Origin: Pseudoalteromonas piratica | Lineage (GTDB): Bacteria; Pseudomonadota; Gammaproteobacteria; Enterobacterales; Alteromonadaceae | Assembly (NCBI RefSeq): GCF_000788395.1 | Contig: NZ_CP009888.1 | Span: forward strand, 558,001 to 622,000 | Direction: 5' to 3' | Length of the DNA stretch: 64,000 bases | Part shown: positions 1 through 64,000 of the stretch, piece by piece | Layout of the letters: each line of letters opens with the position of its first letter | Numbering within the stretch: the first letter of the stretch is position 1 | Notes under the pieces: generated by a model | What the model saw: only the letters and a program-made list of their open reading frames with translations | Database searches by the model: none | Told to the model about the DNA's origin: nothing | Translations under genes and position numbers: made by a program

Positions 1-198
1 GAAGAGTTGCGCGTGCATGAGCTACACCAAAACCTAAAAAAAGCTGAACAACAAGGTATGGATAACCTATCGCCAGAGCTGAAACGTTCCATAAACGAAC
101 TTTCGGATGCTGCACAGTCAGTCACTCATAGCTACAAACCAAGCGAACAAACGCCAGAACAAGTGCAGAATAGCAGTAATGACAAACCCTCAAAGTAA
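1..198 (+). CDS. tatB: Sec-independent translocase subunit TatB, C-terminal part
   Basis: This is the 3' end of a gene that starts before the window; the frame is open from base 1 to the TAA at 196-198. The visible 65 residues are a charged helical segment (LHQNLKKAEQQG) followed by a Gln/Ser/Pro-rich low-complexity tail, as in the cytoplasmic end of TatB. TatB is a single-span inner-membrane protein that, with TatC, recognises twin-arginine signal peptides of folded proteins. The assignment rests mainly on tatC, which overlaps its last 20 bases. The membrane helix is outside the window, so the sequence alone is weak evidence. Confidence 0.85.
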   Translation, partial: EELRVHELHQNLKKAEQQGMDNLSPELKRSINELSDAAQSVTHSYKPSEQTPEQVQNSSNDKPSK

Positions 199-937
199 CG
201 CTGAAACAACGCCAACCTTTATTAGCCATTTGGTTGAGTTGCGCAATCGCTTGATGCGAGCGCTCGCCTCTATTTTGTTAATCTTTTTGGCTCTGGTCTA
301 TTTTGCAAACGACATCTACGGATTCGTAGCAACTCCTTTACTTGCCAATTTGCCTGAAAATGCCAACATGATTGCAACCGATGTTACTGCACCATTTTTC
401 GCACCTTTCAAGCTCACTTTGTTTGCCGCCTTATTTTTAGCCTTCCCATTTATTTTGCATCAAGTGTGGGGGTTTATTGCTCCAGGCTTGTATCAAAATG
501 AAAAAAAGGTACTCATGCCAATATTAGCGGCCTCTGTTATCTTATTTTACAGTGGTATCGCATTTTGTTATTACCTCGTGATGCCAATTGTACTTGGCTT
601 TTTTACAGGAATTGGTCCTGATGTAATGACCATCAGTCCTGATATTAGTAGTTACTTAAGTTTTGTTTTAAAGTTATTTTTCGCTTTTGGTATTGCGTTT
701 GAAATACCTGTGGCGATTATGCTGCTCTGCTGGAGTGGCGCTACCACCAAAGAAAGTCTCAAAGAAAAGCGCCCATACGTAGTGGTAGGTGCATTTGTCA
801 TTGCGATGTTTTTAACACCACCTGATGTGTTATCACAAACGCTGTTGGCTATTCCCATGCTAGCCCTTTTTGAGTTAGGCTTGTTGCTAGCAGGTTTTTA
901 CCAAAAAAATACGGACTCAGAAGAGGTCAAAAACTAA
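179..937 (+). CDS. tatC: Sec-independent protein translocase TatC
   Basis: Multispanning core subunit of the twin-arginine translocase, which binds the RR signal peptide and exports folded proteins. At 252 residues it has the usual family length. The N-terminal stretch FISHLVELRNRL is the conserved TatC cytoplasmic start, and about six hydrophobic segments follow, ending in a short charged tail. An in-frame ATG exists at 107, but it lies within tatB and would add a non-conserved leader. ATG 179, overlapping the tatB stop region, gives the family-like N-terminus. It is translationally coupled to tatB; the next gene starts one base after the stop. Confidence 0.96.
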   Translation: MTNPQSNAETTPTFISHLVELRNRLMRALASILLIFLALVYFANDIYGFVATPLLANLPENANMIATDVTAPFFAPFKLTLFAALFLAFPFILHQVWGFIAPGLYQNEKKVLMPILAASVILFYSGIAFCYYLVMPIVLGFFTGIGPDVMTISPDISSYLSFVLKLFFAFGIAFEIPVAIMLLCWSGATTKESLKEKRPYVVVGAFVIAMFLTPPDVLSQTLLAIPMLALFELGLLLAGFYQKNTDSEEVKN

Positions 938-938
938 A

Positions 939-1460
939 ATGAAAAAGTTACCTATCGTTATTCTTTCACTACTTGCGCTACCATTAAGTGCAAAAGAAAT
1001 TAACACTCAAGCTTTAAAAGCATGCAGCTTTGTTGAAAATGACTTTCAACGTTTGCAATGTTATGACCAAGTTATCGCAGGCAAAGAGCTCACTGCGACT
1101 AAAAAGAATAAATCATCGAAAAAACAAGCCAAATTACCCGATAATGCTGCAGCTCCTGCAAAGAGCAAATCACAGAATGTTGCAGCAACCGCTCAAAAAG
1201 CGGAAGACAATTTTGGCTTAGAACACCGTAAGGTTGAAAAAAAAGATGATGAAATTACTTCGGTAGTTACCAAAGTAAAAACTCACCCTCATGGTGAACT
1301 AATTATTACATTAGAGAATGGCCATGTTTGGCAACAGATCGGCAGTGACCGATTCAACCTAAAATCAGGTGAAACGGTCATCATTACTCGCGGTATGTTC
1401 AATTCGTTTATTATGAAAGTTGAAGGTCGCAATAGAGGCATAAAAGTAAAACGTAAATAG
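939..1460 (+). CDS. small secreted protein of unknown function
   Basis: 173-residue protein with a clear signal peptide (MKKLPIVILSLLALPLSAKE). The mature N-terminus holds two cysteines in ACSFVENDFQRLQCYDQV, the C-x(n)-RLxCYD pattern seen in several periplasmic proteins of unknown function. A Lys/Ala/Ser-rich linker (about residues 50-95) leads to a C-terminal beta-rich part (GHVWQQIGSDRF, then GETVIITRG). It sits between tatC and tatD with one-base and four-base gaps and is probably co-transcribed. No function can be named. The paired cysteines suggest a disulfide in the periplasm. Confidence 0.8.
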   Translation: MKKLPIVILSLLALPLSAKEINTQALKACSFVENDFQRLQCYDQVIAGKELTATKKNKSSKKQAKLPDNAAAPAKSKSQNVAATAQKAEDNFGLEHRKVEKKDDEITSVVTKVKTHPHGELIITLENGHVWQQIGSDRFNLKSGETVIITRGMFNSFIMKVEGRNRGIKVKRK

Positions 1461-1464
1461 TTTT

Positions 1465-2243
1465 ATGCGTTTCTTTGATATAGGTGTAAACCTAAGCAGT
1501 GATCAATTTGCTAAAGACAGAGCAGATGTTGTTTCGCGCGCTCGTATCGCGGGTGTTGAAAATATGCTGCTTATTGGCTCCAATATTGAAGACAGTCGTC
1601 ATGCAATTGCACTTGCTAACGAATTTTCATTAGTAGCAAGTGCAGGTATACACCCACATGATGCGAAATCAGCTAATGCTGATTTCTGCCAAACAATTCA
1701 ATCTCTTTCCAGTCATAAAGAAGTGGTCGCAATTGGCGAATGTGGTCTCGATTACAATCGCGACTTTTCGCCACGCGATAAGCAACGCGAAGTATTTGCA
1801 GCACAAGTAGCACTTGCTAATAAGCTTAACAAACCGCTTTATATGCACCAGCGCGATGCTCATCATGACTTTATAGCAATCGTCAAAGAAGCCAAGGTGC
1901 CAGGTGTTGTACATTGTTTTACTGACAGTGAGGAAGCGTTAGAAGCATACTTAGAACTTGGTTTTTATATTGGTATCACGGGTTGGTTATGTGATGAGCG
2001 CCGAGGTGATGCTTTACGTAAGTTACTTCCGCGAATTCCACTTGATAAGTTGTTATTTGAAACCGATGCTCCTTACCTTTTGCCTCGAAATATCAAGCCA
2101 AAACCTAAATCAAGACGCTCAGAACCACTTCACATTGAATACGTTGTGGAACAAGCGGCTGAATTATATGGACTGCCGACGGAAGATGTAGCAAACGCAG
2201 CTTTTGCAAACGCCCACCATTTATTTGGGTTGGAGTTAACCAA

Positions 2244-2253
<10 letters not shown>
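1465..2253 (+). CDS. tatD: TatD family metal-dependent deoxyribonuclease
   Basis: 262-residue TIM-barrel hydrolase of the TatD family (3'-5' exonuclease acting on DNA, linked to repair and DNA degradation). Metal ligands are visible in order: H63 and H65 in GIHPHD, E92 in IGECGLDYNRD, the MHQRDA and VHCF histidines, and the aspartate in FETDAPYL. ATG 1465 lies four bases after the preceding stop. The tat linkage is positional; the protein is not needed for Tat export. The end overlaps the start of the next gene by 10 bases. Confidence 0.95.
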
Positions 2254-5113
<2,860 letters not shown>

Positions 5114-5124
5114 AATAAAACATG

Positions 5125-5150
5125 AAAAAAGAGTGCCAGCGCTCTTTTTT
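5125..5150. terminator. bidirectional terminator between hemB and a convergent small ORF
   Basis: AAAAAAGAG and CTCTTTTTT arms flank a short GC-containing centre, so an A-tract precedes and a T-tract follows the hairpin on either strand. It can end hemB on the plus strand and the 59-residue ORF on the minus strand. Confidence 0.8.
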
Positions 5151-5154
5151 CATT

Positions 5155-5334
5155 CTAATGCAGTAATAAAATTGCACCATAACACAATATAGCAAGTACC
5201 AATCCTACACCGGCTCGCTGAAGATAACTCACCCGCATTTCGCCTTTTATCCAATAGCTATACATAAACTGTAAAAAGCAGGTTGCGGTTGCACCAAAGC
5301 ACGCAAAAAGAGATAAATAAATAGCCTGTAGCAT
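5155..5334 (-). CDS. 59-residue two-helix membrane protein
   Basis: Short reading frame: ATG on the minus strand at 5334-5332, TAG at 5157-5155. The translation starts MLQAIYLSLFACFGATATCF and ends in a hydrophobic LVLAILCYGAILLLH; a charged turn (YWIKGEMR) separates the two membrane-length segments. A good ribosome site, AGGA, lies seven bases upstream of the ATG on the minus strand. It converges on hemB and shares its terminator. The orderly hydrophobic/charged pattern, ribosome site and terminator make it a likely real gene. I do not recognise a family. Confidence 0.6.
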   Translation of the reverse strand: MLQAIYLSLFACFGATATCFLQFMYSYWIKGEMRVSYLQRAGVGLVLAILCYGAILLLH

Positions 5335-5595
5335 CGCAGTCCTATTTGAAATAAAAAGCTTATATCTAATAACTATAATGGCTAATCAATATTTAACACA
5401 ATCATTTAATACAAACCCCTTGTTTTTTCTTGCTTAAACCAAAATGAAAGTTGATATATAACTAAAAAGAATATAGTCATATTTAAAATTATTTTTTTCT
5501 TGGATAACTCTTCTCTATGCTCCATGCTAAATCTTTTATCCAGCCTTTTAGCTTTGGGTAAAACAGCGCGAAATTCGTTTTTTAGAGGACAACTT

Positions 5596-7020
5596 GTGGA
5601 ATATTTTCCAATTTTTACCAAGCTTGATAACAAGCCTGTATTAATTGTTGGTGGTGGTGAAGTCGCACTTCGAAAATGCCAAGCGATGTTGCAAGCAAAT
5701 GCAAACATTACCCTTGTTGCACCCGAATTTTGCGATGAATTAATCGCACTTAACAATGCCAATAAAGTAATGCTCATTAATGATTACTTTTCAGAGCAAC
5801 ATATTACCAATCAGAGCTTAGTGATTGCTGCAACCGATCTTGAGAGTGTTAATAAAGCCGTTTTTGATAGCGCTGAAGCAAAAAATATTTTTGTTAATGT
5901 GGTTGATGACCAACCTAAGTGTAGCTTTATTTTTCCGTCAATTGTCGATCGCAAGCCGATCACGATTGCGATTTCGAGCGCAGGAAAAGCCCCCGTGCTT
6001 GCTCGCCGTTTACGCGAGAAGCTTGAAACCATTATTCCACAGCATATCGGCCCATTAGCACAGCTTGCGGGTAACTTCCGCGATAAAGTGAAAAGCCAAT
6101 TAGATAGCTTTAGCAAACGACGTATGTTTTGGGAAAAAGCATTCACGTCAGATGCTGTAGCCCAAGTTGCAAAGGGCGATCTTGCTGGAGCAGAAGAAAC
6201 ATTTGAGAAAATCTTAGCTGGCGATAACCAGTTAACAGGCGAAGTGTTGGTTGTCGGTGCAGGCCCCGGCGATCCAGAGCTTTTAACCATAAAAGCCTTA
6301 CAAGCAATGCAAACTGCCGATGTGATTGTCTACGACTACTTAGTGTCTGACGAGATTATGGCGTTAGTACGCAAAGACGCTGAATTGGTGTGTGTTGGCA
6401 AACGCTTAGGTAATCACAGCGTGCCACAAGATGAAATCAATCAAATCCTTGTTGAACTTGCAAATGAAGGTAAAAAAGTATGTCGCCTAAAAGGCGGTGA
6501 CCCATTTATTTACGGTCGTGGTGGTGAAGAAGTGCAAGCGCTTGCAAAGCACAACATTGCGTTTCAAATTGTACCAGGAATAACGGCTGCTGCAGGTTGT
6601 TCAGCTTACGCAGGTATCCCGCTTACGCATCGCGACCATGCTCAAGCAATTCAGTTTGTTACCGGTCACTGCAAGAAAGATGGACAAGAACTTGACTGGC
6701 AGTCTCTGGCAAAAGAAAATCAAACTCTCGCTGTTTACATGGGTGTGATAAAATCGCCGCATATTCAAGCAAAATTGCTTGAATATGGGCGCGCACCCGA
6801 GACACCTGTGGCAATTATTGAAAATGGCACACGTAAAGAACAACGTGTTGTAACAGGTGAACTCAATTACTTGGCTGATTTAATCGCAAGAGAGCAAATT
6901 AAGTCACCAGCATTATTAATTATTGGTGAAGTTGCCAACCTAAGCAAAGAGCTTGCATGGTTTGGTCACTCACAGCAGCCACCATTGGCAAGTAGCCAAT
7001 TACTAACAAACGCTGCATAA
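5596..7020 (+). CDS. cysG: siroheme synthase (fused precorrin-2 dehydrogenase/ferrochelatase and uroporphyrinogen-III methyltransferase)
   Basis: 474-residue bifunctional enzyme making sirohaem for sulfite and nitrite reductases. Residues about 1-215 are the NAD-binding dehydrogenase/ferrochelatase half (VLIVGGGEVALRK near the N-terminus). About 218-460 is the SAM-dependent methyltransferase (VGAGPGDPELLT, LKGGDPFIYGRGGEE, VPGITAAAGCSAY). The frame is open upstream to 5500, but that extension resembles nothing in the family. GTG 5596, with AGAGGA at 5584-5589, gives MEYFPIFTKL, matching known CysG starts. It heads the sulfate-assimilation cluster; cysD begins 37 bases downstream. Confidence 0.96.
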   Translation: MEYFPIFTKLDNKPVLIVGGGEVALRKCQAMLQANANITLVAPEFCDELIALNNANKVMLINDYFSEQHITNQSLVIAATDLESVNKAVFDSAEAKNIFVNVVDDQPKCSFIFPSIVDRKPITIAISSAGKAPVLARRLREKLETIIPQHIGPLAQLAGNFRDKVKSQLDSFSKRRMFWEKAFTSDAVAQVAKGDLAGAEETFEKILAGDNQLTGEVLVVGAGPGDPELLTIKALQAMQTADVIVYDYLVSDEIMALVRKDAELVCVGKRLGNHSVPQDEINQILVELANEGKKVCRLKGGDPFIYGRGGEEVQALAKHNIAFQIVPGITAAAGCSAYAGIPLTHRDHAQAIQFVTGHCKKDGQELDWQSLAKENQTLAVYMGVIKSPHIQAKLLEYGRAPETPVAIIENGTRKEQRVVTGELNYLADLIAREQIKSPALLIIGEVANLSKELAWFGHSQQPPLASSQLLTNAA

Positions 7021-7057
7021 CATTTTTAGAATTAACTTCACATTTTAGGACAAAATC

Positions 7058-7957
7058 ATGGCATTAACCCATCTTCAGCAACTCGAAGCTGAAAGTATTC
7101 AAATTATCCGCGAAGTCGCGGCTGAGTTTGAAAACCCTGTGATGCTTTACTCAATTGGTAAAGACTCATCGGTGTTATTGCACTTAGCGCGCAAGGCTTT
7201 TTACCCAGGCAAGATTCCATTCCCTCTACTGCACGTAGATACTGATTGGAAATTCCGTGAAATGATTGAGTTTCGCGATCGCTTAGCAAAAGAATATGAT
7301 TTTGATCTAATTGTACACAAGAATCCTGAAGGGATTGCAATGGGTGTTGGTCCATTTACCCATGGTTCATCTAAGCATACTGACATAATGAAAACTCAGG
7401 GCTTAAAACAAGCACTTGATAAGTACGGCTTTGACGCTGCATTTGGCGGTGCTCGTCGGGATGAGGAAAAATCACGTGCGAAAGAACGTGTTTACTCGTT
7501 CCGTGATAAGAACCACCGCTGGGACCCGAAGAACCAACGTCCAGAGCTGTGGAGCAACTATAACGGCCAAGTAAACCCAGGTGAAAGCATTCGAGTGTTC
7601 CCACTATCAAACTGGACTGAGCTTGATATTTGGCAGTATATCTACCAAGAAAACATCGAAATTGTGCCACTTTACTTATCGGACAAACGCCCTGTTGTTG
7701 AACGCGATGGGTTACTTATCATGGTTGATGACGAACGTATGCCACTAAAAGAAGGCGAAGAGCCAGAACTTCGTTCAGTGCGATTCCGTACCTTAGGCTG
7801 TTATCCACTTACTGGTGCAGTTGAGTCTGAAGCAAACACCTTAACCGGCATCATTGAAGAAATGTTGTTATCAACATCATCAGAACGCGAAGGTCGTGCA
7901 ATTGACCACGATTCATCAGGGTCTATGGAAAAGAAAAAACGTGAGGGCTATTTCTAA
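7058..7957 (+). CDS. cysD: sulfate adenylyltransferase subunit 2
   Basis: 299-residue ATP pyrophosphatase-type subunit of ATP sulfurylase, which makes adenosine 5'-phosphosulfate from ATP and sulfate. The PP-loop is [10 protein letters not shown] (about residues 31-40), followed by [12 protein letters not shown] and the conserved [16 protein letters not shown]. The length matches the family (about 300). Its TAA shares an A with the ATG of cysN (TAATG), so the two subunits are translationally coupled. An AGGA ribosome site precedes the ATG. Confidence 0.98.
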
Positions 7958-9375
7958 TGTCGACAGCAAATGAAGTAAGAGAATTAGGTATTGAGCAGTA
8001 CCTATCACGTCAACAAGACAAAAGCTTATTACGTTTATTAACCTGCGGTAGCGTTGATGACGGTAAATCAACACTGATTGGTCGCTTGTTACACGATAGC
8101 CATCAAATTTATGAAGATCAGCTAGCTGCACTTCATAAAGATAACGAAAAAGTAGGTAATGCGGGTGAAGAACTAGACCTTGCACTGCTCGTCGATGGCC
8201 TGCAAGCAGAGCGCGAGCAAGGTATCACAATTGACGTTGCTTACCGTTATTTCTCAACCAATAAGCGTAAGTTTATTATTGCTGATACACCGGGGCACGA
8301 ACAGTACACGCGCAACATGGTAACAGGTGCATCGACTGCAGATTTAGCAATTATTCTGGTAGACGCCCGTTACGGTGTGCAAGTGCAAACTAAGCGTCAT
8401 AGCTTTATTTGTGACTCATTAGGCATCAAGCAGTTTGTTGTTGCGATCAATAAAATGGATATCGTGGATTTTGATGAAGCCGTTTACAACAAAATTCAGC
8501 AAGACTATTTAGCGTTTGCTGAGCAACTTAATGTTGAAGACATTCGTTTTATTCCAATGTCTGCCTTAAAAGGTGATAACGTAGTTACACGCTCTGAAAA
8601 AACACCTTATTACACCGGCGCACCATTACTTGAGTTACTTGAAGACTCGCCTGCGGCTGCAGCAAATACTGAGTTTGAAGCGCGTTTACCTGTACAACTA
8701 GTTACACGCCCAAACCTGAATTTCCGAGGCTTCCAAGGCACTTTGGTTGCGGGTGGATTAACAGTAGGCGAAGCTGTAAAAGCACTACCTTCGGGTAAAA
8801 TGTCTACGGTAAAAGAAATCGTAACCTTTGATGGTAATTTAGAGCGCGCAGAAGCTGGACAAGCTATCACTTTAACACTTAACGATGAAATCGATATCAG
8901 TCGTGGTGATGTAGTTGTGCCAGCAAATAGTACGGCTAAAATTTCAAACCGTCTGCAAGCAAAATTAGTATGGATGCACGAAGCACCGTTAGTGCTAGGC
9001 AAAGAATACAATGTTAAGTTAGCAACCAAGAAAACAACTGCGAAAGTAGTTGCGATTGACCACACTATCGACGTAAACACCCTAGCACACGGTCAGGCAG
9101 ACAGCTTACAGCTTAACGAAATCGCGATTGTTACTATTGAAATCGATGAGCAAGTGCTCGCAGATGCCTATGTAGCAAACCGTGAAACAGGCTCATTTAT
9201 CTTAATCGATCGTCTGTCGAACTTAACCGTTGCGGCTGGCATGATTGAACAAGTACTTGACAGTGCCGATGCACAGCAAGCACCATCTAACTTCAGTGCC
9301 TTTGAAGTGGAGTTTAATGCGCTTGTGCGTAAACACTTCCCTCACTGGCAAGCAATTGATATTTCAAAGCTATAA
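7957..9375 (+). CDS. cysN: sulfate adenylyltransferase subunit 1 (GTPase)
   Basis: 472-residue EF-Tu-like GTPase that drives ATP sulfurylation with CysD. G1 is [20 protein letters not shown]3 is DTPGHEQY and G4 is NKMD, followed by two beta-barrel domains. It ends without a fused APS kinase; cysC is a separate gene 1.7 kb downstream, beyond a permease. It starts on the overlapping ATG of cysD, and the permease starts two bases after its stop. Confidence 0.98.
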
Positions 9376-9377
9376 GT

Positions 9378-11102
9378 ATGTATCAACAAGTCAGCCTTAG
9401 TCTTATTATGATTGTTTTAGTCGCGTGCCTATTTGGCACGCGACTGAAGCCTGCGTGGGCTTTTGCTGGCGCGATTAGTGTAAGTTATTTAGCCGGTCTT
9501 ATTGATTTAGAAGGCGTGCTTATTAACTTCACTAATCCTTCCTTAATCACACTCATATTGTTGATTTTGATAAGTATTGGCATCGAAAAAACGGCATTTG
9601 TCCGCAAACTGTCAACTTCCTTAGCAAAAGGAAGCTTATCAAAATCAGTAACAAAACTAGGTTTATCAACTGCCTTTTTATCTTCATTCACTAATAACAC
9701 AGCTGTAGTTGCAAGCCTTATTTCTGCAGTGAAAGAAAATAAAACGCATGCACCATCAAAGTTACTTTTACCTTTGTCATATACCGCGATTCTCGGTGGT
9801 ACACTGACTTTAATTGGCACATCGACCAATCTCATTGTAAATGGTTTTGCTGTGGACGCAGGCATGGCACCGCTCGGCTTTTTTGACTTCACCTTAGTGG
9901 GCCTTGCTGTATTAAGTGCAGGCCTCATTGCCATTTTATTGCTTTTAAAATTTTTGCCTAACTATCAAGAAGCTGACGATGAAGTCACGCCGTTTTACCT
10001 CGAAGGCAAAGTGAAGGCGAGTTCTAAATTAATTGGTAAAACGGTTGAAGAAAATGGACTGCGTGAATTAAAAGACATTTTCTTGGCAGAAATTATTCGT
10101 GGCGAAAAACGCATAGCAGCCGTTACACCTAAACAGGTGATTAAAGCTGGCGATATTTTATTGTTTTCTGGCGATTTAAAATCAGTGCCTTTATTAAAAC
10201 AATTTGATGGTCTCGAAGTTATTCATGACAAACACGAAATGGCCGTTGAACACTTTGTAGAAGTGGTAATCAGCCACAGTAGTTCGCTGGTTGGGCAAAC
10301 GCTCAAAGATGCGAATTTTCGTAAAGAATTTAAAGCTGCAGTAGTCGCGATCCGCCGCGGCCATAGTCGGTTAGAAGGTAGCTTTGCCAATATTCAATTA
10401 CAAGCTGGCGACAGCCTTATTTTAGCGCCGAGCAGCGATTTCCAATCAAACAAAAAACTTAAGCGCGAATTTGTTTATATCTCAGGCCTCGACTTGCAGA
10501 GTCACCTTGATGAAAAACAGTCTCACTGTGTATTCGCGGGTTTTATTGCAGTAATTGGCCTGAGTATTTTTGATGTTGTGCCACTTGTTAAAGGTTTAAT
10601 CGTTTTACTAATTGCCTTTATGTTATGGGGTGTCGTCTCAGTCAGCGAGGTAAAGCGTCGATTTCCTCTGGAACTGTTTGTCATAGTTGGTAGCGCAATT
10701 GGCCTTGCTAAATTGATGATCGATACCGGCGTGGCAACGCAAATCTCGGAGTTTGTGTTAAGTCTAGTTGGTCAGTTTGGTCCCTACACTGCTCTTGTGG
10801 TTATTTTCTTTTTGACCTTGCTTTGCACTGAATTAATTACTAATAACGCGGCAGCTGCACTCTCATTCCCTATCGCCTATTCTTTAGCGATTGGCTTTGG
10901 CGTCAGCCCTCTGCCCTTTATTATGGCGGTAGCATTTGGTGCATCTGCCAGCTTTATTTCGCCATTTGGCTATCAAACCAACCTGATGGTGTATAGCGCG
11001 GGCAATTACCAGATAAAAGATTACATCAAAGTGGGTGTGCCCATGTCGTTAGTATATTCAATTACTGCGTTGATCTTTATACCTATTGTTTTTCCATTTT
11101 AA
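9378..11102 (+). CDS. SLC13/DASS-family permease with two TrkA_C domains, probable sulfate importer
   Basis: 574-residue membrane protein. N-terminal spans (about 1-190) contain the family signature SFTNNTAVVASL and GTSTNLIVNGF. A cytoplasmic insert (about 205-370) shows two consecutive TrkA_C/RCK_C repeats (GKTVEENGLRELKDIFLAEI and VGQTLKDANFRKEFKAAVVAI). C-terminal spans follow, with TELITNNAAAALSFPIA. The family moves dicarboxylates or sulfate with sodium. Its place between cysN and cysC points to sulfate uptake, but the substrate is inferred from position only. It lies in the same operon as cysG-D-N-C. Confidence 0.88.
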   Translation: MYQQVSLSLIMIVLVACLFGTRLKPAWAFAGAISVSYLAGLIDLEGVLINFTNPSLITLILLILISIGIEKTAFVRKLSTSLAKGSLSKSVTKLGLSTAFLSSFTNNTAVVASLISAVKENKTHAPSKLLLPLSYTAILGGTLTLIGTSTNLIVNGFAVDAGMAPLGFFDFTLVGLAVLSAGLIAILLLLKFLPNYQEADDEVTPFYLEGKVKASSKLIGKTVEENGLRELKDIFLAEIIRGEKRIAAVTPKQVIKAGDILLFSGDLKSVPLLKQFDGLEVIHDKHEMAVEHFVEVVISHSSSLVGQTLKDANFRKEFKAAVVAIRRGHSRLEGSFANIQLQAGDSLILAPSSDFQSNKKLKREFVYISGLDLQSHLDEKQSHCVFAGFIAVIGLSIFDVVPLVKGLIVLLIAFMLWGVVSVSEVKRRFPLELFVIVGSAIGLAKLMIDTGVATQISEFVLSLVGQFGPYTALVVIFFLTLLCTELITNNAAAALSFPIAYSLAIGFGVSPLPFIMAVAFGASASFISPFGYQTNLMVYSAGNYQIKDYIKVGVPMSLVYSITALIFIPIVFPF

Positions 11103-11124
11103 TTAACGGACTGTAGAACCCATT

Positions 11125-11721
11125 ATGAGTGACGAAAATATTGTATGGCACAACTACCATGTAGAAAAATCAGCTCGCGTAAAGCAACAAGGCCATAAGC
11201 CATGCATTTTATGGTTCACAGGTTTATCCGGTTCAGGCAAAAGTACAGTTGCTAACGCCTTAGAAACGGCACTTCATGAGATGGGGGTTCACACCTACTT
11301 ACTTGATGGTGATAATGTACGCCATGGGCTTTGCGGCGACCTTGGGTTTACTGATGAAGATCGTCAAGAGAATATTCGTCGCGTTGGTGAAGTCGCAAAA
11401 TTAATGGTAGATGCAGGTCTTGTCGTTCTGAGTGCGTTTATTTCACCATTTCAAGCCGAACGTAAAATGGTACGTGAGCTAGTAGAAGACGGTGAGTTTA
11501 TTGAAGTTTTCTTAGACACCCCGTTAGCTGTGTGTGAAACACGTGACCCGAAAGGGCTTTATAAAAAAGCGCGTGCCGGTGAAATTAAAAACTTTACAGG
11601 TATTGATTCAACCTATGAAGCACCAGAAAATGCTGAAATTATACTTGATACAGGCGCTAATTCAGTTGCTGATTCAGTAAACCAAATCATTGCTGCTTTG
11701 AAGCAACGCCAAATAATCTAA
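11125..11721 (+). CDS. cysC: adenylylsulfate kinase
   Basis: 198-residue APS kinase that phosphorylates adenylylsulfate to PAPS. The P-loop is GLSGSGKST (about residues 32-40), followed by [10 protein letters not shown], the FISPFQAER substrate loop with its conserved serine, and [20 protein letters not shown]. It is the last gene of the sulfate cluster. It ends one base before the stop of a convergent gene, and no obvious terminator hairpin separates them. Confidence 0.98.
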
Positions 11722-11722
11722 G

Positions 11723-12520
11723 TTATTTTTTCTCGACTTGTTGCAGCAAGTCGAGAAACTTCTTCTCAACAAAATCTTTTTCTTTAACCAAATGGGTTAA
11801 ACGCTCTTCAGCTTGCAGTAACTTTTGCTGTAGTTTTTTTGCTTCTTCTGTATCGGGATTATCTGCGCCTTGCGCCATTAATTGTTGAATGACTTGATCT
11901 TGCTCTGCCATTTGTTTTTTATACTGCTGCAGGGCACGTTTAAGGTTATTATTTTCTTCCGTATTCGATGTGGCTGTGGGGTTTGCGCTCAATTGCACAT
12001 ATTCTCTTTCAAGTTGCTCAAATTGCTCAGTAATTTTTTTATTTTCTTTTGTTAACCTTTCCACAGTATCATACTGAGAATAAAGCTTTTCGCGGGTGAT
12101 TTTGAGCTTTTTAACACTGGTATCCAAATCCCCTTTGAGCTTTTTAATCAATTTTTGTGCTTTGTGTAAACGTGCGTTTAAATCCTCCATGGACGCTTTT
12201 TCTTCTTTGCTGATATGATCTGAAGTGGAAGCTTTGATATTGGCAAGTTGACTCTCAAGCCCTTGTTGCACGCGAATTAAGGCATCGAGTGTATCGCGAT
12301 TTTCTGCGCTGTAATTTAACGCCATTTCAATTGATTCTTGATATTCTGAAATAAGCTTATCATCGACAACCTGCGATCCTCCCCCCGCTTTATGGGCAAA
12401 TTTTCGAAACTCTCGAATAATCAGCCACAAAATAACAAACCAACCAGCAAGAATCAGCAGACCAAGGTCGAGTGCTAATATTTCCAAAACTTTAAATGAG
12501 GTTAAGCCCGGGATATTCAT
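11723..12520 (-). CDS. membrane-anchored coiled-coil protein of unknown function
   Basis: 265 residues. One N-terminal transmembrane segment (LGLLILAGWFVILWLII, about 19-35) is followed by a basic stretch and then a long, heptad-like, highly charged helix to the C-terminus (about 60-265), broken by a short Ala/Thr/Asn linker near residue 185. The predicted topology is a cytoplasmic rod tethered to the inner membrane. I recognise no family. It is divergent from a response regulator; the 82-bp gap holds a 10-bp inverted repeat, so the two genes may share control. Confidence 0.75.
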   Translation of the reverse strand: MNIPGLTSFKVLEILALDLGLLILAGWFVILWLIIREFRKFAHKAGGGSQVVDDKLISEYQESIEMALNYSAENRDTLDALIRVQQGLESQLANIKASTSDHISKEEKASMEDLNARLHKAQKLIKKLKGDLDTSVKKLKITREKLYSQYDTVERLTKENKKITEQFEQLEREYVQLSANPTATSNTEENNNLKRALQQYKKQMAEQDQVIQQLMAQGADNPDTEEAKKLQQKLLQAEERLTHLVKEKDFVEKKFLDLLQQVEKK

Positions 12521-12546
12521 AACTTCTCCAGCAAGACAACAAGTTA

Positions 12547-12579
12547 AGTATAGTCTTGATTATTTTTTGAGACTATACT
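12547..12579. promoter_or_regulatory. 10-bp inverted repeat in a divergent promoter region
   Basis: AGTATAGTCT at 12547-12556 and its perfect complement AGACTATACT at 12570-12579 are separated by 13 T-rich bases. It lies between two divergent genes, 26 bp from one start and 23 bp from the other. It could be an operator or a transcript hairpin; no regulator is known. Confidence 0.5.
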
Positions 12580-12602
12580 GGTGATAATATCGACAAAAGT
12601 AA

Positions 12603-13508
12603 ATGCATATTGTGAGAATACTTGTAGTAGACGATAGTAAGGCAACACTTGAAATTGTACGTCGCTCACTCGAAGGTTTCGGTTATCGCCACCTATCAAT
12701 AAGAAAAACAAATAACCCTATCGATGCCCTTTCAATTATTGGGCAATGGCAACCGCATATCTTGCTTACTGATTGGAATATGCCGGAACTTAGCGGGATT
12801 GCTTTGATTAAAGCTATTCGCAAGAAAAAGCTGGACACTCAAATCGGCATGATCACAACAATTGAAGAACCACAGCAACTAGAGCAAGCACTGCAAGCTG
12901 GCGCTGACTTTGTTTTGAGTAAACCATTTGATGATGAGCAACTTTATGAAAAGCTTCTTCCTCTGGTGCAAGGAGTAGAGCAAAGTGAAATTATTCTCGA
13001 TGAAATAGAAGAGCTTTCAGAAGGGCTAGCTCTGCCAAACCTTTCACAGTTAGAAAAAAGTTTAATCAAACTCACTTCGGCTGAGCTATCAATTAATACC
13101 ATAAAGCCACAAATATTTGATGAATCTAAGTTGCCTTGCATTATGGCGGTGTTTGAAGACAGTGAAACACAAAAGGTACGTTCAGTAGCACTGCTAGATA
13201 TTTATGCCGCATGCATCTTGGCAAAGAGTAACCCCAATGTAACTAATGGTCACATTCAACGTGTTATTAAATCTAAACGGCCAAGCAAATATGTGATGGA
13301 AACAAGCCAAGAAATATTGCAAAAAGCCGCGGTTGTCTTTCTTGATCACCAAAGTAGAAAAAGTTTACGGCTGAAGAATGCTAATTTTATCGATCAATCT
13401 TTTCCAAAACTCGAGAGTTTGTATAAAACATCAGCCAATAAGAGGCTAGATATTTCTTTGCAAATCCAACCATTGGCGCAAGGTCGCATTACCATTATAG
13501 GCTTTTAA
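12603..13508 (+). CDS. CheY-like response regulator with unassigned C-terminal domain
   Basis: 301 residues. A receiver domain (about 1-125) has ILVVDDS, the phosphoacceptor D57 in LLTDWNMPE, and the conserved lysine in SKPFDD. Residues about 150-301 form a mixed alpha/beta domain (starting near LTSAELSINTIKPQIF) with no DNA-binding helix or catalytic motif that I recognise. It loosely recalls CheC/CheX-type output modules, but this is a guess. No histidine kinase is adjacent. A GTG nine bases downstream is an alternative start. Confidence 0.85.
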   Translation: MHIVRILVVDDSKATLEIVRRSLEGFGYRHLSIRKTNNPIDALSIIGQWQPHILLTDWNMPELSGIALIKAIRKKKLDTQIGMITTIEEPQQLEQALQAGADFVLSKPFDDEQLYEKLLPLVQGVEQSEIILDEIEELSEGLALPNLSQLEKSLIKLTSAELSINTIKPQIFDESKLPCIMAVFEDSETQKVRSVALLDIYAACILAKSNPNVTNGHIQRVIKSKRPSKYVMETSQEILQKAAVVFLDHQSRKSLRLKNANFIDQSFPKLESLYKTSANKRLDISLQIQPLAQGRITIIGF

Positions 13509-13509
13509 A

Positions 13510-13528
13510 GCGTTGCAATTTGCAACGC
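13510..13528. other. hairpin after the response regulator gene
   Basis: GCGTTGCA and TGCAACGC form a perfect 8-bp stem with a 3-base loop two bases after the stop codon. There is no T-tract, so intrinsic termination is uncertain. It may protect the 3' end of the message. Confidence 0.5.
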
Positions 13529-13628
13529 AAAACCCAACTAGAAAATTAAAAGCATAAAAAATTCAATAGATTAAAGTAGGCTCATTTCTTGAATAATCCT
13601 ATTACTCTCGGTAAGAAGGATAATTCAT

Positions 13629-14009
13629 ATGAAAAAACTAATTTGTAGCATGTTTTGTTTTCTACTTGCCGCATGTGGCGGTGGAGGTGCAAGCAATGAG
13701 CAACCACCAGCCCCTTCGCCGGTTGTCGTTCAATCAAATAAGCTTATCGATAACCCTGTCGATGAAAATGCAACGTTTGCCCAATTTAAGCAACATCAAG
13801 TGGAAATCGACCTAAAAGCATTATCTCTCACCGGTAACAACATTTACATCAAAGTGTATGTCGATGCAGAGCAAACCTTATACCTTGGCAAACTTCCAAG
13901 CCAAGAAGTTTTTTCTATTCATGTGCCCAATAATGTTGAAACAATCAAATACGATATCTTTTCAGATTTTGAGCATGACACTCAGTTGTCTGGGGAGGTT
14001 TCACTATGA
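13629..14009 (+). CDS. small lipoprotein upstream of a LruC-domain protein
   Basis: 126 residues with a lipoprotein signal (LICSMFCFLLAAC, lipobox LAAC, Cys16) followed by Gly-rich and Pro-rich spacers. The mature part (about 45-126) is beta-rich with no known motif. It should be acylated and held in the outer membrane. AAGGA lies just before the ATG. Its stop overlaps the ATG of the LruC-domain gene (ATGA), so the two are translationally coupled and the products probably work together at the surface. Confidence 0.8.
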   Translation: MKKLICSMFCFLLAACGGGGASNEQPPAPSPVVVQSNKLIDNPVDENATFAQFKQHQVEIDLKALSLTGNNIYIKVYVDAEQTLYLGKLPSQEVFSIHVPNNVETIKYDIFSDFEHDTQLSGEVSL

Positions 14010-15475
14010 AGCTATTTTATCTTTTTATTGCCCTTTATTGTTCAGCTGCTTTTAGTCTTGATTCGGTAAAATTAAAAGACACCATAAAGCAAGGGTATGG
14101 GTACATTGACTTATTTCGAGCACAGCAAAGTAAAAATAACCTTACAGCTTCCGATCTAGAATTTTTACGTGTGTCGAGTAGTGGGAATCTGGTATTTGCT
14201 GTTGATATTAATGAAGCGGCAAATGGTACAGAAAAAGCGTCGACCCAAGGAGTTACAGTTGATAGCGTGTCTTTAATTATTGTCCGTCAAGGTATTGAAT
14301 CTCGCTATAGCCAGTTCTCAACACCCACTTCTAGCTTAGTGGCGAGAATAGGTGAAACCACTCGAGAATTTCACTACACCTTGATTGGTGAAACCGGGTC
14401 TTCTCGCATTACAGGGTCAGGGCTAAATGATATTACCGCAGCATTCGACAGCTTATTGACTGTTGAAGTGCCGGACTCTATTGAAAATGCCGATGAGGCT
14501 TACTTGGAAGTGCGTTTAATGCAAACGAACACCTCATTAGGTGATCCCGAAGCATTTTATGACTACACAGCAGGCTTTGAAGATCTTGCTTTGGTTAATC
14601 CTTCAGATGCACAGTTTCTTGCTGATTTATCGCCAGGTGTCGATGAAGCCCCTCTGGTTGTTGCACAATCTCAAGTAACTAATCCCGTTGATGCGTGGGT
14701 GTACTACCCGAGTAGCACATCTTATTACGTTGTTGCCTATGAAGACCAATATCCGAACCGTGGTGATTATGATTTTAATGATCTTGTTGTTGGTTACCGT
14801 GTCGGTTTCGGAATGACTGACACCCAAGTAACGTCAGTTATTGGTGTCGGGTATATGATTGCGCGAGGCGCTTCAGCGAATCATAATTGGCATCTGCACA
14901 TTCCCTTTTCAGAACAGGTTTCAGGCAATGCACTCGTGAATTTGTTCAAACCAGATTCAACCGAGCAAATTGATGGTTACCCTCAGCTACAGTCTATTGA
15001 AAACCGCCTAAATCTTAAATTGTATGAAAATACCAAGCACCTAATGAAAGTAGAGGGTTCTGATTTCGCAAATACATTAGCATCACAAACACCGGTAAAA
15101 GGGCATAAATTCAGTTTTTCTTTTGACCTGGATAACCCAATTAGCTTTAGTGCAATCCCTGCAGCACCTTATGACCCATATTTACATGTACTTACTACGG
15201 GTTATGAGATTCATTTATCAGGGCATTTACCCCAGTTATCACATTCAACCAACAGCGGTGATGTATCTACTGACTTCAAAGATCAAGCTGGCTACCCTTA
15301 CGCATTAGTTTTTCCTGATCAGTGGTTACCACCGCTCGAATACACCGATTTAGGCGATGCTTATGATAACTTTGTAGATTATACAATGCACAGTACACAA
15401 GAGTATGAAACTTGGTACAAAAACCCTAAACAAGGAAAAACGAAGTCTATCTCAAGTGCTTTTTGGAAATGGTAA
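14006..15475 (+). CDS. LruC domain-containing secreted protein
   Basis: 489 residues with a signal peptide (LFYLFIALYCSAAFS). The motif DYDFNDLVVGYRV at about residues 252-264 is the hallmark of LruC domains (DUF4842), first named from a Leptospira antigen. The acidic N/D-rich loop suggests calcium binding, which is inference. The rest is beta-rich, with aromatic residues near the C-terminus (TWYKNPKQGKTK). It overlaps the preceding lipoprotein gene by four bases. A bidirectional terminator follows at once. Confidence 0.88.
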   Translation: MKLFYLFIALYCSAAFSLDSVKLKDTIKQGYGYIDLFRAQQSKNNLTASDLEFLRVSSSGNLVFAVDINEAANGTEKASTQGVTVDSVSLIIVRQGIESRYSQFSTPTSSLVARIGETTREFHYTLIGETGSSRITGSGLNDITAAFDSLLTVEVPDSIENADEAYLEVRLMQTNTSLGDPEAFYDYTAGFEDLALVNPSDAQFLADLSPGVDEAPLVVAQSQVTNPVDAWVYYPSSTSYYVVAYEDQYPNRGDYDFNDLVVGYRVGFGMTDTQVTSVIGVGYMIARGASANHNWHLHIPFSEQVSGNALVNLFKPDSTEQIDGYPQLQSIENRLNLKLYENTKHLMKVEGSDFANTLASQTPVKGHKFSFSFDLDNPISFSAIPAAPYDPYLHVLTTGYEIHLSGHLPQLSHSTNSGDVSTDFKDQAGYPYALVFPDQWLPPLEYTDLGDAYDNFVDYTMHSTQEYETWYKNPKQGKTKSISSAFWKW

Positions 15476-15477
15476 AT

Positions 15478-15502
15478 AAAAAGGCGCTTGATGCGCCTTT
15501 TT
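15478..15502. terminator. bidirectional terminator
   Basis: AAAAAGGCGC, loop TTGAT, GCGCCTTTTT. It sits between convergent genes (the LruC protein and a DUF4870 protein) and has A- and T-tracts suited to both directions. Confidence 0.88.
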
Positions 15503-15522
15503 CAGTACCTAACTCGATTAGA

Positions 15523-15888
15523 TTAGAACATCCAAGAGGTTGGGTTTTCAATTGGTTCGTTTTTGTCCAGTGCTTTAAGCCCTTTCACACAACGAACGAT
15601 TAACCATACTAGGTAAAAAAGAAGAATTAGAAGACCAATTCCGACAACAGACAAAATACCGCCAATCACAGCATACAACAAGCCAATCCAGAATGTTCGG
15701 ATTTGGAATTGATAGTGAGTTTGAACCCACTCAGGCGCATCTTTTCGATTTACATATGCCATAATCACAGCAATAAGACCTGTGATACCTAAAATTATAC
15801 TCGCAAGGTAAAGCACATAGTTAATTTTAGCGCCATTTTTTGCCGACGCATCTTGCTTTTCGTTTGTTTCAACTACCTGGTCAGTCAC
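15523..15888 (-). CDS. DUF4870 family small membrane protein
   Basis: 121 residues with three hydrophobic spans: YVLYLASIILGITGLIAVIMAY, then FWIGLLYAVIGGILSVVGIG merging into LLILLFYLVWLIV. The central amphipathic segment WVQTHYQFQIRTFWIG matches the DUF4870/Tic20-like family pattern (xxHxxFQxRTxW). The function is unknown. It stands alone and is preceded on the minus strand by an AAGGAG ribosome site (AAGGAGATAAAAGG just before the ATG). Confidence 0.88.
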   Translation of the reverse strand: MTDQVVETNEKQDASAKNGAKINYVLYLASIILGITGLIAVIMAYVNRKDAPEWVQTHYQFQIRTFWIGLLYAVIGGILSVVGIGLLILLFYLVWLIVRCVKGLKALDKNEPIENPTSWMF

Positions 15889-16415
15889 CTTTTATCTCCT
15901 TATGATGAACTTATTTGTTGCCAGAATGCTTAATTTACAATCATCTTAAATTAATGCAATAAGATAATAACTGAGCGGAGGTGTTAGAGCTTAAATTCTA
16001 GTTGAATAAGAACCAAGAAATAGAAAAGCGACAATAAACTTTAAGTAAAATTTCAACAGTTTTTTAAACTGTATTTCAAGCTATCCGATGCTTTTTTAGG
16101 GCAATCTGTAACAAGTTATTTTTTTAGGTTATCTCTAAAAGTTTTAACTTTTTGACTACCTTTTACATTTATTATTATTTTCGATTGGATGACCGGCGAT
16201 TAAAAAGTGTTCGCCGGATTAATTATTGTTATTTACGCAACAAAATAACCGGTAAACTTCAATTATATTTGAAAACAATGTAAATAGCGTGAATTTTAAC
16301 CAGCCAATATAAACATACTTGCTTACACCGCATCATAGTTTTAAAACACAAAATAGAAAATCCTACGTTATCTTTTGCTTGCACTTTACTTTACGCCATT
16401 CAAAAGGACGCCAAC
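15889..16415. other. gene-free AT-rich stretch with one GC-rich hairpin
   Basis: 527 bp between divergent genes with no supported ORF. The only clear structure is CCGGCGA (16193-16199) with TCGCCGG (16211-16217), a 7-bp perfect stem with an 11-base loop. A possible promoter for the downstream gene, TTGACT at 16152 with a weak -10 near 16175, would put this hairpin at the 5' end of a ~230-nt leader. That is inference. Confidence 0.4.
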
Positions 16416-16739
16416 ATGAAAACGTTACTACTTACAGCAAGCATTGCATTACTTTCCTTCACCAGCACGCAAAGCGTTGCTCATAATATAACACCTGCTA
16501 TTGTGAGTGCAGATTCTTCTGCAGACTCAAGTCTTTGCGTTGCAATAGCGAAAGATAAGCCATTACTTATTTTAAAGCGTTTAAAACAAGCTCGCCTTAA
16601 TAAGCATCAAGCCAAAAAAGTATTACGTTGCAACGGCATGACAGCATCTGAGTTTGCATACAAGCACAATGCCTACAAAGCTATTGCTCGGTTGAACTTA
16701 GCCGAGGAGAAAGAACGATATGCTCACAATTCAAAGTAA
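16416..16739 (+). CDS. DUF3718 family secreted protein
   Basis: 107 residues with a signal peptide (LLLTASIALLSFTSTQSVAH). The mature part has two cysteines in SLCVAIAKDKP and VLRCNGMTASEFAYKHNA, the arrangement of the DUF3718 family of short Alteromonadales periplasmic proteins. They probably form a disulfide. The function is unknown. AAAGGACGCCAAC before the ATG supplies the ribosome site. A terminator follows about 80 bp downstream. Confidence 0.85.
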   Translation: MKTLLLTASIALLSFTSTQSVAHNITPAIVSADSSADSSLCVAIAKDKPLLILKRLKQARLNKHQAKKVLRCNGMTASEFAYKHNAYKAIARLNLAEEKERYAHNSK

Positions 16740-16818
16740 ATTATTTGTTAAATAATTGTACTTGATTTTGTAAAGCGTCATAGCTAATCTTAGTTAAGAC
16801 ATCCCAATCCAATAACCT

Positions 16819-16854
16819 AAAAGGCGAACAGATAATGTTTGCCTTTTGCTTTTT
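16819..16854 (+). terminator. intrinsic terminator
   Basis: AAAAGGCGAACA pairs with TGTTTGCCTTTT (one G-U) around a 5-base loop, followed by GCTTTTTT. It ends the DUF3718 transcript ahead of the histidine kinase gene. Confidence 0.8.
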
Positions 16855-16908
16855 TAGCAAACCCAATTAGTGATAGCATACTAAGATACAGGATTAAGAA
16901 CTCTCGCT

Positions 16909-19059
16909 ATGCTTGATTTAAATACTCTTTACGTCGTTGGTGGCGTTGTTTTATTACTTTCTTGGTTTATCAGCTTTCAAGTGTGGCGTGAAAATAAAAA
17001 TGTAGATGGTGCTTTTACCAATCTATTATTGCCAAGCTTAATGCTGATCGCGCTTATCAATTATTCGCTGTATCTCTACCGCATCGTCGATATTAAAGCA
17101 GGCATAGCGAGTTTAATTGTATTGATTTGCTCAATTCTCAGTATTCATGTACTGCAACGCTTCTTTGCTATTAACAGCAACATCATCAAACTCTTCAATC
17201 TAACGACCATTTGCTGCGTGATCATGTTTGCATGGTATACCTATGGCGAACCCGATATTCACAACCGCCTGGTTATCTTTAATTTTCAACGCTTTTTAGA
17301 AGGCGTGGTAATGCTCTGGGTTTTTGCCAGTATTGATACTTCAAATCATCGCTTTGCAAAACACATTTATTATTGCCACGCTGCTATTTTTATTATCATT
17401 TATCCTGTGCGAACTTATTATTTGGTGCCACTCGAAGCGACAGAAATTTTTAGTGATACCTGGTTTGCAATTGGCGCTATGGTGACGGGCATTTTGAGCC
17501 CGCTACTTTATGCCCTCGGCATGGCGTACTTATGTAGTGAACGTAAGGCCTTACACTTTTCAGAGTTAAAAGATAAAGCTCAGCAAGATGCTGAGCTCAG
17601 AGGGCTATTTTTATCTACGATGAGTCATGAAATTCGCACGCCGTTAAATGGCATTATGGGCAGCGCACAACTGATTTTAAATCAATCGCCCAATGCTAAG
17701 GTGAAGCCGTATTGTGAGGCTATTATCAACTCATCCGAATCACTTAATCTATTGATAGGCAAAGTGCTCGACTACGCAAGGTTAGAACAAAATACTGAAT
17801 CAGGCACCGAAGAAGATATTGAACTAACCCCATGGTTAGAAAACCTGTGTCTGCTCTATCGACCGTTAGCACAACAAAAGCGTATTGATTTTCAGCTTAA
17901 TAACCACCTGCAAAGTAAAGCATGTTATTACTTTGATCAGCAAAGTGTGAGGCAAGTCCTAATTAATTTACTTGGAAATGCCATTAAATTTACCGATAAC
18001 GGCCAAGTTATCTTAACCATCGAAGTATTGGAAAAAGCGCCGCTTGAACATGTGTTGCGATTTACTGTTTCAGATTCAGGTCCCGGTATCGCAGCCTCAG
18101 AGATAGCGCAACTCAAAGAGCCTTATGTGCAAAGTGAAGCTGGTAAAGTTAAGGGTGGAACAGGACTAGGGTTAGCAATTAGTGAGCGCCTACTTAACAA
18201 AATGAACAGTGAGCTTACTATCGAAAGTACACTTGGCCAGGGTAGTCAGTTCAGCTTCGATATTCGCTTCAGTTTAGGCGAGTTGAGTTTAGTTGAGCAA
18301 AGTAAAGTCAGTGCTGACACGCTTACAGGGTTAAATGTTTTACTAGTAGAAGACTTACCACTTAACCAAAAGTTGGCGCTAGAGTTTATGGCAATGGATC
18401 AGCATGCTGTTACCCTCGCCAGCACCGGCCAAGAAGCAATCGACATGGTAAAAACCAATACCTTTGACCTGATTTTGCTGGATATGAATTTACCTGACTT
18501 CTCAGGACAAGATGTGGTCAAAAAGCTCGCCAATTCTCAACATAAAAACAGCCACACGCCTATTCTCGCTTTCACTGCGAGCTTGAGTCCTGATGAAGTT
18601 AAAGAATATTTAGCCCTCGGCATTAAAGATATTGTCGGAAAACCTATTCGCCTCGAAAAATTGCGCCAAGCAATCTTTAACTCGCAACAGCAAGCATATT
18701 CACAAAGCAACCAGCAAATAGATGATGTTCTATTTGATGCTTCTGCGGCTGATAGCTTGAGTGCTTCTTTCGCACAGGAAGAGTTCAATGCAATTTACGA
18801 TGAGTTTATTATGTCGCTGCGTGATAAACTTGCTCGTTGCGAAAATAATTATGAAAAACAAACTGATGAAACAATTCGGATTTTGCATCGCTTAGCAAGC
18901 ACCGCATTACAGTTAGGCTTTAACCGATTTGGTCTTGCACTCAAACAGTGTGAACGTGATTTACTAAATAATACGTTAACTTTTAATAGTGATTTGCTGA
19001 AAAAGTTATGGCAGGAAAGCCTTACCAGTTATTTAGAGTATGCACGCCAACAATTATAA
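16909..19059 (+). CDS. hybrid sensor histidine kinase with receiver and HPt-like domain
   Basis: 716 residues. Seven hydrophobic spans occupy about 1-215 with no large periplasmic domain. The HisKA domain holds H240 in FLSTMSHEIRTPLNG. The ATPase domain has LGNAIKFTDNG (N-box) and GTGLGLAIS (G-box). The receiver domain (about 475-595) has D525 in LILLDMNLPD and a GKPIR lysine. The C-terminal 115 residues include ILHRLASTALQLGF, which fits a HPt histidine motif. All phosphorelay steps are therefore in one protein. The ligand and the output partner are unknown; no regulator is adjacent. Confidence 0.92.
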   Translation: MLDLNTLYVVGGVVLLLSWFISFQVWRENKNVDGAFTNLLLPSLMLIALINYSLYLYRIVDIKAGIASLIVLICSILSIHVLQRFFAINSNIIKLFNLTTICCVIMFAWYTYGEPDIHNRLVIFNFQRFLEGVVMLWVFASIDTSNHRFAKHIYYCHAAIFIIIYPVRTYYLVPLEATEIFSDTWFAIGAMVTGILSPLLYALGMAYLCSERKALHFSELKDKAQQDAELRGLFLSTMSHEIRTPLNGIMGSAQLILNQSPNAKVKPYCEAIINSSESLNLLIGKVLDYARLEQNTESGTEEDIELTPWLENLCLLYRPLAQQKRIDFQLNNHLQSKACYYFDQQSVRQVLINLLGNAIKFTDNGQVILTIEVLEKAPLEHVLRFTVSDSGPGIAASEIAQLKEPYVQSEAGKVKGGTGLGLAISERLLNKMNSELTIESTLGQGSQFSFDIRFSLGELSLVEQSKVSADTLTGLNVLLVEDLPLNQKLALEFMAMDQHAVTLASTGQEAIDMVKTNTFDLILLDMNLPDFSGQDVVKKLANSQHKNSHTPILAFTASLSPDEVKEYLALGIKDIVGKPIRLEKLRQAIFNSQQQAYSQSNQQIDDVLFDASAADSLSASFAQEEFNAIYDEFIMSLRDKLARCENNYEKQTDETIRILHRLASTALQLGFNRFGLALKQCERDLLNNTLTFNSDLLKKLWQESLTSYLEYARQQL

Positions 19060-19206
19060 AAAGGCATTCTGACATACCAAACCTATACCATTGATTTTAT
19101 AGCTATAAATATAAAATAGATATAAAAACGAGTATTAAAGAGTTGATAGCGAAAAGCCTAAAAGTCACCCTAGCAAAACAATAACTTAAATAGATAAGAC
19201 TATTAC

Positions 19207-20235
19207 ATGACGCGCACTGCCTTAACCACATTAGTGTTACTTTGTTTGCTGTTTACCAACTTGATATGTGCAAACACACTTTATAATGATGGTCCTTATC
19301 TGTTCTATAAAAATAACCACATAGAACAAATCGATATTCGCAAGAATACGAAACAGGTCTCAAAGTATGTCGGGCCCCTCACTATCCCCCAAACCTTTTC
19401 AGCTAATAAGGTAGATAGCTATGAGGATGTTGAAAAAATCGCTGCAATAAGTGATATCCATGGTCAATTTGGTATTTTTAAAACCTTATTAATCAACAAT
19501 AAGGTGGTCGACCAACAACTCTATTGGTCATATGGCCGAGGCCATTTAATTATTACTGGTGATATTTTTGACCGCGGTGATACCGTAACAGAAGCGCTTT
19601 GGTTGATATACAAATTAGAACAACAAGCACTAGCAGCTGGAGGTAAGCTGCATTACTTACTAGGTAATCATGAGTATATGGTATTACGTGACGATCAGCG
19701 TTACCTTCATCCTAAATACCTTCATACTGTAACTCACTTTAATAATGATTTGCGCCAACAGTATAGTGAGCAAAGTATTCTAGGCCGTTGGTTAAGAAGT
19801 AAATCAACAATTATTAAGGTTAATGATTTCGTCTTTTTACATGGCGGGATTCATCAAGAGTTTATCGACCTAAATTTAAGTTTAGAGCAAGCAAATGCTG
19901 CATTTCGTAAAACTATCGGGCTGTCAAAAGAGGAAGTCAAAGCCAACTCAACATGGCGCTCATTGCACAGTAGCAATGGCCCAATTTGGTACCGTGGCTA
20001 CTTTCGGGATCAAGACTTAGCGTTAGCACAAGTAGAATCAATATTAGCAAAATTAAATGCAACACAGGTGATTGTCGGACATACATCCATGCCAACAATA
20101 GAAACCCGTTTCAATGGTAAAGTCATCGCAATTGATAGCTCGATAAAACGCGGTGAAAAAGGCGAGTTGCTACTGTGGGAAAATGACAAGTTTAGCCGAG
20201 GAATGCTCTCTGGCGAGCAAAAGCCATTGCAATAA
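19207..20235 (+). CDS. secreted metallophosphoesterase, Shewanella-like phosphatase type
   Basis: 342 residues with a signal peptide (LVLLCLLFTNLICANT). All PPP-family metal motifs are visible: ISDIHGQF, ITGDIFDRGDTV, LLGNHEYM, FLHGGIHQEF and IVGHTSMP. The GDxxDRG/GNHE set with bacterial secretion resembles Shewanella-like (Shelphs) protein phosphatases, which can be tyrosine- or serine-specific. It should act in the periplasm with two metal ions. Its substrate is unknown. It lies alone between the kinase and a TonB receptor. Confidence 0.88.
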   Translation: MTRTALTTLVLLCLLFTNLICANTLYNDGPYLFYKNNHIEQIDIRKNTKQVSKYVGPLTIPQTFSANKVDSYEDVEKIAAISDIHGQFGIFKTLLINNKVVDQQLYWSYGRGHLIITGDIFDRGDTVTEALWLIYKLEQQALAAGGKLHYLLGNHEYMVLRDDQRYLHPKYLHTVTHFNNDLRQQYSEQSILGRWLRSKSTIIKVNDFVFLHGGIHQEFIDLNLSLEQANAAFRKTIGLSKEEVKANSTWRSLHSSNGPIWYRGYFRDQDLALAQVESILAKLNATQVIVGHTSMPTIETRFNGKVIAIDSSIKRGEKGELLLWENDKFSRGMLSGEQKPLQ

Positions 20236-20337
20236 ACTTGCGTGAAATTCTACTTATGGCAAGATGTTACATCACGGTAAAGGCTTTATATCGGCATATA
20301 TCGTTATAAGAACACCCCGTATTATAAGAGTGAGAAA

Positions 20338-22470
20338 ATGCGATTCGCTAGTTACAGTAAAATTAATAATCAAACATTGTTAACATGCAGCTTATTACTC
20401 GCCATAAACTCATCATTTATTCACGCCAACGAAAATAATGATTTATTTGACCTCTCACTCGAGCAATTAATTAATGTTGAAGTCTCTTCTGCTTCCCTTA
20501 CCAAAGAGGCGTTAAGCGAAGCCCCGGTACCTGTCACTGTAATTACCGCCAATATGATAAAACAATCGGGGGCGCGTAATATTAAAGACTTATTGCTCGC
20601 CTATGTGCCGAATATGACACATGTGGAAGATCAAAATGAGCAAAACATTGCAGCAAGAGGCGTGTTTACTTCCTCACAGCAGAAAATTTTATTCTTAATT
20701 GATGGCCATCGTCTAAATAGCAGAAGCTATTCTATGGCTTCTCCAGATTACGCCATCAGCCTTGATAAAATTAAACAAATTGAAGTTTTACGTGGTCCTT
20801 CAAGTTCCATTTATGGCAATGTTGCACTAACAGCAACCGTTAATATTATTTTAAAGTCTGGTAGAGAGCTATCTCAGTCAAAATTAGCCATTACTGCAGG
20901 TAATCAAGGTCATAAACAAGCAAGCCTTACCTTTGGAAAAAGTGAAGCGCATTGGGATTTGCTGGCTTGGGCGCAATATTTTTCAGCTCAAGGCAGCAAT
21001 AAAAACATAGCGCCGAAAGCGAACTACTCACCACAACCTCGCGAAGATGGCTTTGCGCGAATTGGCGCATTTGAAGATAACGCGAGTTATGATATTGGCG
21101 CAAAACTCACCTATCAAAACTGGCATTTTTTCGCCAATACTCGGAGCGCTCACTACATAGAACCTTTTTCAGCTGGCGGGATCAGCGGTGAAGCATACAA
21201 TTATAACACCATCCGAAAACATGCTGGTACAGGACCAGGCTTAGGTTATAAAGCCAGCCACCTTAATATCTCTCATATAGATACGCTCGCTGATTGGCAG
21301 TGGCATCAAGAAATGTATTTTGATGAAAACGAAATTGACTCGGTCGTTGTGACGTCTCCTGCAATAGATCAAGCGGCCAGCGTAGGTTGGCAAGAATATT
21401 CATCTGGCCTTCTAACTCATCTGAGTAAGCGCATTGATAAGTTCGACTACCTTTTTGGAATGCAGTTTGATCATATGAGAGTGACTGACTCTCATTTTGC
21501 CGTGACTTTACGTGGCAGTGATTATGTATCAGCTGATCAGCAAGTGCCTTTAATAAACACCGGCAGTGAGTCTATTTATTCTGCATTTGCGCAAGTTAAG
21601 TACAGCTTTTCACAGCATTGGCTGGCAAATATTGGCGCCCGTTTCGATCAAAAAAGCCGCGCCGGTAGCGATAACATTAATGATTTAAGTCCTCGCCTTG
21701 CAATTATATACCAAGGAGAAGACGGTTATAATTTTAAAGCATCTTATGCAACCTCATTTGTAGATGCCACTTATTGGAATCGTTTTAGTACCTTAAACTC
21801 ATTCCGAGGCGCACAAACTCTTAAACCTGAAAAGCTCTCATCACTGCAGTTCACACCAAGTATTAAACTTGCTGAACACCAATTTTACGGCGCCGTAAAC
21901 CTGTTTTATAACCAACTGGATGACTTTATTTTCCGTGACAATAATGCTGGCGTAGATGAACCGAATTACTCTAATGCAGGTGAATTAACGACCTGGGGCA
22001 TTGAATTAGAGTCTCGATTAAGCAAGCGAAATATGACTTGGCATGCAACAGTCGGTTATCAAGCAGTCATTGATTCTGAACGTTTTGCCACAACAGGCGA
22101 CGAAATCAATAATGTACCCAGCTTGACTGCCAACTTAATCACTAGCTGGCAAGTAAATGATAACGCAGATGCCAGTCTTACTGTGCGCTTTATTAGTGAA
22201 CAGCAATTGCCAATACATATCATCTCAAATGGGCAAGAAATTATCGATCCTTACCCAGATGAAGGCGTCAGTTTTAATGAGCCAGATAACACTGTGGACG
22301 ATGTAATTTTAATTGATACAGCAATTAACTATAAGGTTTTTGATAACTTTTCCATATCTCTCACTGCGCACAATCTATTAGATGCTGACTACCAACAAGG
22401 TGGCACTACGTTACATCCTTATCCACAAGCAGGTCGGAATGTTCGCGCAACCTTGAGCTATTTATTTTAG
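20338..22470 (+). CDS. TonB-dependent outer-membrane receptor
   Basis: 710 residues. A signal peptide (cleaved near FIHANE) precedes a plug domain (about 50-165: VPVTVITANMIKQSGARN, IEVLRGPSSSIYG) and a beta-barrel ending in an aromatic residue (NVRATLSYLF), as needed for assembly. A TonB-box-like acidic start (LFDLSLEQLINVEVSSAS) is present. The substrate cannot be read from sequence. I see no Fur box upstream, so it may not be a siderophore receptor. A direct repeat TATATCG spaced by CA-rich bases lies about 40-50 bp upstream. Its stop overlaps a convergent gene by four bases. Confidence 0.92.
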   Translation: MRFASYSKINNQTLLTCSLLLAINSSFIHANENNDLFDLSLEQLINVEVSSASLTKEALSEAPVPVTVITANMIKQSGARNIKDLLLAYVPNMTHVEDQNEQNIAARGVFTSSQQKILFLIDGHRLNSRSYSMASPDYAISLDKIKQIEVLRGPSSSIYGNVALTATVNIILKSGRELSQSKLAITAGNQGHKQASLTFGKSEAHWDLLAWAQYFSAQGSNKNIAPKANYSPQPREDGFARIGAFEDNASYDIGAKLTYQNWHFFANTRSAHYIEPFSAGGISGEAYNYNTIRKHAGTGPGLGYKASHLNISHIDTLADWQWHQEMYFDENEIDSVVVTSPAIDQAASVGWQEYSSGLLTHLSKRIDKFDYLFGMQFDHMRVTDSHFAVTLRGSDYVSADQQVPLINTGSESIYSAFAQVKYSFSQHWLANIGARFDQKSRAGSDNINDLSPRLAIIYQGEDGYNFKASYATSFVDATYWNRFSTLNSFRGAQTLKPEKLSSLQFTPSIKLAEHQFYGAVNLFYNQLDDFIFRDNNAGVDEPNYSNAGELTTWGIELESRLSKRNMTWHATVGYQAVIDSERFATTGDEINNVPSLTANLITSWQVNDNADASLTVRFISEQQLPIHIISNGQEIIDPYPDEGVSFNEPDNTVDDVILIDTAINYKVFDNFSISLTAHNLLDADYQQGGTTLHPYPQAGRNVRATLSYLF

Positions 22471-22832
22471 CCGCCATCACCGGCTGAAGCAGACCCTGAT
22501 ACAGCAATTGCAGCAGCTGTTGTGGCAGTAACGGCTGCAGTTTCAGCAACAGTTCCAGAAACAGCGCTATTAGCAAAAGAAGCATTTTGGCTTCCTACAT
22601 CAATAATGCACGTGCCATAACCCAACCCTTTTAATGGATTCGTCCATACTTGTTCACCCGTTGCTTTGTCTAAACAAAATAAGTGCCCCGATGACGCAGC
22701 ATAGACACGGTTGTGATCACTGCTAACCACAGTAATGCTGCTCGACTTCAGTTTTGTGCGCCATACTTCATTGCCATCTTCTTTGTTAATTGCAATGACA
22801 TAACCACTCATACCTAATATTAAATAATTCAT
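22467..22832 (-). CDS. short PQQ-like repeat protein with Ala-rich tail
   Basis: 121 residues without a signal peptide. Two PQQ-type beta-propeller blades are visible: VIAINKEDGNEVWRTKL (about 12-28) and LFCLDKATGEQVWTN (about 51-65). They are followed by a low-complexity Ala/Thr/Ser tail (about 85-121) ending SASAGDGG. Two blades cannot close a propeller, so the protein must be an oligomer, a domain on its own, or a remnant. AAAGGA before the ATG supports translation. The function is unknown. Confidence 0.72.
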   Translation of the reverse strand: MNYLILGMSGYVIAINKEDGNEVWRTKLKSSSITVVSSDHNRVYAASSGHLFCLDKATGEQVWTNPLKGLGYGTCIIDVGSQNASFANSAVSGTVAETAAVTATTAAAIAVSGSASAGDGG

Positions 22833-23011
22833 TAATCATTTCCTTTTTGACACTGGCGAAACAGTAATTATCAGGATTCATGCTATTAGCCTGCGTCTTT
22901 TTTAACAAAAAGCCAATACCGCCCAACACCGTTATTACCCTCTTATCATTAAATCTGTTATTTCAGTGCAAAAAACGTTAGATTGAAGCCAATTCAATAG
23001 GAGAGCTAGTT

Positions 23012-23929
23012 ATGGAACAATTTGATATTACAATAATAATTGGCCTTGCCGTGGTTTTTATCCTGGTCATGCTAGGCATAAAAATGGTGCCGCAAGGTTT
23101 TAACTACACAGTAGAGCGTTTTGGGAAATATACGCGCACCCTAACCCCAGGCTTACAACTTATTATTCCACTCGTCGACAGTATTGGTCGTAAACAAAAT
23201 ATGATGGAACAAGTTTTAGATGTGCCGCCACAAGTTGTTATTTCATCAGATAACGCACAGGTAACAACCGATGCCGTATGTTTTTACCAAGTTTTGGATC
23301 CAGTAAAAGCATCATATGAAGTAAACGATTTAGAACGCGCAATGCGAAACTTAGTCATGACCAATATTCGTGCTGTACTTGGCTCAATGGAACTCGACGA
23401 AATGTTATCGAACCGGGACAAAATTAACGGCTCACTATTAATTAAAGTAGACGAAGCAACCGATCCATGGGGTGTAAAAGTAACGCGTATCGAAATTAAA
23501 GATATTGCACCACCTATGGACTTAGTCGATGCTATGGCGCGTCAAATGAAAGCCGAGCGTGAAAAACGTGCCAATATTTTAGAAGCCGAAGGTGAGCGTG
23601 AAGCAGCAATCAAGGTTGCTGAAGGCCAAAAGCAAGCTGAAATACTAAAAGCTGAAGGTCAATTAGAAGCAGCAAAACGCGAAGCGGAAGCCAGAGAGCG
23701 ATTAGCAGCGGCAGAAGCCGAAGCAACACGATTAGTATCTGAATCAATCCAAAGTGGTGATTCGCGCGCTATTAACTATTTTGTTGCACAAAAATACATG
23801 GAATCACTTGGTAAGTTAGCGGAGTCTGATAACAATAAGGTTATGATGATTCCATTAGAAGCAAGCAATATGTTGGGATCAATTGCTGGTGTTGCTGAAA
23901 TCGCAAAAGAAGCGTTCGGCAAGAAATAA
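23012..23929 (+). CDS. qmcA: SPFH/band-7 membrane protein QmcA (paraslipin type)
   Basis: 305 residues. One N-terminal membrane span (about 7-25) is followed by the band-7 domain ([22 protein letters not shown] onward) and a long Ala/Glu-rich coiled coil (about 180-245: [17 protein letters not shown]). These proteins form ring-shaped membrane microdomain assemblies and are paired with NfeD-like partners. Here the NfeD-like gene follows after 63 bp containing a hairpin. GGAGAG precedes the ATG. Confidence 0.93.
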
Positions 23930-23949
23930 ACCACCCAACCTTGTATACT

Positions 23950-23983
23950 AACACTGCGTAGCAACGTGCTGCGCAGTGTTTTT
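23950..23983 (+). terminator. hairpin with T-tract between qmcA and the nfeD-like gene
   Basis: AACACTGCGTAGCA pairs with TGCTGCGCAGTGTT over 14 positions (one G-U), with a 3-base loop and TTTTT following. It ends one base before the GGAG ribosome site of the next gene. It is a likely partial terminator or attenuator inside the qmcA-nfeD operon. Confidence 0.7.
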
Positions 23984-23992
23984 GGAGCAGTT

Positions 23993-24448
23993 ATGATTAT
24001 AGAGCTATTAAATAATTTAGAACCTTGGCATTGGCTGTCTCTAGGTTTACTTCTGCTAGGAGCAGAAGCACTTGGCGCATCAGGCTTTTTGCTAGGAACG
24101 GCAATTGCCGCATTTTTACTAGCAATTATCAATGCCCTGTTTAGTGATATTACATGGCAAACGCAAGCCATTTTATTTGCTATTGCAGCGCTTTCCTTTT
24201 CCATTGCGTATTGGAAATATTTTAAAGAATTTAATAACCGCTCAGATCACGGCCCGCTTAACCAACGTGCCGCGAGCTTAATAGGCAGAGAACTTGTAGT
24301 AGAGCACGATTTATCAGGTGGCTATGGGCGCATTCAAATTGGCGATACTTTTTGGAAGGTCAAGTTTGATGGTGAGATAGATAAAGGTACTCGCGTAAAA
24401 GTGGTAAATGCCGACAGCATGACCTTAGAAATCATTGCGACCCACTAA
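23993..24448 (+). CDS. NfeD-like membrane protein (YbbJ type), partner of QmcA
   Basis: 151 residues: three hydrophobic helices (about 12-75) and a C-terminal OB-fold NfeD domain (about 85-150, SLIGRELVVEHDLSGGYGRIQIGDTFWKV). This is the short NfeD class, lacking the protease part, normally encoded beside an SPFH protein as here. The frame is open upstream to 23966, but ATG 23993 has GGAG seven bases before it and gives the usual start. Translation may be affected by the hairpin just upstream. Confidence 0.9.
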   Translation: MIIELLNNLEPWHWLSLGLLLLGAEALGASGFLLGTAIAAFLLAIINALFSDITWQTQAILFAIAALSFSIAYWKYFKEFNNRSDHGPLNQRAASLIGRELVVEHDLSGGYGRIQIGDTFWKVKFDGEIDKGTRVKVVNADSMTLEIIATH

Positions 24449-24453
24449 CCTTT

Positions 24454-25140
24454 GTGAACAAAATTCGCCTAGCCAAATATATTGCTGATGCCGGGGTCTG
24501 TTCTCGGCGTCAAGCCTCTCGCTTTATTGATCAACAACGTGTACGCGTTAATGGAGCCTTGGCAAATCATATAGATCATGTTGATAGCAACGATGATATT
24601 GAAGTCAATGGGCAACAAGTCGTGCCGTCCAATGAAAAACATTACTACGCAATTTTCAAGCCCATTGGAGTGGATTGTAAATTAATCCCAAGCGATCCAA
24701 ATAGCCTTATTCATCTATTGCCAGAAGCCATGCGACTGTTTCCAATTGGACGCTTAGATAAAGATTCTCATGGATTGCTATTACTTACCAATGATGGTGC
24801 ATTATGCCACCAGTTAAATCACCCAGATTTCGAGAAAGAAAAAGAATATATCGTCACCACCAGTAAGCCTATCACTGATGAATTCTGCCAACAAATGATG
24901 GCTGGCGTGTCGGTAAAAGGTGAAATTACAAGGCGGTGTCTTGTAGAGCAATTAAATGAAACGCAATTTCGCATTGTATTAACGCAAGGGCTCAATCGCC
25001 AAATACGCAGAATGACTAAGTATTGTGGGAATTATGTAACTGATTTAAAACGCGTAAGAATTGCAAAGCTAACACTTGCCGAGCTGAATCTCGAACCCGG
25101 CAAATATTGCTCTATAAGCCGAAGCCAAATTATTTCCTAA
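24454..25140 (+). CDS. rluF: RsuA/RluF-type pseudouridine synthase
   Basis: 228 residues. An N-terminal S4 RNA-binding domain (about 2-60, RLAKYIADAGVCSRRQASRFI) is followed by the catalytic domain with the aspartate in FPIGRLDKDSHGLLLLTNDG and the later QGLNRQIRRMTKYCG. The pattern is closest to RluF (23S rRNA U2604). Other RsuA-family members cannot be excluded by eye. It starts at GTG 24454, five bases after the nfeD-like stop. A convergent small ORF overlaps its last 11 bases. Confidence 0.82.
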   Translation: MNKIRLAKYIADAGVCSRRQASRFIDQQRVRVNGALANHIDHVDSNDDIEVNGQQVVPSNEKHYYAIFKPIGVDCKLIPSDPNSLIHLLPEAMRLFPIGRLDKDSHGLLLLTNDGALCHQLNHPDFEKEKEYIVTTSKPITDEFCQQMMAGVSVKGEITRRCLVEQLNETQFRIVLTQGLNRQIRRMTKYCGNYVTDLKRVRIAKLTLAELNLEPGKYCSISRSQIIS

Positions 25141-25300
25141 AGCGCACATACATATAAAGTGCTGCAATAAGCCCCCCTGGAAGCAAAGCTTTTTCCATGC
25201 CATTCATTGCGAGGTAAGACATAGTCGCGATAAAAAACACTGTGGTTAAAATCACATCTAAATATTCCCAAGAGAACTCTAAAAATTTATTGGTATTCAT
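25130..25300 (-). CDS. 56-residue membrane protein
   Basis: The ATG at 25300-25298 (minus strand) has AAGGAA eight bases upstream; an earlier in-frame start at 25324 lacks one. The product begins MNTNKFLEFSWEYL, has two short hydrophobic segments (VILTTVFFIATMSYLAM and LLPGGLIAALYMYV) and ends RFRK. Its stop lies inside the end of the pseudouridine synthase gene. No family is recognised. The ribosome site and the membrane-protein pattern support it. Confidence 0.62.
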   Translation of the reverse strand: MNTNKFLEFSWEYLDVILTTVFFIATMSYLAMNGMEKALLPGGLIAALYMYVRFRK

Positions 25301-25702
25301 AACAATTCCTTGCTGTTGTGCCAAACCAAATCAGGGGTTGATTTAAACATTAAAAAGTAGTGCGTTTTAAAGCTGACCCTACTTAAAAACATTTATAAAA
25401 TGGTGCCAGCTATTAACTGGGAGTAGCTTAGAATTATTAGTCAAAAAAACTTTGATCTAGAATAAAAAAATGCCGAGGTATGAAAAAAATAAGCCGCAAA
25501 ACTTGCGGCAAATCAACAATAGCATTGTGTGGAAAATGTGTAGCAAAGGGTGAGCTACAAAACTTATTATAAAACCTTTAAAAATATTCACCTGTGACAA
25601 AATGTCGCACTTTCAATGAATTTTTCTCACCTACTCAACAAACCGTAACCTATAACCCTTTACCTCCTGATAAGATGGGCTTTTAAATTCATAGGTATCA
25701 GT
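25301..25702. other. gene-free stretch upstream of the EamA transporter gene
   Basis: 402 bp with no supported ORF. It contains the candidate small RNA on the minus strand (25483-25560). I see nothing else beyond AT-rich sequence. Confidence 0.5.
25483..25560 (-). ncRNA. candidate small RNA with its own promoter and terminator
   Basis: On the minus strand a perfect TATAAT (25571-25566) is followed about seven bases later by a ~78-nt stretch. It starts with a 6-bp hairpin (TGTAGC/GCTACA) and ends in GCCGCAA, loop GTT, TTGCGGC, then TTATTTTTTT. No minus-strand gene lies upstream to explain this terminator. The -35 region is weak. There is no ORF of note. This is inference from signal arrangement only. 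Confidence 0.4.
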
Positions 25703-26578
25703 ATGCTTTGGGTCTTTTTTACGGTGCTTGCCGCCTTTATGCAAACCTTTCGTAATGGCTTGCAAAGTAAATTGAGTAAGCATGTTAGTACACTCGGTGT
25801 AACGCTCGCGCGTTTTCTTTTTGCCACTCCCATTGCGCTCATTTATATCATCGTATTATATCAATATAAACCTGTCGAAATTCCCACATTCAACAGTCAG
25901 TTTTACACCTATGTGGCTGTTGCTGCAGGCATGCAAATCTTAGCCACAGCGCTGATGGTTGTACTGTTTAAGCAGCAAAACTTCGCCATCGGTGCAGGGC
26001 TTGCCAAAAGTGAAGCGCTAGTTGCTGCGATTTTGGGCGCGCTCCTCTTTGGCAGTAAACTGACTCTGCTTGGTTGGTTTGGTGTTTTAATCGGTGCTCT
26101 CGCTGTTTTTGTGCTGAGTGGACTAAAGTTTAGCCAAGGGTTTAAGCTGAAAACGGTCCTGATAGGTCTGAGCTGCGGCAGTGCCTTTGCGCTAACCTCA
26201 CTTTCTGTTCGTGAGGCCAGTATTGCCCTTAATTTACCTTTTCCACACAGTGCGGCTTGGGTACTATTGTGGGTGCTGAGTATACAAACACTGATCCTGT
26301 TGATTCATATCACAGTCAAAGAAAAACATACTTTAAGTAAATTAAAGCTGCACTTTCCTACAACATTTGCCATTAGTGTGACAAGCTGTATTGGTTCTAT
26401 CGGCTGGTTTAGTGCAATGAGCCTTCAGTATGTTGCTTATGTTAAAACATTAGGACAAATAGAAGTCCTGTTTACTATTTTGCTTGCGATATTCTGGCTA
26501 AAACAAAAACCGAGCAAAAATGAACTGCTCGGTCTTATTTTAATTGCTTTTGCCGCGATTTTGGTAATGTGGCAGTAG
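25703..26578 (+). CDS. EamA/DMT-superfamily transporter
   Basis: 291 residues made almost wholly of ten hydrophobic segments in two halves (about 1-140 and 150-290), the EamA repeat arrangement. The second half ends in the typical GLILIAFAAILVM. Family members export amino acids or other metabolites; the substrate is unknown. It stands alone. A short GC-rich hairpin (GGGCTGC/GCGGCCC, 26587-26605) separates it from the convergent efflux genes. Confidence 0.88.
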   Translation: MLWVFFTVLAAFMQTFRNGLQSKLSKHVSTLGVTLARFLFATPIALIYIIVLYQYKPVEIPTFNSQFYTYVAVAAGMQILATALMVVLFKQQNFAIGAGLAKSEALVAAILGALLFGSKLTLLGWFGVLIGALAVFVLSGLKFSQGFKLKTVLIGLSCGSAFALTSLSVREASIALNLPFPHSAAWVLLWVLSIQTLILLIHITVKEKHTLSKLKLHFPTTFAISVTSCIGSIGWFSAMSLQYVAYVKTLGQIEVLFTILLAIFWLKQKPSKNELLGLILIAFAAILVMWQ

Positions 26579-26586
26579 AGCTTAAC

Positions 26587-26605
26587 GGGCTGCTTTTGGC
26601 GGCCC
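26587..26605. other. hairpin between convergent genes
   Basis: GGGCTGC, 5-base loop, GCGGCCC (one G-T pair). There is no T-tract on either side, so it is a weak candidate for termination between the EamA gene and the RND adaptor gene. Confidence 0.45.
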
Positions 26606-27657
26606 TAGATCACTAACTGTTCACCAACTGATAAACCAGATACGATAATTACTAAGTTATTCTCTATCGGTTGTCCTAAGCGAACAAAACGCTCACTCAC
26701 ATTGCCATTTTCAAGCACAGATACTTTCGCAAGTTGACCAAAATGTTGGATATATTTGGCATCTATCGCAATCACTTCGCGTGTCGCGCTAGCAATACCC
26801 ACTTTTGCATACATGCCCGGCATCAACCCTGTCAGATCAATATTATCGCCCGCTAAATCCAGCTTTACTTCAAAACTGCGTGCCGCACTATCAGCGAGCG
26901 GCACAATTTCACTTACTCGGGCTGACCGAATCTGATTAAGTGACGAGAGCTCTACATGAAGTTGTTGGCCAAGCGTTAAATTGACTGCTTGGCTTTCAGG
27001 GATAAAGCTGCTTATTTGGATACTGGTTGGATTATAAAGCGCAACAACCGCTTGCCCAGGATTTACTAAATCACCCGGTTCAACCATACGATCCACCACT
27101 TTACCCGCAATTGGCGCAACAATTTTACTGTAAGTTAACGTCACTTTCGCTTGATCAAGTTGTTGTTCATAGCTGAGTTTAGTAGCGCGTAGCTGATCAA
27201 ACGTTGATTGCACTGCGTCTAGGTCATTTACCGAAATCAGCCCTTGTTCGCGTAAGGTTTTATTGCGCTCTAACTGCAAAGACGCTTGTGTTAATTGTGC
27301 TGAAACGGCTTCAACCTGCGCTGCAATTTGTCTTACTTGCGCCTTTAAGTCTTGGTTATCGAGTTCGGCAATAACATCGCCTGCTTGTACCATATCGCCA
27401 GCTCTTACGTTCACTGATGTCACATTCGCTAAAATACGACTTGCCACTTGGGTATTTTGTTTCGCAATAAGGTTGGCTGGCAGCCACAGTTTTTCAACAT
27501 AGCGATAAGGTTCAAGCGTCATTGATTCTAAATTGTTCGCTTGTTCATCTGCGATATTCGGGGAAATTTTATCGTCAAAGCCACCGGCCATCGCAATGAT
27601 CATTACAATTAAACTAACAATAGCAATGATCGGAATTAATACTTTTTGTTTTGTCAT
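26605..27657 (-). CDS. RND efflux periplasmic adaptor (HlyD/MFP family)
   Basis: 350 residues. An N-terminal membrane anchor (about 6-25, no lipobox) is followed by a lipoyl-like segment (VNVRAGDMVQAGDVIAELDNQDL), a coiled-coil hairpin (about 95-165) and the returning IVAPIAGKVVDRMVEPGDLV, then beta-barrel domains. It links the inner-membrane pump to an outer-membrane channel. The pump gene precedes it by three bases in the same operon. No outer-membrane factor is encoded here, so TolC is presumably shared. Confidence 0.93.
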   Translation of the reverse strand: MTKQKVLIPIIAIVSLIVMIIAMAGGFDDKISPNIADEQANNLESMTLEPYRYVEKLWLPANLIAKQNTQVASRILANVTSVNVRAGDMVQAGDVIAELDNQDLKAQVRQIAAQVEAVSAQLTQASLQLERNKTLREQGLISVNDLDAVQSTFDQLRATKLSYEQQLDQAKVTLTYSKIVAPIAGKVVDRMVEPGDLVNPGQAVVALYNPTSIQISSFIPESQAVNLTLGQQLHVELSSLNQIRSARVSEIVPLADSAARSFEVKLDLAGDNIDLTGLMPGMYAKVGIASATREVIAIDAKYIQHFGQLAKVSVLENGNVSERFVRLGQPIENNLVIIVSGLSVGEQLVI

Positions 27658-27660
27658 GAT

Positions 27661-30600
27661 TTATTGCTCCTGACGCTTTTGATCGCTTTTTTGTGACTCA
27701 TCGAAAACCAGATAGTAAACGGCGGGCACAATAATCAAACTAAATAAGGTGGATGAAATAATGCCAAAAATGATGGCGAGTGCTAAACCACTAAAAACGG
27801 GATCAAGAATAATCACCAAATTCCCCAGTAGTGTGGTACCCGCCGTCAATAACACAGGACGCATTCGCACACTCCCTGCCATTAATAGTGCTTGTTTTAT
27901 TGATTCACCTTGCGCGCGAGCTGCACTGATAAATTCAACCAAAATAAGTGAATTTCTCACGACTATGCCTGCAAGAGCAATCATGCCGATCATCGCCGTT
28001 GCAGTGAATAAAATCGGCTCGGGACTCGCTGCGATTTCACGTTCACCAAACTGATTTATTAACCAAAAGCCCGGCATAATACCAATCACGGTTAACGGGA
28101 TTGCCGACATAATAATGCCAGACAGTGCATAAGACCCTGTTTGTAAGCGCAGAATAAAAAAGATACCTGTCAGTGCAAAGGCAAAGGCGATACCCATATC
28201 GCGAAACACCCGGGCGGTTATTCTTAATTCACCTTCACCACTCCAAGTAAGCCATGTGCCGTTTGGAATTGACCATAAATCACCACCACCGTTATTTAAG
28301 TAGTGGCGCTCTTGCCAAGCAACATTATTGGTTTGCTCATCGCCCAAATGTTCACGTTGGTCAGCATTTATATCTGCCACCACTTCTGCAGGCGTTCTAC
28401 CATTTAATTCAGCGGTGACATAAATCACCGATTGTAAATCTTTGCGGAAAATAGGTTGTGCAACCGTTAATGTTTGGTATTCACCCAATTCACTGAGCGC
28501 AACCAGTGGTTGGGGAGCGGCTTCTAACCCTAGCCCTAAATCCGTTTGTGCGATACCCTCGCGACCACGAATGTAGAGGCTATCAAGTTCACTTAATTGG
28601 TTACGAGTGGCATAAGGAATGCGTAGTTGTATCGCCAGAGGTTCTGCTTCCGATTCATTTGCTACCGACCCTGCAGCAACGCCAAAACCTGCAATCATTA
28701 AGGTGCGTTTAATATCTTCCGTAGCAATGCCCGACAGTGCCGCTTTTTCTTTATCGACCACAAATCGATTAATTTGTTGCTCTGCTTGCAGTGTCGTATC
28801 AACTTCAACCACGTGCGGTTCTCGGGTTAATCGCGCTGCGACTTGGCGTGCGGCTAATTGCTGTTGCTCTAATGCTACAAACGGCTTTCGGTACACTTCT
28901 GCCACTAAGGTTGACAATACAGGTGGGCCAGGCGGCACCTCAACGACTTTGATATTTACACCGTCTTTATTAAATGGCGCCAATAATTCACGCAAACGCA
29001 GCACCACACCATGAGACTGATGTTCACGCTCAGTTTTATCAACTAATAACACGCGAATTTCAGCTAAGTTATCGCGATCACGCATATAGTATTGACGCAC
29101 CATACCATTAAAATCGATAGCACTTGGCTCACCAACATACACTGCAACGGCATGCACTTCAGCAACACGCTTTACCTGCTGTGCAATTTCCGAAGAAAGT
29201 GCCGCACTTTGTTCTAAACTGGCTGATTCAGGCAAATCAATTAAGATTTGCACTTCATTTTTGTTGTCAAATGGTAATAACTTAAGTGGCACACTGCGAA
29301 ATACCGGTAAGAGCGCACTGACTATAAAGAGCCCTAAAGTAAGCCACAGTGCCATCTTGGCACGCGATTTTGACGCCAAAATAGGCGTTAAAATTTTATG
29401 GTAGAGCTTACCACTTTTACTGGCTCTAAGCTTAGTCGGTGAGTCTTTGAGTAGTTTGCTTGCAAGCCAAGGCGTTACAAATAAAGCAACTAATGTTGAA
29501 ACGATAACACTGACAGGTACATTAAATGCCATCGGTGCCATGTATGGCCCCATCATGCCGGTAATAAACGCCATTGGCACAAAAGCAAGCACAATGGTTA
29601 CTGTCGACATAACCAATGCAGGGCGAATTTCGCTCATTGCAGCAACAATTTGGCCTTCTTTATTTTTGCCTTTGCTCATAAAGCGTTTGATGTTATCGAT
29701 GCCGGTAATGGGGTCATCAACAAGTAAGCCAAGCGAGAGAATTAAGGCGAATAAGGTGACACGGTTAATGGTATAACCAAATGCCATATCTAAGATAAGT
29801 GTTAAGCCATAACAAATTGGCACAGCCAAACCAACCACAGTGGCTGGTCGCCAGCCTAAAAACACACCAATAAAGACCACCACGGTAAACACCGCAAACG
29901 CCAAAGATGAAACAAGGTTATTTACTTTCTCATTGGCTGTTTCACCATAATCACGCAGTACAGCAACATTAACATGTTGAGGAATAAGCTGCCCTTTCAG
30001 TGATTCAACCTCTGTTAAAACACGATTTGCAAGGCTCACCGCATTCGTGCCGGCTTGTTTAGCAACACTAATTGTCACCATAGGGTGATCACCGTTGTTT
30101 TTACCTACTTCGCTATACCATTGATAACTTGAAGGCTCGCTAGGGCCATCTTGAATCGAGGCAACATCTGATAAATAAACAGGTTTACCGTTGATCACAT
30201 TAACAACCAAACGATTTAGCTCTTCACTATGACGGAACACATCGCCCACTTCTAAAACAACTGACTGATTATTTGTCACCTGTACGCCAACTGCGGCAAG
30301 CTGATTAGACACAGTTAGGGCATTGTATACATCCATCACTGTGGTGTTAAATGCGGCAAGGTTGGTGGTGTTTAAATAGACTTGAACAGTGCGTTGACGC
30401 CCGCCAATAACACGCACTTCAGAGGTATCGTCAATTGCTTGTAATTGGGTAGAGACTTCTTGTGCGATGCGACGAAGTGCATAGTCATCATAAAGCTGAG
30501 GCTTTTCACTCCAAAACCCCAACATCATAATAGCCACATCATCAACTTCAATTGGTTTAATCTGCCAATTGGACACAATACTTGGCATTGTATGTTGATT

Positions 30601-30966
30601 CGCGTAAAGCTTGTTATAAGTGTTTAAGATCGCTTTTTCCCGATCTTCCCCCACATAAAAACGCAGTGTCACAATCGCACCACCGGTTTGGGTGACGGAG
30701 TATACATGTTCTACACCCGGTACTTGCGCTAATAACTTTTCCAGCGGAATCGTCACTTGTCGTTCAACTTGATTGGCATTGATATTGGGGACTGCGACCT
30801 GAATATCGAGCATAGGTACCACAATTTGCGGCTCTTCTTCGCGAGCTGTAAATTGCAAAGCCAATAAACCACTTAGTAGTGCAAAAATAAAAATAACTAA
30901 CGGGATGCGGCCTTTTAAAGAACTGGCAACAAGGCGGTCAACGGGGTGCGTTAACTTCATATTCAA
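27661..30966 (-). CDS. RND-family efflux transporter permease
   Basis: 1101 residues of AcrB-like architecture: twelve spans and two large periplasmic loops. The proton-relay pair is visible in SLGLLVDDPITGIDNI (TM4). The start (PLVIFIFALLSGLLALQF) and end (IFGIISSTLFSLIIVPAVYYLVF) are typical. The AREEEP and LPF sequences place it in the HAE1-like group that is not the classical AcrB. Substrates are unknown. It lies six bases after an ArsR-type repressor gene; regulator, pump and adaptor form one operon. Confidence 0.94.
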   Translation of the reverse strand: MNMKLTHPVDRLVASSLKGRIPLVIFIFALLSGLLALQFTAREEEPQIVVPMLDIQVAVPNINANQVERQVTIPLEKLLAQVPGVEHVYSVTQTGGAIVTLRFYVGEDREKAILNTYNKLYANQHTMPSIVSNWQIKPIEVDDVAIMMLGFWSEKPQLYDDYALRRIAQEVSTQLQAIDDTSEVRVIGGRQRTVQVYLNTTNLAAFNTTVMDVYNALTVSNQLAAVGVQVTNNQSVVLEVGDVFRHSEELNRLVVNVINGKPVYLSDVASIQDGPSEPSSYQWYSEVGKNNGDHPMVTISVAKQAGTNAVSLANRVLTEVESLKGQLIPQHVNVAVLRDYGETANEKVNNLVSSLAFAVFTVVVFIGVFLGWRPATVVGLAVPICYGLTLILDMAFGYTINRVTLFALILSLGLLVDDPITGIDNIKRFMSKGKNKEGQIVAAMSEIRPALVMSTVTIVLAFVPMAFITGMMGPYMAPMAFNVPVSVIVSTLVALFVTPWLASKLLKDSPTKLRASKSGKLYHKILTPILASKSRAKMALWLTLGLFIVSALLPVFRSVPLKLLPFDNKNEVQILIDLPESASLEQSAALSSEIAQQVKRVAEVHAVAVYVGEPSAIDFNGMVRQYYMRDRDNLAEIRVLLVDKTEREHQSHGVVLRLRELLAPFNKDGVNIKVVEVPPGPPVLSTLVAEVYRKPFVALEQQQLAARQVAARLTREPHVVEVDTTLQAEQQINRFVVDKEKAALSGIATEDIKRTLMIAGFGVAAGSVANESEAEPLAIQLRIPYATRNQLSELDSLYIRGREGIAQTDLGLGLEAAPQPLVALSELGEYQTLTVAQPIFRKDLQSVIYVTAELNGRTPAEVVADINADQREHLGDEQTNNVAWQERHYLNNGGGDLWSIPNGTWLTWSGEGELRITARVFRDMGIAFAFALTGIFFILRLQTGSYALSGIIMSAIPLTVIGIMPGFWLINQFGEREIAASPEPILFTATAMIGMIALAGIVVRNSLILVEFISAARAQGESIKQALLMAGSVRMRPVLLTAGTTLLGNLVIILDPVFSGLALAIIFGIISSTLFSLIIVPAVYYLVFDESQKSDQKRQEQ

Positions 30967-30972
30967 TGCCCT

Positions 30973-31287
30973 TTACTCTGACTGACAAAACATTTCGTAT
31001 AAAGCGTTTAACATAGCACTGACACGCTGATCGACAATACGATAATAAATTGTTTGTGCTTCTCGGCGTGTTTCAACTAAGTTTGATTTGCGCAAGCTTG
31101 CTAAATGTTGAGATAAGGCTGATTGTGCTAATGGAATAATTTGATTGAGCTCAGTGACACTTAATTCACCTTGATTCAAAGTACATAAAATCATTAAGCG
31201 GTTTTTATTTGCCATCAATTTTAAAAACTGCTCAGCATCTGCCGCATTTTCAAGCATTTTGTCCATATCTAACATCATAAGCATCAA
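30973..31287 (-). CDS. ArsR-family repressor of BigR/YgaV (sulfide-sensing) type
   Basis: 104-residue winged helix protein with recognition region QSALSQHLASLRKSNLVETRREAQTIYYRI. Two cysteines are present: C35 in RLMILCTLNQGELSV and C101 in MFCQSE at the C-terminus. That pair is where BigR, SqrR and YgaV carry their persulfide-reactive cysteines. The divergent rhodanese gene supports sulfur sensing. Metal-site residues of ArsR/SmtB are absent. The exact start is unsure because several ATGs cluster at the 5' end and none has a clear ribosome site. It should repress both divergent units. Confidence 0.88.
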   Translation of the reverse strand: MMLMMLDMDKMLENAADAEQFLKLMANKNRLMILCTLNQGELSVTELNQIIPLAQSALSQHLASLRKSNLVETRREAQTIYYRIVDQRVSAMLNALYEMFCQSE

Positions 31288-31327
31288 TTCAATATTCTTA
31301 AAATTGAGTAAAGTATATGCTGTTATA

Positions 31328-31372
31328 TTAGAAAAGTCTAATATTAGAATTTACTAATTTAGATTTTTCTAA
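31328..31372. promoter_or_regulatory. three tandem TTAG-N6-CTAA operators
   Basis: Perfect 4-6-4 palindromes occur at 31328-31341, 31344-31357 and 31359-31372, with starts 16 and 15 bp apart. The first extends to ATATTAG/CTAATAT. They lie between the divergent ArsR-type and DUF2892 genes, in AT-rich DNA where both promoters must be. BigR-type repressors bind AT-rich palindromes. Assignment to this repressor is inference from position. Confidence 0.72.
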
Positions 31373-31413
31373 TATATTTAAAAACACATTCCACGTTAAG
31401 TTAGGTTTTTCAT

Positions 31414-31602
31414 ATGAAGATTAACGACGCACTCAGATTAATCGCCGGCATTATGCTTATTATATCGCTGCTTCTCACGCACTTTGTGCACCCAAACTGG
31501 GTGTTTTTCACGCTGTTTATTGCGCTTAACTTATTGCAATCAGCATTTACCAAGTGGTGCCCTATGATCACGATTCTACGTAAATTTGGCTTGGAGGATT
31601 AA
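31414..31602 (+). CDS. DUF2892 (YgaP-type) inner-membrane protein
   Basis: 62 residues with two hydrophobic helices (LIAGIMLIISLLLTHFV and VFFTLFIALNLLQSAF) followed by TKWCPMITILRKFGL. This is the DUF2892 pattern found fused to the rhodanese in YgaP. Here it is a separate gene two bases before the rhodanese gene. A role in moving or sensing reactive sulfur at the membrane is inferred from YgaP. Control by the adjacent operator array is likely. Confidence 0.9.
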   Translation: MKINDALRLIAGIMLIISLLLTHFVHPNWVFFTLFIALNLLQSAFTKWCPMITILRKFGLED

Positions 31603-31604
31603 GC

Positions 31605-31952
31605 ATGCTAAAGACCATACCCGATCTTATTAAACTCGCTTCAGAGAATGTTAAAAAAGTAAATTCAGCACAAGCAAAAGCCGAAATGGCACAAAATAAT
31701 GGTTTATTAATAGATGTTCGCGAACCTGCAGAACATGCTATTAAAAGTGCCGTTGGTGCGATTAATATTCCTCGCGGTGTACTCGAAATGAAGCTGATCG
31801 AAATTGAAAAAGACGCTGACCGTGCCATTTATCTTCACTGCGCTACTGGTGGTCGCGCCACTTTGGCAGCTGAGCAATTGCAACGTGTTGGCTATAACCA
31901 GGTAACAGTGATTAGCTGTAAAGCAGATGCCGTCTGTGAAACATTTTGTTAG
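31605..31952 (+). CDS. rhodanese-like sulfurtransferase
   Basis: 115-residue single rhodanese domain. Conserved LIDVREPAEHAIKSAVGAINIPRG and the active loop LHCATGGRA, with the catalytic cysteine that carries persulfide, are visible. Two more cysteines near the end (SCKADAVCETFC) are unusual. It has no signal peptide. It pairs with the DUF2892 gene to give the two halves of a YgaP-like unit, divergent from a BigR-like repressor. A strong terminator follows. Confidence 0.9.
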   Translation: MLKTIPDLIKLASENVKKVNSAQAKAEMAQNNGLLIDVREPAEHAIKSAVGAINIPRGVLEMKLIEIEKDADRAIYLHCATGGRATLAAEQLQRVGYNQVTVISCKADAVCETFC

Positions 31953-31956
31953 GAAC

Positions 31957-31986
31957 AAAAAAGGCTTCCAACAGGAAGCCTTTTTT
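31957..31986. terminator. bidirectional terminator
   Basis: AAAAAAGGCTTCC, loop AACA, GGAAGCCTTTTTT: a perfect 13-bp stem between convergent genes, serving the rhodanese and the OmpA-family lipoprotein. Confidence 0.92.
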
Positions 31987-31993
31987 ACTTTAT

Positions 31994-32635
31994 TTATGCT
32001 TGGTTAGGCACTATTTGCACTTCAACGCGGCGGTTTTTCGCTTTACCTGCAGCCGTTTCATTGCTCGCTATCGGGCGCATCTCACCATAGCCCGTTACCG
32101 ATAAGCGCTCACCCATAATCGACTGGTTAATTAAATATTGTTGAACACTGCGCGCACGACGCTCTGAAAGTGTTTGGTTATAGCTCTCGCTACCACTGCT
32201 GTCAGTGTGCCCTTCTATACTTAAATAAGTCTTATCATAATGATTTAGCACATTCGCAATGGAGTTAAGGGTCGCGTGAAACTGCGGCGTAATAGATGCT
32301 TGGTTTGTTGCAAACGTAATATTAGAAGGCATCACTAAACGCAAGTTGTCACCTTCCCTTACCACTTCAACCCCAGAGCCAGATAATTGCTCGCGCATTT
32401 CAGCTTCTTGGCGATCCATATAATCGCCAATTGCAGCACCTGCAATTGCACCCACTGCAGCACCAATAACCGCACGCTTGTTCTTATGATTTGACGTTGA
32501 TTTACCAATTACCGCACCGGTAACAGCACCAATCATGGCACCTTTTTCGGCATTAGTCGTGGCGCACCCCGAAACAGCAAGTGCAGCAGCTAAAATAGAA
32601 ACGTTTAATACTTTACGTGGCAACAAATAATTCAT
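31994..32635 (-). CDS. OmpA-family lipoprotein with glycine zipper
   Basis: 213 residues. A lipoprotein signal (VSILAAALAVSGC, lipobox VSGC) is followed by a glycine-zipper segment (about 32-72, GAMIGAVTGAVIG and AVGAIAGAAIG) and a C-terminal OmpA peptidoglycan-binding domain with IEGHTDSSGSESYNQTLSERRA. It resembles YiaD. It should tie the outer membrane to the cell wall. It is a single gene with its own terminator. Confidence 0.92.
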   Translation of the reverse strand: MNYLLPRKVLNVSILAAALAVSGCATTNAEKGAMIGAVTGAVIGKSTSNHKNKRAVIGAAVGAIAGAAIGDYMDRQEAEMREQLSGSGVEVVREGDNLRLVMPSNITFATNQASITPQFHATLNSIANVLNHYDKTYLSIEGHTDSSGSESYNQTLSERRARSVQQYLINQSIMGERLSVTGYGEMRPIASNETAAGKAKNRRVEVQIVPNQA

Positions 32636-32707
32636 TGTTTAATCTTTCTTCTTGGGAGTTTTGTAAAATGTAATTTGATGTGACTGAATAAACGCTGAAT
32701 CGCAGAG

Positions 32708-33481
32708 TTAATTCACTACAACTGGCGGCAAATCATACAAATCAACCAGTTGAGATAATTCACCTGATTGAGCAAGAGACCACAGTGACTCTTGTACTTG
32801 CTTGATTAACTTTTGATTTTCAGAACGTTTTGACGCAACGGCAAATCCAAGAATCGGTTCATCGTGGCGATAGTTCAATTTTTTTAATCTGTGTGTTGGT
32901 TGGTTTAATACACTTAAAGAATGATCTGCAGTCTGCTCAACGGCGATTACAACATCTAAACGACCTTTGAGCAGTAAATCCATTGCGATTCGTTCACTTT
33001 GAACAGCAACTTTGTTGAGCGCTTTATCATTGTCGAAACGCGCAAAATGAGCTGCCCCGCGTACAACCCCAATGCGCTTACCATATAAATCCTGATAATT
33101 ATTGACCGTAATATCCAGCTCGGTTTGCGCATAAAAGACAAATGGCGAACTCAAAACCATATAAGCAGGCTCAAGAAATACCATGTCACGCGCGCGCTCA
33201 GGCGTTTTTATAAAAGCACCACCAATGTCTGCCTGCCCCGCTTTAATGAGTTGAACACAACGAGAAACAGGACAAGGCGTTAGTTGCAAAGAAATATTTA
33301 GCTGCTTGGAGATACGCATCATAATGTCGATGAGTAGACCTCTAGGTCGGGTTTCACCTAAGGTGTAGCTATAAGGAGGTGCATGATCAACAGCCACAAC
33401 CAATCGCTCATTGGCTTTAACAGAATGTGCGAGCAATAACGTAGCGAAAATTACGATATGTATTAGGTGTTTAAAATTCAA
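32708..33481 (-). CDS. periplasmic solute-binding-like protein (SBP family 3)
   Basis: 257 residues with a signal peptide (IHIVIFATLLLAHSVKA). The SBP_bac_3 fold is visible from VAVDHAPPYSYT, through GLLIDIMMRISKQL and GQADIGGAFIKTPER, to KRIGVVRGAAHFARF. No ABC permease or ATPase is nearby, so it may be an orphan binding protein that senses an amino acid or related compound, as is common in these genomes. A cysteine pair (PCPVSRC) may form a disulfide. Confidence 0.82.
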   Translation of the reverse strand: MNFKHLIHIVIFATLLLAHSVKANERLVVAVDHAPPYSYTLGETRPRGLLIDIMMRISKQLNISLQLTPCPVSRCVQLIKAGQADIGGAFIKTPERARDMVFLEPAYMVLSSPFVFYAQTELDITVNNYQDLYGKRIGVVRGAAHFARFDNDKALNKVAVQSERIAMDLLLKGRLDVVIAVEQTADHSLSVLNQPTHRLKKLNYRHDEPILGFAVASKRSENQKLIKQVQESLWSLAQSGELSQLVDLYDLPPVVVN

Positions 33482-33833
33482 AGTTCTGCCTTACTACAGA
33501 GTGGCAAAAAATCCTTGTTCTGCGTTGCATACCGTTTGATTCTAGCCAAAAAGGTAAGCTAAAAAAACCTAAAATACGATATTTCTCATACACAAATGTA
33601 AGAATTTTTTAATATACAGTGGGTTACCACATCAAAATGATACTTTTTATTAGTGTATTTACTTTAAATCAACCACTAAGTAAAAATCAAATATTACAAT
33701 GATTTAGAGACCTCTCAAGACGTAACAAAGCACGAGTACACCAATGGCAATATTTACTTATTCAAACATTTATTGCCATTTTTTCTGAAAAGCTATATTT
33801 TGCAATCAGTTTTCCCTCAACTCTAGGTGACCC
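33482..33833. other. gene-free stretch with a long hairpin before the LytS-type gene
   Basis: 352 bp between divergent genes with no supported ORF. AATGGCAATA (33743-33752) and TATTGCCATT (33771-33780) pair perfectly over 10 bp around an 18-base loop. TTTT follows, a terminator-like element 50 bp ahead of the kinase start. Confidence 0.5.
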
Positions 33834-34973
33834 TTGCATTGGATAGCAAAGTATAAATTGGCGATTGGCATTAACTTGCTACTCTTTTCATTTATTCTTC
33901 TTATCAGTATTTCTTGGCAATTTGGTCCCTTAGGTATTGAGGATGTAAATGTTGCACGCCTTACCCACTACAGTGTGCATATAATTGCTCTTCCAATACT
34001 GTGTATTTATCTGCCCCTTAGATACATTAAACAAAGATTTAATAGTGGCAAAAAGGCTTATTTAGCTGGCTTAGTACTCAGCGTGTTTGCTGGTGTTGTA
34101 AGCGCAACCTATACGCACACAATATCTGTTCCCGGCAGCTTTCTATTCAAAGTTGAGGGCGGTACCAAACAAGTCGATGATCCTGATTATGTGCATGGTA
34201 GTGACACCAATTCTTATGTGTCGCTTATCATAACCACCAATGTGAAGGGGTATGACAAACCTCTTGGGCCTGCATACTTTTATGTTGAAAGCTTTTTGCA
34301 TAGCCTTTTTTATTGTGTGTATATGCTGTGTTACCTTCAAGCATTTGGTATTTTGCATAAGCACAAACTAAAAACACAACTGAAGCAACAACAGCTTGAT
34401 GTATTGCAGTACCAACTGAATCCTCACTTTTTGTTTAACTCATTAAATAGTATTCGCGGAATGCTCTATGAGGATGTGAATGAAGCCAAAAAACTCTTGC
34501 TTGAGTTTCGTCAATTGTTCAAACACCATTTTGATAACAAAAAACACTGCATTGCGTTACAGCAAGAATTACTGCTTTGCCGCCATTACCTCCAACTTGA
34601 AAAAGTGCGTTTTGAAGAGCGCCTTAATCTTAATATCTCAGTACCAAAAGAGTGTGAGAGTTTACTCGTACCCAGTATGAGTATCTTTACCCTCATTGAG
34701 AATGCTATCAAACATGGTATTGGCCAATTGCCGCAAGGTGGTTGCATCAATATTGATGTTAATCAGCAAGGCAAAAAGCTATGTATTGTGATCAGCAATC
34801 CAATTAATATCTCAGCCCGCCATGCTGATGGCACTCGCACTGGCTTAACCAATTTAGAAGCGCGTTTGGCATTGTTATATCGCGATAACTTTTCCATAAA
34901 TTGCGAACGCACTACAGATCAATTTAGCGTTGAACTGCAAATACCAGTTAAAAAGGATAAAAGCAGTGAATAG
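33834..34973 (+). CDS. LytS/YehU-type sensor histidine kinase
   Basis: 379 residues. Four hydrophobic spans (about 8-170) with a periplasmic loop lead to a His_kinase domain with H198 in YQLNPHFLFNSLNSIRG. The N-box is LIENAIKHGI and the G-box is GTRTGLTNLEARL, so it looks fully active. It starts at TTG 33834 with TAGGTG just upstream; no ATG gives a full-length product. Such kinases usually pair with LytTR regulators, but none is in the window. The degenerate paralogue follows with an 8-base overlap. Confidence 0.86.
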   Translation: MHWIAKYKLAIGINLLLFSFILLISISWQFGPLGIEDVNVARLTHYSVHIIALPILCIYLPLRYIKQRFNSGKKAYLAGLVLSVFAGVVSATYTHTISVPGSFLFKVEGGTKQVDDPDYVHGSDTNSYVSLIITTNVKGYDKPLGPAYFYVESFLHSLFYCVYMLCYLQAFGILHKHKLKTQLKQQQLDVLQYQLNPHFLFNSLNSIRGMLYEDVNEAKKLLLEFRQLFKHHFDNKKHCIALQQELLLCRHYLQLEKVRFEERLNLNISVPKECESLLVPSMSIFTLIENAIKHGIGQLPQGGCINIDVNQQGKKLCIVISNPINISARHADGTRTGLTNLEARLALLYRDNFSINCERTTDQFSVELQIPVKKDKSSE

Positions 34974-35907
34974 GTCGCATGATTACTACATTGCCCAAGG
35001 CATTATTACTTCTCTGATTTTACTCTTTCCGCTTGTGGCAGTTACCTTTTTTGCGCCAGAGAAACTTATGCAACACGCGCTCGAGTGGTTGTTATATACA
35101 CTTATGCTTGTTTCAGTATGGCACTTAGTAACCCGTCGTTTTATTAAACGCATGTTGCAAAAACAACGTTTTTACCGTGCCCTTGTTGTACTCAGTGCGG
35201 TGATTATTACAGTGGCAATCCTTTATCTGCCGAGCATGTTACTCAGTTATTTTTGGTATGATGATGCTGCGGAGCGGCAACAATTGGTTAAATCACTAAC
35301 AAAGTTTAATTTATTTTTGAGCTTCGTTTGGACAATTGGTTACGTCAGCGCTCAGGCAATCCGTGAAAAGGCCAGCATTGAAAAAAGTATTAAGCATCAC
35401 TCCCTTAAAATGCTTGCTCAGCAAGTGCAACCCGCGTTCTTATACCAGTGCTTAGATAATATTGAAGCGCTAATGGACAAAGACACCGATGCAGCGAGCG
35501 AATCAATCACAGACTTAGCTGAACTATTACGCTATAAGCTGCAAGCTGGAAAGCAAGATTTAGTGGAGCTAAAACAAGAGTTGAACGCCATCAAATACAT
35601 GCAGCGTCTAGCCAATGCGGGCGATCTGACGCTCTCAATCTCTGAAGAGCTGGAGTTGCGATCAGTCACCATACCACCGCTGTTGGTATACAACCTGCTA
35701 TATATGCTTAACTTAAAAGTCGCTCAGCCACTTCATGTCGATGTATCGCTCAGTGCACAAGCTTGTACGATTTCAGTATCAGGATTTAGTTATCAGCCTA
35801 GGCTTATCATCTCGCGTATCAAAGGCCATTACATTGACTTTTTTACCAGTCAGCAAGCCAAAATTAACTTTCAAGACAAGCGGCTAAACCTCACTATTAT
35901 TGTGTAA
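34966..35907 (+). CDS. degenerate LytS-like protein (probable pseudokinase)
   Basis: 313 residues with four hydrophobic spans (about 9-130) and a His_kinase-like region. Where the preceding kinase has QLNPHFLFNSLN this has QVQPAFLYQCLD, so the phosphoacceptor histidine is alanine (A157, codon at 35434-35436). The N-box asparagine motif and the glycine-rich ATP loop are also absent. Helix pattern and dimerisation region are kept (DLAELLRYKLQ, ELNAIKYMQRL). GTG 34966 with AAGGA upstream is chosen; the frame is open to 34930. It probably forms a heterodimer with the active kinase. It overlaps that gene by 8 bases. Confidence 0.8.
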   Translation: MNRSHDYYIAQGIITSLILLFPLVAVTFFAPEKLMQHALEWLLYTLMLVSVWHLVTRRFIKRMLQKQRFYRALVVLSAVIITVAILYLPSMLLSYFWYDDAAERQQLVKSLTKFNLFLSFVWTIGYVSAQAIREKASIEKSIKHHSLKMLAQQVQPAFLYQCLDNIEALMDKDTDAASESITDLAELLRYKLQAGKQDLVELKQELNAIKYMQRLANAGDLTLSISEELELRSVTIPPLLVYNLLYMLNLKVAQPLHVDVSLSAQACTISVSGFSYQPRLIISRIKGHYIDFFTSQQAKINFQDKRLNLTIIV

Positions 35908-37087
35908 GTTGCCCTGTTACTCTTTGGTATGGCCGCAACGAAAATACACTCAGCACTGCCAATAAATGGTCAATCAGATCCGCCTGCAAATGCTCATAGG
36001 GGATCCATCGCTTGTCGCTACTAAAGCAATAAATCTCAACAGGTAAACCTTCAGATGTTGGTGCTAATTCACGTACCATCAGTGTTAAGTCTTTGTTTAG
36101 GGCCTGATGTTGGCGTAAATATTCTTCAGCATAAATACGAAAAAGCCTGATATTACTTTTATCTATCGCCTCTTCAAATTGCTGCTGAGAAAGAATATCC
36201 GCAACAATGTGATGTGATTTAATCGCATCAATAAATTCATTATCAATAATGCAAATGCTGTTTAAATCAAGATTAATTGCACGTTTTATTCTGCGCCCGC
36301 CTGACTCCTGCATGCCTCGCCAATTCTTGAATGACTGAGAAATAAGCGCATAAGTTGGCACTGTGGTAATGGTTTTATCCCAATTTCGAACTTTAACAGT
36401 GTTGAGGCCAAGCTCTTCAATTTCACCATCGGCACCATATTGATCAAGCTGAATCCAATCACCATCCGCAACCAAGCGATTTGCCGCGATCTGAATACTT
36501 GCAACAAACCCCAATATCGTGTCTTTAAAGACTAACAATAGCATCGCAGCAAGTGCACCAAAGCCTGACAATATATAAGCAGGTGATTTATCCAATAAGA
36601 CACTAACAACTAAAATCGAGGTCACAATAAAGGTAATCAGTTTTACCACCTGAATAATGCCCAAAATGGGCACATCTTTGGCAAAGCTGAGCTGGTTATA
36701 AGCTGCCCCAGCGATACTAATAATCGAACTAAAAATGAAGCCGCTGTAAATCACCGCGAGAATTTGGCCTACAGTACTGTAAAAAAGCTCCCCCTCTTCA
36801 CCAGGAAGGTAGAAATAGTGAAAGCTTGATAGAAATGCCACACTACAAATAAAACCAGCGAGTCGGCGATTTAATTTTGTCAGTAATGGCTTTAATTGCC
36901 CTAAACGATGAGGGGAAATATAGACAGCGAGCTTTTCAAAGCTCGGTAAAATTAAGTGCCTAGCAACAAAATAAAGCACGACAAGCAATAATATGCCTGA
37001 GCAAATAGAAAGCGCTTTTGGTAGCCAAACCACGGTTGGGAAAGTTTCAGATAACCATGGTGCTAATAGCTGTTCTATTTTGCTCAT
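35897..37087 (-). CDS. MscS-family mechanosensitive channel (YbdG type)
   Basis: 396 residues. Five hydrophobic spans (about 22-190) include the pore helix region GALAAMLLLVFKDTILGFVASIQIAANRLV. The MscS beta domain follows with GDWIQLDQYGADGEIEELGLNTVKVRNWDKTITTVPTY cut into its usual blocks. The C-terminal extension resembles E. coli YbdG, a small-conductance osmotic channel. It opens on hypo-osmotic shock. Its 3' end overlaps the convergent pseudokinase by 11 bases. Confidence 0.9.
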   Translation of the reverse strand: MSKIEQLLAPWLSETFPTVVWLPKALSICSGILLLVVLYFVARHLILPSFEKLAVYISPHRLGQLKPLLTKLNRRLAGFICSVAFLSSFHYFYLPGEEGELFYSTVGQILAVIYSGFIFSSIISIAGAAYNQLSFAKDVPILGIIQVVKLITFIVTSILVVSVLLDKSPAYILSGFGALAAMLLLVFKDTILGFVASIQIAANRLVADGDWIQLDQYGADGEIEELGLNTVKVRNWDKTITTVPTYALISQSFKNWRGMQESGGRRIKRAINLDLNSICIIDNEFIDAIKSHHIVADILSQQQFEEAIDKSNIRLFRIYAEEYLRQHQALNKDLTLMVRELAPTSEGLPVEIYCFSSDKRWIPYEHLQADLIDHLLAVLSVFSLRPYQRVTGQLTQ

Positions 37088-37101
37088 AAAGATCCTTTTA
37101 A

Positions 37102-38013
37102 TTAATTAGAGTGTGCTGGCGTTACCTTAGGTAATTCAGAGTTCTCTTGCATCAGTGCGATTTGTACGTCTTTGTTCTGCCAAATATCATTCAATTTTTG
37201 CTGAAACTCAACTCTAAACTCGCGATCATGCTGATAATTACCAAGTAAATCTGGCGAGATAGATTGAACTTTGATATCGACGTGAATTTTGCTGAGTTTA
37301 CCAAATAGCATATCCTTGCAAATCGTTTCAGAGGTACCGTGATAAACAATGCTAGTATTGAGCAAACCATCCATCTTCTCACCAAGTACTTCCAACGCAA
37401 ACGCAATCCCACCGGCTTTAGGCTTGAGCAAATGCTTAAAAGGGCTGCGCTGTTTTTGATGTTTTTCGGAAGTAAATCGCGAGCCTTCAACAAAATTAAT
37501 AATGGTTGTTGGGTTTAATCGGAAATGACGACAAGCACGTTTGGTGCGCTCTACATCCATACCTTTTAGTTTTGGGTTTTTAGCCACTTTGGCTTTACTC
37601 ACGCGCTTCATAAATGGCATATCCATCGCCCATGCCCCAGCACCAACAAATGGCACCCACTTAAGCTCATCTTTTAAAAAGAATTTCGGCGCAGGCAAAC
37701 GGCCAAGACCACTCAATACCATAATGTCGAGCCAGCTCTGGTGATTTGAAATCAGTAAGTACCAAGCACTCTCGTCTAACTCACCTTCAACATCAACTTG
37801 CCAATTATCACATGCAAGCCAGACCCCGAAATAGTTGCCCTTACACCAACCTTTATAAGCAAGGTGCAATACATCACGGATAAGTTGAATCGGCAAAACA
37901 ATTTTTAATAGTCCTAACAAAAAGACAATGGCGCCCCATAATACGACATTGCCTACAAGCACAGTAAACACGATTGGCGCAAGCAACACACCCGGTAAAA
38001 ATCTGGCTAGCAT
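37102..38013 (-). CDS. 1-acyl-glycerol-3-phosphate acyltransferase-like protein (YihG type)
   Basis: 303 residues with an N-terminal hydrophobic region (about 1-45) and the PlsC motifs SNHQSWLDIM (HxxxxD, about 90-99) and NFVEGSRFT (about 170). It transfers an acyl chain to a lysophospholipid at the inner membrane. It is a paralogue of the next upstream gene and overlaps it by seven bases, a tandem duplication in one operon. An extra acyl-chain preference for membrane remodelling is likely but not readable. Confidence 0.9.
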   Translation of the reverse strand: MLARFLPGVLLAPIVFTVLVGNVVLWGAIVFLLGLLKIVLPIQLIRDVLHLAYKGWCKGNYFGVWLACDNWQVDVEGELDESAWYLLISNHQSWLDIMVLSGLGRLPAPKFFLKDELKWVPFVGAGAWAMDMPFMKRVSKAKVAKNPKLKGMDVERTKRACRHFRLNPTTIINFVEGSRFTSEKHQKQRSPFKHLLKPKAGGIAFALEVLGEKMDGLLNTSIVYHGTSETICKDMLFGKLSKIHVDIKVQSISPDLLGNYQHDREFRVEFQQKLNDIWQNKDVQIALMQENSELPKVTPAHSN

Positions 38014-38909
38014 GATACTTCCTCAGCTGCTTGAGTATGCTTTAACTTAGCCAACTGCTGATCTTTACCTTGCCATAAGTCGTTTAGTTCATTTTGAAAT
38101 TGCACGCGGAATTCAGAGTCATTTGAATAGTTACCAACCCAGTTTGACGACACTGGCTTAACTTCAATATGTACGCGGATTTCAGGTACTTTACCTGCCA
38201 AGTAGTCAAAGAAAGTAGGTGTACCTTTCGGATAACAAATTGTGACATCTACGAGCTTATTCAGTTGCTCACCCATTGCTTCCATAACAAACGCAACGCC
38301 GCCTGCTTTAGGTTTTAATAAGTTATCGAACTGACTTTTTTGACGAATATGCTTGTCTTTAGTGAAACGCGTACCTTCTACAAAGTTAACAATACTCACC
38401 GGTACATGCTTAAACTTGGCACAGGCTTTCTTTGTGGTTTCCATATCTTTGGTGCGCAGCGATGGGTTTTTCTTTAGCTGGCTTTTACTCGCTCGTTTCA
38501 TAAATGGGAAATCGAGCGCCCACCATGCCAAACCTAAAAATGGCACATAGATCAGCTCTTTTTTAAGAAAGAAATTAAGGAAAGGGATTTTCTTATGCAA
38601 TACACGCTGCATAACAAGTATATCGACCCAAGATTGATGGTTAGCCACCACCAAATACCAGTCTTTATAAGTGAATTCTGGGTTACCTGTAATAACCAAT
38701 TTTGTCGGTGTAAAAATATACTGAATTATGCTGTTGGTACCAACCCAACGGCTTGCACACCATTTCGCAACAAGGCTCCACATTGCTTGCCATGGTTTGA
38801 TTGGTAATAACTTTAAAACACCAGCCAGAAAAATTGGGGCAAACCAAAACAAGGTGTTGACTGTGTAAAACAGTAATGAAATTAGGGCTCTTAAATAATA
38901 CAAGATCAC
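38007..38909 (-). CDS. 1-acyl-glycerol-3-phosphate acyltransferase-like protein (YihG type), paralogue
   Basis: 300 residues, same layout as its downstream neighbour: hydrophobic N-terminus, VANHQSWVDIL (HxxxxD) and NFVEGTRFT. The two share long near-identical blocks (FPFMKRASK versus MPFMKRVSK, LLKPKAGGVAF versus LLKPKAGGIAF) but differ in the acceptor-side region, so they may differ in acyl or head-group choice. It is first in a two-gene operon. The bidirectional terminator of speA lies 30 bp upstream. Confidence 0.9.
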   Translation of the reverse strand: MILYYLRALISLLFYTVNTLFWFAPIFLAGVLKLLPIKPWQAMWSLVAKWCASRWVGTNSIIQYIFTPTKLVITGNPEFTYKDWYLVVANHQSWVDILVMQRVLHKKIPFLNFFLKKELIYVPFLGLAWWALDFPFMKRASKSQLKKNPSLRTKDMETTKKACAKFKHVPVSIVNFVEGTRFTKDKHIRQKSQFDNLLKPKAGGVAFVMEAMGEQLNKLVDVTICYPKGTPTFFDYLAGKVPEIRVHIEVKPVSSNWVGNYSNDSEFRVQFQNELNDLWQGKDQQLAKLKHTQAAEEVSC

Positions 38910-38938
38910 ACCACTTATCAGATTTATTCGATGAACAA

Positions 38939-38971
38939 GCTAAAAAAGGCCATATTTTAGCCTTTTTTAGC
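38939..38971. terminator. terminator after speA
   Basis: GCTAAAAAAGGC and GCCTTTTTTAGC pair perfectly over 12 bp around a 9-base loop. It ends speA on the minus strand, and it separates speA from the downstream acyltransferase operon. Confidence 0.88.
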
Positions 38972-39008
38972 GCAGCAATAAATAGCTAGACTCTAGTCTT
39001 ACAGCTGG

Positions 39009-40889
39009 TCAGTCTTCAAAGTAAGTGTAGCCACTTAGTCCTGCTTCTAACTCTGCCAAATACGACTGTTGTAACGCCTGCGATAAGCTACTTGCTGCTA
39101 ATCGATTTTGATAAGTGGTTTTAAGATCGCTCTCATTGTAGTGAACATATCTCAGCACATCTTCTACACTGTCACCCTTTAAGGCATTGGTAAGTGCAAA
39201 TCCATTGTCATCTAGCTCAATATGCACTGAATCTGTATCACCAAAGAGGTTATGTAAATCACCTAAAATCTCTTGGTAAGCCCCCACCATAAACATCGCA
39301 AGGTGATACTGCTCACCAGGTTTGTAAGGAGGGATCGGTAAACTTGCTTCAATACCAGCACCGTCTACGTATTCACGAATTTGGCCATCAGAGTCACACG
39401 TAATGTCTTGAATAATCGCACGCTGCGAACACGCTTCATCTAAGCGTTCAATTGGCATCACTGGGAATAACTGTTGAATACCCCATACATCCGGTAATGA
39501 TTGGAATAATGAGAAATTAACAAACAACTTGTCTGCAAGCTTCTCATTTAAATCATCAATCACCTCACGGTGCGAACGAGCATTAATACTTAGCTGTGCT
39601 CGCACTGCACGAAGAATATCAAAATATAAGGTTTCAATTTGCGACCAATCGGTCATCGATAATAACCCGTGCACGTATTGCTCATGTGCTTCGCTAAACA
39701 AATGCATTGCATCGTGGTAAATTTCAAGCGCTAACCGCGGCGTTAAGCGCTGTTTCGCTTGCCACATTTCTTGCAGTACTTGAGGCGAGCTATCTGAAAG
39801 CACAATATCACTGTGTAATTTTGGTGCTTCTTCAACATCAATAACATCTGTGATGAGCACCGCATGATGCGCTGTCAGCGCACGTCCTGACTCAGTAATA
39901 ATGTCCGGCTGCGGCAGGTTATTCGCTTCACAGGTATCAGCAAAGGTATTTACAACATTGCGCGCATACTCCGCCACAGTGTAATTCATCGAGCACGAAT
40001 TACGTGAACCAGAACCTTCGTAATCCACACCTAAACCACCGCCGACATCAATCGTTTTAAGCGCGACACCCATTTGGCAAAGCTCAGCATAATGACGTGC
40101 ACACTCTTTTAATGCACGGTGAATATCGCGAATATTCGCAATTTGTGAACCAATGTGGAAATGCACAAGTGTAAGTAAGTGCTCTTTTCCTACTTTTTTC
40201 AAACGCTCAATAGCGCTCAACACTTGGCTAGCCGTAAGGCCAAATTTGCCTTTTTCACCACCCGTGTTTTGCCATTTCCCTTTACCCACAGAGTTAAGGC
40301 GAATACGAATACCAATGCCAGGTTCGATACCTAAAGTTTCAATTTCTTGCAATAACACATCAAGCTCTGAGAGCTTTTCAACGACAATATTTACGTCATG
40401 GCCCATCGCTTGACCAATACACGCTAAACGCAAAAACTCGCTGTCTTTGTAGCCATTGCAAACGATTTTAATTGGCTTGTCTGCCACACCTAAAATCGCC
40501 ATTAGTTCAGGCTTAGAACCTGCTTCAAGGCCTACTTTGTTGCTTTGATGAGCAAGCAGCTTTTTTACTACTGACGACTGCTGATTAACTTTAATGGGAT
40601 AAACACAGGTGTATTTGCCCTGATAATTTCGACTTTGTTTTGCATCCGCAAACGCACCAACTAGCGTATCAACACGCGACTGTAAAATATCAGTAAAACG
40701 AACCAACACAGGTAAGGTTAAGCCTTGTTCCTTAAATTGCTCAGTTAACTGCGCTAAAGAAACACCTTGCTTTGTCTGGTCCTTATCAGGAAATGCTACT
40801 AGCTCACCTTGTTCATTAATATCAAAGTAACCTTCACTCCAGTGAGCAATGTTATAAGTTTCACGTGCGTTTGTTATAGCCAATGTCAT
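39009..40889 (-). CDS. speA: biosynthetic arginine decarboxylase
   Basis: 626-residue PLP enzyme (fold III) making agmatine from arginine, the first step of polyamine synthesis by the agmatine route. The PLP lysine lies in CVYPIKVNQQ. The glycine-rich phosphate site is DVGGGLGVDYEGS, and HFHIGSQIANI and the C-terminal CDSDGQI are typical. It is slightly shorter than the E. coli protein (658). It is divergent from speE, so polyamine genes meet at one 165-bp control region. Confidence 0.96.
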   Translation of the reverse strand: MTLAITNARETYNIAHWSEGYFDINEQGELVAFPDKDQTKQGVSLAQLTEQFKEQGLTLPVLVRFTDILQSRVDTLVGAFADAKQSRNYQGKYTCVYPIKVNQQSSVVKKLLAHQSNKVGLEAGSKPELMAILGVADKPIKIVCNGYKDSEFLRLACIGQAMGHDVNIVVEKLSELDVLLQEIETLGIEPGIGIRIRLNSVGKGKWQNTGGEKGKFGLTASQVLSAIERLKKVGKEHLLTLVHFHIGSQIANIRDIHRALKECARHYAELCQMGVALKTIDVGGGLGVDYEGSGSRNSCSMNYTVAEYARNVVNTFADTCEANNLPQPDIITESGRALTAHHAVLITDVIDVEEAPKLHSDIVLSDSSPQVLQEMWQAKQRLTPRLALEIYHDAMHLFSEAHEQYVHGLLSMTDWSQIETLYFDILRAVRAQLSINARSHREVIDDLNEKLADKLFVNFSLFQSLPDVWGIQQLFPVMPIERLDEACSQRAIIQDITCDSDGQIREYVDGAGIEASLPIPPYKPGEQYHLAMFMVGAYQEILGDLHNLFGDTDSVHIELDDNGFALTNALKGDSVEDVLRYVHYNESDLKTTYQNRLAASSLSQALQQSYLAELEAGLSGYTYFED

Positions 40890-41054
40890 CTCTTTATAAA
40901 GTCATCTAATTGAGAATATTTTAATTTGCTTTTCAGCCGCTAGCCATAAAAATTAAATTGTTCGGCTATAATTTTATTTTCTAATTGAGTCACACGCATT
41001 TCACTGGCAAAATTGCCGCGATTTTTAAACATACAATGGTAAGTGAAAACTACT

Positions 41055-41915
41055 ATGTCTAATTTAGATGCTAATACTTGGTTCACTGAAATAAGTGATC
41101 GTGATGGCAGTGCTTTTTCACTGCGCATTAATAAAAAACTAGAGTCAAAACAATCGCCATTTCAACTTGTTGAAATGTATGAAACAACAGACTTTGGTAA
41201 TTTAATGATTATTGATGGCTGCACTATGGTAAGTACACGCGAGAACTTTTTCTATCATGAAATGATGAGCCATCCAGCATTGTTTTCACACCCAGCACCG
41301 AAGAACGTTGTGATCATTGGCGGTGGTGATTGCGGTACATTACGCGAAGTACTTAAACACCCAGGTGTTGAAACCGTTCATCAAATTGACATTGACGAAG
41401 TGGTAACGGAAATGTCGTTGAAATACTTCCCTGAATTATGTGCGTCGAACAACGATCCACGCGCAACTGTGATGTTTGATGATGGCATTAAGTTTATGGC
41501 TGAAGCCGCACCAGAATCTATCGATGTTATTATTGTTGATGGTACTGACCCAGTAGGTCCTGGTGAAGGTTTATTTAACCATGCGTTCTATACTAGCTGC
41601 CTAAAAGCACTGCGCTCTGGCGGTATCTTAATTCAGCAAAGTGAATCGCCATTAATGCACCAACAATTACTGCGTGAAACACGTGCAGCAATGTTAGAAG
41701 TTGGTTTTGCCGATTTACAAACGCTGCCATTCCCACAACCAATTTACCCTTCAGGTTTATGGTCAGCCACCATGGCACGCAAAGGTGAAAACTTCACAGC
41801 ATTCAGAGCTGAAGATGTTGAAAATGCACCATTTGATACTGAATATTACAACGTAGGCATTCACCAAGGCGCATTAGCAACACCTAACTTCTTAAAGCGT
41901 GCTTTAGCTAAATAA
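41055..41915 (+). CDS. speE: spermidine synthase (polyamine aminopropyltransferase)
   Basis: 286 residues. The decarboxylated-SAM-binding loop is VVIIGGGDCGTLREV, followed by IDIDEVV, the catalytic aspartate in IIVDGTDPVGPGEGL, and the gatekeeper YHEMMSHPAL. It transfers aminopropyl to putrescine. A GTG at 41043 is an alternative start, but ATG 41055 matches the family length (E. coli 288). It is divergent from speA. A terminator follows 33 bp after the stop. Confidence 0.95.
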   Translation: MSNLDANTWFTEISDRDGSAFSLRINKKLESKQSPFQLVEMYETTDFGNLMIIDGCTMVSTRENFFYHEMMSHPALFSHPAPKNVVIIGGGDCGTLREVLKHPGVETVHQIDIDEVVTEMSLKYFPELCASNNDPRATVMFDDGIKFMAEAAPESIDVIIVDGTDPVGPGEGLFNHAFYTSCLKALRSGGILIQQSESPLMHQQLLRETRAAMLEVGFADLQTLPFPQPIYPSGLWSATMARKGENFTAFRAEDVENAPFDTEYYNVGIHQGALATPNFLKRALAK

Positions 41916-41946
41916 TTACAAACGCGTTAAGTCGTTAATAAAATTT

Positions 41947-41969
41947 AAAGCCCTCTTTGAGGGCTTTTT
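41947..41969 (+). terminator. speE terminator
   Basis: AGCCCTC, loop TTT, GAGGGCT, then TTTT, preceded by A-rich sequence. It ends the spermidine synthase message. Confidence 0.85.
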
Positions 41970-41982
41970 GCGTTATTGAATA

Positions 41983-41994
41983 CGTTTGCAAACG
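41983..41994. promoter_or_regulatory. LacI-type operator-like palindrome before GH97
   Basis: CGTTTGCAAACG is a perfect 12-bp palindrome with the central TTGCAA typical of LacI-family operators. It lies 63 bp upstream of the GH97 ATG. Control by a sugar-responsive LacI-family repressor (MalR-like) is inference. Confidence 0.5.
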
Positions 41995-42057
41995 CTGGTG
42001 TCATTTTTACCAACCTTTTACTCTTGATGCTCCCACATTGACAACAAGTGAAACATC

Positions 42058-44073
42058 ATGAAAAAAGCACTCTTACTGCTTATACTTGCACCCTGCCTGC
42101 AAGCTAAGACCGTTTCGGTGAGTTCCCCAAATCAACAGTTAACAGTCGTCGTCAGTGATGATGCAACTCTGCCTACTTACCAAGTTTTATTTAAACAACA
42201 AACTATCATCACACCGTCAAATCTGGGCTTCACTTTTCGTGAGCATGAAAGCCTAGGAAACAATGCCAAAATTAGTAATTCACGTATTTCATCGCACGAC
42301 GACACTTGGCAACAGCCATGGGGTGAACGTCAAAATGTGCGCGATAATCACAACCAACTGGCATTAACCTTTAAGCAAAACAACACCTCTTTTGATGTCA
42401 CCTTTAAAGTATTTGATGATGGTATTGGCTTTCGTTATCAACTAGCTGAAAAGCAAGGTTACAAACACGCAGAAATCAGCAAAGAACTTACCCAGTTCAA
42501 CCTATCAGATTCAAATAAGACAACTGCTTGGTGGATTCCTGCCCGTGAATGGAACCGTTATGAGTATGTTTACAACAAAACACCACTCAATGCTGCACGC
42601 CATATTCATACTCCTGTCACCCTAAAACGTAACGACAATATTCACATTAGCATTCATGAGGCAGCGCTCGTCGACTTTGCAGCAATGACACTGAAACAAG
42701 GTCGTGACGGCCAGTTTAATGCTGATCTAACGCCATGGAGCGATGGCACATTAGTAAAAACATCAGATGGTTTTACAACACCATGGCGCACCATTCAAAT
42801 TTCTGATTCTGCAGTTGGCTTAGCTAATTCAGACCTCATTTTAAACCTCAATGAACCTAACAAATTAGGTAATGTTGATTGGGTAGAGCCAAGCAAATAC
42901 GTAGGTATTTGGTGGGGAATGCACATTGGTGAAAACACCTGGGGTAGCGGGGAAAAACATGGCGCTACCACAAAACTCACTAAAGAATACATCGACTTTG
43001 CAGCTCAAAATGGCTTTAAAGGTGTTTTAGTAGAGGGTTGGAATATTGGCTGGGATGGCGATTGGTTCCATAATGGCGACGTGTTTAATTTCACCCAAGC
43101 TTATCCTGATTTTAACTTTGCTGAGTTGGCAAACTACGCCAAAGCAAAAGGAGTTGAAATTGTTGGGCACCATGAAACATCCGGCAATGTGAGTAACTAC
43201 GCAAATCAAATGGAAGACGCCTTTGCGCTTTACCAAAAGCACGGCGTTAGCCAAGTTAAAACCGGCTATGTCGCTGATGGCGGTAACATTAAACGTGTTG
43301 ATAGAAACGGCCAAGTACATCGCGAATGGCATGACGGCCAATTTATGGTGAACGAGTACTTAGCCAACGTAACACTTGCTGCAAAACATAAAATTAGCAT
43401 TAATACCCATGAGCCAATTAAAGACACTGGTTTGCGCCGCACTTATCCAAATTGGATCTCTCGCGAAGGTGCTCGTGGTCAAGAGTACAATGCGTGGGGC
43501 ACACCACCAAACCCACCGAGTCATGTGCCAACATTAGCTTTTACGCGCATGCTTTCAGGCCCAATGGATTTTACACCAGGAATCTTTGACTTATCTTTTA
43601 ATGGTTTAGGCAGCGACACCAACCGTCCACAGACGACATTAGCAAAACAGTTAGCACTGTATGTTGTCATTTATAGCCCGATTCAAATGGCAGCTGATTT
43701 ACCGCACAACTACCTTGCTAAACCGGAGGCATTTCAATTTATTAAAGATGTACCAACGGATTGGCAACAGAGTACAGCGATTGCTGGCGAAGTAGGCGAA
43801 TACATTGTATTTGCACGACAAGATAAGCATTCCGATGATTGGTACTTAGGTGCCGTAACGGATGAACATGCACGCACAGAGAAAATTGACCTTAATTTTC
43901 TAGAACCAAATCGCAAATACATTGCCCAAGTGTACAGCGATGGCGAACACGCAAACTGGGTCGACAAACCTTATGAAATGGCAATCTACACTCAGACTGT
44001 TACACACAAAGACGAGCTTAGCCTAAAAATGGCTGCCGGCGGCGGTGTTGCGATTCGTTTTAAAGCACTTTAA
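42058..44073 (+). CDS. glycoside hydrolase family 97 (alpha-glucosidase, SusB-like)
   Basis: 671 residues with a signal peptide (LLLLILAPCLQAK). An N-terminal beta-sandwich (about 20-270) is followed by the TIM barrel with GFKGVLVEGWNIGWDGDW, VKTGYVADGGN, INTHEPIKDTGLRRTYPN and REGARGQEYNAW. The HEP and REG glutamates and the lack of an aspartate nucleophile in the VKTGYVAD block fit the inverting SusB subgroup, releasing glucose from alpha-glucans in the periplasm. No susC/D or other glucan genes are adjacent. Confidence 0.93.
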   Translation: MKKALLLLILAPCLQAKTVSVSSPNQQLTVVVSDDATLPTYQVLFKQQTIITPSNLGFTFREHESLGNNAKISNSRISSHDDTWQQPWGERQNVRDNHNQLALTFKQNNTSFDVTFKVFDDGIGFRYQLAEKQGYKHAEISKELTQFNLSDSNKTTAWWIPAREWNRYEYVYNKTPLNAARHIHTPVTLKRNDNIHISIHEAALVDFAAMTLKQGRDGQFNADLTPWSDGTLVKTSDGFTTPWRTIQISDSAVGLANSDLILNLNEPNKLGNVDWVEPSKYVGIWWGMHIGENTWGSGEKHGATTKLTKEYIDFAAQNGFKGVLVEGWNIGWDGDWFHNGDVFNFTQAYPDFNFAELANYAKAKGVEIVGHHETSGNVSNYANQMEDAFALYQKHGVSQVKTGYVADGGNIKRVDRNGQVHREWHDGQFMVNEYLANVTLAAKHKISINTHEPIKDTGLRRTYPNWISREGARGQEYNAWGTPPNPPSHVPTLAFTRMLSGPMDFTPGIFDLSFNGLGSDTNRPQTTLAKQLALYVVIYSPIQMAADLPHNYLAKPEAFQFIKDVPTDWQQSTAIAGEVGEYIVFARQDKHSDDWYLGAVTDEHARTEKIDLNFLEPNRKYIAQVYSDGEHANWVDKPYEMAIYTQTVTHKDELSLKMAAGGGVAIRFKAL

Positions 44074-44124
44074 AAAACTATATTTTCTGCAATAATTACT
44101 TGCTTATGCCATCAGGCATACCAA

Positions 44125-44149
44125 AGCCCTAACATTTGTTAGGGCTTTT
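44125..44149 (+). terminator. terminator after GH97
   Basis: AGCCCTAAC, loop ATTT, GTTAGGGCT and a short T-tract. It separates GH97 from the next gene. Confidence 0.85.
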
Positions 44150-44240
44150 CTTTTGCCTCGTTTTCACTAAGCTTAAGAGACAATAAAAAGTCGACTGTGT
44201 TTAAAATCACAGGATTACAAAACAACGAAAGAGAACACAA

Positions 44241-44750
44241 ATGAAGAAACTCCTAATTATCGGCATCGCTTTGTTGCTCCAAACTTTAGCAACCCATGCA
44301 AATGCACTAGACGAAAAGCTCAAAATTTTCGAGCCTTACTTAGGCACATGGGAGTCTACGTTTAGCAATGGTGCGGTAGACGTTAGCCATTGGGAAAGTA
44401 CATTAAATGGCACAACACTGCGCACCTTACATTCAATTAATGAGGGCGCGTATGGTGGCGAATCCCTAATTTTTTGGGATAACAAAAAACAAAAATTAGT
44501 GTTTTTCTACTTCACAACAGCTGGGTTTTATACTCAGGGTGAACTCGAAATAACCGCAGAAAATGAGTTTGTTGCCTTTGAGGATGTAACAGGAAATAAA
44601 GACGGAATCACCAAAGTAAAGTCATCAAGCAAATTAACAGACGATAAGATCACTGTTAGTACTAGTTACTTCAAACAAGGTGAATGGACAGCGCCGGAGT
44701 CTCGCAGCTACACCCGCAGCACTAAAAAAGTAAAATTCAAAGAAATGTAA
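44241..44750 (+). CDS. secreted lipocalin-like protein (DUF1579-like)
   Basis: 169 residues with a signal peptide (LLIIGIALLLQTLATHANA). The mature part begins LKIFEPYLGTWESTFSNG and consists of short beta strands (GTTLRTLHSINEG, QKLVFFYFTTAGFYTQGEL), like DUF1579 and related small-molecule-binding barrels. The GTWE motif is typical. The role is unknown. It is a single gene, and the hairpin just after it has its T-tract on the opposite strand. Confidence 0.75.
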   Translation: MKKLLIIGIALLLQTLATHANALDEKLKIFEPYLGTWESTFSNGAVDVSHWESTLNGTTLRTLHSINEGAYGGESLIFWDNKKQKLVFFYFTTAGFYTQGELEITAENEFVAFEDVTGNKDGITKVKSSSKLTDDKITVSTSYFKQGEWTAPESRSYTRSTKKVKFKEM

Positions 44751-44756
44751 CAGGCA

Positions 44757-44791
44757 TAAAAAAGCCGACCTTGCTCAAAGCAATGTCGGCT
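44757..44791 (-). terminator. leftward terminator without an assigned transcript
   Basis: AGCCGAC-C-TTGCT, loop CAA, AGCAA-T-GTCGGCT: 7 and 5 bp of perfect pairing with one mismatch. The T-tract (six T) follows only on the minus strand; the plus side reads AAATAACC. There is no minus-strand gene between it and the sRNA pair. The minus-strand sequence contains CGACATTGCT. Confidence 0.55.
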
Positions 44792-45032
44792 AAATAACCT
44801 AAGGGAAATAGTTCGTTTAGCAGCGAATTATTGACTGAAAGTGTAACTCCATTAGATTTCACTTTTATTACAAAGAGGATAACCAGAATATAAAATTTTA
44901 TGTTCTTTTAGAAAAAACCTCTGCACAAACAGCCCCCAACCCAGAAACAAAAAATACACCAAGGTTTCCAAAAATAAAAATCCATATAAATCAAAATTTT
45001 AAGTAAGTCACAATGCACAGAATTAAAAATAA

Positions 45033-45047
45033 TGAGAATTATTCTCA
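45033..45047. promoter_or_regulatory. Fur box of sRNA copy 1
   Basis: TGAGAATTATTCTCA is a perfect 7-1-7 palindrome, two symmetric changes from the Fur consensus TGATAATNATTATCA. It ends seven bases before the -35. A second, weaker match overlaps the -10 (45077-45091). Confidence 0.82.
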
Positions 45048-45054
45048 AAAACTA

Positions 45055-45083
45055 TTGACAGACTTTTAGATCTAATTGATAAT
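45055..45083 (+). promoter_or_regulatory. promoter of sRNA copy 1
   Basis: TTGACA, 17 bases, GATAAT: a near-consensus sigma-70 promoter with the start expected near 45090. It is flanked and overlapped by Fur boxes. Confidence 0.85.
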
Positions 45084-45089
45084 CAATCT

Positions 45090-45305
45090 CAACAAAGAAG
45101 CAGTACACGCACTCACTCTTCTTTGTGTTTCTCGACCCTAGTAGCTTATTAATAATGAATTAACTGGCTACGGCTGCTAGCAGCAATACTTCGCGCCCCT
45201 GAAGTTACGTTGCTAGTAGCCAACTTATACGAATTACTTGCTACATTGCTCATATCGGTGACGGTAGATATGAACCCAAAAGGCCTCAAAAGGGGCCTTT
45301 TTTAT
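45090..45305 (+). ncRNA. RyhB-like iron-regulated small RNA, copy 1
   Basis: A transcript of about 216 nt is predicted from the promoter at 45055-45083 to the terminator at 45278-45303. A 5' hairpin of 9 bp (45092-45100 with 45118-45126) carries a 17-base loop. A central stem pairs CTAGCAGC (45177-45184) with GTTGCTAG (45209-45216), extended by GGCTA/TAGCC. A single-stranded stretch carries ACATTGCTCA (45243-45252), a word also found in the E. coli RyhB core. A small hairpin CATATC/GATATG follows, then the GC-rich terminator. There is no ORF or ribosome site. RyhB-type RNAs act with Hfq to repress iron-using proteins when Fur is inactive. The length resembles the long Vibrio RyhB. The name is by analogy. 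Confidence 0.85.
45278..45303 (+). terminator. terminator of sRNA copy 1
   Basis: AAAAGGCCTC, loop AAAA, GGGGCCTTTT and a run of T: ten pairs including one G-U. Confidence 0.9.
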
Positions 45306-45330
45306 TTTCTGTAAAGCCCAAAAAGGTTAA

Positions 45331-45345
45331 TGAGAATTATTATCA
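45331..45345. promoter_or_regulatory. Fur box of sRNA copy 2
   Basis: TGAGAATTATTATCA has one mismatch to the 7-1-7 Fur consensus TGATAATNATTATCA. It ends eight bases before the -35 of copy 2. A second match overlaps the -10, as in copy 1. Confidence 0.85.
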
Positions 45346-45353
45346 AAAAGATA

Positions 45354-45382
45354 TTGACAGACACTTAGATCTAATTGATAAT
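45354..45382 (+). promoter_or_regulatory. promoter of sRNA copy 2
   Basis: TTGACA, 17 bases, GATAAT, exactly 299 bp from the copy 1 promoter. The expected start is near 45389. Confidence 0.85.
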
Positions 45383-45388
45383 CAATCT

Positions 45389-45604
45389 CAACAAAGAAGC
45401 AGTACACGCACTCACTCTTCTTTGTGTTTCTCGACCCTAGTAGCTTTTTAATAGTGAATTAACAGGCTACGGCTGCTAGTAACCGCGCTTTGCGCCCCTG
45501 AAGTTACGTTACTAGTGGCCAGTTTATACGAATTACTTGCTACATTGCTCATATCGGTGACGGTAGATATGAAACCAAAAGGCCTCAGAAAGAGGCCTTT
45601 TTTA
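45389..45604 (+). ncRNA. RyhB-like iron-regulated small RNA, copy 2
   Basis: Second copy of the tandem pair, about 216 nt. It is identical to copy 1 over the 5' hairpin and over the whole block around ACATTGCTCA (45542-45551). Differences cluster in the middle (45445-45520). Its central stem reads CTAGTAAC (45476-45483) with GTTACTAG (45508-45515), so a C-G pair of copy 1 is T-A here and a G-U pair is A-U. These are compensatory changes. It should respond to iron through its own Fur box. The paired arrangement recalls PrrF1/PrrF2 of Pseudomonas. The terminator doubles as that of the convergent gene. Confidence 0.85.
45577..45604. terminator. bidirectional terminator of sRNA copy 2 and the convergent binding-protein gene
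   Basis: AAAAGGCCTC, loop AGAAA, GAGGCCTTTT, with flanking A/T tracts. Its right end overlaps the stop codon of the minus-strand gene starting at 45602. Confidence 0.9.
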
Positions 45605-46405
45605 TTTGTATCCAAGTTGTTCTATTATGTATGCAGATTCAATGTAGTTGCTTGCTTCATTTAACCGCGCTATGACAAAAGCTCGATAATTTTCGCTTTG
45701 CATCACTTTTTCAAAATCAGCTATGAACTGCTTACCGACCTCAGAATTAGCACATGCTAAAAACCCTCTTACCACTTCTTGAGCTTCTTTTAGCGCATAA
45801 ATAAAGTAATCTTGATCAATACGAGCATCTTGTTGACGGCTTTTAAATACCGAAGAATATTCTACAATGCCGTCTAATTTTCCTTGTTTGAGCATCACTT
45901 CTAAACGTTCAGCCTTATTACTACCTGCCCCTAAATATAATCGGTCTGTATTTTCAGCAATGACACTATCCAATTGCTCGCCATAGTTTCGCCCTTTTAC
46001 CACTCCAATTGTGAGTCCAAGAGAAAGAATATGCTGAAAAGATACTGGCTGTGGGACAGATAAAGGTTTATTTAAAATCAAGCGATTAGGTGCATAAACG
46101 ATCAATGGTAAGGTGGAGAAAATAGCGACTTTTTCGCGTTCCAAAGTTCGTGTTTTATTGTATACACAGACATTGTTTTGTTTAGTAATCAACCGCCATT
46201 CACGCTCTCTACTCGCTTGTTGAAAGCTCACTTTATAATCACTTTCCAAAGCCTCTATAACGTAATAGACAAGATTAGAAACCAGGTCGGCCTTGCGCTT
46301 ACCTTGATCAGGCATAAGATCAGTGGCAAAGATAATTTCTTGCTTTGCTGAGCTTGCAAAGCTAATCAATAAAAACGTTGTAAAAATGAAGGATAAACGG
46401 CGCAA
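45602..46405 (-). CDS. periplasmic solute-binding-like protein, TIGR02285-like
   Basis: 267 residues with a signal peptide (FIFTTFLLISFASSAKQ). It has the SBP family 3 pattern but with VCVYNKTRTLERE and an aromatic-poor ligand region like the TIGR02285 group of orphan binding proteins. There is no transport partner nearby. Its end abuts the terminator of the second small RNA. The function is unknown; a sensory role or cell-surface sensing is only a guess. Confidence 0.72.
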   Translation of the reverse strand: MRRLSFIFTTFLLISFASSAKQEIIFATDLMPDQGKRKADLVSNLVYYVIEALESDYKVSFQQASREREWRLITKQNNVCVYNKTRTLEREKVAIFSTLPLIVYAPNRLILNKPLSVPQPVSFQHILSLGLTIGVVKGRNYGEQLDSVIAENTDRLYLGAGSNKAERLEVMLKQGKLDGIVEYSSVFKSRQQDARIDQDYFIYALKEAQEVVRGFLACANSEVGKQFIADFEKVMQSENYRAFVIARLNEASNYIESAYIIEQLGYK

Positions 46406-46467
46406 TCGAAATTCACTACAGTTATTAACTTATTTAACTGTAGTGAATATTTGCTCTAAAACCAATA

Positions 46468-47412
46468 TTAGCGACGATTTTTACGTGCACGAGCACGGCG
46501 TTGTTTTTTCTCTTCTTCACGCGCTTGTTTTTTGGCTTCGGCTTTGGCGCGTAATTCGGCTACCATAATCTCTTCCTCTTCACGCATTTCTGGCGTTTCC
46601 ATTGAAATGCGACCAATTACAGCATCACGCAATTCATTGATTAAGATTTCAGACATTTTATGAGTATCAACCTGATTACCCGAGCGAATACAACCACGTT
46701 TACGCCCTGCTTGTTCAATAAATTCCCAATCTTGCTCTGGCAACTCATCCATTTTATAACGCGATTTTAATAATTCAGGGTAAGCACTCAGTAAATACTC
46801 TGCGGTATAACTCGCCACTTCTTCGTAATTTATTGCAGTATCACGAATTGCACCTGTCGCAGCTAAACGGTAGCCAGAGTTTTCGTTTTCAACTTTTGGC
46901 CATAGCATACCCGGTGTGTCGTACAACATAATGCCATCTTCTAAACGAATCTTTTGCTGCGCTTTAGTTACCGCGGGTTCATTACCTGTTTTTGCCACAA
47001 CACGACCAGCTAACGTATTAATTAATGTAGATTTACCGACATTTGGAATACCCATGATCATGGCTTTTATTTGTTTATCAGCGCCCACTTTATGCGGTAC
47101 TAACTTTTTACATAAATCGTTGATTAAGTGCACTTCGCTCGATTTGTTATTATCAAGTGGTAAGGTTTTCACCCCATCTTCGCGCTCTAGGTAAGTCATC
47201 CATGCTTTGGTCATTTCCGGATCAGCAAGGTCAGCTTTATTTAAAATTTTAATCACGGGTTTGTCACCGCGTAGGTCGCCAACCATTGGGTTTTCACTAC
47301 TGTAAGGAATACGCGCATCCAGCACTTCAATAATCACGTCCATTTGCGGCATGATTTCTTTAATCTCATTGCGCGCCTTATTCATATGACCAGGAAACCA
47401 CTGAATTGCCAT
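46468..47412 (-). CDS. ylqF: ribosome biogenesis GTPase YlqF/RbgA
   Basis: 314 residues with the circularly permuted GTPase order: G4 LNKADLAD first, then G1 GIPNVGKST and G3 DTPGML. The N-terminal QWFPGHMNKARNEI is the YlqF signature. It acts in late 50S subunit assembly. The C-terminal tail is strongly basic (KQRRARARKNRR), suited to rRNA binding. It is divergent from yaeQ across 85 bp. Confidence 0.95.
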   Translation of the reverse strand: MAIQWFPGHMNKARNEIKEIMPQMDVIIEVLDARIPYSSENPMVGDLRGDKPVIKILNKADLADPEMTKAWMTYLEREDGVKTLPLDNNKSSEVHLINDLCKKLVPHKVGADKQIKAMIMGIPNVGKSTLINTLAGRVVAKTGNEPAVTKAQQKIRLEDGIMLYDTPGMLWPKVENENSGYRLAATGAIRDTAINYEEVASYTAEYLLSAYPELLKSRYKMDELPEQDWEFIEQAGRKRGCIRSGNQVDTHKMSEILINELRDAVIGRISMETPEMREEEEIMVAELRAKAEAKKQAREEEKKQRRARARKNRR

Positions 47413-47497
47413 TTATTTTCTCCAAAGCATGAAAGTACGCGTATTTTAACTATATTCAGTTACAATAGCAGTAATCTTTCTTATATAAATAATAATT

Positions 47498-48034
47498 ATG
47501 GCGTTAAAGGCTTTAGTACATAAGCTCTCATTAAACTTGAGCGATATGGATAGACACCAATACGGTGATTACAATCTGACAATTGCACAACACCCTTCAG
47601 AAAATGAACATCGTTTGATGTTGCGCGTTTTAGCATTTGCATTAAATGCCTCGGATAAACTGAGCTTTACTAAAGGTTTATGTGCAGACGATGAACCAGA
47701 AATATGGGAAAAGTCTCTCACTGATGAGATTGAATTGTGGATAGATCTTGGCCTGCCAGATGAAAAACGCTTAAAAAAAGCCTGCAACCAATCTAAGCAA
47801 GCCATTTTATATACCTATGGCGATGGCGATCAAAAAGTATGGCTTGAAAAACACCAAGGAAAATTTTTCCAGCATACCAATTTACGTGTAATCAGCATTC
47901 CATTTGAACAGTCACAGCAGCTTATTCCATTAGCAGCAAGACATATGCAGCTTTCAGTTACGGTACAAGATGGTCAGGTCTGGGTCAGTAACGAAACCGA
48001 TTCAGTGCTGATAGAACCTATCACTATTTTATAA
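47498..48034 (+). CDS. yaeQ: YaeQ family protein
   Basis: 178 residues beginning MALKALVHKLSLNLSDMDRH with ENEHRLMLRVLAFALNA and DEIELWIDLGLPDEKRLKKACN, all conserved in YaeQ, a PD-(D/E)XK-fold protein. The family has been tied to transcription elongation by suppression of RfaH loss in enteric bacteria; its true role is unclear. The next gene starts 11 bases after its stop. Confidence 0.95.
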   Translation: MALKALVHKLSLNLSDMDRHQYGDYNLTIAQHPSENEHRLMLRVLAFALNASDKLSFTKGLCADDEPEIWEKSLTDEIELWIDLGLPDEKRLKKACNQSKQAILYTYGDGDQKVWLEKHQGKFFQHTNLRVISIPFEQSQQLIPLAARHMQLSVTVQDGQVWVSNETDSVLIEPITIL

Positions 48035-48045
48035 CTTGAGCGCAA

Positions 48046-48651
48046 ATGACGATTAAAAAAGTTGTTATTCTGCATGGGTTATATATGTCCGGCTTTGTGA
48101 TGTTGCCGCTCAGTAAGCGCATTACAAAGCTTGGCTTTAAAACGCTAAATTTAAGCTACCAGAGCTTATCGCCCAATAAAGAAGGCATATTTCAACAAAT
48201 AGACGAATTTATTGACGGTGAAAACACTGCATTTGTTTGTCACTCGATGGGTGGGTTAATAGCACGCGCTTATCTTGAAGCGAATAGTAAACAAGCCGTA
48301 AATGTGAAAAAAGTGATTACCCTTGGTACCCCTCACAAAGGCGCGACAATTGCAAAACACATGAAAGAGAAAGGCTTCGAGTTATTCTTAAAGAACAGTG
48401 TCGAGTTTTTGCTTTCCGAAAATCATGATTGGCCCTTTAATGCCAAGCTTTATAGCATTGCAGGCGACCTACCTCTTGGCTTAATGCCGTTCATCAAAAA
48501 GAACAGCCAATCTGATGGCACAGTGCTGCTCGATGAAACCAAACTCAAAGGCATGGCTGAACATAAAGTCTTTCATTTAAGCCACACCAGTTTAATTTAC
48601 TCACATAAAGTAATGGATTACATAGAATCCATTTTATCATCACAAAAATAG
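48046..48651 (+). CDS. alpha/beta hydrolase (lipase-like)
   Basis: 201 residues, cytoplasmic, with HGLYMSGFVM (oxyanion region), the nucleophile elbow CHSMGG (Ser, about residue 66) and a late histidine in HLSHTSLIYS. The fold matches short PGAP1/lipase-like hydrolases that act on esters. TLGTPHKGA is typical. It probably shares a transcript with yaeQ, 11 bp upstream. Confidence 0.88.
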   Translation: MTIKKVVILHGLYMSGFVMLPLSKRITKLGFKTLNLSYQSLSPNKEGIFQQIDEFIDGENTAFVCHSMGGLIARAYLEANSKQAVNVKKVITLGTPHKGATIAKHMKEKGFELFLKNSVEFLLSENHDWPFNAKLYSIAGDLPLGLMPFIKKNSQSDGTVLLDETKLKGMAEHKVFHLSHTSLIYSHKVMDYIESILSSQK

Positions 48652-48750
48652 AACACTCCAATCTAGTTTAAGTGATTTATTCAATCATTAAGATAACCGA
48701 TAATCATCTCATCGAAACAAATTACTCTTATTTTGAACACGAGGTGGGTT

Positions 48751-49224
48751 ATGAAAAACGTTTCAATTATCGGTTTAGACAAAGAAATCACACATAAGCT
48801 AGTGGTTGAATTAAATACACTGTTAAGCAGTTACCAAATTCAATATATGAATGCACGTGGCTTTCACTGGAATATTAAAGGTGAAAACTTCTTTGAATTA
48901 CATGCAAAATTTGAAGAAATCTATAATGACTTACTACTTAAAGTAGATGAAATCGCAGAGCGTATTTTAACCTTGGGTGGTGAGCCGTTACACGGCTTTT
49001 CTGATTACCTTAATAACAGCAAGATTTCTGAAGCCAAAAATATCAGCGCAGGCCGTGACGCAATTAGCAATTTATTGTCAGGTTTCAGTGAGCTTATCAC
49101 AACACAGCGAAGCTTACTTTCACTCGCTGGGGATGCAGAGGATGAAGGCACAGCGTCACTAATGAGCGATTATATAAAAGAGCAAGAAAAACTTGTTTGG
49201 ATGCTGAATGCGTACTTACATTAA
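48751..49224 (+). CDS. dps: Dps family ferritin-like DNA-protection protein
   Basis: 157 residues. The inter-subunit ferroxidase ligands are visible: the histidine in ARGFHWNIKG, then the aspartate/glutamate in FFELHAKFEEIYNDLLLKVDEIAERIL. A dodecamer oxidises Fe(II) with peroxide and stores iron. The frame is open upstream to 48733, but ATG 48751 with GAGGTGGG just before gives the family length. Stress or iron control is likely; a convincing operator is not visible. A terminator hairpin follows. Confidence 0.92.
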   Translation: MKNVSIIGLDKEITHKLVVELNTLLSSYQIQYMNARGFHWNIKGENFFELHAKFEEIYNDLLLKVDEIAERILTLGGEPLHGFSDYLNNSKISEAKNISAGRDAISNLLSGFSELITTQRSLLSLAGDAEDEGTASLMSDYIKEQEKLVWMLNAYLH

Positions 49225-49255
49225 TCCCATGTGTAATCTTAAAATTGCAATGAAA

Positions 49256-49277
49256 AAAGGCAGCTAACGCTGCCTTT
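49256..49277. terminator. terminator after dps
   Basis: AAAGGCAGC, loop TAAC, GCTGCCTTT: a perfect 9-bp stem with short A and T tracts. It may serve both dps and the convergent small gene. Confidence 0.75.
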
Positions 49278-49332
49278 GTCGCAAGTAAAGTAAAACTAAT
49301 CGGGGCAATTTCTGGCCTAAGTAACTCAAATA

Positions 49333-49542
49333 TTAATGATTTGAGTCTTCGTCATGAGATGCCGCATATTTATACGCTGCAAATGCAATAATAAAGAGTA
49401 CAAGAGGCACCGGCGCTGCAATAATGCCGAATGAGCTTGAGTTTGCAATACTTGCACCAGCAAGGTGACCAACCACTGTAACAACTAACGCAAGTACAGC
49501 AATGACTGTTACTACAATTTCTGATTTTTGCACATTTCTCAT
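49333..49542 (-). CDS. 69-residue membrane protein
   Basis: ATG at 49542-49540 (minus strand) with AGAAGGA upstream; an earlier in-frame start (49569) lacks a ribosome site. It has two hydrophobic helices (VVTVIAVLALVVTVVGHLAG and IIAAPVPLVLFIIAFAAYKY) and an acidic tail (SHDEDSNH). The protein is unknown, though the layout is that of a typical small inner-membrane protein. Confidence 0.7.
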   Translation of the reverse strand: MRNVQKSEIVVTVIAVLALVVTVVGHLAGASIANSSSFGIIAAPVPLVLFIIAFAAYKYAASHDEDSNH

Positions 49543-49733
49543 AACGAAATTCCTTCTTAAACTATTCAACTTATCGGTGATAAATCGCTTTCTGGAATTA
49601 AGTATGCGCCCGTTTTGAGATTGAGAATTGACTTAAATCAAGTTTATTTCCTAACCAATTACCAGCCGATTCGAAACTTGATTTAGCTCAAAAAGTAGAC
49701 CGAATCAGAAATAATTGGCAGCAAATATGCTTA

Positions 49734-49757
49734 AAAAAGAGGCTTGTGCCTCTTTTT
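49734..49757. terminator. bidirectional terminator
   Basis: AAAAAGAGGC, loop TTGT, GCCTCTTTTT. It lies just past the stop of the ABC permease gene on the minus strand and would end that operon. Confidence 0.85.
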
Positions 49758-49761
49758 AGTA

Positions 49762-50946
49762 TTAGCGTTCTGAAATCGCCCACCCTAACATTTGTTTAAA
49801 GCTTGGCTCCTTGCCATACATCACCATGCCCATTTTAAATAAGCGACCTGCAATGCCACGCATGTAAACACATAAGGCAAACGTTAGTATCAGCGACAAA
49901 ATAGGTTGCCAAATTGCCACATCAACTAATGCCATTTTAACTGGCATCACCGCGAACGCAGTAAGTGGGAAGTAGCTTAGAAAGGTCATTACCCAACCGC
50001 TAGGACTGTCCATTAACATAAATGCCAAGATCATGGGAATCAATGGGATCATCATAAACGAAGATTTACCACTGTGATTAGGGTCATCAATGGCTGCCGC
50101 TATCGCCGCCATAAATGCCGTAGAAAAATAAAGGCCTAATAATGCAAACGCCAATACCCAAGGTAATAAAGCCCAATCAATAAAAGATAAATCGAATGCT
50201 TGCCCTTCAATGATTACTTGCATAAATGCAACACCCAACATAACTGAAATAATCGTGCTCAGCATAGCTTTAAGTGCAAGTAACACTTGCCCCAAAATTT
50301 TACCATCCACCCAAGTTTGCGCACTCATAGTGGCATAAAGTTGTTCGGTTACCCTCTGCTGCTTTTCGCCTGTGATTGATACGAAAACCTGTGCAAACGA
50401 CATAAAAATTCCCACAGAAAGCAGTACTAAGACACCAATAGCCGTTGATGACGAATGGTTTTCTTCATTTTTAACGGTGTGATCAAGGTACTCAGTTGAA
50501 AGTGTGATCGGGTTAGTTAACAGTGACATTTGATTTGGTGAAAGAGATAGTTGGTCACTTACTTTGGTTGCATAATGCTGTTTTAACGCATTCTGTAATG
50601 TTTGTTGCCAAGCCATTTTACCTTTGCTGATAAATTCTATTTTCACAGGGCTTTTTGACTCATCAATTAATAAAAGTGCATCAAATTCCCCCGTGGCTAA
50701 GGCCTTCTTAAGCTCTGTTTGGCTAATGTTTTTTTGACTGAAGGCATAACCCTCAAGGGTCATTTCAAAATTTACATCACTGGCAACTGCTACTCGGTAG
50801 TCACTGGCTGTAAAATTTGCTGCTGATTGCCAAAAAAACACCACTAGTGCAATCGCAATCATAATTAACTTACTAATAATTTCCTGCTTCCATTTAAAGA
50901 AGTGCATAAACTCCCATTTAGCAACATGCATCATTTGGTTATTCAT
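49762..50946 (-). CDS. ABC-2 type exporter permease (NatB-like)
   Basis: 394 residues. An N-terminal span (about 25-42) is followed by a periplasmic domain (about 45-170) and six C-terminal spans, the ABC-2/NatB pattern. The family pumps out sodium or small molecules. Its ATG overlaps the stop of the ATPase gene by four bases (ATGA), so the two are coupled. Confidence 0.9.
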   Translation of the reverse strand: MNNQMMHVAKWEFMHFFKWKQEIISKLIMIAIALVVFFWQSAANFTASDYRVAVASDVNFEMTLEGYAFSQKNISQTELKKALATGEFDALLLIDESKSPVKIEFISKGKMAWQQTLQNALKQHYATKVSDQLSLSPNQMSLLTNPITLSTEYLDHTVKNEENHSSSTAIGVLVLLSVGIFMSFAQVFVSITGEKQQRVTEQLYATMSAQTWVDGKILGQVLLALKAMLSTIISVMLGVAFMQVIIEGQAFDLSFIDWALLPWVLAFALLGLYFSTAFMAAIAAAIDDPNHSGKSSFMMIPLIPMILAFMLMDSPSGWVMTFLSYFPLTAFAVMPVKMALVDVAIWQPILSLILTFALCVYMRGIAGRLFKMGMVMYGKEPSFKQMLGWAISER

Positions 50947-51968
50947 TGTGCTTCTCCTTGGCGAATACTTTTACTTTGATGGGATTCGATCGCTTTTAAA
51001 TACATTTGGTGTAAATCCATATTACGACTAGAGATATGCATCACCTGACCAAGTTGTGGCAAGATTGTAAGTACATCATTCACTTGTGATTTATTTTCTA
51101 GGCTCACAACTAAAGTACACTGTTTATTTAAGCGATAATTAAATTGGCTAAAATGTTGCTGCAATGCCTCGGCATTTAACTCCCCTGCATAACCAACTTC
51201 TAGCTCTAAAGCGCCACCTATATGTGCTCTAATCGCATCTAATGTGCCATATAAAACGGCTTCGCCTTTATTCATCAGCAGCATTCTGTCAGCAAGCTTT
51301 TCTACCATTGCCATTTGGTGCGCACTTAAAATGACAGTCATGCCTTGCTGTTTCAGTTCCGCGAGAAACTGCACTACTTTTTCTTGGTTAACCGGATCCA
51401 ATCCTGAAAAAGGCTCGTCTAAAATAACAATTTCTGGACTATGTAATATTGCAGTGATTAGCTGAACTTTCTGCTGATTTCCCTTCGAGAGAGACTTGAG
51501 AGGCTCATTTTCACGCCCTATTAAGTCAAACCGTGCTAGCCAGTAATCAATATTTTTTTGTGCGTCTGGTTTGCTAACACCGTGCAGTGCTGCAAAGTAA
51601 TGGAGGTTTTGCAGAAGTGTTTTTTCACCGTAAAGTCCGCGATCTTCTGGTAAATAACCGAGCTTATGCGCTGGAATTTCACTTAAGTAACGATTGGCAA
51701 GTTGAATCGATACGCTACCACTATCAGGTTTAGTAAAACCAACCAGCATACGAACAAGAGATGATTTACCTGCACCATTTGGCCCTAATAGAGCAAAAAT
51801 TTCGCCTTTATTGACTGAAAAGCTCAATTGATTAACTGCTATAGTTGAGCTGTACTCCTTGCTCACCTGTTCCACACATATCATCGCCTGCGCCATAACA
51901 TTTCTCATTTTTATTATAATTGTCAGTATTTTACGTTCTTGAATTTTAAGGAACAGCTCACTCATCAT
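50943..51968 (-). CDS. ABC transporter ATP-binding protein (NatA-like)
   Basis: The ATPase has Walker A LLGPNGAGKSS, signature LSKGNQQKVQL and Walker B EIVILDEPFSGLDP. A C-terminal extension of about 90 residues is of the NatA/CcmA type. The start is unsure: the 5' ATG gives an unusual 29-residue leader; ATGs at 51896 and 51884 give typical starts (ICVEQVSKEY), but none has a convincing ribosome site. It works with the permease that follows in the same operon. Confidence 0.88.
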   Translation of the reverse strand: MMSELFLKIQERKILTIIIKMRNVMAQAMICVEQVSKEYSSTIAVNQLSFSVNKGEIFALLGPNGAGKSSLVRMLVGFTKPDSGSVSIQLANRYLSEIPAHKLGYLPEDRGLYGEKTLLQNLHYFAALHGVSKPDAQKNIDYWLARFDLIGRENEPLKSLSKGNQQKVQLITAILHSPEIVILDEPFSGLDPVNQEKVVQFLAELKQQGMTVILSAHQMAMVEKLADRMLLMNKGEAVLYGTLDAIRAHIGGALELEVGYAGELNAEALQQHFSQFNYRLNKQCTLVVSLENKSQVNDVLTILPQLGQVMHISSRNMDLHQMYLKAIESHQSKSIRQGEAQ

Positions 51969-52040
51969 TTTATATTGCCACTTATCATTTAAATGTGAGC
52001 TTATGGCTGCTGGCTATTTGAGCTAAAGCTTGGCACAATT

Positions 52041-52062
52041 AACCCTCGAAATATCGAGGGTT
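52041..52062. promoter_or_regulatory. palindrome at the start of the sigma-54 activator gene
   Basis: AACCCTCGA, 4 bases, TCGAGGGTT: perfect 9-bp arms ending eight bases before the ATG at 52070. It contains CGAAATATCGAGG, which matches 11 of 13 positions of the palindrome arm before ccoG. It is a likely self-control site. Confidence 0.6.
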
Positions 52063-52069
52063 GTAATAC

Positions 52070-53491
52070 ATGGATAATCTCAAACATTTGCTTGCTGATT
52101 CAGAGCTACTGTTAAATGCTGCGGGAGAAGGCATTTATGGTTTTGATTTAGAAGGTAAAGCGGTGTTTATTAATCCCGCAGCAGAACGTATGACAGGCTG
52201 GCAAGCAGGTGAGTTACTAGGTGAAAAGATCCATCAATATCACCACCATAGCCACGCTGATGGCACTCCTTATCCAGCTCATGAATGTAATATTTATGCC
52301 ACCATGCAAGACGGCCAAGAGCGCAGCATTAGCCATGAAGTCTTTTGGCGCAAAGATGGTTCTAGTTTTCCAGTCGAATACACCTCTACCCCGGTTTATA
52401 AAGACGGTAAAATTATCGGGGCAGTGGCAATTTTCCGCGATGTAACTGAGCAACAAGAGAGCGATCGCGCATTACGTGAAGCGCTTGCGCAAGTGCAAGC
52501 ATTATCCGAACAACTGCAGGCCGAAAACACCTACCTGCAAAGTGAAATCGACGAAAACTGGAGTGATTCAGGCTTAGTTGGCCAAAGTCCACGTTTTAAG
52601 CAGTTACTTGAACAAGTCAGTTTAGTCAGTAAAACGGACAGTACCGTATTGATTTTGGGTGAGAACGGCACAGGTAAAGAACTGATTGCACGTAATATTC
52701 ATCGCCTTAGCAAACGCGCTCACAACACCCTAGTGAAAGTAAATTGTGCAGCGTTTACTCCTAGCCTGCTTGAAAGCGAATTATTCGGCCATGAAAAAGG
52801 CGCTTTTACTGGCGCGACTGAACGCCGTAAAGGACGCTTTGAATTAGCAGATAAAGGCACATTGTTTTTAGATGAAGTTGGCGAGTTAAGCCTTGAAGCA
52901 CAAAGTAAATTGCTGCGAGTTTTACAAGAACAAGAATTCGAACGTGTTGGCGGAAATCAAACCCTAAAAGTTGATATTCGAGTGATTGCAGCAACCAATA
53001 AAGACTTATTAAAAATGGTACAACAAGGCGAATTCCGCATGGATTTATACTACCGCCTCAATGTATTTCCTTTGACCATGCCAGCACTTCGTGAGCGTCT
53101 TGATGATTTACCACTTCTATGCCAAAACATCATTTCAGAACTTGCTCGCAAACTTGGCAAACCAATAAAAGGCATTAGTAAAGCCAGCTTAAAACGTCTT
53201 GCTACTTATCATTGGCCGGGCAATATACGTGAACTGCAAAATGTACTAGAGCGTGAAGTTATTTTAAGCCAAACATCATTGATCCAAATAAAGCACGACT
53301 TCCAGGCCAATTTAGATGCCAGTAATTTTGCCCAACTTACGCTTGCTGAAATGGAAAAGTCTTATATTGAACAAGTCTTGGAGCAATGCGCGGGCAAAAT
53401 TGGCGGTGTTAATGGCGCAGCTAAATTATTAGACTTGCCCGAGAGTACATTACGCTCAAAAATGAAAAAGCTTGGTATATCTCGTATTTAA
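52070..53491 (+). CDS. PAS-domain sigma-54-dependent transcriptional activator
   Basis: 473 residues. A PAS domain (about 10-135; GIYGFDLEGKAVFINPAAERMTGW, AIFRDVTEQ) is followed by a coiled linker and an AAA+ domain with Walker A GENGTGKE (about 203), the sigma-54 contact loop GAFTGA and TLFLDEVGEL. A Fis-type helix-turn-helix (AAKLLDLPESTLRSKMKKL) ends it. The PAS has several histidines (HQYHHHSHADG) that might bind metal or haem. It lies 265 bp upstream of ccoG, and both control regions share a palindromic word. The likely target is ccoG. Confidence 0.93.
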   Translation: MDNLKHLLADSELLLNAAGEGIYGFDLEGKAVFINPAAERMTGWQAGELLGEKIHQYHHHSHADGTPYPAHECNIYATMQDGQERSISHEVFWRKDGSSFPVEYTSTPVYKDGKIIGAVAIFRDVTEQQESDRALREALAQVQALSEQLQAENTYLQSEIDENWSDSGLVGQSPRFKQLLEQVSLVSKTDSTVLILGENGTGKELIARNIHRLSKRAHNTLVKVNCAAFTPSLLESELFGHEKGAFTGATERRKGRFELADKGTLFLDEVGELSLEAQSKLLRVLQEQEFERVGGNQTLKVDIRVIAATNKDLLKMVQQGEFRMDLYYRLNVFPLTMPALRERLDDLPLLCQNIISELARKLGKPIKGISKASLKRLATYHWPGNIRELQNVLEREVILSQTSLIQIKHDFQANLDASNFAQLTLAEMEKSYIEQVLEQCAGKIGGVNGAAKLLDLPESTLRSKMKKLGISRI

Positions 53492-53601
53492 CCCTCAAAT
53501 AGGCCTGACCACAGATGAAAAGGCAAATTAGCGAAGGTGGATAACACCAAATATCTTCAAATCTGTTCTAATCCGCCCCCTAACATTCACTGCAAAAACC
53601 A

Positions 53602-53629
53602 CGACATATCGCGGAGCCGCGATATGTCG
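53602..53629. promoter_or_regulatory. 28-bp palindrome (activator site) upstream of ccoG
   Basis: Arms CGACATATCGCGG (53602-53614) and CCGCGATATGTCG (53617-53629) are perfect 13-bp complements with AG between. A further overlapping palindrome TGTCGCGACA lies at 53625-53634. The centre is about 106 bp before the predicted ccoG transcription start, a normal distance for a sigma-54 enhancer site. Confidence 0.75.
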
Positions 53630-53696
53630 CGACAAACGGAATTGACCAAACCAAAATAAAACGATAAAAATCAATATCTTGACCACATTTCAAGCT

Positions 53697-53712
53697 TGGC
53701 ATAGTTATTGTT
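53697..53712 (+). promoter_or_regulatory. sigma-54 promoter of ccoG
   Basis: TGGCAT, 5 bases, TTGTT, against consensus TGGCAC-N5-TTGCW. GG at -24 and TG in place of GC at -12 are correctly spaced. The start codon is 45 bp downstream. Confidence 0.65.
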
Positions 53713-53756
53713 ATTAGTGAACTAAGCATTACGTATATCTACCGTCGAGAAATAGT

Positions 53757-55139
53757 ATGAAGTTTGATATCAAAGAAGAAGATCTGATTATTAAGCCCTA
53801 TAAAACAGAAGGGCCTATTTATGTGCGCTCTCAAAAAGGAAAATACCAGCAACTTCGCCGTTATATTGGTTGGGCACTGATGTTGGCGTTTATTCTTATC
53901 CCCTTTATTCCTTACCATGGTCAACAGGCGATACTGCTTGATATCGGCTCGCAACAATTTCGCTTTTTTAATACCACATTATTTCCGCAAGATTTTACCT
54001 TATTGGCCTGGGTCTTTATGGCTGGTGCATTTGCGTTGTTTTTTGTCACGACTTGGCTCGGTCGAGTCTGGTGTGGTTATACCTGCCCGCAAACAGTATG
54101 GATGATGATGTTTATTTGGGTCGAAGAAAAAATCGAAGGAAACCGCAATAAACGCATCAAGCTCGACAAGTCAAAAATGTCATTTGAGAAATTCCGCAAA
54201 AAGAGCCTTAAACATCTCATTTGGGGTGCTATTTCATTTTTTACTGCCACCACGTTTTTAAGTTATTTTGTGCCTGTTGCCGAACTGTACGGCAACCTTA
54301 TCGCTTTGGAATGGTCGGGACTTATTATGTTCTGGGTTGGTTTATTTGCGGTATGTACCTATGGCAATGCGGGCTTTTTAAGAGAAAAAATGTGTATTTA
54401 TATGTGTCCTTATTCACGCTTTCAAGCTGTGATGTTTGATAAGGATACCTATGTTGTTGCCTACGATGAGAAACGCGGCGAGTCACGCGGCCGTCGTAAA
54501 CGCAAAGACGATCCAAAACAACTTGGGTTGGGTGACTGTGTTGACTGCAACCTATGTGTTGAAGTTTGCCCTGCAGGGATCGACATTCGTAACGGTTTAC
54601 AATATGAATGCATTAACTGCGGTGCTTGTATTGATGCTTGCGATGAAACAATGGAAAAATTTAATTATGAGAAAGGTCTCATTAGCTACACCAGTGAACA
54701 TCAATTAGCAGGTCAAAAAACGGATAAATTCCGTTTAAAACTAGTCGGATACGGCTTCTTTACAGGTCTTGTGATTATTACCATGCTGGTGTGGATGAAT
54801 TTACGCGTGCCAATTGAAACTAGCATTTTACGTGACCGCAATGCGCTTTATCGAGTCAATTATGAAGGTCTGACTGAAAACACTTACACCTTCAAAATTA
54901 CCAATAAAACGCAAAATACGCTGACCTATTCGCTCACATTGTTGGAAGATTCTCGCTTTGCATTAAGTGCGCCTCAACAAATTATTATTGCTGCAGGTGA
55001 GATGAGCCAGTTCCCAGTAACTGTGACTGCTGATGCATATGACTTAAAGCAAAAAGTAACTGAGATTGACTTTAAGGTGAAAGCGATAGAGTCACCGGAC
55101 ATACAGATTACAAAGCAATCTAAATTCTACAAACCCTAA
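53757..55139 (+). CDS. ccoG: cytochrome c oxidase accessory protein CcoG (FixG/RdxA)
   Basis: 460 residues. About five hydrophobic spans (the first near 41-57) hold CGYTCPQTVW. Two 4Fe-4S clusters follow in CVDCNLCVEVCPAG and CINCGACIDACDE. An Ig-like FixG C-domain ends it (about 370-460). CcoG reduces Cu(II) for assembly of cbb3 oxidase. No ccoNOP genes are here. The sigma-54 promoter and palindrome point to control by the upstream PAS activator. Confidence 0.95.
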   Translation: MKFDIKEEDLIIKPYKTEGPIYVRSQKGKYQQLRRYIGWALMLAFILIPFIPYHGQQAILLDIGSQQFRFFNTTLFPQDFTLLAWVFMAGAFALFFVTTWLGRVWCGYTCPQTVWMMMFIWVEEKIEGNRNKRIKLDKSKMSFEKFRKKSLKHLIWGAISFFTATTFLSYFVPVAELYGNLIALEWSGLIMFWVGLFAVCTYGNAGFLREKMCIYMCPYSRFQAVMFDKDTYVVAYDEKRGESRGRRKRKDDPKQLGLGDCVDCNLCVEVCPAGIDIRNGLQYECINCGACIDACDETMEKFNYEKGLISYTSEHQLAGQKTDKFRLKLVGYGFFTGLVIITMLVWMNLRVPIETSILRDRNALYRVNYEGLTENTYTFKITNKTQNTLTYSLTLLEDSRFALSAPQQIIIAAGEMSQFPVTVTADAYDLKQKVTEIDFKVKAIESPDIQITKQSKFYKP

Positions 55140-55175
55140 GCTGTCATCCAGATACAGCTCAGTTCCCTAGCACGC

Positions 55176-55203
55176 AAGGCTCAATTTAATTGAGCCTTTT
55201 TTC
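55176..55203 (+). terminator. ccoG terminator
   Basis: AAGGCTCAA, short T/A centre, TTGAGCCTT and a T-tract. Confidence 0.88.
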
Positions 55204-55225
55204 TTTACAACACCACAAACGCGAT

Positions 55226-55240
55226 CAATAATCATTATCA
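55226..55240. promoter_or_regulatory. Fur box upstream of a three-gene unit
   Basis: CAATAATCATTATCA matches the 7-1-7 Fur consensus TGATAATNATTATCA in all but its first two bases. It is 26 bp before the first ATG. Confidence 0.78.
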
Positions 55241-55266
55241 TTAAGTTGGTAGATAGAGTTTTTCAT

Positions 55267-55680
55267 ATGAGCTGGCAATCCACTATGACCAAAGGGAATG
55301 AATGCTTTGATTCACATAATTGGCTTGAGGCTGAACGTTATTATATGCGTGCAATTGAGCTTATTGATTTACTTTGGCAGCAGAAGCGCAACAATCTTGA
55401 AGCAATGCAAGCCTGGGTATGCGGGTATCAAAATTTAGCTGCTACTTATGAACAACAAGGTCAATTAGAACGTGCGTTGCAATGCTTACTGCATGCCCAT
55501 TTTACTATTCTCGATCATGCTAATAACCAAGCAAACTGTGATAACACGCAAAGTAATGCGGTTCGTTTGTCTGCTATTACCCTAAAACACCTTTCAGATT
55601 TCCAAGCAAAGTATCATCGCCAATGCACAGGTATTAATCGTGCTCACCAATACGCGAATAGTCATACTTTGCTGCATTAA
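55267..55680 (+). CDS. TPR-like protein of an iron-regulated unit
   Basis: 137 residues, no signal peptide. Helical pairs such as GNECFDSHNWLEAERYYMRA (about 9-28) and NLAATYEQQGQLERALQCLL (about 57-76) are tetratricopeptide-like, suggesting a protein-binding adaptor. The frame is open upstream to 55246, but that start has no ribosome site and lies by the Fur box. ATG 55267 is chosen. It is first in a unit with a 43-residue ORF and a SodX-like protease. Fur repression is likely. Confidence 0.78.
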   Translation: MSWQSTMTKGNECFDSHNWLEAERYYMRAIELIDLLWQQKRNNLEAMQAWVCGYQNLAATYEQQGQLERALQCLLHAHFTILDHANNQANCDNTQSNAVRLSAITLKHLSDFQAKYHRQCTGINRAHQYANSHTLLH

Positions 55681-55695
55681 AGAAAAGGAACAACC

Positions 55696-55827
55696 ATGAC
55701 AAAGCCCTCAGCTTTAAACAAAGCAGTTAAAACTCTCGATAAACTCTTTCATTTTGACACTGTTGCAGCGGCATGCGAAAGGACAAACAAGGCAAAGGAT
55801 TTACACAATGTTCGGGTTAAGCATTAA
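55696..55827 (+). CDS. 43-residue ORF between the TPR-like and SodX-like genes
   Basis: ATG 55696 with AAAAGGAA seven bases upstream runs to TAA 55825-55827. It is a short basic protein with a predicted amphipathic helix (MTKPSALNKAVKTLDKLF, then FDTVAAACERTNKAKDL). It overlaps the protease start by 20 bases, which suggests translational coupling. No family is recognised. The ribosome site is better than that of its neighbours. Confidence 0.55.
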   Translation: MTKPSALNKAVKTLDKLFHFDTVAAACERTNKAKDLHNVRVKH

Positions 55828-56098
55828 CAAAGTTTCGGGCAACAGTATGTCGCCCACAATCGAAACAAATAGCTATGTCCTACTGCATAATTTTGGTACG
55901 AAAAAGCACCTGAAAAAGGGGCAGATAGTAAAAGTAGAACACAGTGAGTTTGGAACCATTATCAAACGTATCGCGTATCAAGACAAGAATGGATTATATT
56001 GGCTTGCAGGTGACGACCCGCACACTTTAGCCTGCTGTCAAATTGGACCGGTTAACGCAACGCAAATCACAGGCGTATTATTATGTAATTTAGGATGA
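55808..56098 (+). CDS. S26-type signal-peptidase-like protein, SodX-like
   Basis: 96 residues with the catalytic serine S13 in SGNSMSPTI and the lysine K53 in GTIIKRIAY, the Ser-Lys dyad of S24/S26 peptidases. WLAGDDP ends the fold. The short, anchor-free form resembles the maturation protease (SodX) for nickel superoxide dismutase. No sodN is in the window. ATG 55808 follows AAAGGA; the frame is open to 55754. With the Fur box, it could serve a low-iron SOD system. That is inference. Confidence 0.72.
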   Translation: MFGLSINKVSGNSMSPTIETNSYVLLHNFGTKKHLKKGQIVKVEHSEFGTIIKRIAYQDKNGLYWLAGDDPHTLACCQIGPVNATQITGVLLCNLG

Positions 56099-56102
56099 TA
56101 CG

Positions 56103-57170
56103 TTAATGCTTAGCACTCATTAAATTAGATAAGTTAAATGCCAAGGGGTTGTCAGTTGCAACACTGAAACGTGCAAAATCGATCTCATTAAACTGTTCTT
56201 CACGCAGCAAGCTAATAAATTCAGCATGAACAGTTGACTCAGAAGATTCAAAAATAGCGACACGTTGACTCATAGCTTGCGCTTTTTCCGGATAAAAGTG
56301 ATGGTCATTTAGCATTAAAATCGCTTTGGCTCCCAAGGTGACATGACCACCGAATGACACATCTGTTGTATACCCATTAGTATGAACATCCCAATTAATT
56401 CCGCCTACAATCACTTCTTCAGCTCTGCCTAATTGTTCTAATGCAGCAATTGCTCCAAACGCCATCGCATCATTGGCAGCCCATACGATATCTGTAGAGT
56501 GTTTCGACAACACCCCATACGTTTTTTCAAAGGCACTACTCTCAGACCAATTAGCCACGGTAGAATCAATCAATGTCACATCAGCATGCTTTTGCAGAGC
56601 ACGTTTCAAGCCTATTTGGCGCTCTTTTGCTGCGGGAGTTTTGTAATCACCTAGTAGTGCATACATTTTTAAGTCGGTTTTATCAAACTTGCTTGCACGC
56701 TTAATCAGCGCATTCGCCAATTGCTCACCAACTTCTTTATTATTCGGCGATAAACATCCTATCACCTTTTCTTTTAACGACTGCGGTAGGGTACTTTGTT
56801 GTGCACGACTAAATTTATTGAGTAATAAAAAGACTTTAATATTGGTATTGGCGAGTTGCTCAAGCATCTGCGGCAACCTTTCTTTTTCGTTCACCAAAAT
56901 CAAATAATCGGGTTTGCTGGCAATCGCGTCACTGACCAATTGCTTCATAAGAATATGATTTCGATTAGCATGCAGTGATGTCAGTTGTACATCTAAATCT
57001 TCTGCTGCTGCCATCATAAAGCGGTTTACATTAGGCCAAAAATCTCCAGAGTCATTTGTTGATTCTGAGCCAGGATTGATAAAAACCACTTTTATTTTTG
57101 CGTGACTAGCAAAGCTAAATACACAGCTGAAGAGAATAAAAGTAAATAATAAACGCACTGAATTTTTCAT
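56103..57170 (-). CDS. periplasmic sugar-binding-type protein (Peripla_BP_4, RbsB-like)
   Basis: 355 residues with a signal peptide (LLFTFILFSCVFSFASHAK). The two-lobed type I binding fold is visible: KVVFINPGSES, DYLILVNEKERLP and IVWAANDAMAFGAIAALEQLG. The ligand may be a sugar or autoinducer-like molecule. There is no ABC partner nearby, as with the other orphan binding proteins in this window. It converges on the SodX-like gene with only a few bases between. Confidence 0.82.
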   Translation of the reverse strand: MKNSVRLLFTFILFSCVFSFASHAKIKVVFINPGSESTNDSGDFWPNVNRFMMAAAEDLDVQLTSLHANRNHILMKQLVSDAIASKPDYLILVNEKERLPQMLEQLANTNIKVFLLLNKFSRAQQSTLPQSLKEKVIGCLSPNNKEVGEQLANALIKRASKFDKTDLKMYALLGDYKTPAAKERQIGLKRALQKHADVTLIDSTVANWSESSAFEKTYGVLSKHSTDIVWAANDAMAFGAIAALEQLGRAEEVIVGGINWDVHTNGYTTDVSFGGHVTLGAKAILMLNDHHFYPEKAQAMSQRVAIFESSESTVHAEFISLLREEQFNEIDFARFSVATDNPLAFNLSNLMSAKH

Positions 57171-57366
57171 TTTACACTACATTTTCTACTGCTAGATCGC
57201 CAACAGTATATAACGTGAACAAAAATAAAGCTGTAGGTTCTCAACAACTCAGAGCAGCTAACCGGTGACACTTATAATTCAAACTATAGCTACTAAATTT
57301 ATCTTTACCAAAGCGAGCCTTGCTGCAGTGCAACTATAAATAAGTTAACACTATGCATACCTCGCT

Positions 57367-57397
57367 AAAAAAAAGGCCGAACCTAAGTTCAGCCTTT
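57367..57397 (-). terminator. terminator of the propeller-amidohydrolase gene
   Basis: AAAGGC-C-GAAC, loop CTAA, GTTC-A-GCCTTT; the T-tract of eight follows on the minus strand. Confidence 0.8.
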
Positions 57398-57418
57398 AAA
57401 CGTTACATTGCTCAAAGC

Positions 57419-60400
57419 TTATTTTTCAAAATACAGCTTTTCGCGTTTTTTCTTACCTACTTCGTTCATTGTAGCCGTGTCGAATAAACGACCGTTGATC
57501 ATTGTATGCGTTACTTTATCGGTATCGCGAATATTCTCTAACGGATTGCCATCAATTACCATTAAGTCAGCAAGCTTACCGACTTCAAGTGAACCAATAT
57601 GCTTATCTAAACCAAAATGTTTGGCAGGGTCGATAGTCGCAGTGCGGATCACCTCAAGTGGTGCCATGCCGCCTTGCGCGAACATCCACATTTCCCAATG
57701 CGCAGCTAAACCTTCACGTTGACCGTGTGCACCAATATTCACTAACACACCTAAGTCTTGTAGTTCTTTCGAAACACGCGCGTTATTTACGTGGTTATAG
57801 TGATGATCAGGCGCTTTAACACGACGCATAGAGCGCGGCAATAATTGGTTCTTAGGTACATATTTCGACAGAATTGGGTGTGACCATACATCTGTTTTAT
57901 CGTACCAATAGTTTTCACCCCAAATACCACCGTATGCGACACCGAGTGTCGGCGTATAACCCACGTCAGTTTGACGCCATAACTGCTTAATATCATCATA
58001 AATATTTGCCACAGGAATTGAGTGCTCAACCCCAGTATGACCATCCACAACCATTGTTAGGTTGTGTTGCAGCAATGAACCACCTTCAGGTACTACCATC
58101 ATGCCTAACTCACGTGCGGCTTGCACTACCTGTTGACGTTGATTACGACGTGGTTGGTTATATGATTTAACGCTAATCGCACCCACTTTTTGTAAGCGCT
58201 CGATGTGGAACTTAGCATCGTCTAGGCTATCAACATGGCTCGTGTAACCCGGCATGTTCGCACCATATAAAATGGTACCGGTTGAGAAGATGCGCGGGGC
58301 AACAATCTTACCTGCTTTTTGCATTTCGCTAGCGGCAAAGATTTCAGTCGTATCGTTTGAAGGGTCATGAATTGTCGTAACACCAAACGCAAGACCTGCT
58401 AAATTCTCCCAGTTTTGTTGCGGGATAATTTCATTCGAACCTTGTGAACCGTGAGCATGCGCATCAACTAAGCCTGGCATAATCGTCTTGCCATTCATTT
58501 CAATAATTAACGCATCACTTGGTACAGTTACATCTGCTACCGCACCAACCGCTTTGATATGCTTGCCATCTGTTAAGATAACGCCATTTTCTATCACCTC
58601 ATCACCTTTCATGGTAATGATGCGTGCGCCAGTCAGTGCAATTACCCCTTTTGGCGCATCCATTTTTTGCTTAAAGCCGATATTTTGGCCGTTTTCTACT
58701 TTAAACGACTTAGACTCGTCTTTTGTAATATCAAACACACCGTTCAAGTCTGCATGATAAAGTTCTGGACCAAGCGACCAATAAAGCTTATCGGCTGCTG
58801 TGTTCCAGCTAATGTTTTCACCGGCGCGTACTGATAACTGCTCAATTGGGAATTGGCTGTCTTTTGGACCTATGTTGATAGTTTTGCCACGCTCAACAAA
58901 AGGCGTTACAAAGACTTTGAAACGCTCTGCAAACGCTAAGTATTTACCGTCTGGTGATACACGAAACTCTGTCGCATGCTTCGACTCGTAAAGCTTGCGC
59001 TCTTTTTTACTGTCCAGCTCTACCACTGACAGAGAAGGCTTCGGCCATGCCTGCATCACATAAATGCGGTCATTCTGCGCACCAAATTGTGGTTGAATAC
59101 CACTTTTGGTAATAAACTCAGCGTCACCACCTTTAGAGCTAACTGCATAAATGCCTGGTTCAACAGAATAGCTTGGGTCTAAAATCGCACCGCCTTTAAT
59201 CTTGCGATATACCACAGTATCGCCATTTGGGCTAAAAGTAGGTTCTACATATTTGCCTTTTACTTCGACAACATCTTTACCACGACCAGAACGCGCTGAT
59301 ACTACGCGTACTTTGCCTTGCTCACTATCATCCCAAGTAACATAGACAATTTTCTTACCATCACGTGAGAACGACGGGTAGAACTCAAAATGGTCGTTTT
59401 GTTTGGTTAAACGTTTTACTTTGCCTGATTCTAAATCACGCTTATAAATGTGACCCATGGCTTCAAAAATGGCTGTTTCACCATCAGGTGAAACCTGTAC
59501 ATTGCGCAGCATTTTTACGTCAAAATCTTTAGTATCAAGATTTTGTGCAACACGCAGTGCCGTTTGTAACTTTTTGCTAGTTTCTACTTCAAATGGAATG
59601 TCACTTACTTTTTTGCTTGCAACATCCAGTTTATGAATTTTACCGCCAGCCCAGAACACCAACTCTTCATTATCTGGTGTCCATGCAATTGAAGTGTAAA
59701 CACCATGGATTGCCCATGTTTCTTGCATATCACGCTCAAGGTCACCATAGAGCTTAGTATGCTCACCTGTTGCAAAGTCATAAACATACAAGCTTGATTG
59801 GAAATCATCACGCTTTACATAAGCTAGTTTTTTACCATCTGGTGATGGCGTTGGACGAATAGCACCACCCATTCCCTCAATTATGGTTTCAATTTCACCT
59901 GTTTCGCGATCATAGCGTTTGATTTTATAAATGCCCGCAACAGAATCTTTTGAGTAGTGGAATGTTTTGCCTGGAGTTGCATCTTGTGAGAAATAGACAT
60001 AACGGCCATCAGGTGAAAATGCTGGCTCACCAAGGTCTTTCTGGTCGTTAGCACGCTTTGTTAGCTGAACACCTTTGCCACCTGCTTTGTGATAAAGCCA
60101 AACTTCACCTGCACCAAGTGAACGCGTACCCGTGAAGTGTTTACGCGCCGCAATAAAGTCACCATCAGGGCTCCACACAGGGCTGTTTAATAAACGAAAC
60201 GTTTCTTTTGTTACTGCGACTTGCTCTGAACCATCTGTGTTCATAACCCAAATGTTATCACCGCCACCTTGGTCAGACGTAAACGCGATCTTTTTGCCAT
60301 CGGGGCTAAAGCGCGGTTGCATTTGCCATGGAATATCAGAAGTAAGCTTTGTCGCCTTACCACCTGAAATTGGCATTGTGTAAATATCACCTAAAAGGTC

Positions 60401-60607
60401 AAACGCCAGTGTTTTACCGTCAGGGCTAATATCAACATTCATCCAAGTACCTTGTTGTACTTTGATGTTTGCATCAAAAAATTCACCTTGTGGCGCGTCT
60501 ACTTGCCACTCTTTTTTCTCTTCTTTTTTTGCTTCATCAGCGCTTACATGCGAACACAGCGCTAAGCTCACTGCCATTGCAAGTGAGGTTTTTAATATGT
60601 GTTTCAT
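57419..60607 (-). CDS. TolB-like propeller plus amidohydrolase fusion, secreted
   Basis: 1062 residues with a signal peptide (LAMAVSLALCSHVSADE). About 30-650 is a string of WD40/PD40 (TolB-like) repeats with the recurring SPDGK motif. About 670-1040 is an amidohydrolase with the metal-binding GLVDAHAHGSQG and VEHSIP histidines, ending ADLMVIDGNPLENI. The large fused family is common in marine gammaproteobacteria, and many members are thought to act on peptides or cyclic compounds. The substrate is unknown. It is a single gene with its own terminator. Confidence 0.9.
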   Translation of the reverse strand: MKHILKTSLAMAVSLALCSHVSADEAKKEEKKEWQVDAPQGEFFDANIKVQQGTWMNVDISPDGKTLAFDLLGDIYTMPISGGKATKLTSDIPWQMQPRFSPDGKKIAFTSDQGGGDNIWVMNTDGSEQVAVTKETFRLLNSPVWSPDGDFIAARKHFTGTRSLGAGEVWLYHKAGGKGVQLTKRANDQKDLGEPAFSPDGRYVYFSQDATPGKTFHYSKDSVAGIYKIKRYDRETGEIETIIEGMGGAIRPTPSPDGKKLAYVKRDDFQSSLYVYDFATGEHTKLYGDLERDMQETWAIHGVYTSIAWTPDNEELVFWAGGKIHKLDVASKKVSDIPFEVETSKKLQTALRVAQNLDTKDFDVKMLRNVQVSPDGETAIFEAMGHIYKRDLESGKVKRLTKQNDHFEFYPSFSRDGKKIVYVTWDDSEQGKVRVVSARSGRGKDVVEVKGKYVEPTFSPNGDTVVYRKIKGGAILDPSYSVEPGIYAVSSKGGDAEFITKSGIQPQFGAQNDRIYVMQAWPKPSLSVVELDSKKERKLYESKHATEFRVSPDGKYLAFAERFKVFVTPFVERGKTINIGPKDSQFPIEQLSVRAGENISWNTAADKLYWSLGPELYHADLNGVFDITKDESKSFKVENGQNIGFKQKMDAPKGVIALTGARIITMKGDEVIENGVILTDGKHIKAVGAVADVTVPSDALIIEMNGKTIMPGLVDAHAHGSQGSNEIIPQQNWENLAGLAFGVTTIHDPSNDTTEIFAASEMQKAGKIVAPRIFSTGTILYGANMPGYTSHVDSLDDAKFHIERLQKVGAISVKSYNQPRRNQRQQVVQAARELGMMVVPEGGSLLQHNLTMVVDGHTGVEHSIPVANIYDDIKQLWRQTDVGYTPTLGVAYGGIWGENYWYDKTDVWSHPILSKYVPKNQLLPRSMRRVKAPDHHYNHVNNARVSKELQDLGVLVNIGAHGQREGLAAHWEMWMFAQGGMAPLEVIRTATIDPAKHFGLDKHIGSLEVGKLADLMVIDGNPLENIRDTDKVTHTMINGRLFDTATMNEVGKKKREKLYFEK

Positions 60608-60827
60608 CTAGGAGTCTTCTTGTTGTCACGTTTATTCTGTAATGAATTGAAACAAAATCGTGGGGAATTAGCTAGTTTGGGTGAGTTAAAACCACTTAAA
60701 AATTCGATTAAAAAACTATCAACAACCAAATTGGAAATATTTTGCAACAAGTTCAATCGCAAAATGCTTAAACATTCAACAGTTTTATGATTATCTTGTA
60801 CTGAAAAATTATATTTAGGGACTAAAA

Positions 60828-61640
60828 ATGAAAACGATACTTAACCTAGCGATTACTGCAGCCATTGCAGCAAGCTCGATCACAGCCGTACACGCAACAA
60901 CATTACAAGAAGCAGTAAAAAGCGAAGTACGTAGCGACAAAAATAAATCGCGAGATGAATTTCGTAATCCTCAGCAAACACTTAACTTTTTCGGCTTAAC
61001 TGAGGATATGACAGTCGTTGAAATCTGGCCTGGAGGTGGTTGGTACACCGAAGTTATCTCACCTGTTGTTGCTGAAAAAGGTAAGTTTGTTGCAGCACAC
61101 TTTCCATCAGGAACCGATGTGGGTTACTTCAATAAACATTTACCTAAGTATCAAGCAAAAATTAAAAATACGCCTGCGCTGAGCAAAACAGAAATAACCG
61201 AATTCCACCCTAAGTTTAGTCCTGATATGGCACCTGCTGGTAGTGCAGATATGGTACTGACATTTCGTAACTTGCATAACTTTTACATGACCAGTGATGA
61301 AATGATGCAAACCACATTAGATTCCGCGTTCAAAGCGCTTAAGCCAGGTGGTGTGTTAGGTGTGGTCGATCATAAATTACCTGAAAACCTCGATGCTGAA
61401 GCATTCCGTCAGTCAGGTTATATCAAGCAAAGTGTGGTAGAAGCTGCTGCTAAAAAAGCGGGCTTTAAATTGGTAGCAAGTTCAGGTGTTAATGCCAACC
61501 CGCTCGATCAAGCCCAATACGAGAAAGGCGTTTGGACACTACCACCAACACTTGCATTGGGTGATAAAGACAAAGCCAAATACTTAGCTATTGGCGAAAG
61601 TAACCGATTTACGCTTAAATTTGTTAAGCCAACATTGTAA
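60828..61640 (+). CDS. secreted SAM-methyltransferase-like protein
   Basis: 270 residues with a signal peptide (LAITAAIAASSITAVHATT). The mature part has a class I methyltransferase fold: VVEIWPGGGWYTEVIS (motif I, GGG in place of GxGxG), DMVLTFRNLHNF and LKPGGVLGVVDHK. A SAM enzyme in the periplasm would need exported SAM, so it may have another role. A family of such exported proteins exists in marine bacteria. It is a single gene; a terminator follows. Confidence 0.85.
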   Translation: MKTILNLAITAAIAASSITAVHATTLQEAVKSEVRSDKNKSRDEFRNPQQTLNFFGLTEDMTVVEIWPGGGWYTEVISPVVAEKGKFVAAHFPSGTDVGYFNKHLPKYQAKIKNTPALSKTEITEFHPKFSPDMAPAGSADMVLTFRNLHNFYMTSDEMMQTTLDSAFKALKPGGVLGVVDHKLPENLDAEAFRQSGYIKQSVVEAAAKKAGFKLVASSGVNANPLDQAQYEKGVWTLPPTLALGDKDKAKYLAIGESNRFTLKFVKPTL

Positions 61641-61683
61641 TTCATACCATCCATACTTAACTAAATAGCAACTCTCTAAGAGC

Positions 61684-61718
61684 ACAAGCACTTAATACTA
61701 AGTGCTTGTTTGTTTTTG
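61684..61718 (+). terminator. terminator after the methyltransferase-like gene
   Basis: ACAAGCACTT and AAGTGCTTGT pair over 10 bp around a 6-base loop, followed by TTTGTTTTTG. Confidence 0.85.
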
Positions 61719-61905
61719 TTTTCACAATTATTTGTCCTTTGTCATTTAATCTAAACGCAAATACAGGTTAAAATATCCCCCGTTTTAGCAACTCTGTATG
61801 ACCAAGTACTCATCTTTTTGGGTGAGTTTATTCAACACAGGGAGTGGGATTATTTAACGAAATTCATACATGGTTGTTATCGATGTGAAAAAAGGAAATT
61901 AATAA

Positions 61906-63267
61906 ATGGCACTGACCACTGTAATTCTCGCTGCGGGCAAAGGCACTCGTATGCGTTCAAAACTACCAAAAGTCCTACACCCTGTTGCGAATAAACCAAT
62001 GGTGCAACATGTTATTGATAACGCATTATCGCTTGGCGCTAAAACCACAAATTTAGTGTATGGCCATGGTGGTGAATTACTTCAAGAACACTTAGCACAC
62101 AACGATGTGAACTGGGTTTTACAAGCAGAACAGTTAGGTACTGGTCATGCAGTTGCACAAGCGAAAGAGCATATTGCCAATGACGATACCGTATTGATTC
62201 TTTACGGTGATGTACCGCTTACAAAAAAATCGACACTCGAAGCACTGCTTGCAGCAACACCAAATCAAGGCCTTGCAATTCTGACTGTAGATTTAGATGA
62301 TCCTACAGGTTATGGTCGTATTGAGCGTAAAGATGGCAATATTGTAGGTATCGTTGAGCAAAAAGATGCCAATCCAGAACAACTAAAAATTACCGAAATT
62401 AATTCAGGTATTATGGCGGTTAATGGCGGCTTGTTACGCGATTGGTTAGGTCGTTTATCAAATAATAATGCACAAGGTGAATACTACCTTACTGATATCG
62501 TAGCCATGGCACACGCTGATGGTGTTGAAATTACTTCAGCGCAACCAAGCGATTTAATGGAAGTAGAAGGTGCAAATAATCGCGTGCAACTAGCGGCATT
62601 AGAACGCGCTTATCAAGCGTGGCAAGCTGAAGAGTTAATGCTAAATGGCGCAAGTTTAGCCGACCCTGCACGCATTGACGTACGCGGTGAAGTCGCCACA
62701 GGACAAGACGTACAAATTGATGTAAACGTCATATTTGAAGGCAAGGTCGTTATTGGTAACGATGTGGTTATTGGCCCGAACTGTGTATTAAAAGATTGCG
62801 AAATCGGCGATGGCGTAGTGATTAAGGCTAACTCAATTGTTGAAGAGGCAAAAGTAGCAGCTAAGTGCACACTTGGCCCATTTGCACGCCTTCGTCCAGG
62901 AGCTGTTATGGAAGAAGATTCACACATTGGTAACTTTGTCGAAATGAAAAAGACCCGCTTAGGTAAAGGCTCTAAAGCGAATCACCTCACTTATCTTGGT
63001 GATACTGAAGTAGGCGAAAAAGTGAATATTGGTGCTGGCACCATTACTTGCAACTACGACGGCGTAAACAAATCTAAAACCATTATTGGCGATAACGCGT
63101 TTATTGGCTCAAACAGCTCGCTGGTAGCGCCTGTTGAAATTGGTCAAACAGCCACTATTGGCGCAGGTTCAGTTGTTACAGCCAATGTTGCAGAACAACA
63201 GCTAGCGGTATCACGTGCAAAGCAACGTAATATTGATGGTTGGCAGCGTCCTGTTAAGAAAAGCTAA
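61906..63267 (+). CDS. glmU: bifunctional N-acetylglucosamine-1-phosphate uridyltransferase / glucosamine-1-phosphate acetyltransferase
   Basis: 453 residues. The N-terminal uridyltransferase half ([19 protein letters not shown], about 7-25) is followed by a left-handed beta-helix acetyltransferase half with hexapeptide repeats and [11 protein letters not shown]. It makes UDP-GlcNAc for peptidoglycan and lipopolysaccharide. AAAGGAAATTAATAA precedes the ATG. Elsewhere it is often linked to atp and glmS genes, neither of which is seen here. Confidence 0.97.
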
Positions 63268-63281
63268 CAGCAACGCTATTG

Positions 63282-63309
63282 AAAAAGCCGCTATTTAGCG
63301 GCTTTTTTT
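63282..63309. terminator. bidirectional terminator after glmU
   Basis: AAAAAGCCGCTA, loop TT, TAGCGGCTTTTTTT. The stop codon of the convergent gene lies inside the hairpin. Confidence 0.88.
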
Positions 63310-63974
63310 GTTTCTACAGAAAGGCTTTCGACGATAAGTTTCGATTCGGCAATTGCTGGGCACATTTCAACTTCTTGGGTATCACCTTTGCCATTACTGA
63401 TGTAACAATTTTCAAGTAATGAGCAGTAACACACCTCAACTTTTACTTTAAAGCGTTTTTTATCGAGTACTTGCCAAAACTTCTCGTTATATTTGGTTTT
63501 TTCAAATGCCAATAGATTAAGCGAGTCCCCCGGTGGCACCAGAGCGTTTTGCGCAAATGAGGTAGTGATCCAACCAAATTCTTTAAAGAAATTGACCTTC
63601 GGTGACTTCTTTTGTAATTCTTGCAGCGCCTTTTCGTAGGCATGAATATCAAAACAACATGCACTGATAAAGTCATAAACGCTGTAATACTCTTTACCTT
63701 GGTAGGTGTACTTCAAGTATTTAACAAGTGCCGGGCCCGCACCAGAATTTTTCAAGGTAAAGGTAATTTCTTGGCTGCGCTTTTCCATATTCGCATTGCC
63801 AGAAACAAACTGCATCCAAGGCCAAGTTGCAGCTTTTACCTGTTTTTCCGCAGCATTTGCTTGTAGAAATGTCGCATAAAATGACGCTGCTGAAATAATA
63901 ATCGCGCATAGCGCCAAAAATAGATTCACCTTATCTTGCGAAAAGTGAAGTTTGGATTGCTTTTTTTCCTTCAT
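63291..63974 (-). CDS. single-span membrane protein of unknown function
   Basis: 227 residues with one N-terminal hydrophobic span (VNLFLALCAIIISAASFYATF, about 17-37) and a large beta-rich region outside it. Six cysteines (ISACCFD, VCYCSLLENC, EMCP) suggest disulfides in the periplasm. I recognise no family. The segment ITFTLKNSGAGPALVKYL recalls an immunoglobulin-like strand pattern. The gene is complete; the right edge of the window lies 26 bp beyond its start. Confidence 0.75.
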   Translation of the reverse strand: MKEKKQSKLHFSQDKVNLFLALCAIIISAASFYATFLQANAAEKQVKAATWPWMQFVSGNANMEKRSQEITFTLKNSGAGPALVKYLKYTYQGKEYYSVYDFISACCFDIHAYEKALQELQKKSPKVNFFKEFGWITTSFAQNALVPPGDSLNLLAFEKTKYNEKFWQVLDKKRFKVKVEVCYCSLLENCYISNGKGDTQEVEMCPAIAESKLIVESLSVETKKAAK

Positions 63975-64000
63975 AGCATCTTGTTGTTTTTATTAACGCT

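Follow-up and report, generated by a model that had tools for sequence, protein, structure and literature searches.

Two tandem units in the genome of Pseudoalteromonas piratica are very likely two copies of a trans-acting small RNA that is repressed by Fur, is found across the genus and executes an iron-sparing response; by sequence comparison, their operator, promoter, terminator, structure and complementarity to four iron-enzyme families are conserved. Iron is limiting for much of the growth of bacteria in the sea, where Pseudoalteromonas is a common genus. Here, we describe the anatomy, distribution and predicted targets of this RNA, starting from a 64,000-nt stretch of the P. piratica genome (NZ_CP009888.1, positions 558,001 to 622,000; the window).

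Results

The two units are direct repeats that share 262 nt at 90% identity, lie 299 nt apart from start to start, and are the only copies shown in this genome. Small RNA 1 (45091–45303, plus strand, ~213 nt) and small RNA 2 (45390–45603, plus strand, ~214 nt) have putative 5' ends placed by promoter spacing; each unit stops at its own intrinsic terminator (45280–45303 and 45580–45603, plus strand, recognised by sequence and fold), and the next gene lies on the opposite strand. No ORF of at least 60 aa is found inside either unit in the ORF listing of the window, and both units fold below all 200 of their dinucleotide shuffles (z of -5.93 for unit 1 and -4.67 for unit 2). The original prediction, of two units spaced by 299 bp in an Alteromonadales-type genome, each with a Fur box, a promoter, no sizeable ORF, ACATTGCTCA and a terminator, is thereby confirmed on both units, the host being a Pseudoalteromonas. 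The gene for the ribosome biogenesis GTPase YlqF (46468–47412, minus strand; NCBIfam TIGR03596 over cut-off) is a conserved neighbour that marks the locus in the genus. Terminator 1 and Fur box 2 are only 27 nt apart (45304–45330), and a PrrH-like read-through RNA spanning both copies is therefore possible. At 44779–44786, within a terminator-like hairpin behind the gene at 44241–44750, AGCAATGT is complementary over 8 nt to ACATTGCT of the RNA, and this may be a coincidence or a decoy.

Units of this kind might also be read as a Csr-type RNA that sequesters a protein, or as a cis-acting leader or attenuator, since the genus has Csr small RNAs that are likewise intergenic and structured (available text of PMC11882849) and weak Phe_leader scores fall at both terminators. 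Either reading is highly improbable. Neither unit contains a single GGA, the motif that a Csr-type RNA would carry many times, the Phe_leader scores (23.2 and 21.4 bits) stay well below the cut-off of 55, and a terminator inside each unit, followed by a gene on the other strand, argues against action in cis. The low-score Rfam matches (Phe_leader, rimP and others) were rejected as far under their cut-offs.

A Fur-type operator on a sigma-70-type promoter, as claimed for each unit, is predicted from the sequence in both. The Fur box of unit 1, TGAGAAT-T-ATTCTCA (TGAGAATTATTCTCA; 45033–45047, plus strand), has 2 mismatches in the 14 defined bases of the 7-1-7 pattern and keeps its position in related copies; that of unit 2, TGAGAAT-T-ATTATCA (TGAGAATTATTATCA; 45331–45345, plus strand), has 1 mismatch in 14. 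Both are followed on the plus strand by a promoter of the form TTGACA-N17-GATAAT, at 45055–45083 in unit 1 (TTGACA 45055–45060, GATAAT 45078–45083) and at 45354–45382 in unit 2 (TTGACA 45354–45359, GATAAT 45377–45382), and the -10 region of the unit 1 promoter holds a second Fur-like half, GATAATCAAT. A promoter with at most 2 mismatches is present in 84/88 copies, and the upstream consensus, built on 84 copies retained out of 88, reads TAAATGAGAATTATTTTCAATTA, then TTGACA-N17-GATAATCAATCTCAACAA. With 69/84 related copies carrying a Fur box of at most 3/14 mismatches, versus 2.5% of shuffled upstream stretches, the RNA family is very probably Fur-controlled.

Within the RNA, a long stem in unit 1 (45172–45221, plus strand, from the predicted fold and covariation) presents the C-rich loop CGCCCCU at 45194–45200, which in unit 2 lies at 45493–45499 (plus strand, predicted fold). 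Downstream on the same strand are the seed UUACUUGC (45234–45241 and 45533–45540), complementary to the sdhC ribosome-binding region; the word ACATTGCTCAT (45243–45253 and 45542–45552), which is partly common to the RyhB core; and, in unit 1, a hairpin CATATC-loop-GATATG (45251–45272) that is defined by alignment and target complements and displays the loop seed GUGACGGUAG at 45258–45267 (45557–45566 in unit 2). Across 52 type-1 units, the central stem carries the loop ACGCCCCU and has 94.0% of its cells paired; pairing falls to 29–43% when the stem partner is slid by 1 to 3 columns. The central stem covaries: two-sided changes number 160 cells versus a shuffled mean of 47, with 0/500 shuffles as high, and are spread over 12 pairs, a number of pairs that 26/500 shuffles reach. 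The 3' module, TTACTTGCTACATTGCTCATATC-NGTGACGGTW-GATATG, is nearly invariant in 73 sequences, and its hairpin is invariant in all 52 units and therefore yields no covariation evidence. In predicted folds the seeds UUACUUGC and ACAUUGCUCAU are about half unpaired (mean 0.53 and 0.44). In two copies (L040 and L077) the 5 nt TACAT are inserted after the sdhC seed and before the RyhB-like word, both of which are intact. A degenerate copy in L089, around 2133–2155 on the minus strand, has a Fur box and promoter; the seeds are apparently separable, because this copy has lost ACATTGCTC and keeps the GTGACGGT loop.

When the 3' module was modelled by covariance, from 73 sequences drawn from 36 genomes, the model matched 107 of the 108 Pseudoalteromonas genomes at E<=1e-5, including all 72 of the 108 that lie outside the model's source genomes. 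One copy is found in 11 genomes, two in 38, three in 33, four in 22, five in 3 and none in 1; G016, a draft of ~180 contigs, has no copy by blastn or by covariance model. By blastn, 35/36 genus genomes match, P. piratica included, and matches in 3/24 genomes outside the genus were rejected, as they cover the terminator part of the query only. An order-wide search of 394 genomes with the model, in which 12 candidates per genome were scored and distant relatives may thus have been missed, matched 4 genus members and gave 3 weak matches in the other 390 genomes. These three were also rejected, L216 being a terminator only and L215 and L217 having neither hairpin nor loop; TTTTTACTTGCTACAATGCTGACAT in L217 is taken as chance. 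A core-pattern scan of named species genomes returned 119 stretches, of which the 80 listed are all Pseudoalteromonas.

The predicted tandem pair stands in the window and is not the only arrangement, as 72/119 stretches are single-copy, 26 have two copies, 19 three and 2 four, at a spacing of 245–675 nt. Type 1 loci, as in the window, adjoin YlqF by tblastn in 32/60 fetched loci, one per genome and in 32/35 blastn-positive genomes. Type 2 loci have another shared setting, with three neighbouring ORF clusters common to 19, 18 and 18 fetched loci, and lie on contig 2 of G008, G012 and G025, whose assemblies are nearly complete. Four second-locus copies (G005:C2, G006:C22, G013:C1 and G026:C60) are ~29–34 kb from a second superoxide dismutase gene, presumed to be of the Mn type.

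Four iron-enzyme families, sodB, sdh, fum and acn, were tested because they are classical RyhB targets, counting loop complements of at least 7 nt from -150 to +40 of the start. In the genes that we take to be Fe-SOD (sodB) from their resemblance to E. coli SodB, a complement of the loop GUGACGGUAG lies at codons 5–8 in 30/30 genomes, as CTACCGTCAC in 29 and as nine nt of CTACCGTCAC in the remaining one. The longest invariant run of the 29 same-length sodB genes is GAACTACCGTCA, and codons 5, 6 and 7 make up three of the six single-codon positions found among 71 invariant residues with at least four codons; this early-codon conservation could have another cause. Fumarase leaders hold a 7- to 10-nt complement of the loop in 30/30 genomes, and its position differs: 10 genomes have it at -6 over the start, 15 at about -56 to -61, 7 at about -25 to -29 and 2 at about -67 to -70, with two sites in some genomes. 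Aconitase B (acnB) leaders contain CGTCACC ~21 nt upstream in 23/24; canonical acnB was not found in the P. piratica genome, where the single PF11791 match is a different 949-aa frame. For sdhC, GCAAGTAA, the complement of the seed UUACUUGC, lies at most 20 nt upstream of the start in 30/30 genomes and is present in none of the other five gene groups tested.

Among controls, a 7-mer complement of the loop is found in 6/19 second SOD genes, 0/14 GTPase genes, 1/48 window genes (ccoG) and 7/375 genes of a wider P. piratica sample (-100 to +35), and GCAAGTAA is near the called start of 0/375. When modules were shuffled and compared on the first 12 orthologues per group, those scoring as low numbered, of 300, 2 for sodB, 3 for sdhC, 4 for fum and 5 for acnB, versus 54 for the second SOD and 252 for the GTPase. 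Complementarity to iron-enzyme mRNAs is conserved, and whole-region duplex energy in P. piratica itself is unremarkable: of 375 background genes, 53 equal or better the pairing of sodB, 41 that of sdhC and 17 that of fum, and an 8-nt run like those in sdhC and fum is reached by 25/375. Since duplex energy does not single out the targets, it is conservation and placement that carry the argument. Searching the P. piratica genome with one mismatch allowed, the 12-nt loop complement ATCTACCGTCAC gave 15 matches (two being the RNA itself and one sodB) versus 28 for the reversed control, hence no genome-wide enrichment; the seed GAGCAATGTAGC gave 17 (two being the RNA itself) versus 8, with no convincing start-site target among the remaining 15. 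The predicted iron-enzyme targets are likely, by conserved complementarity to four families, with GUGACGGUAG and UUACUUGC as the best-supported seeds in place of the proposed ACATTGCTCA.

Further candidate targets came from the P. piratica genome. Upstream of ccoG (53757–55139, plus strand; CcoG by NCBIfam, 4Fe-4S type), the predicted site ATATCTACCGTC (53735–53746, plus strand) is a 12-nt complement of the loop plus 3' stem, 22 nt before the start and in the ribosome-binding region, and is the longest complement among 375 genes. It is kept with one G-U pair in the close relative G002, the only one of 20 other genomes in whose stretches ccoG was found. The gene that immediately precedes ccoG (52070–53491) looks by its sequence to encode a sigma-54-type activator. 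The gene petA (Rieske protein by NCBIfam) has the lowest duplex energy of the 375, and at its probable true start ATGAGCAATG is complementary over 10 nt to CAUUGCUCAU, within the word ACATTGCTCAT. Behind petA is a cytochrome b-type gene, presumably petB, whose NCBIfam matches are under their cut-offs; it has AAGGGGC, the complement of GCCCCUU, at -13. Both the petA and the cytochrome b-type complements are kept in G002, where alone petA was found when sought by position in five other genomes. The ccoG, petA and cytochrome b-type pairings are perhaps real, as after-the-fact candidates from two close genomes. In Dps-type leaders near the array, complements of at least 10 nt occur in 4/20, and Dps is for this reason not claimed as a target; the leaders of L508, L514 and L521 (8 nt in L504) carry TAGCAAGT(AA) at roughly -21 to -26, a feature limited to some species.

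The C-rich words bear on whether iron sparing is the main role at all. CGCCCC and CGACCC are each found in 61/84 copies and are highly exposed in predicted folds (mean unpaired 0.96 and 0.92), and their complements GGGGCG, AGGGGC and GGGTCG are near the start in none of the six tested gene groups, as would suit a Fur-controlled RNA that acts chiefly on other mRNAs through these loops. We consider such a role unlikely: the 3' module is the most conserved part of the RNA and is the part that matches iron enzymes, and the sole background gene with AAGGGGC near its start is the cytochrome b-type gene behind petA.

An iron-sparing RNA would work as follows. With iron present, Fe2+-Fur on the box just upstream of the -35, and perhaps also on the second Fur-like half over the -10, would block the promoter. 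With iron absent, each copy would give an RNA of ~214 nt ending at its own terminator, and its exposed loop GUGACGGUAG and upstream UUACUUGC...ACAUUGCUCAU would pair with ribosome-binding regions or first codons, so that translation of sodB, fumarase, acnB, sdhC and perhaps ccoG and petA would be blocked. From the sequence features we infer Fur binding, the transcription start, help from Hfq, repression and mRNA decay.

Discussion

The units had been proposed as RyhB-like RNAs to be checked against Rfam, and the Rfam model does not recognise them as RyhB. RF00057 has 0 matches at gathering in the window, is not among the 13 Rfam matches at E<=10 in 44950–45700, and has none in the P. piratica genome at E<=0.01. 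Elsewhere in the order it is found in 73/197 genomes, 47 of them over the cut-off, with none in the 14 genomes of the window's family among the matches listed. The core at those loci is mostly GACATTGCTCACATTGCTTCC (variant ACTATTGCTCACATTGCTATTTT), of which only ACATTGCTCA, then (C/T)AT, is common to both RNAs. RyhB adjoins polA in many other families, and a polA gene is present in 12/20 fetched RF00057 regions (one identified as DNA polymerase I); in P. piratica, polA is at 390964 and the RNA at 603028, 212 kb away and beside YlqF. For 30 genomes of the window's family, the 1.5 kb preceding the polA domain contain no RyhB core at 4/18 mismatches or fewer, and two of the genomes (L456 and L464) have a 5-mismatch match that is about chance by estimate. 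Homology to RyhB is accordingly unproven, there being no Rfam score, no polA neighbour and only a shared word of ~10 nt; the RNA looks RyhB-like in function, judging by its operator and complements.

Descent and function are separate questions here, since a true but strongly diverged RyhB orthologue, moved from the polA locus and duplicated, would have the identical mechanism. We hold this origin to be a tenable minority view. The Fur box, length and likely targets are alike, ACATTGCTCA lies within the core of the RF00057 loci of other families, and RF00057 copies are in tandem in other families of the order too. Against it stand the Rfam and polA results above, the lack of any intermediate in 390 genomes outside the genus (12 candidates scored in each), and the weakness of a 10-nt common word as proof of descent.

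On balance, we favour a Pseudoalteromonas with no recognisable RyhB, in which an RNA family of its own would run iron sparing from arrays of one to four copies plus a second locus. One invariant loop of about ten nt would read several iron-enzyme mRNAs and freeze synonymous codons of Fe-SOD, separate seeds would serve sdhC and petA, and the C-rich loops would serve further mRNAs such as that of the cytochrome b gene behind petA. If true, the iron-sparing regulator of the genus is supplied, with four conserved, directly testable target pairs, along with a clear case of RNA target sites that move within a leader (fumarase) and constrain codons (sodB). The arrays also allow one to ask whether extra copies serve to adjust dosage or to share out the targets.

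Several iron-sparing RNAs are known. FsrA, NrrF, IsrR and BrrF share this role and are unrelated in sequence, as judged by Rfam scan, although the exposed C-rich loops of the present RNA are reminiscent of FsrA and IsrR. PrrF of Pseudomonas is shorter than the Pseudoalteromonas RNA, and its family is not among the Rfam matches (window at gathering; 44950–45700 at E<=10). PrrF1 and PrrF2 resemble the present units as tandem iron-sparing siblings (in the available text of PMC4211561). In the excerpted text of PMC11277574, PMC12096840 and PMC11882849, Csr-type Pf1–Pf3 are the only small RNAs of the genus met, and no description of this RNA was found, by title, abstract or passages, in the open-licence PubMed Central literature searched.

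RyhB (RF00057) is the closest likeness, with a Fur-type operator, iron-enzyme targets, ACATTGCTCA and an intrinsic terminator; the Pseudoalteromonas RNA differs in that a hairpin with a loop seed replaces the second half of the RyhB core and in having an extra covarying stem with a C-rich loop. The available part of PMC2964681 reports a V. cholerae RyhB of 215 nt, similar in length, a Shewanella RyhB that its authors' Rfam search missed and that was located by position, and two tandem ryhB copies in Shewanella amazonensis. Given these precedents, neither tandem arrangement nor length is in itself new for a RyhB-type RNA; the novelty lies in a family that spans the genus, in the loop seed and in arrays of greater length. 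S. amazonensis likewise has two tandem Fur-box copies (PMC2964681, same part), but its ryhB has the enterobacterial core, whereas the Pseudoalteromonas arrays reach four copies and are joined by a second locus in many species.
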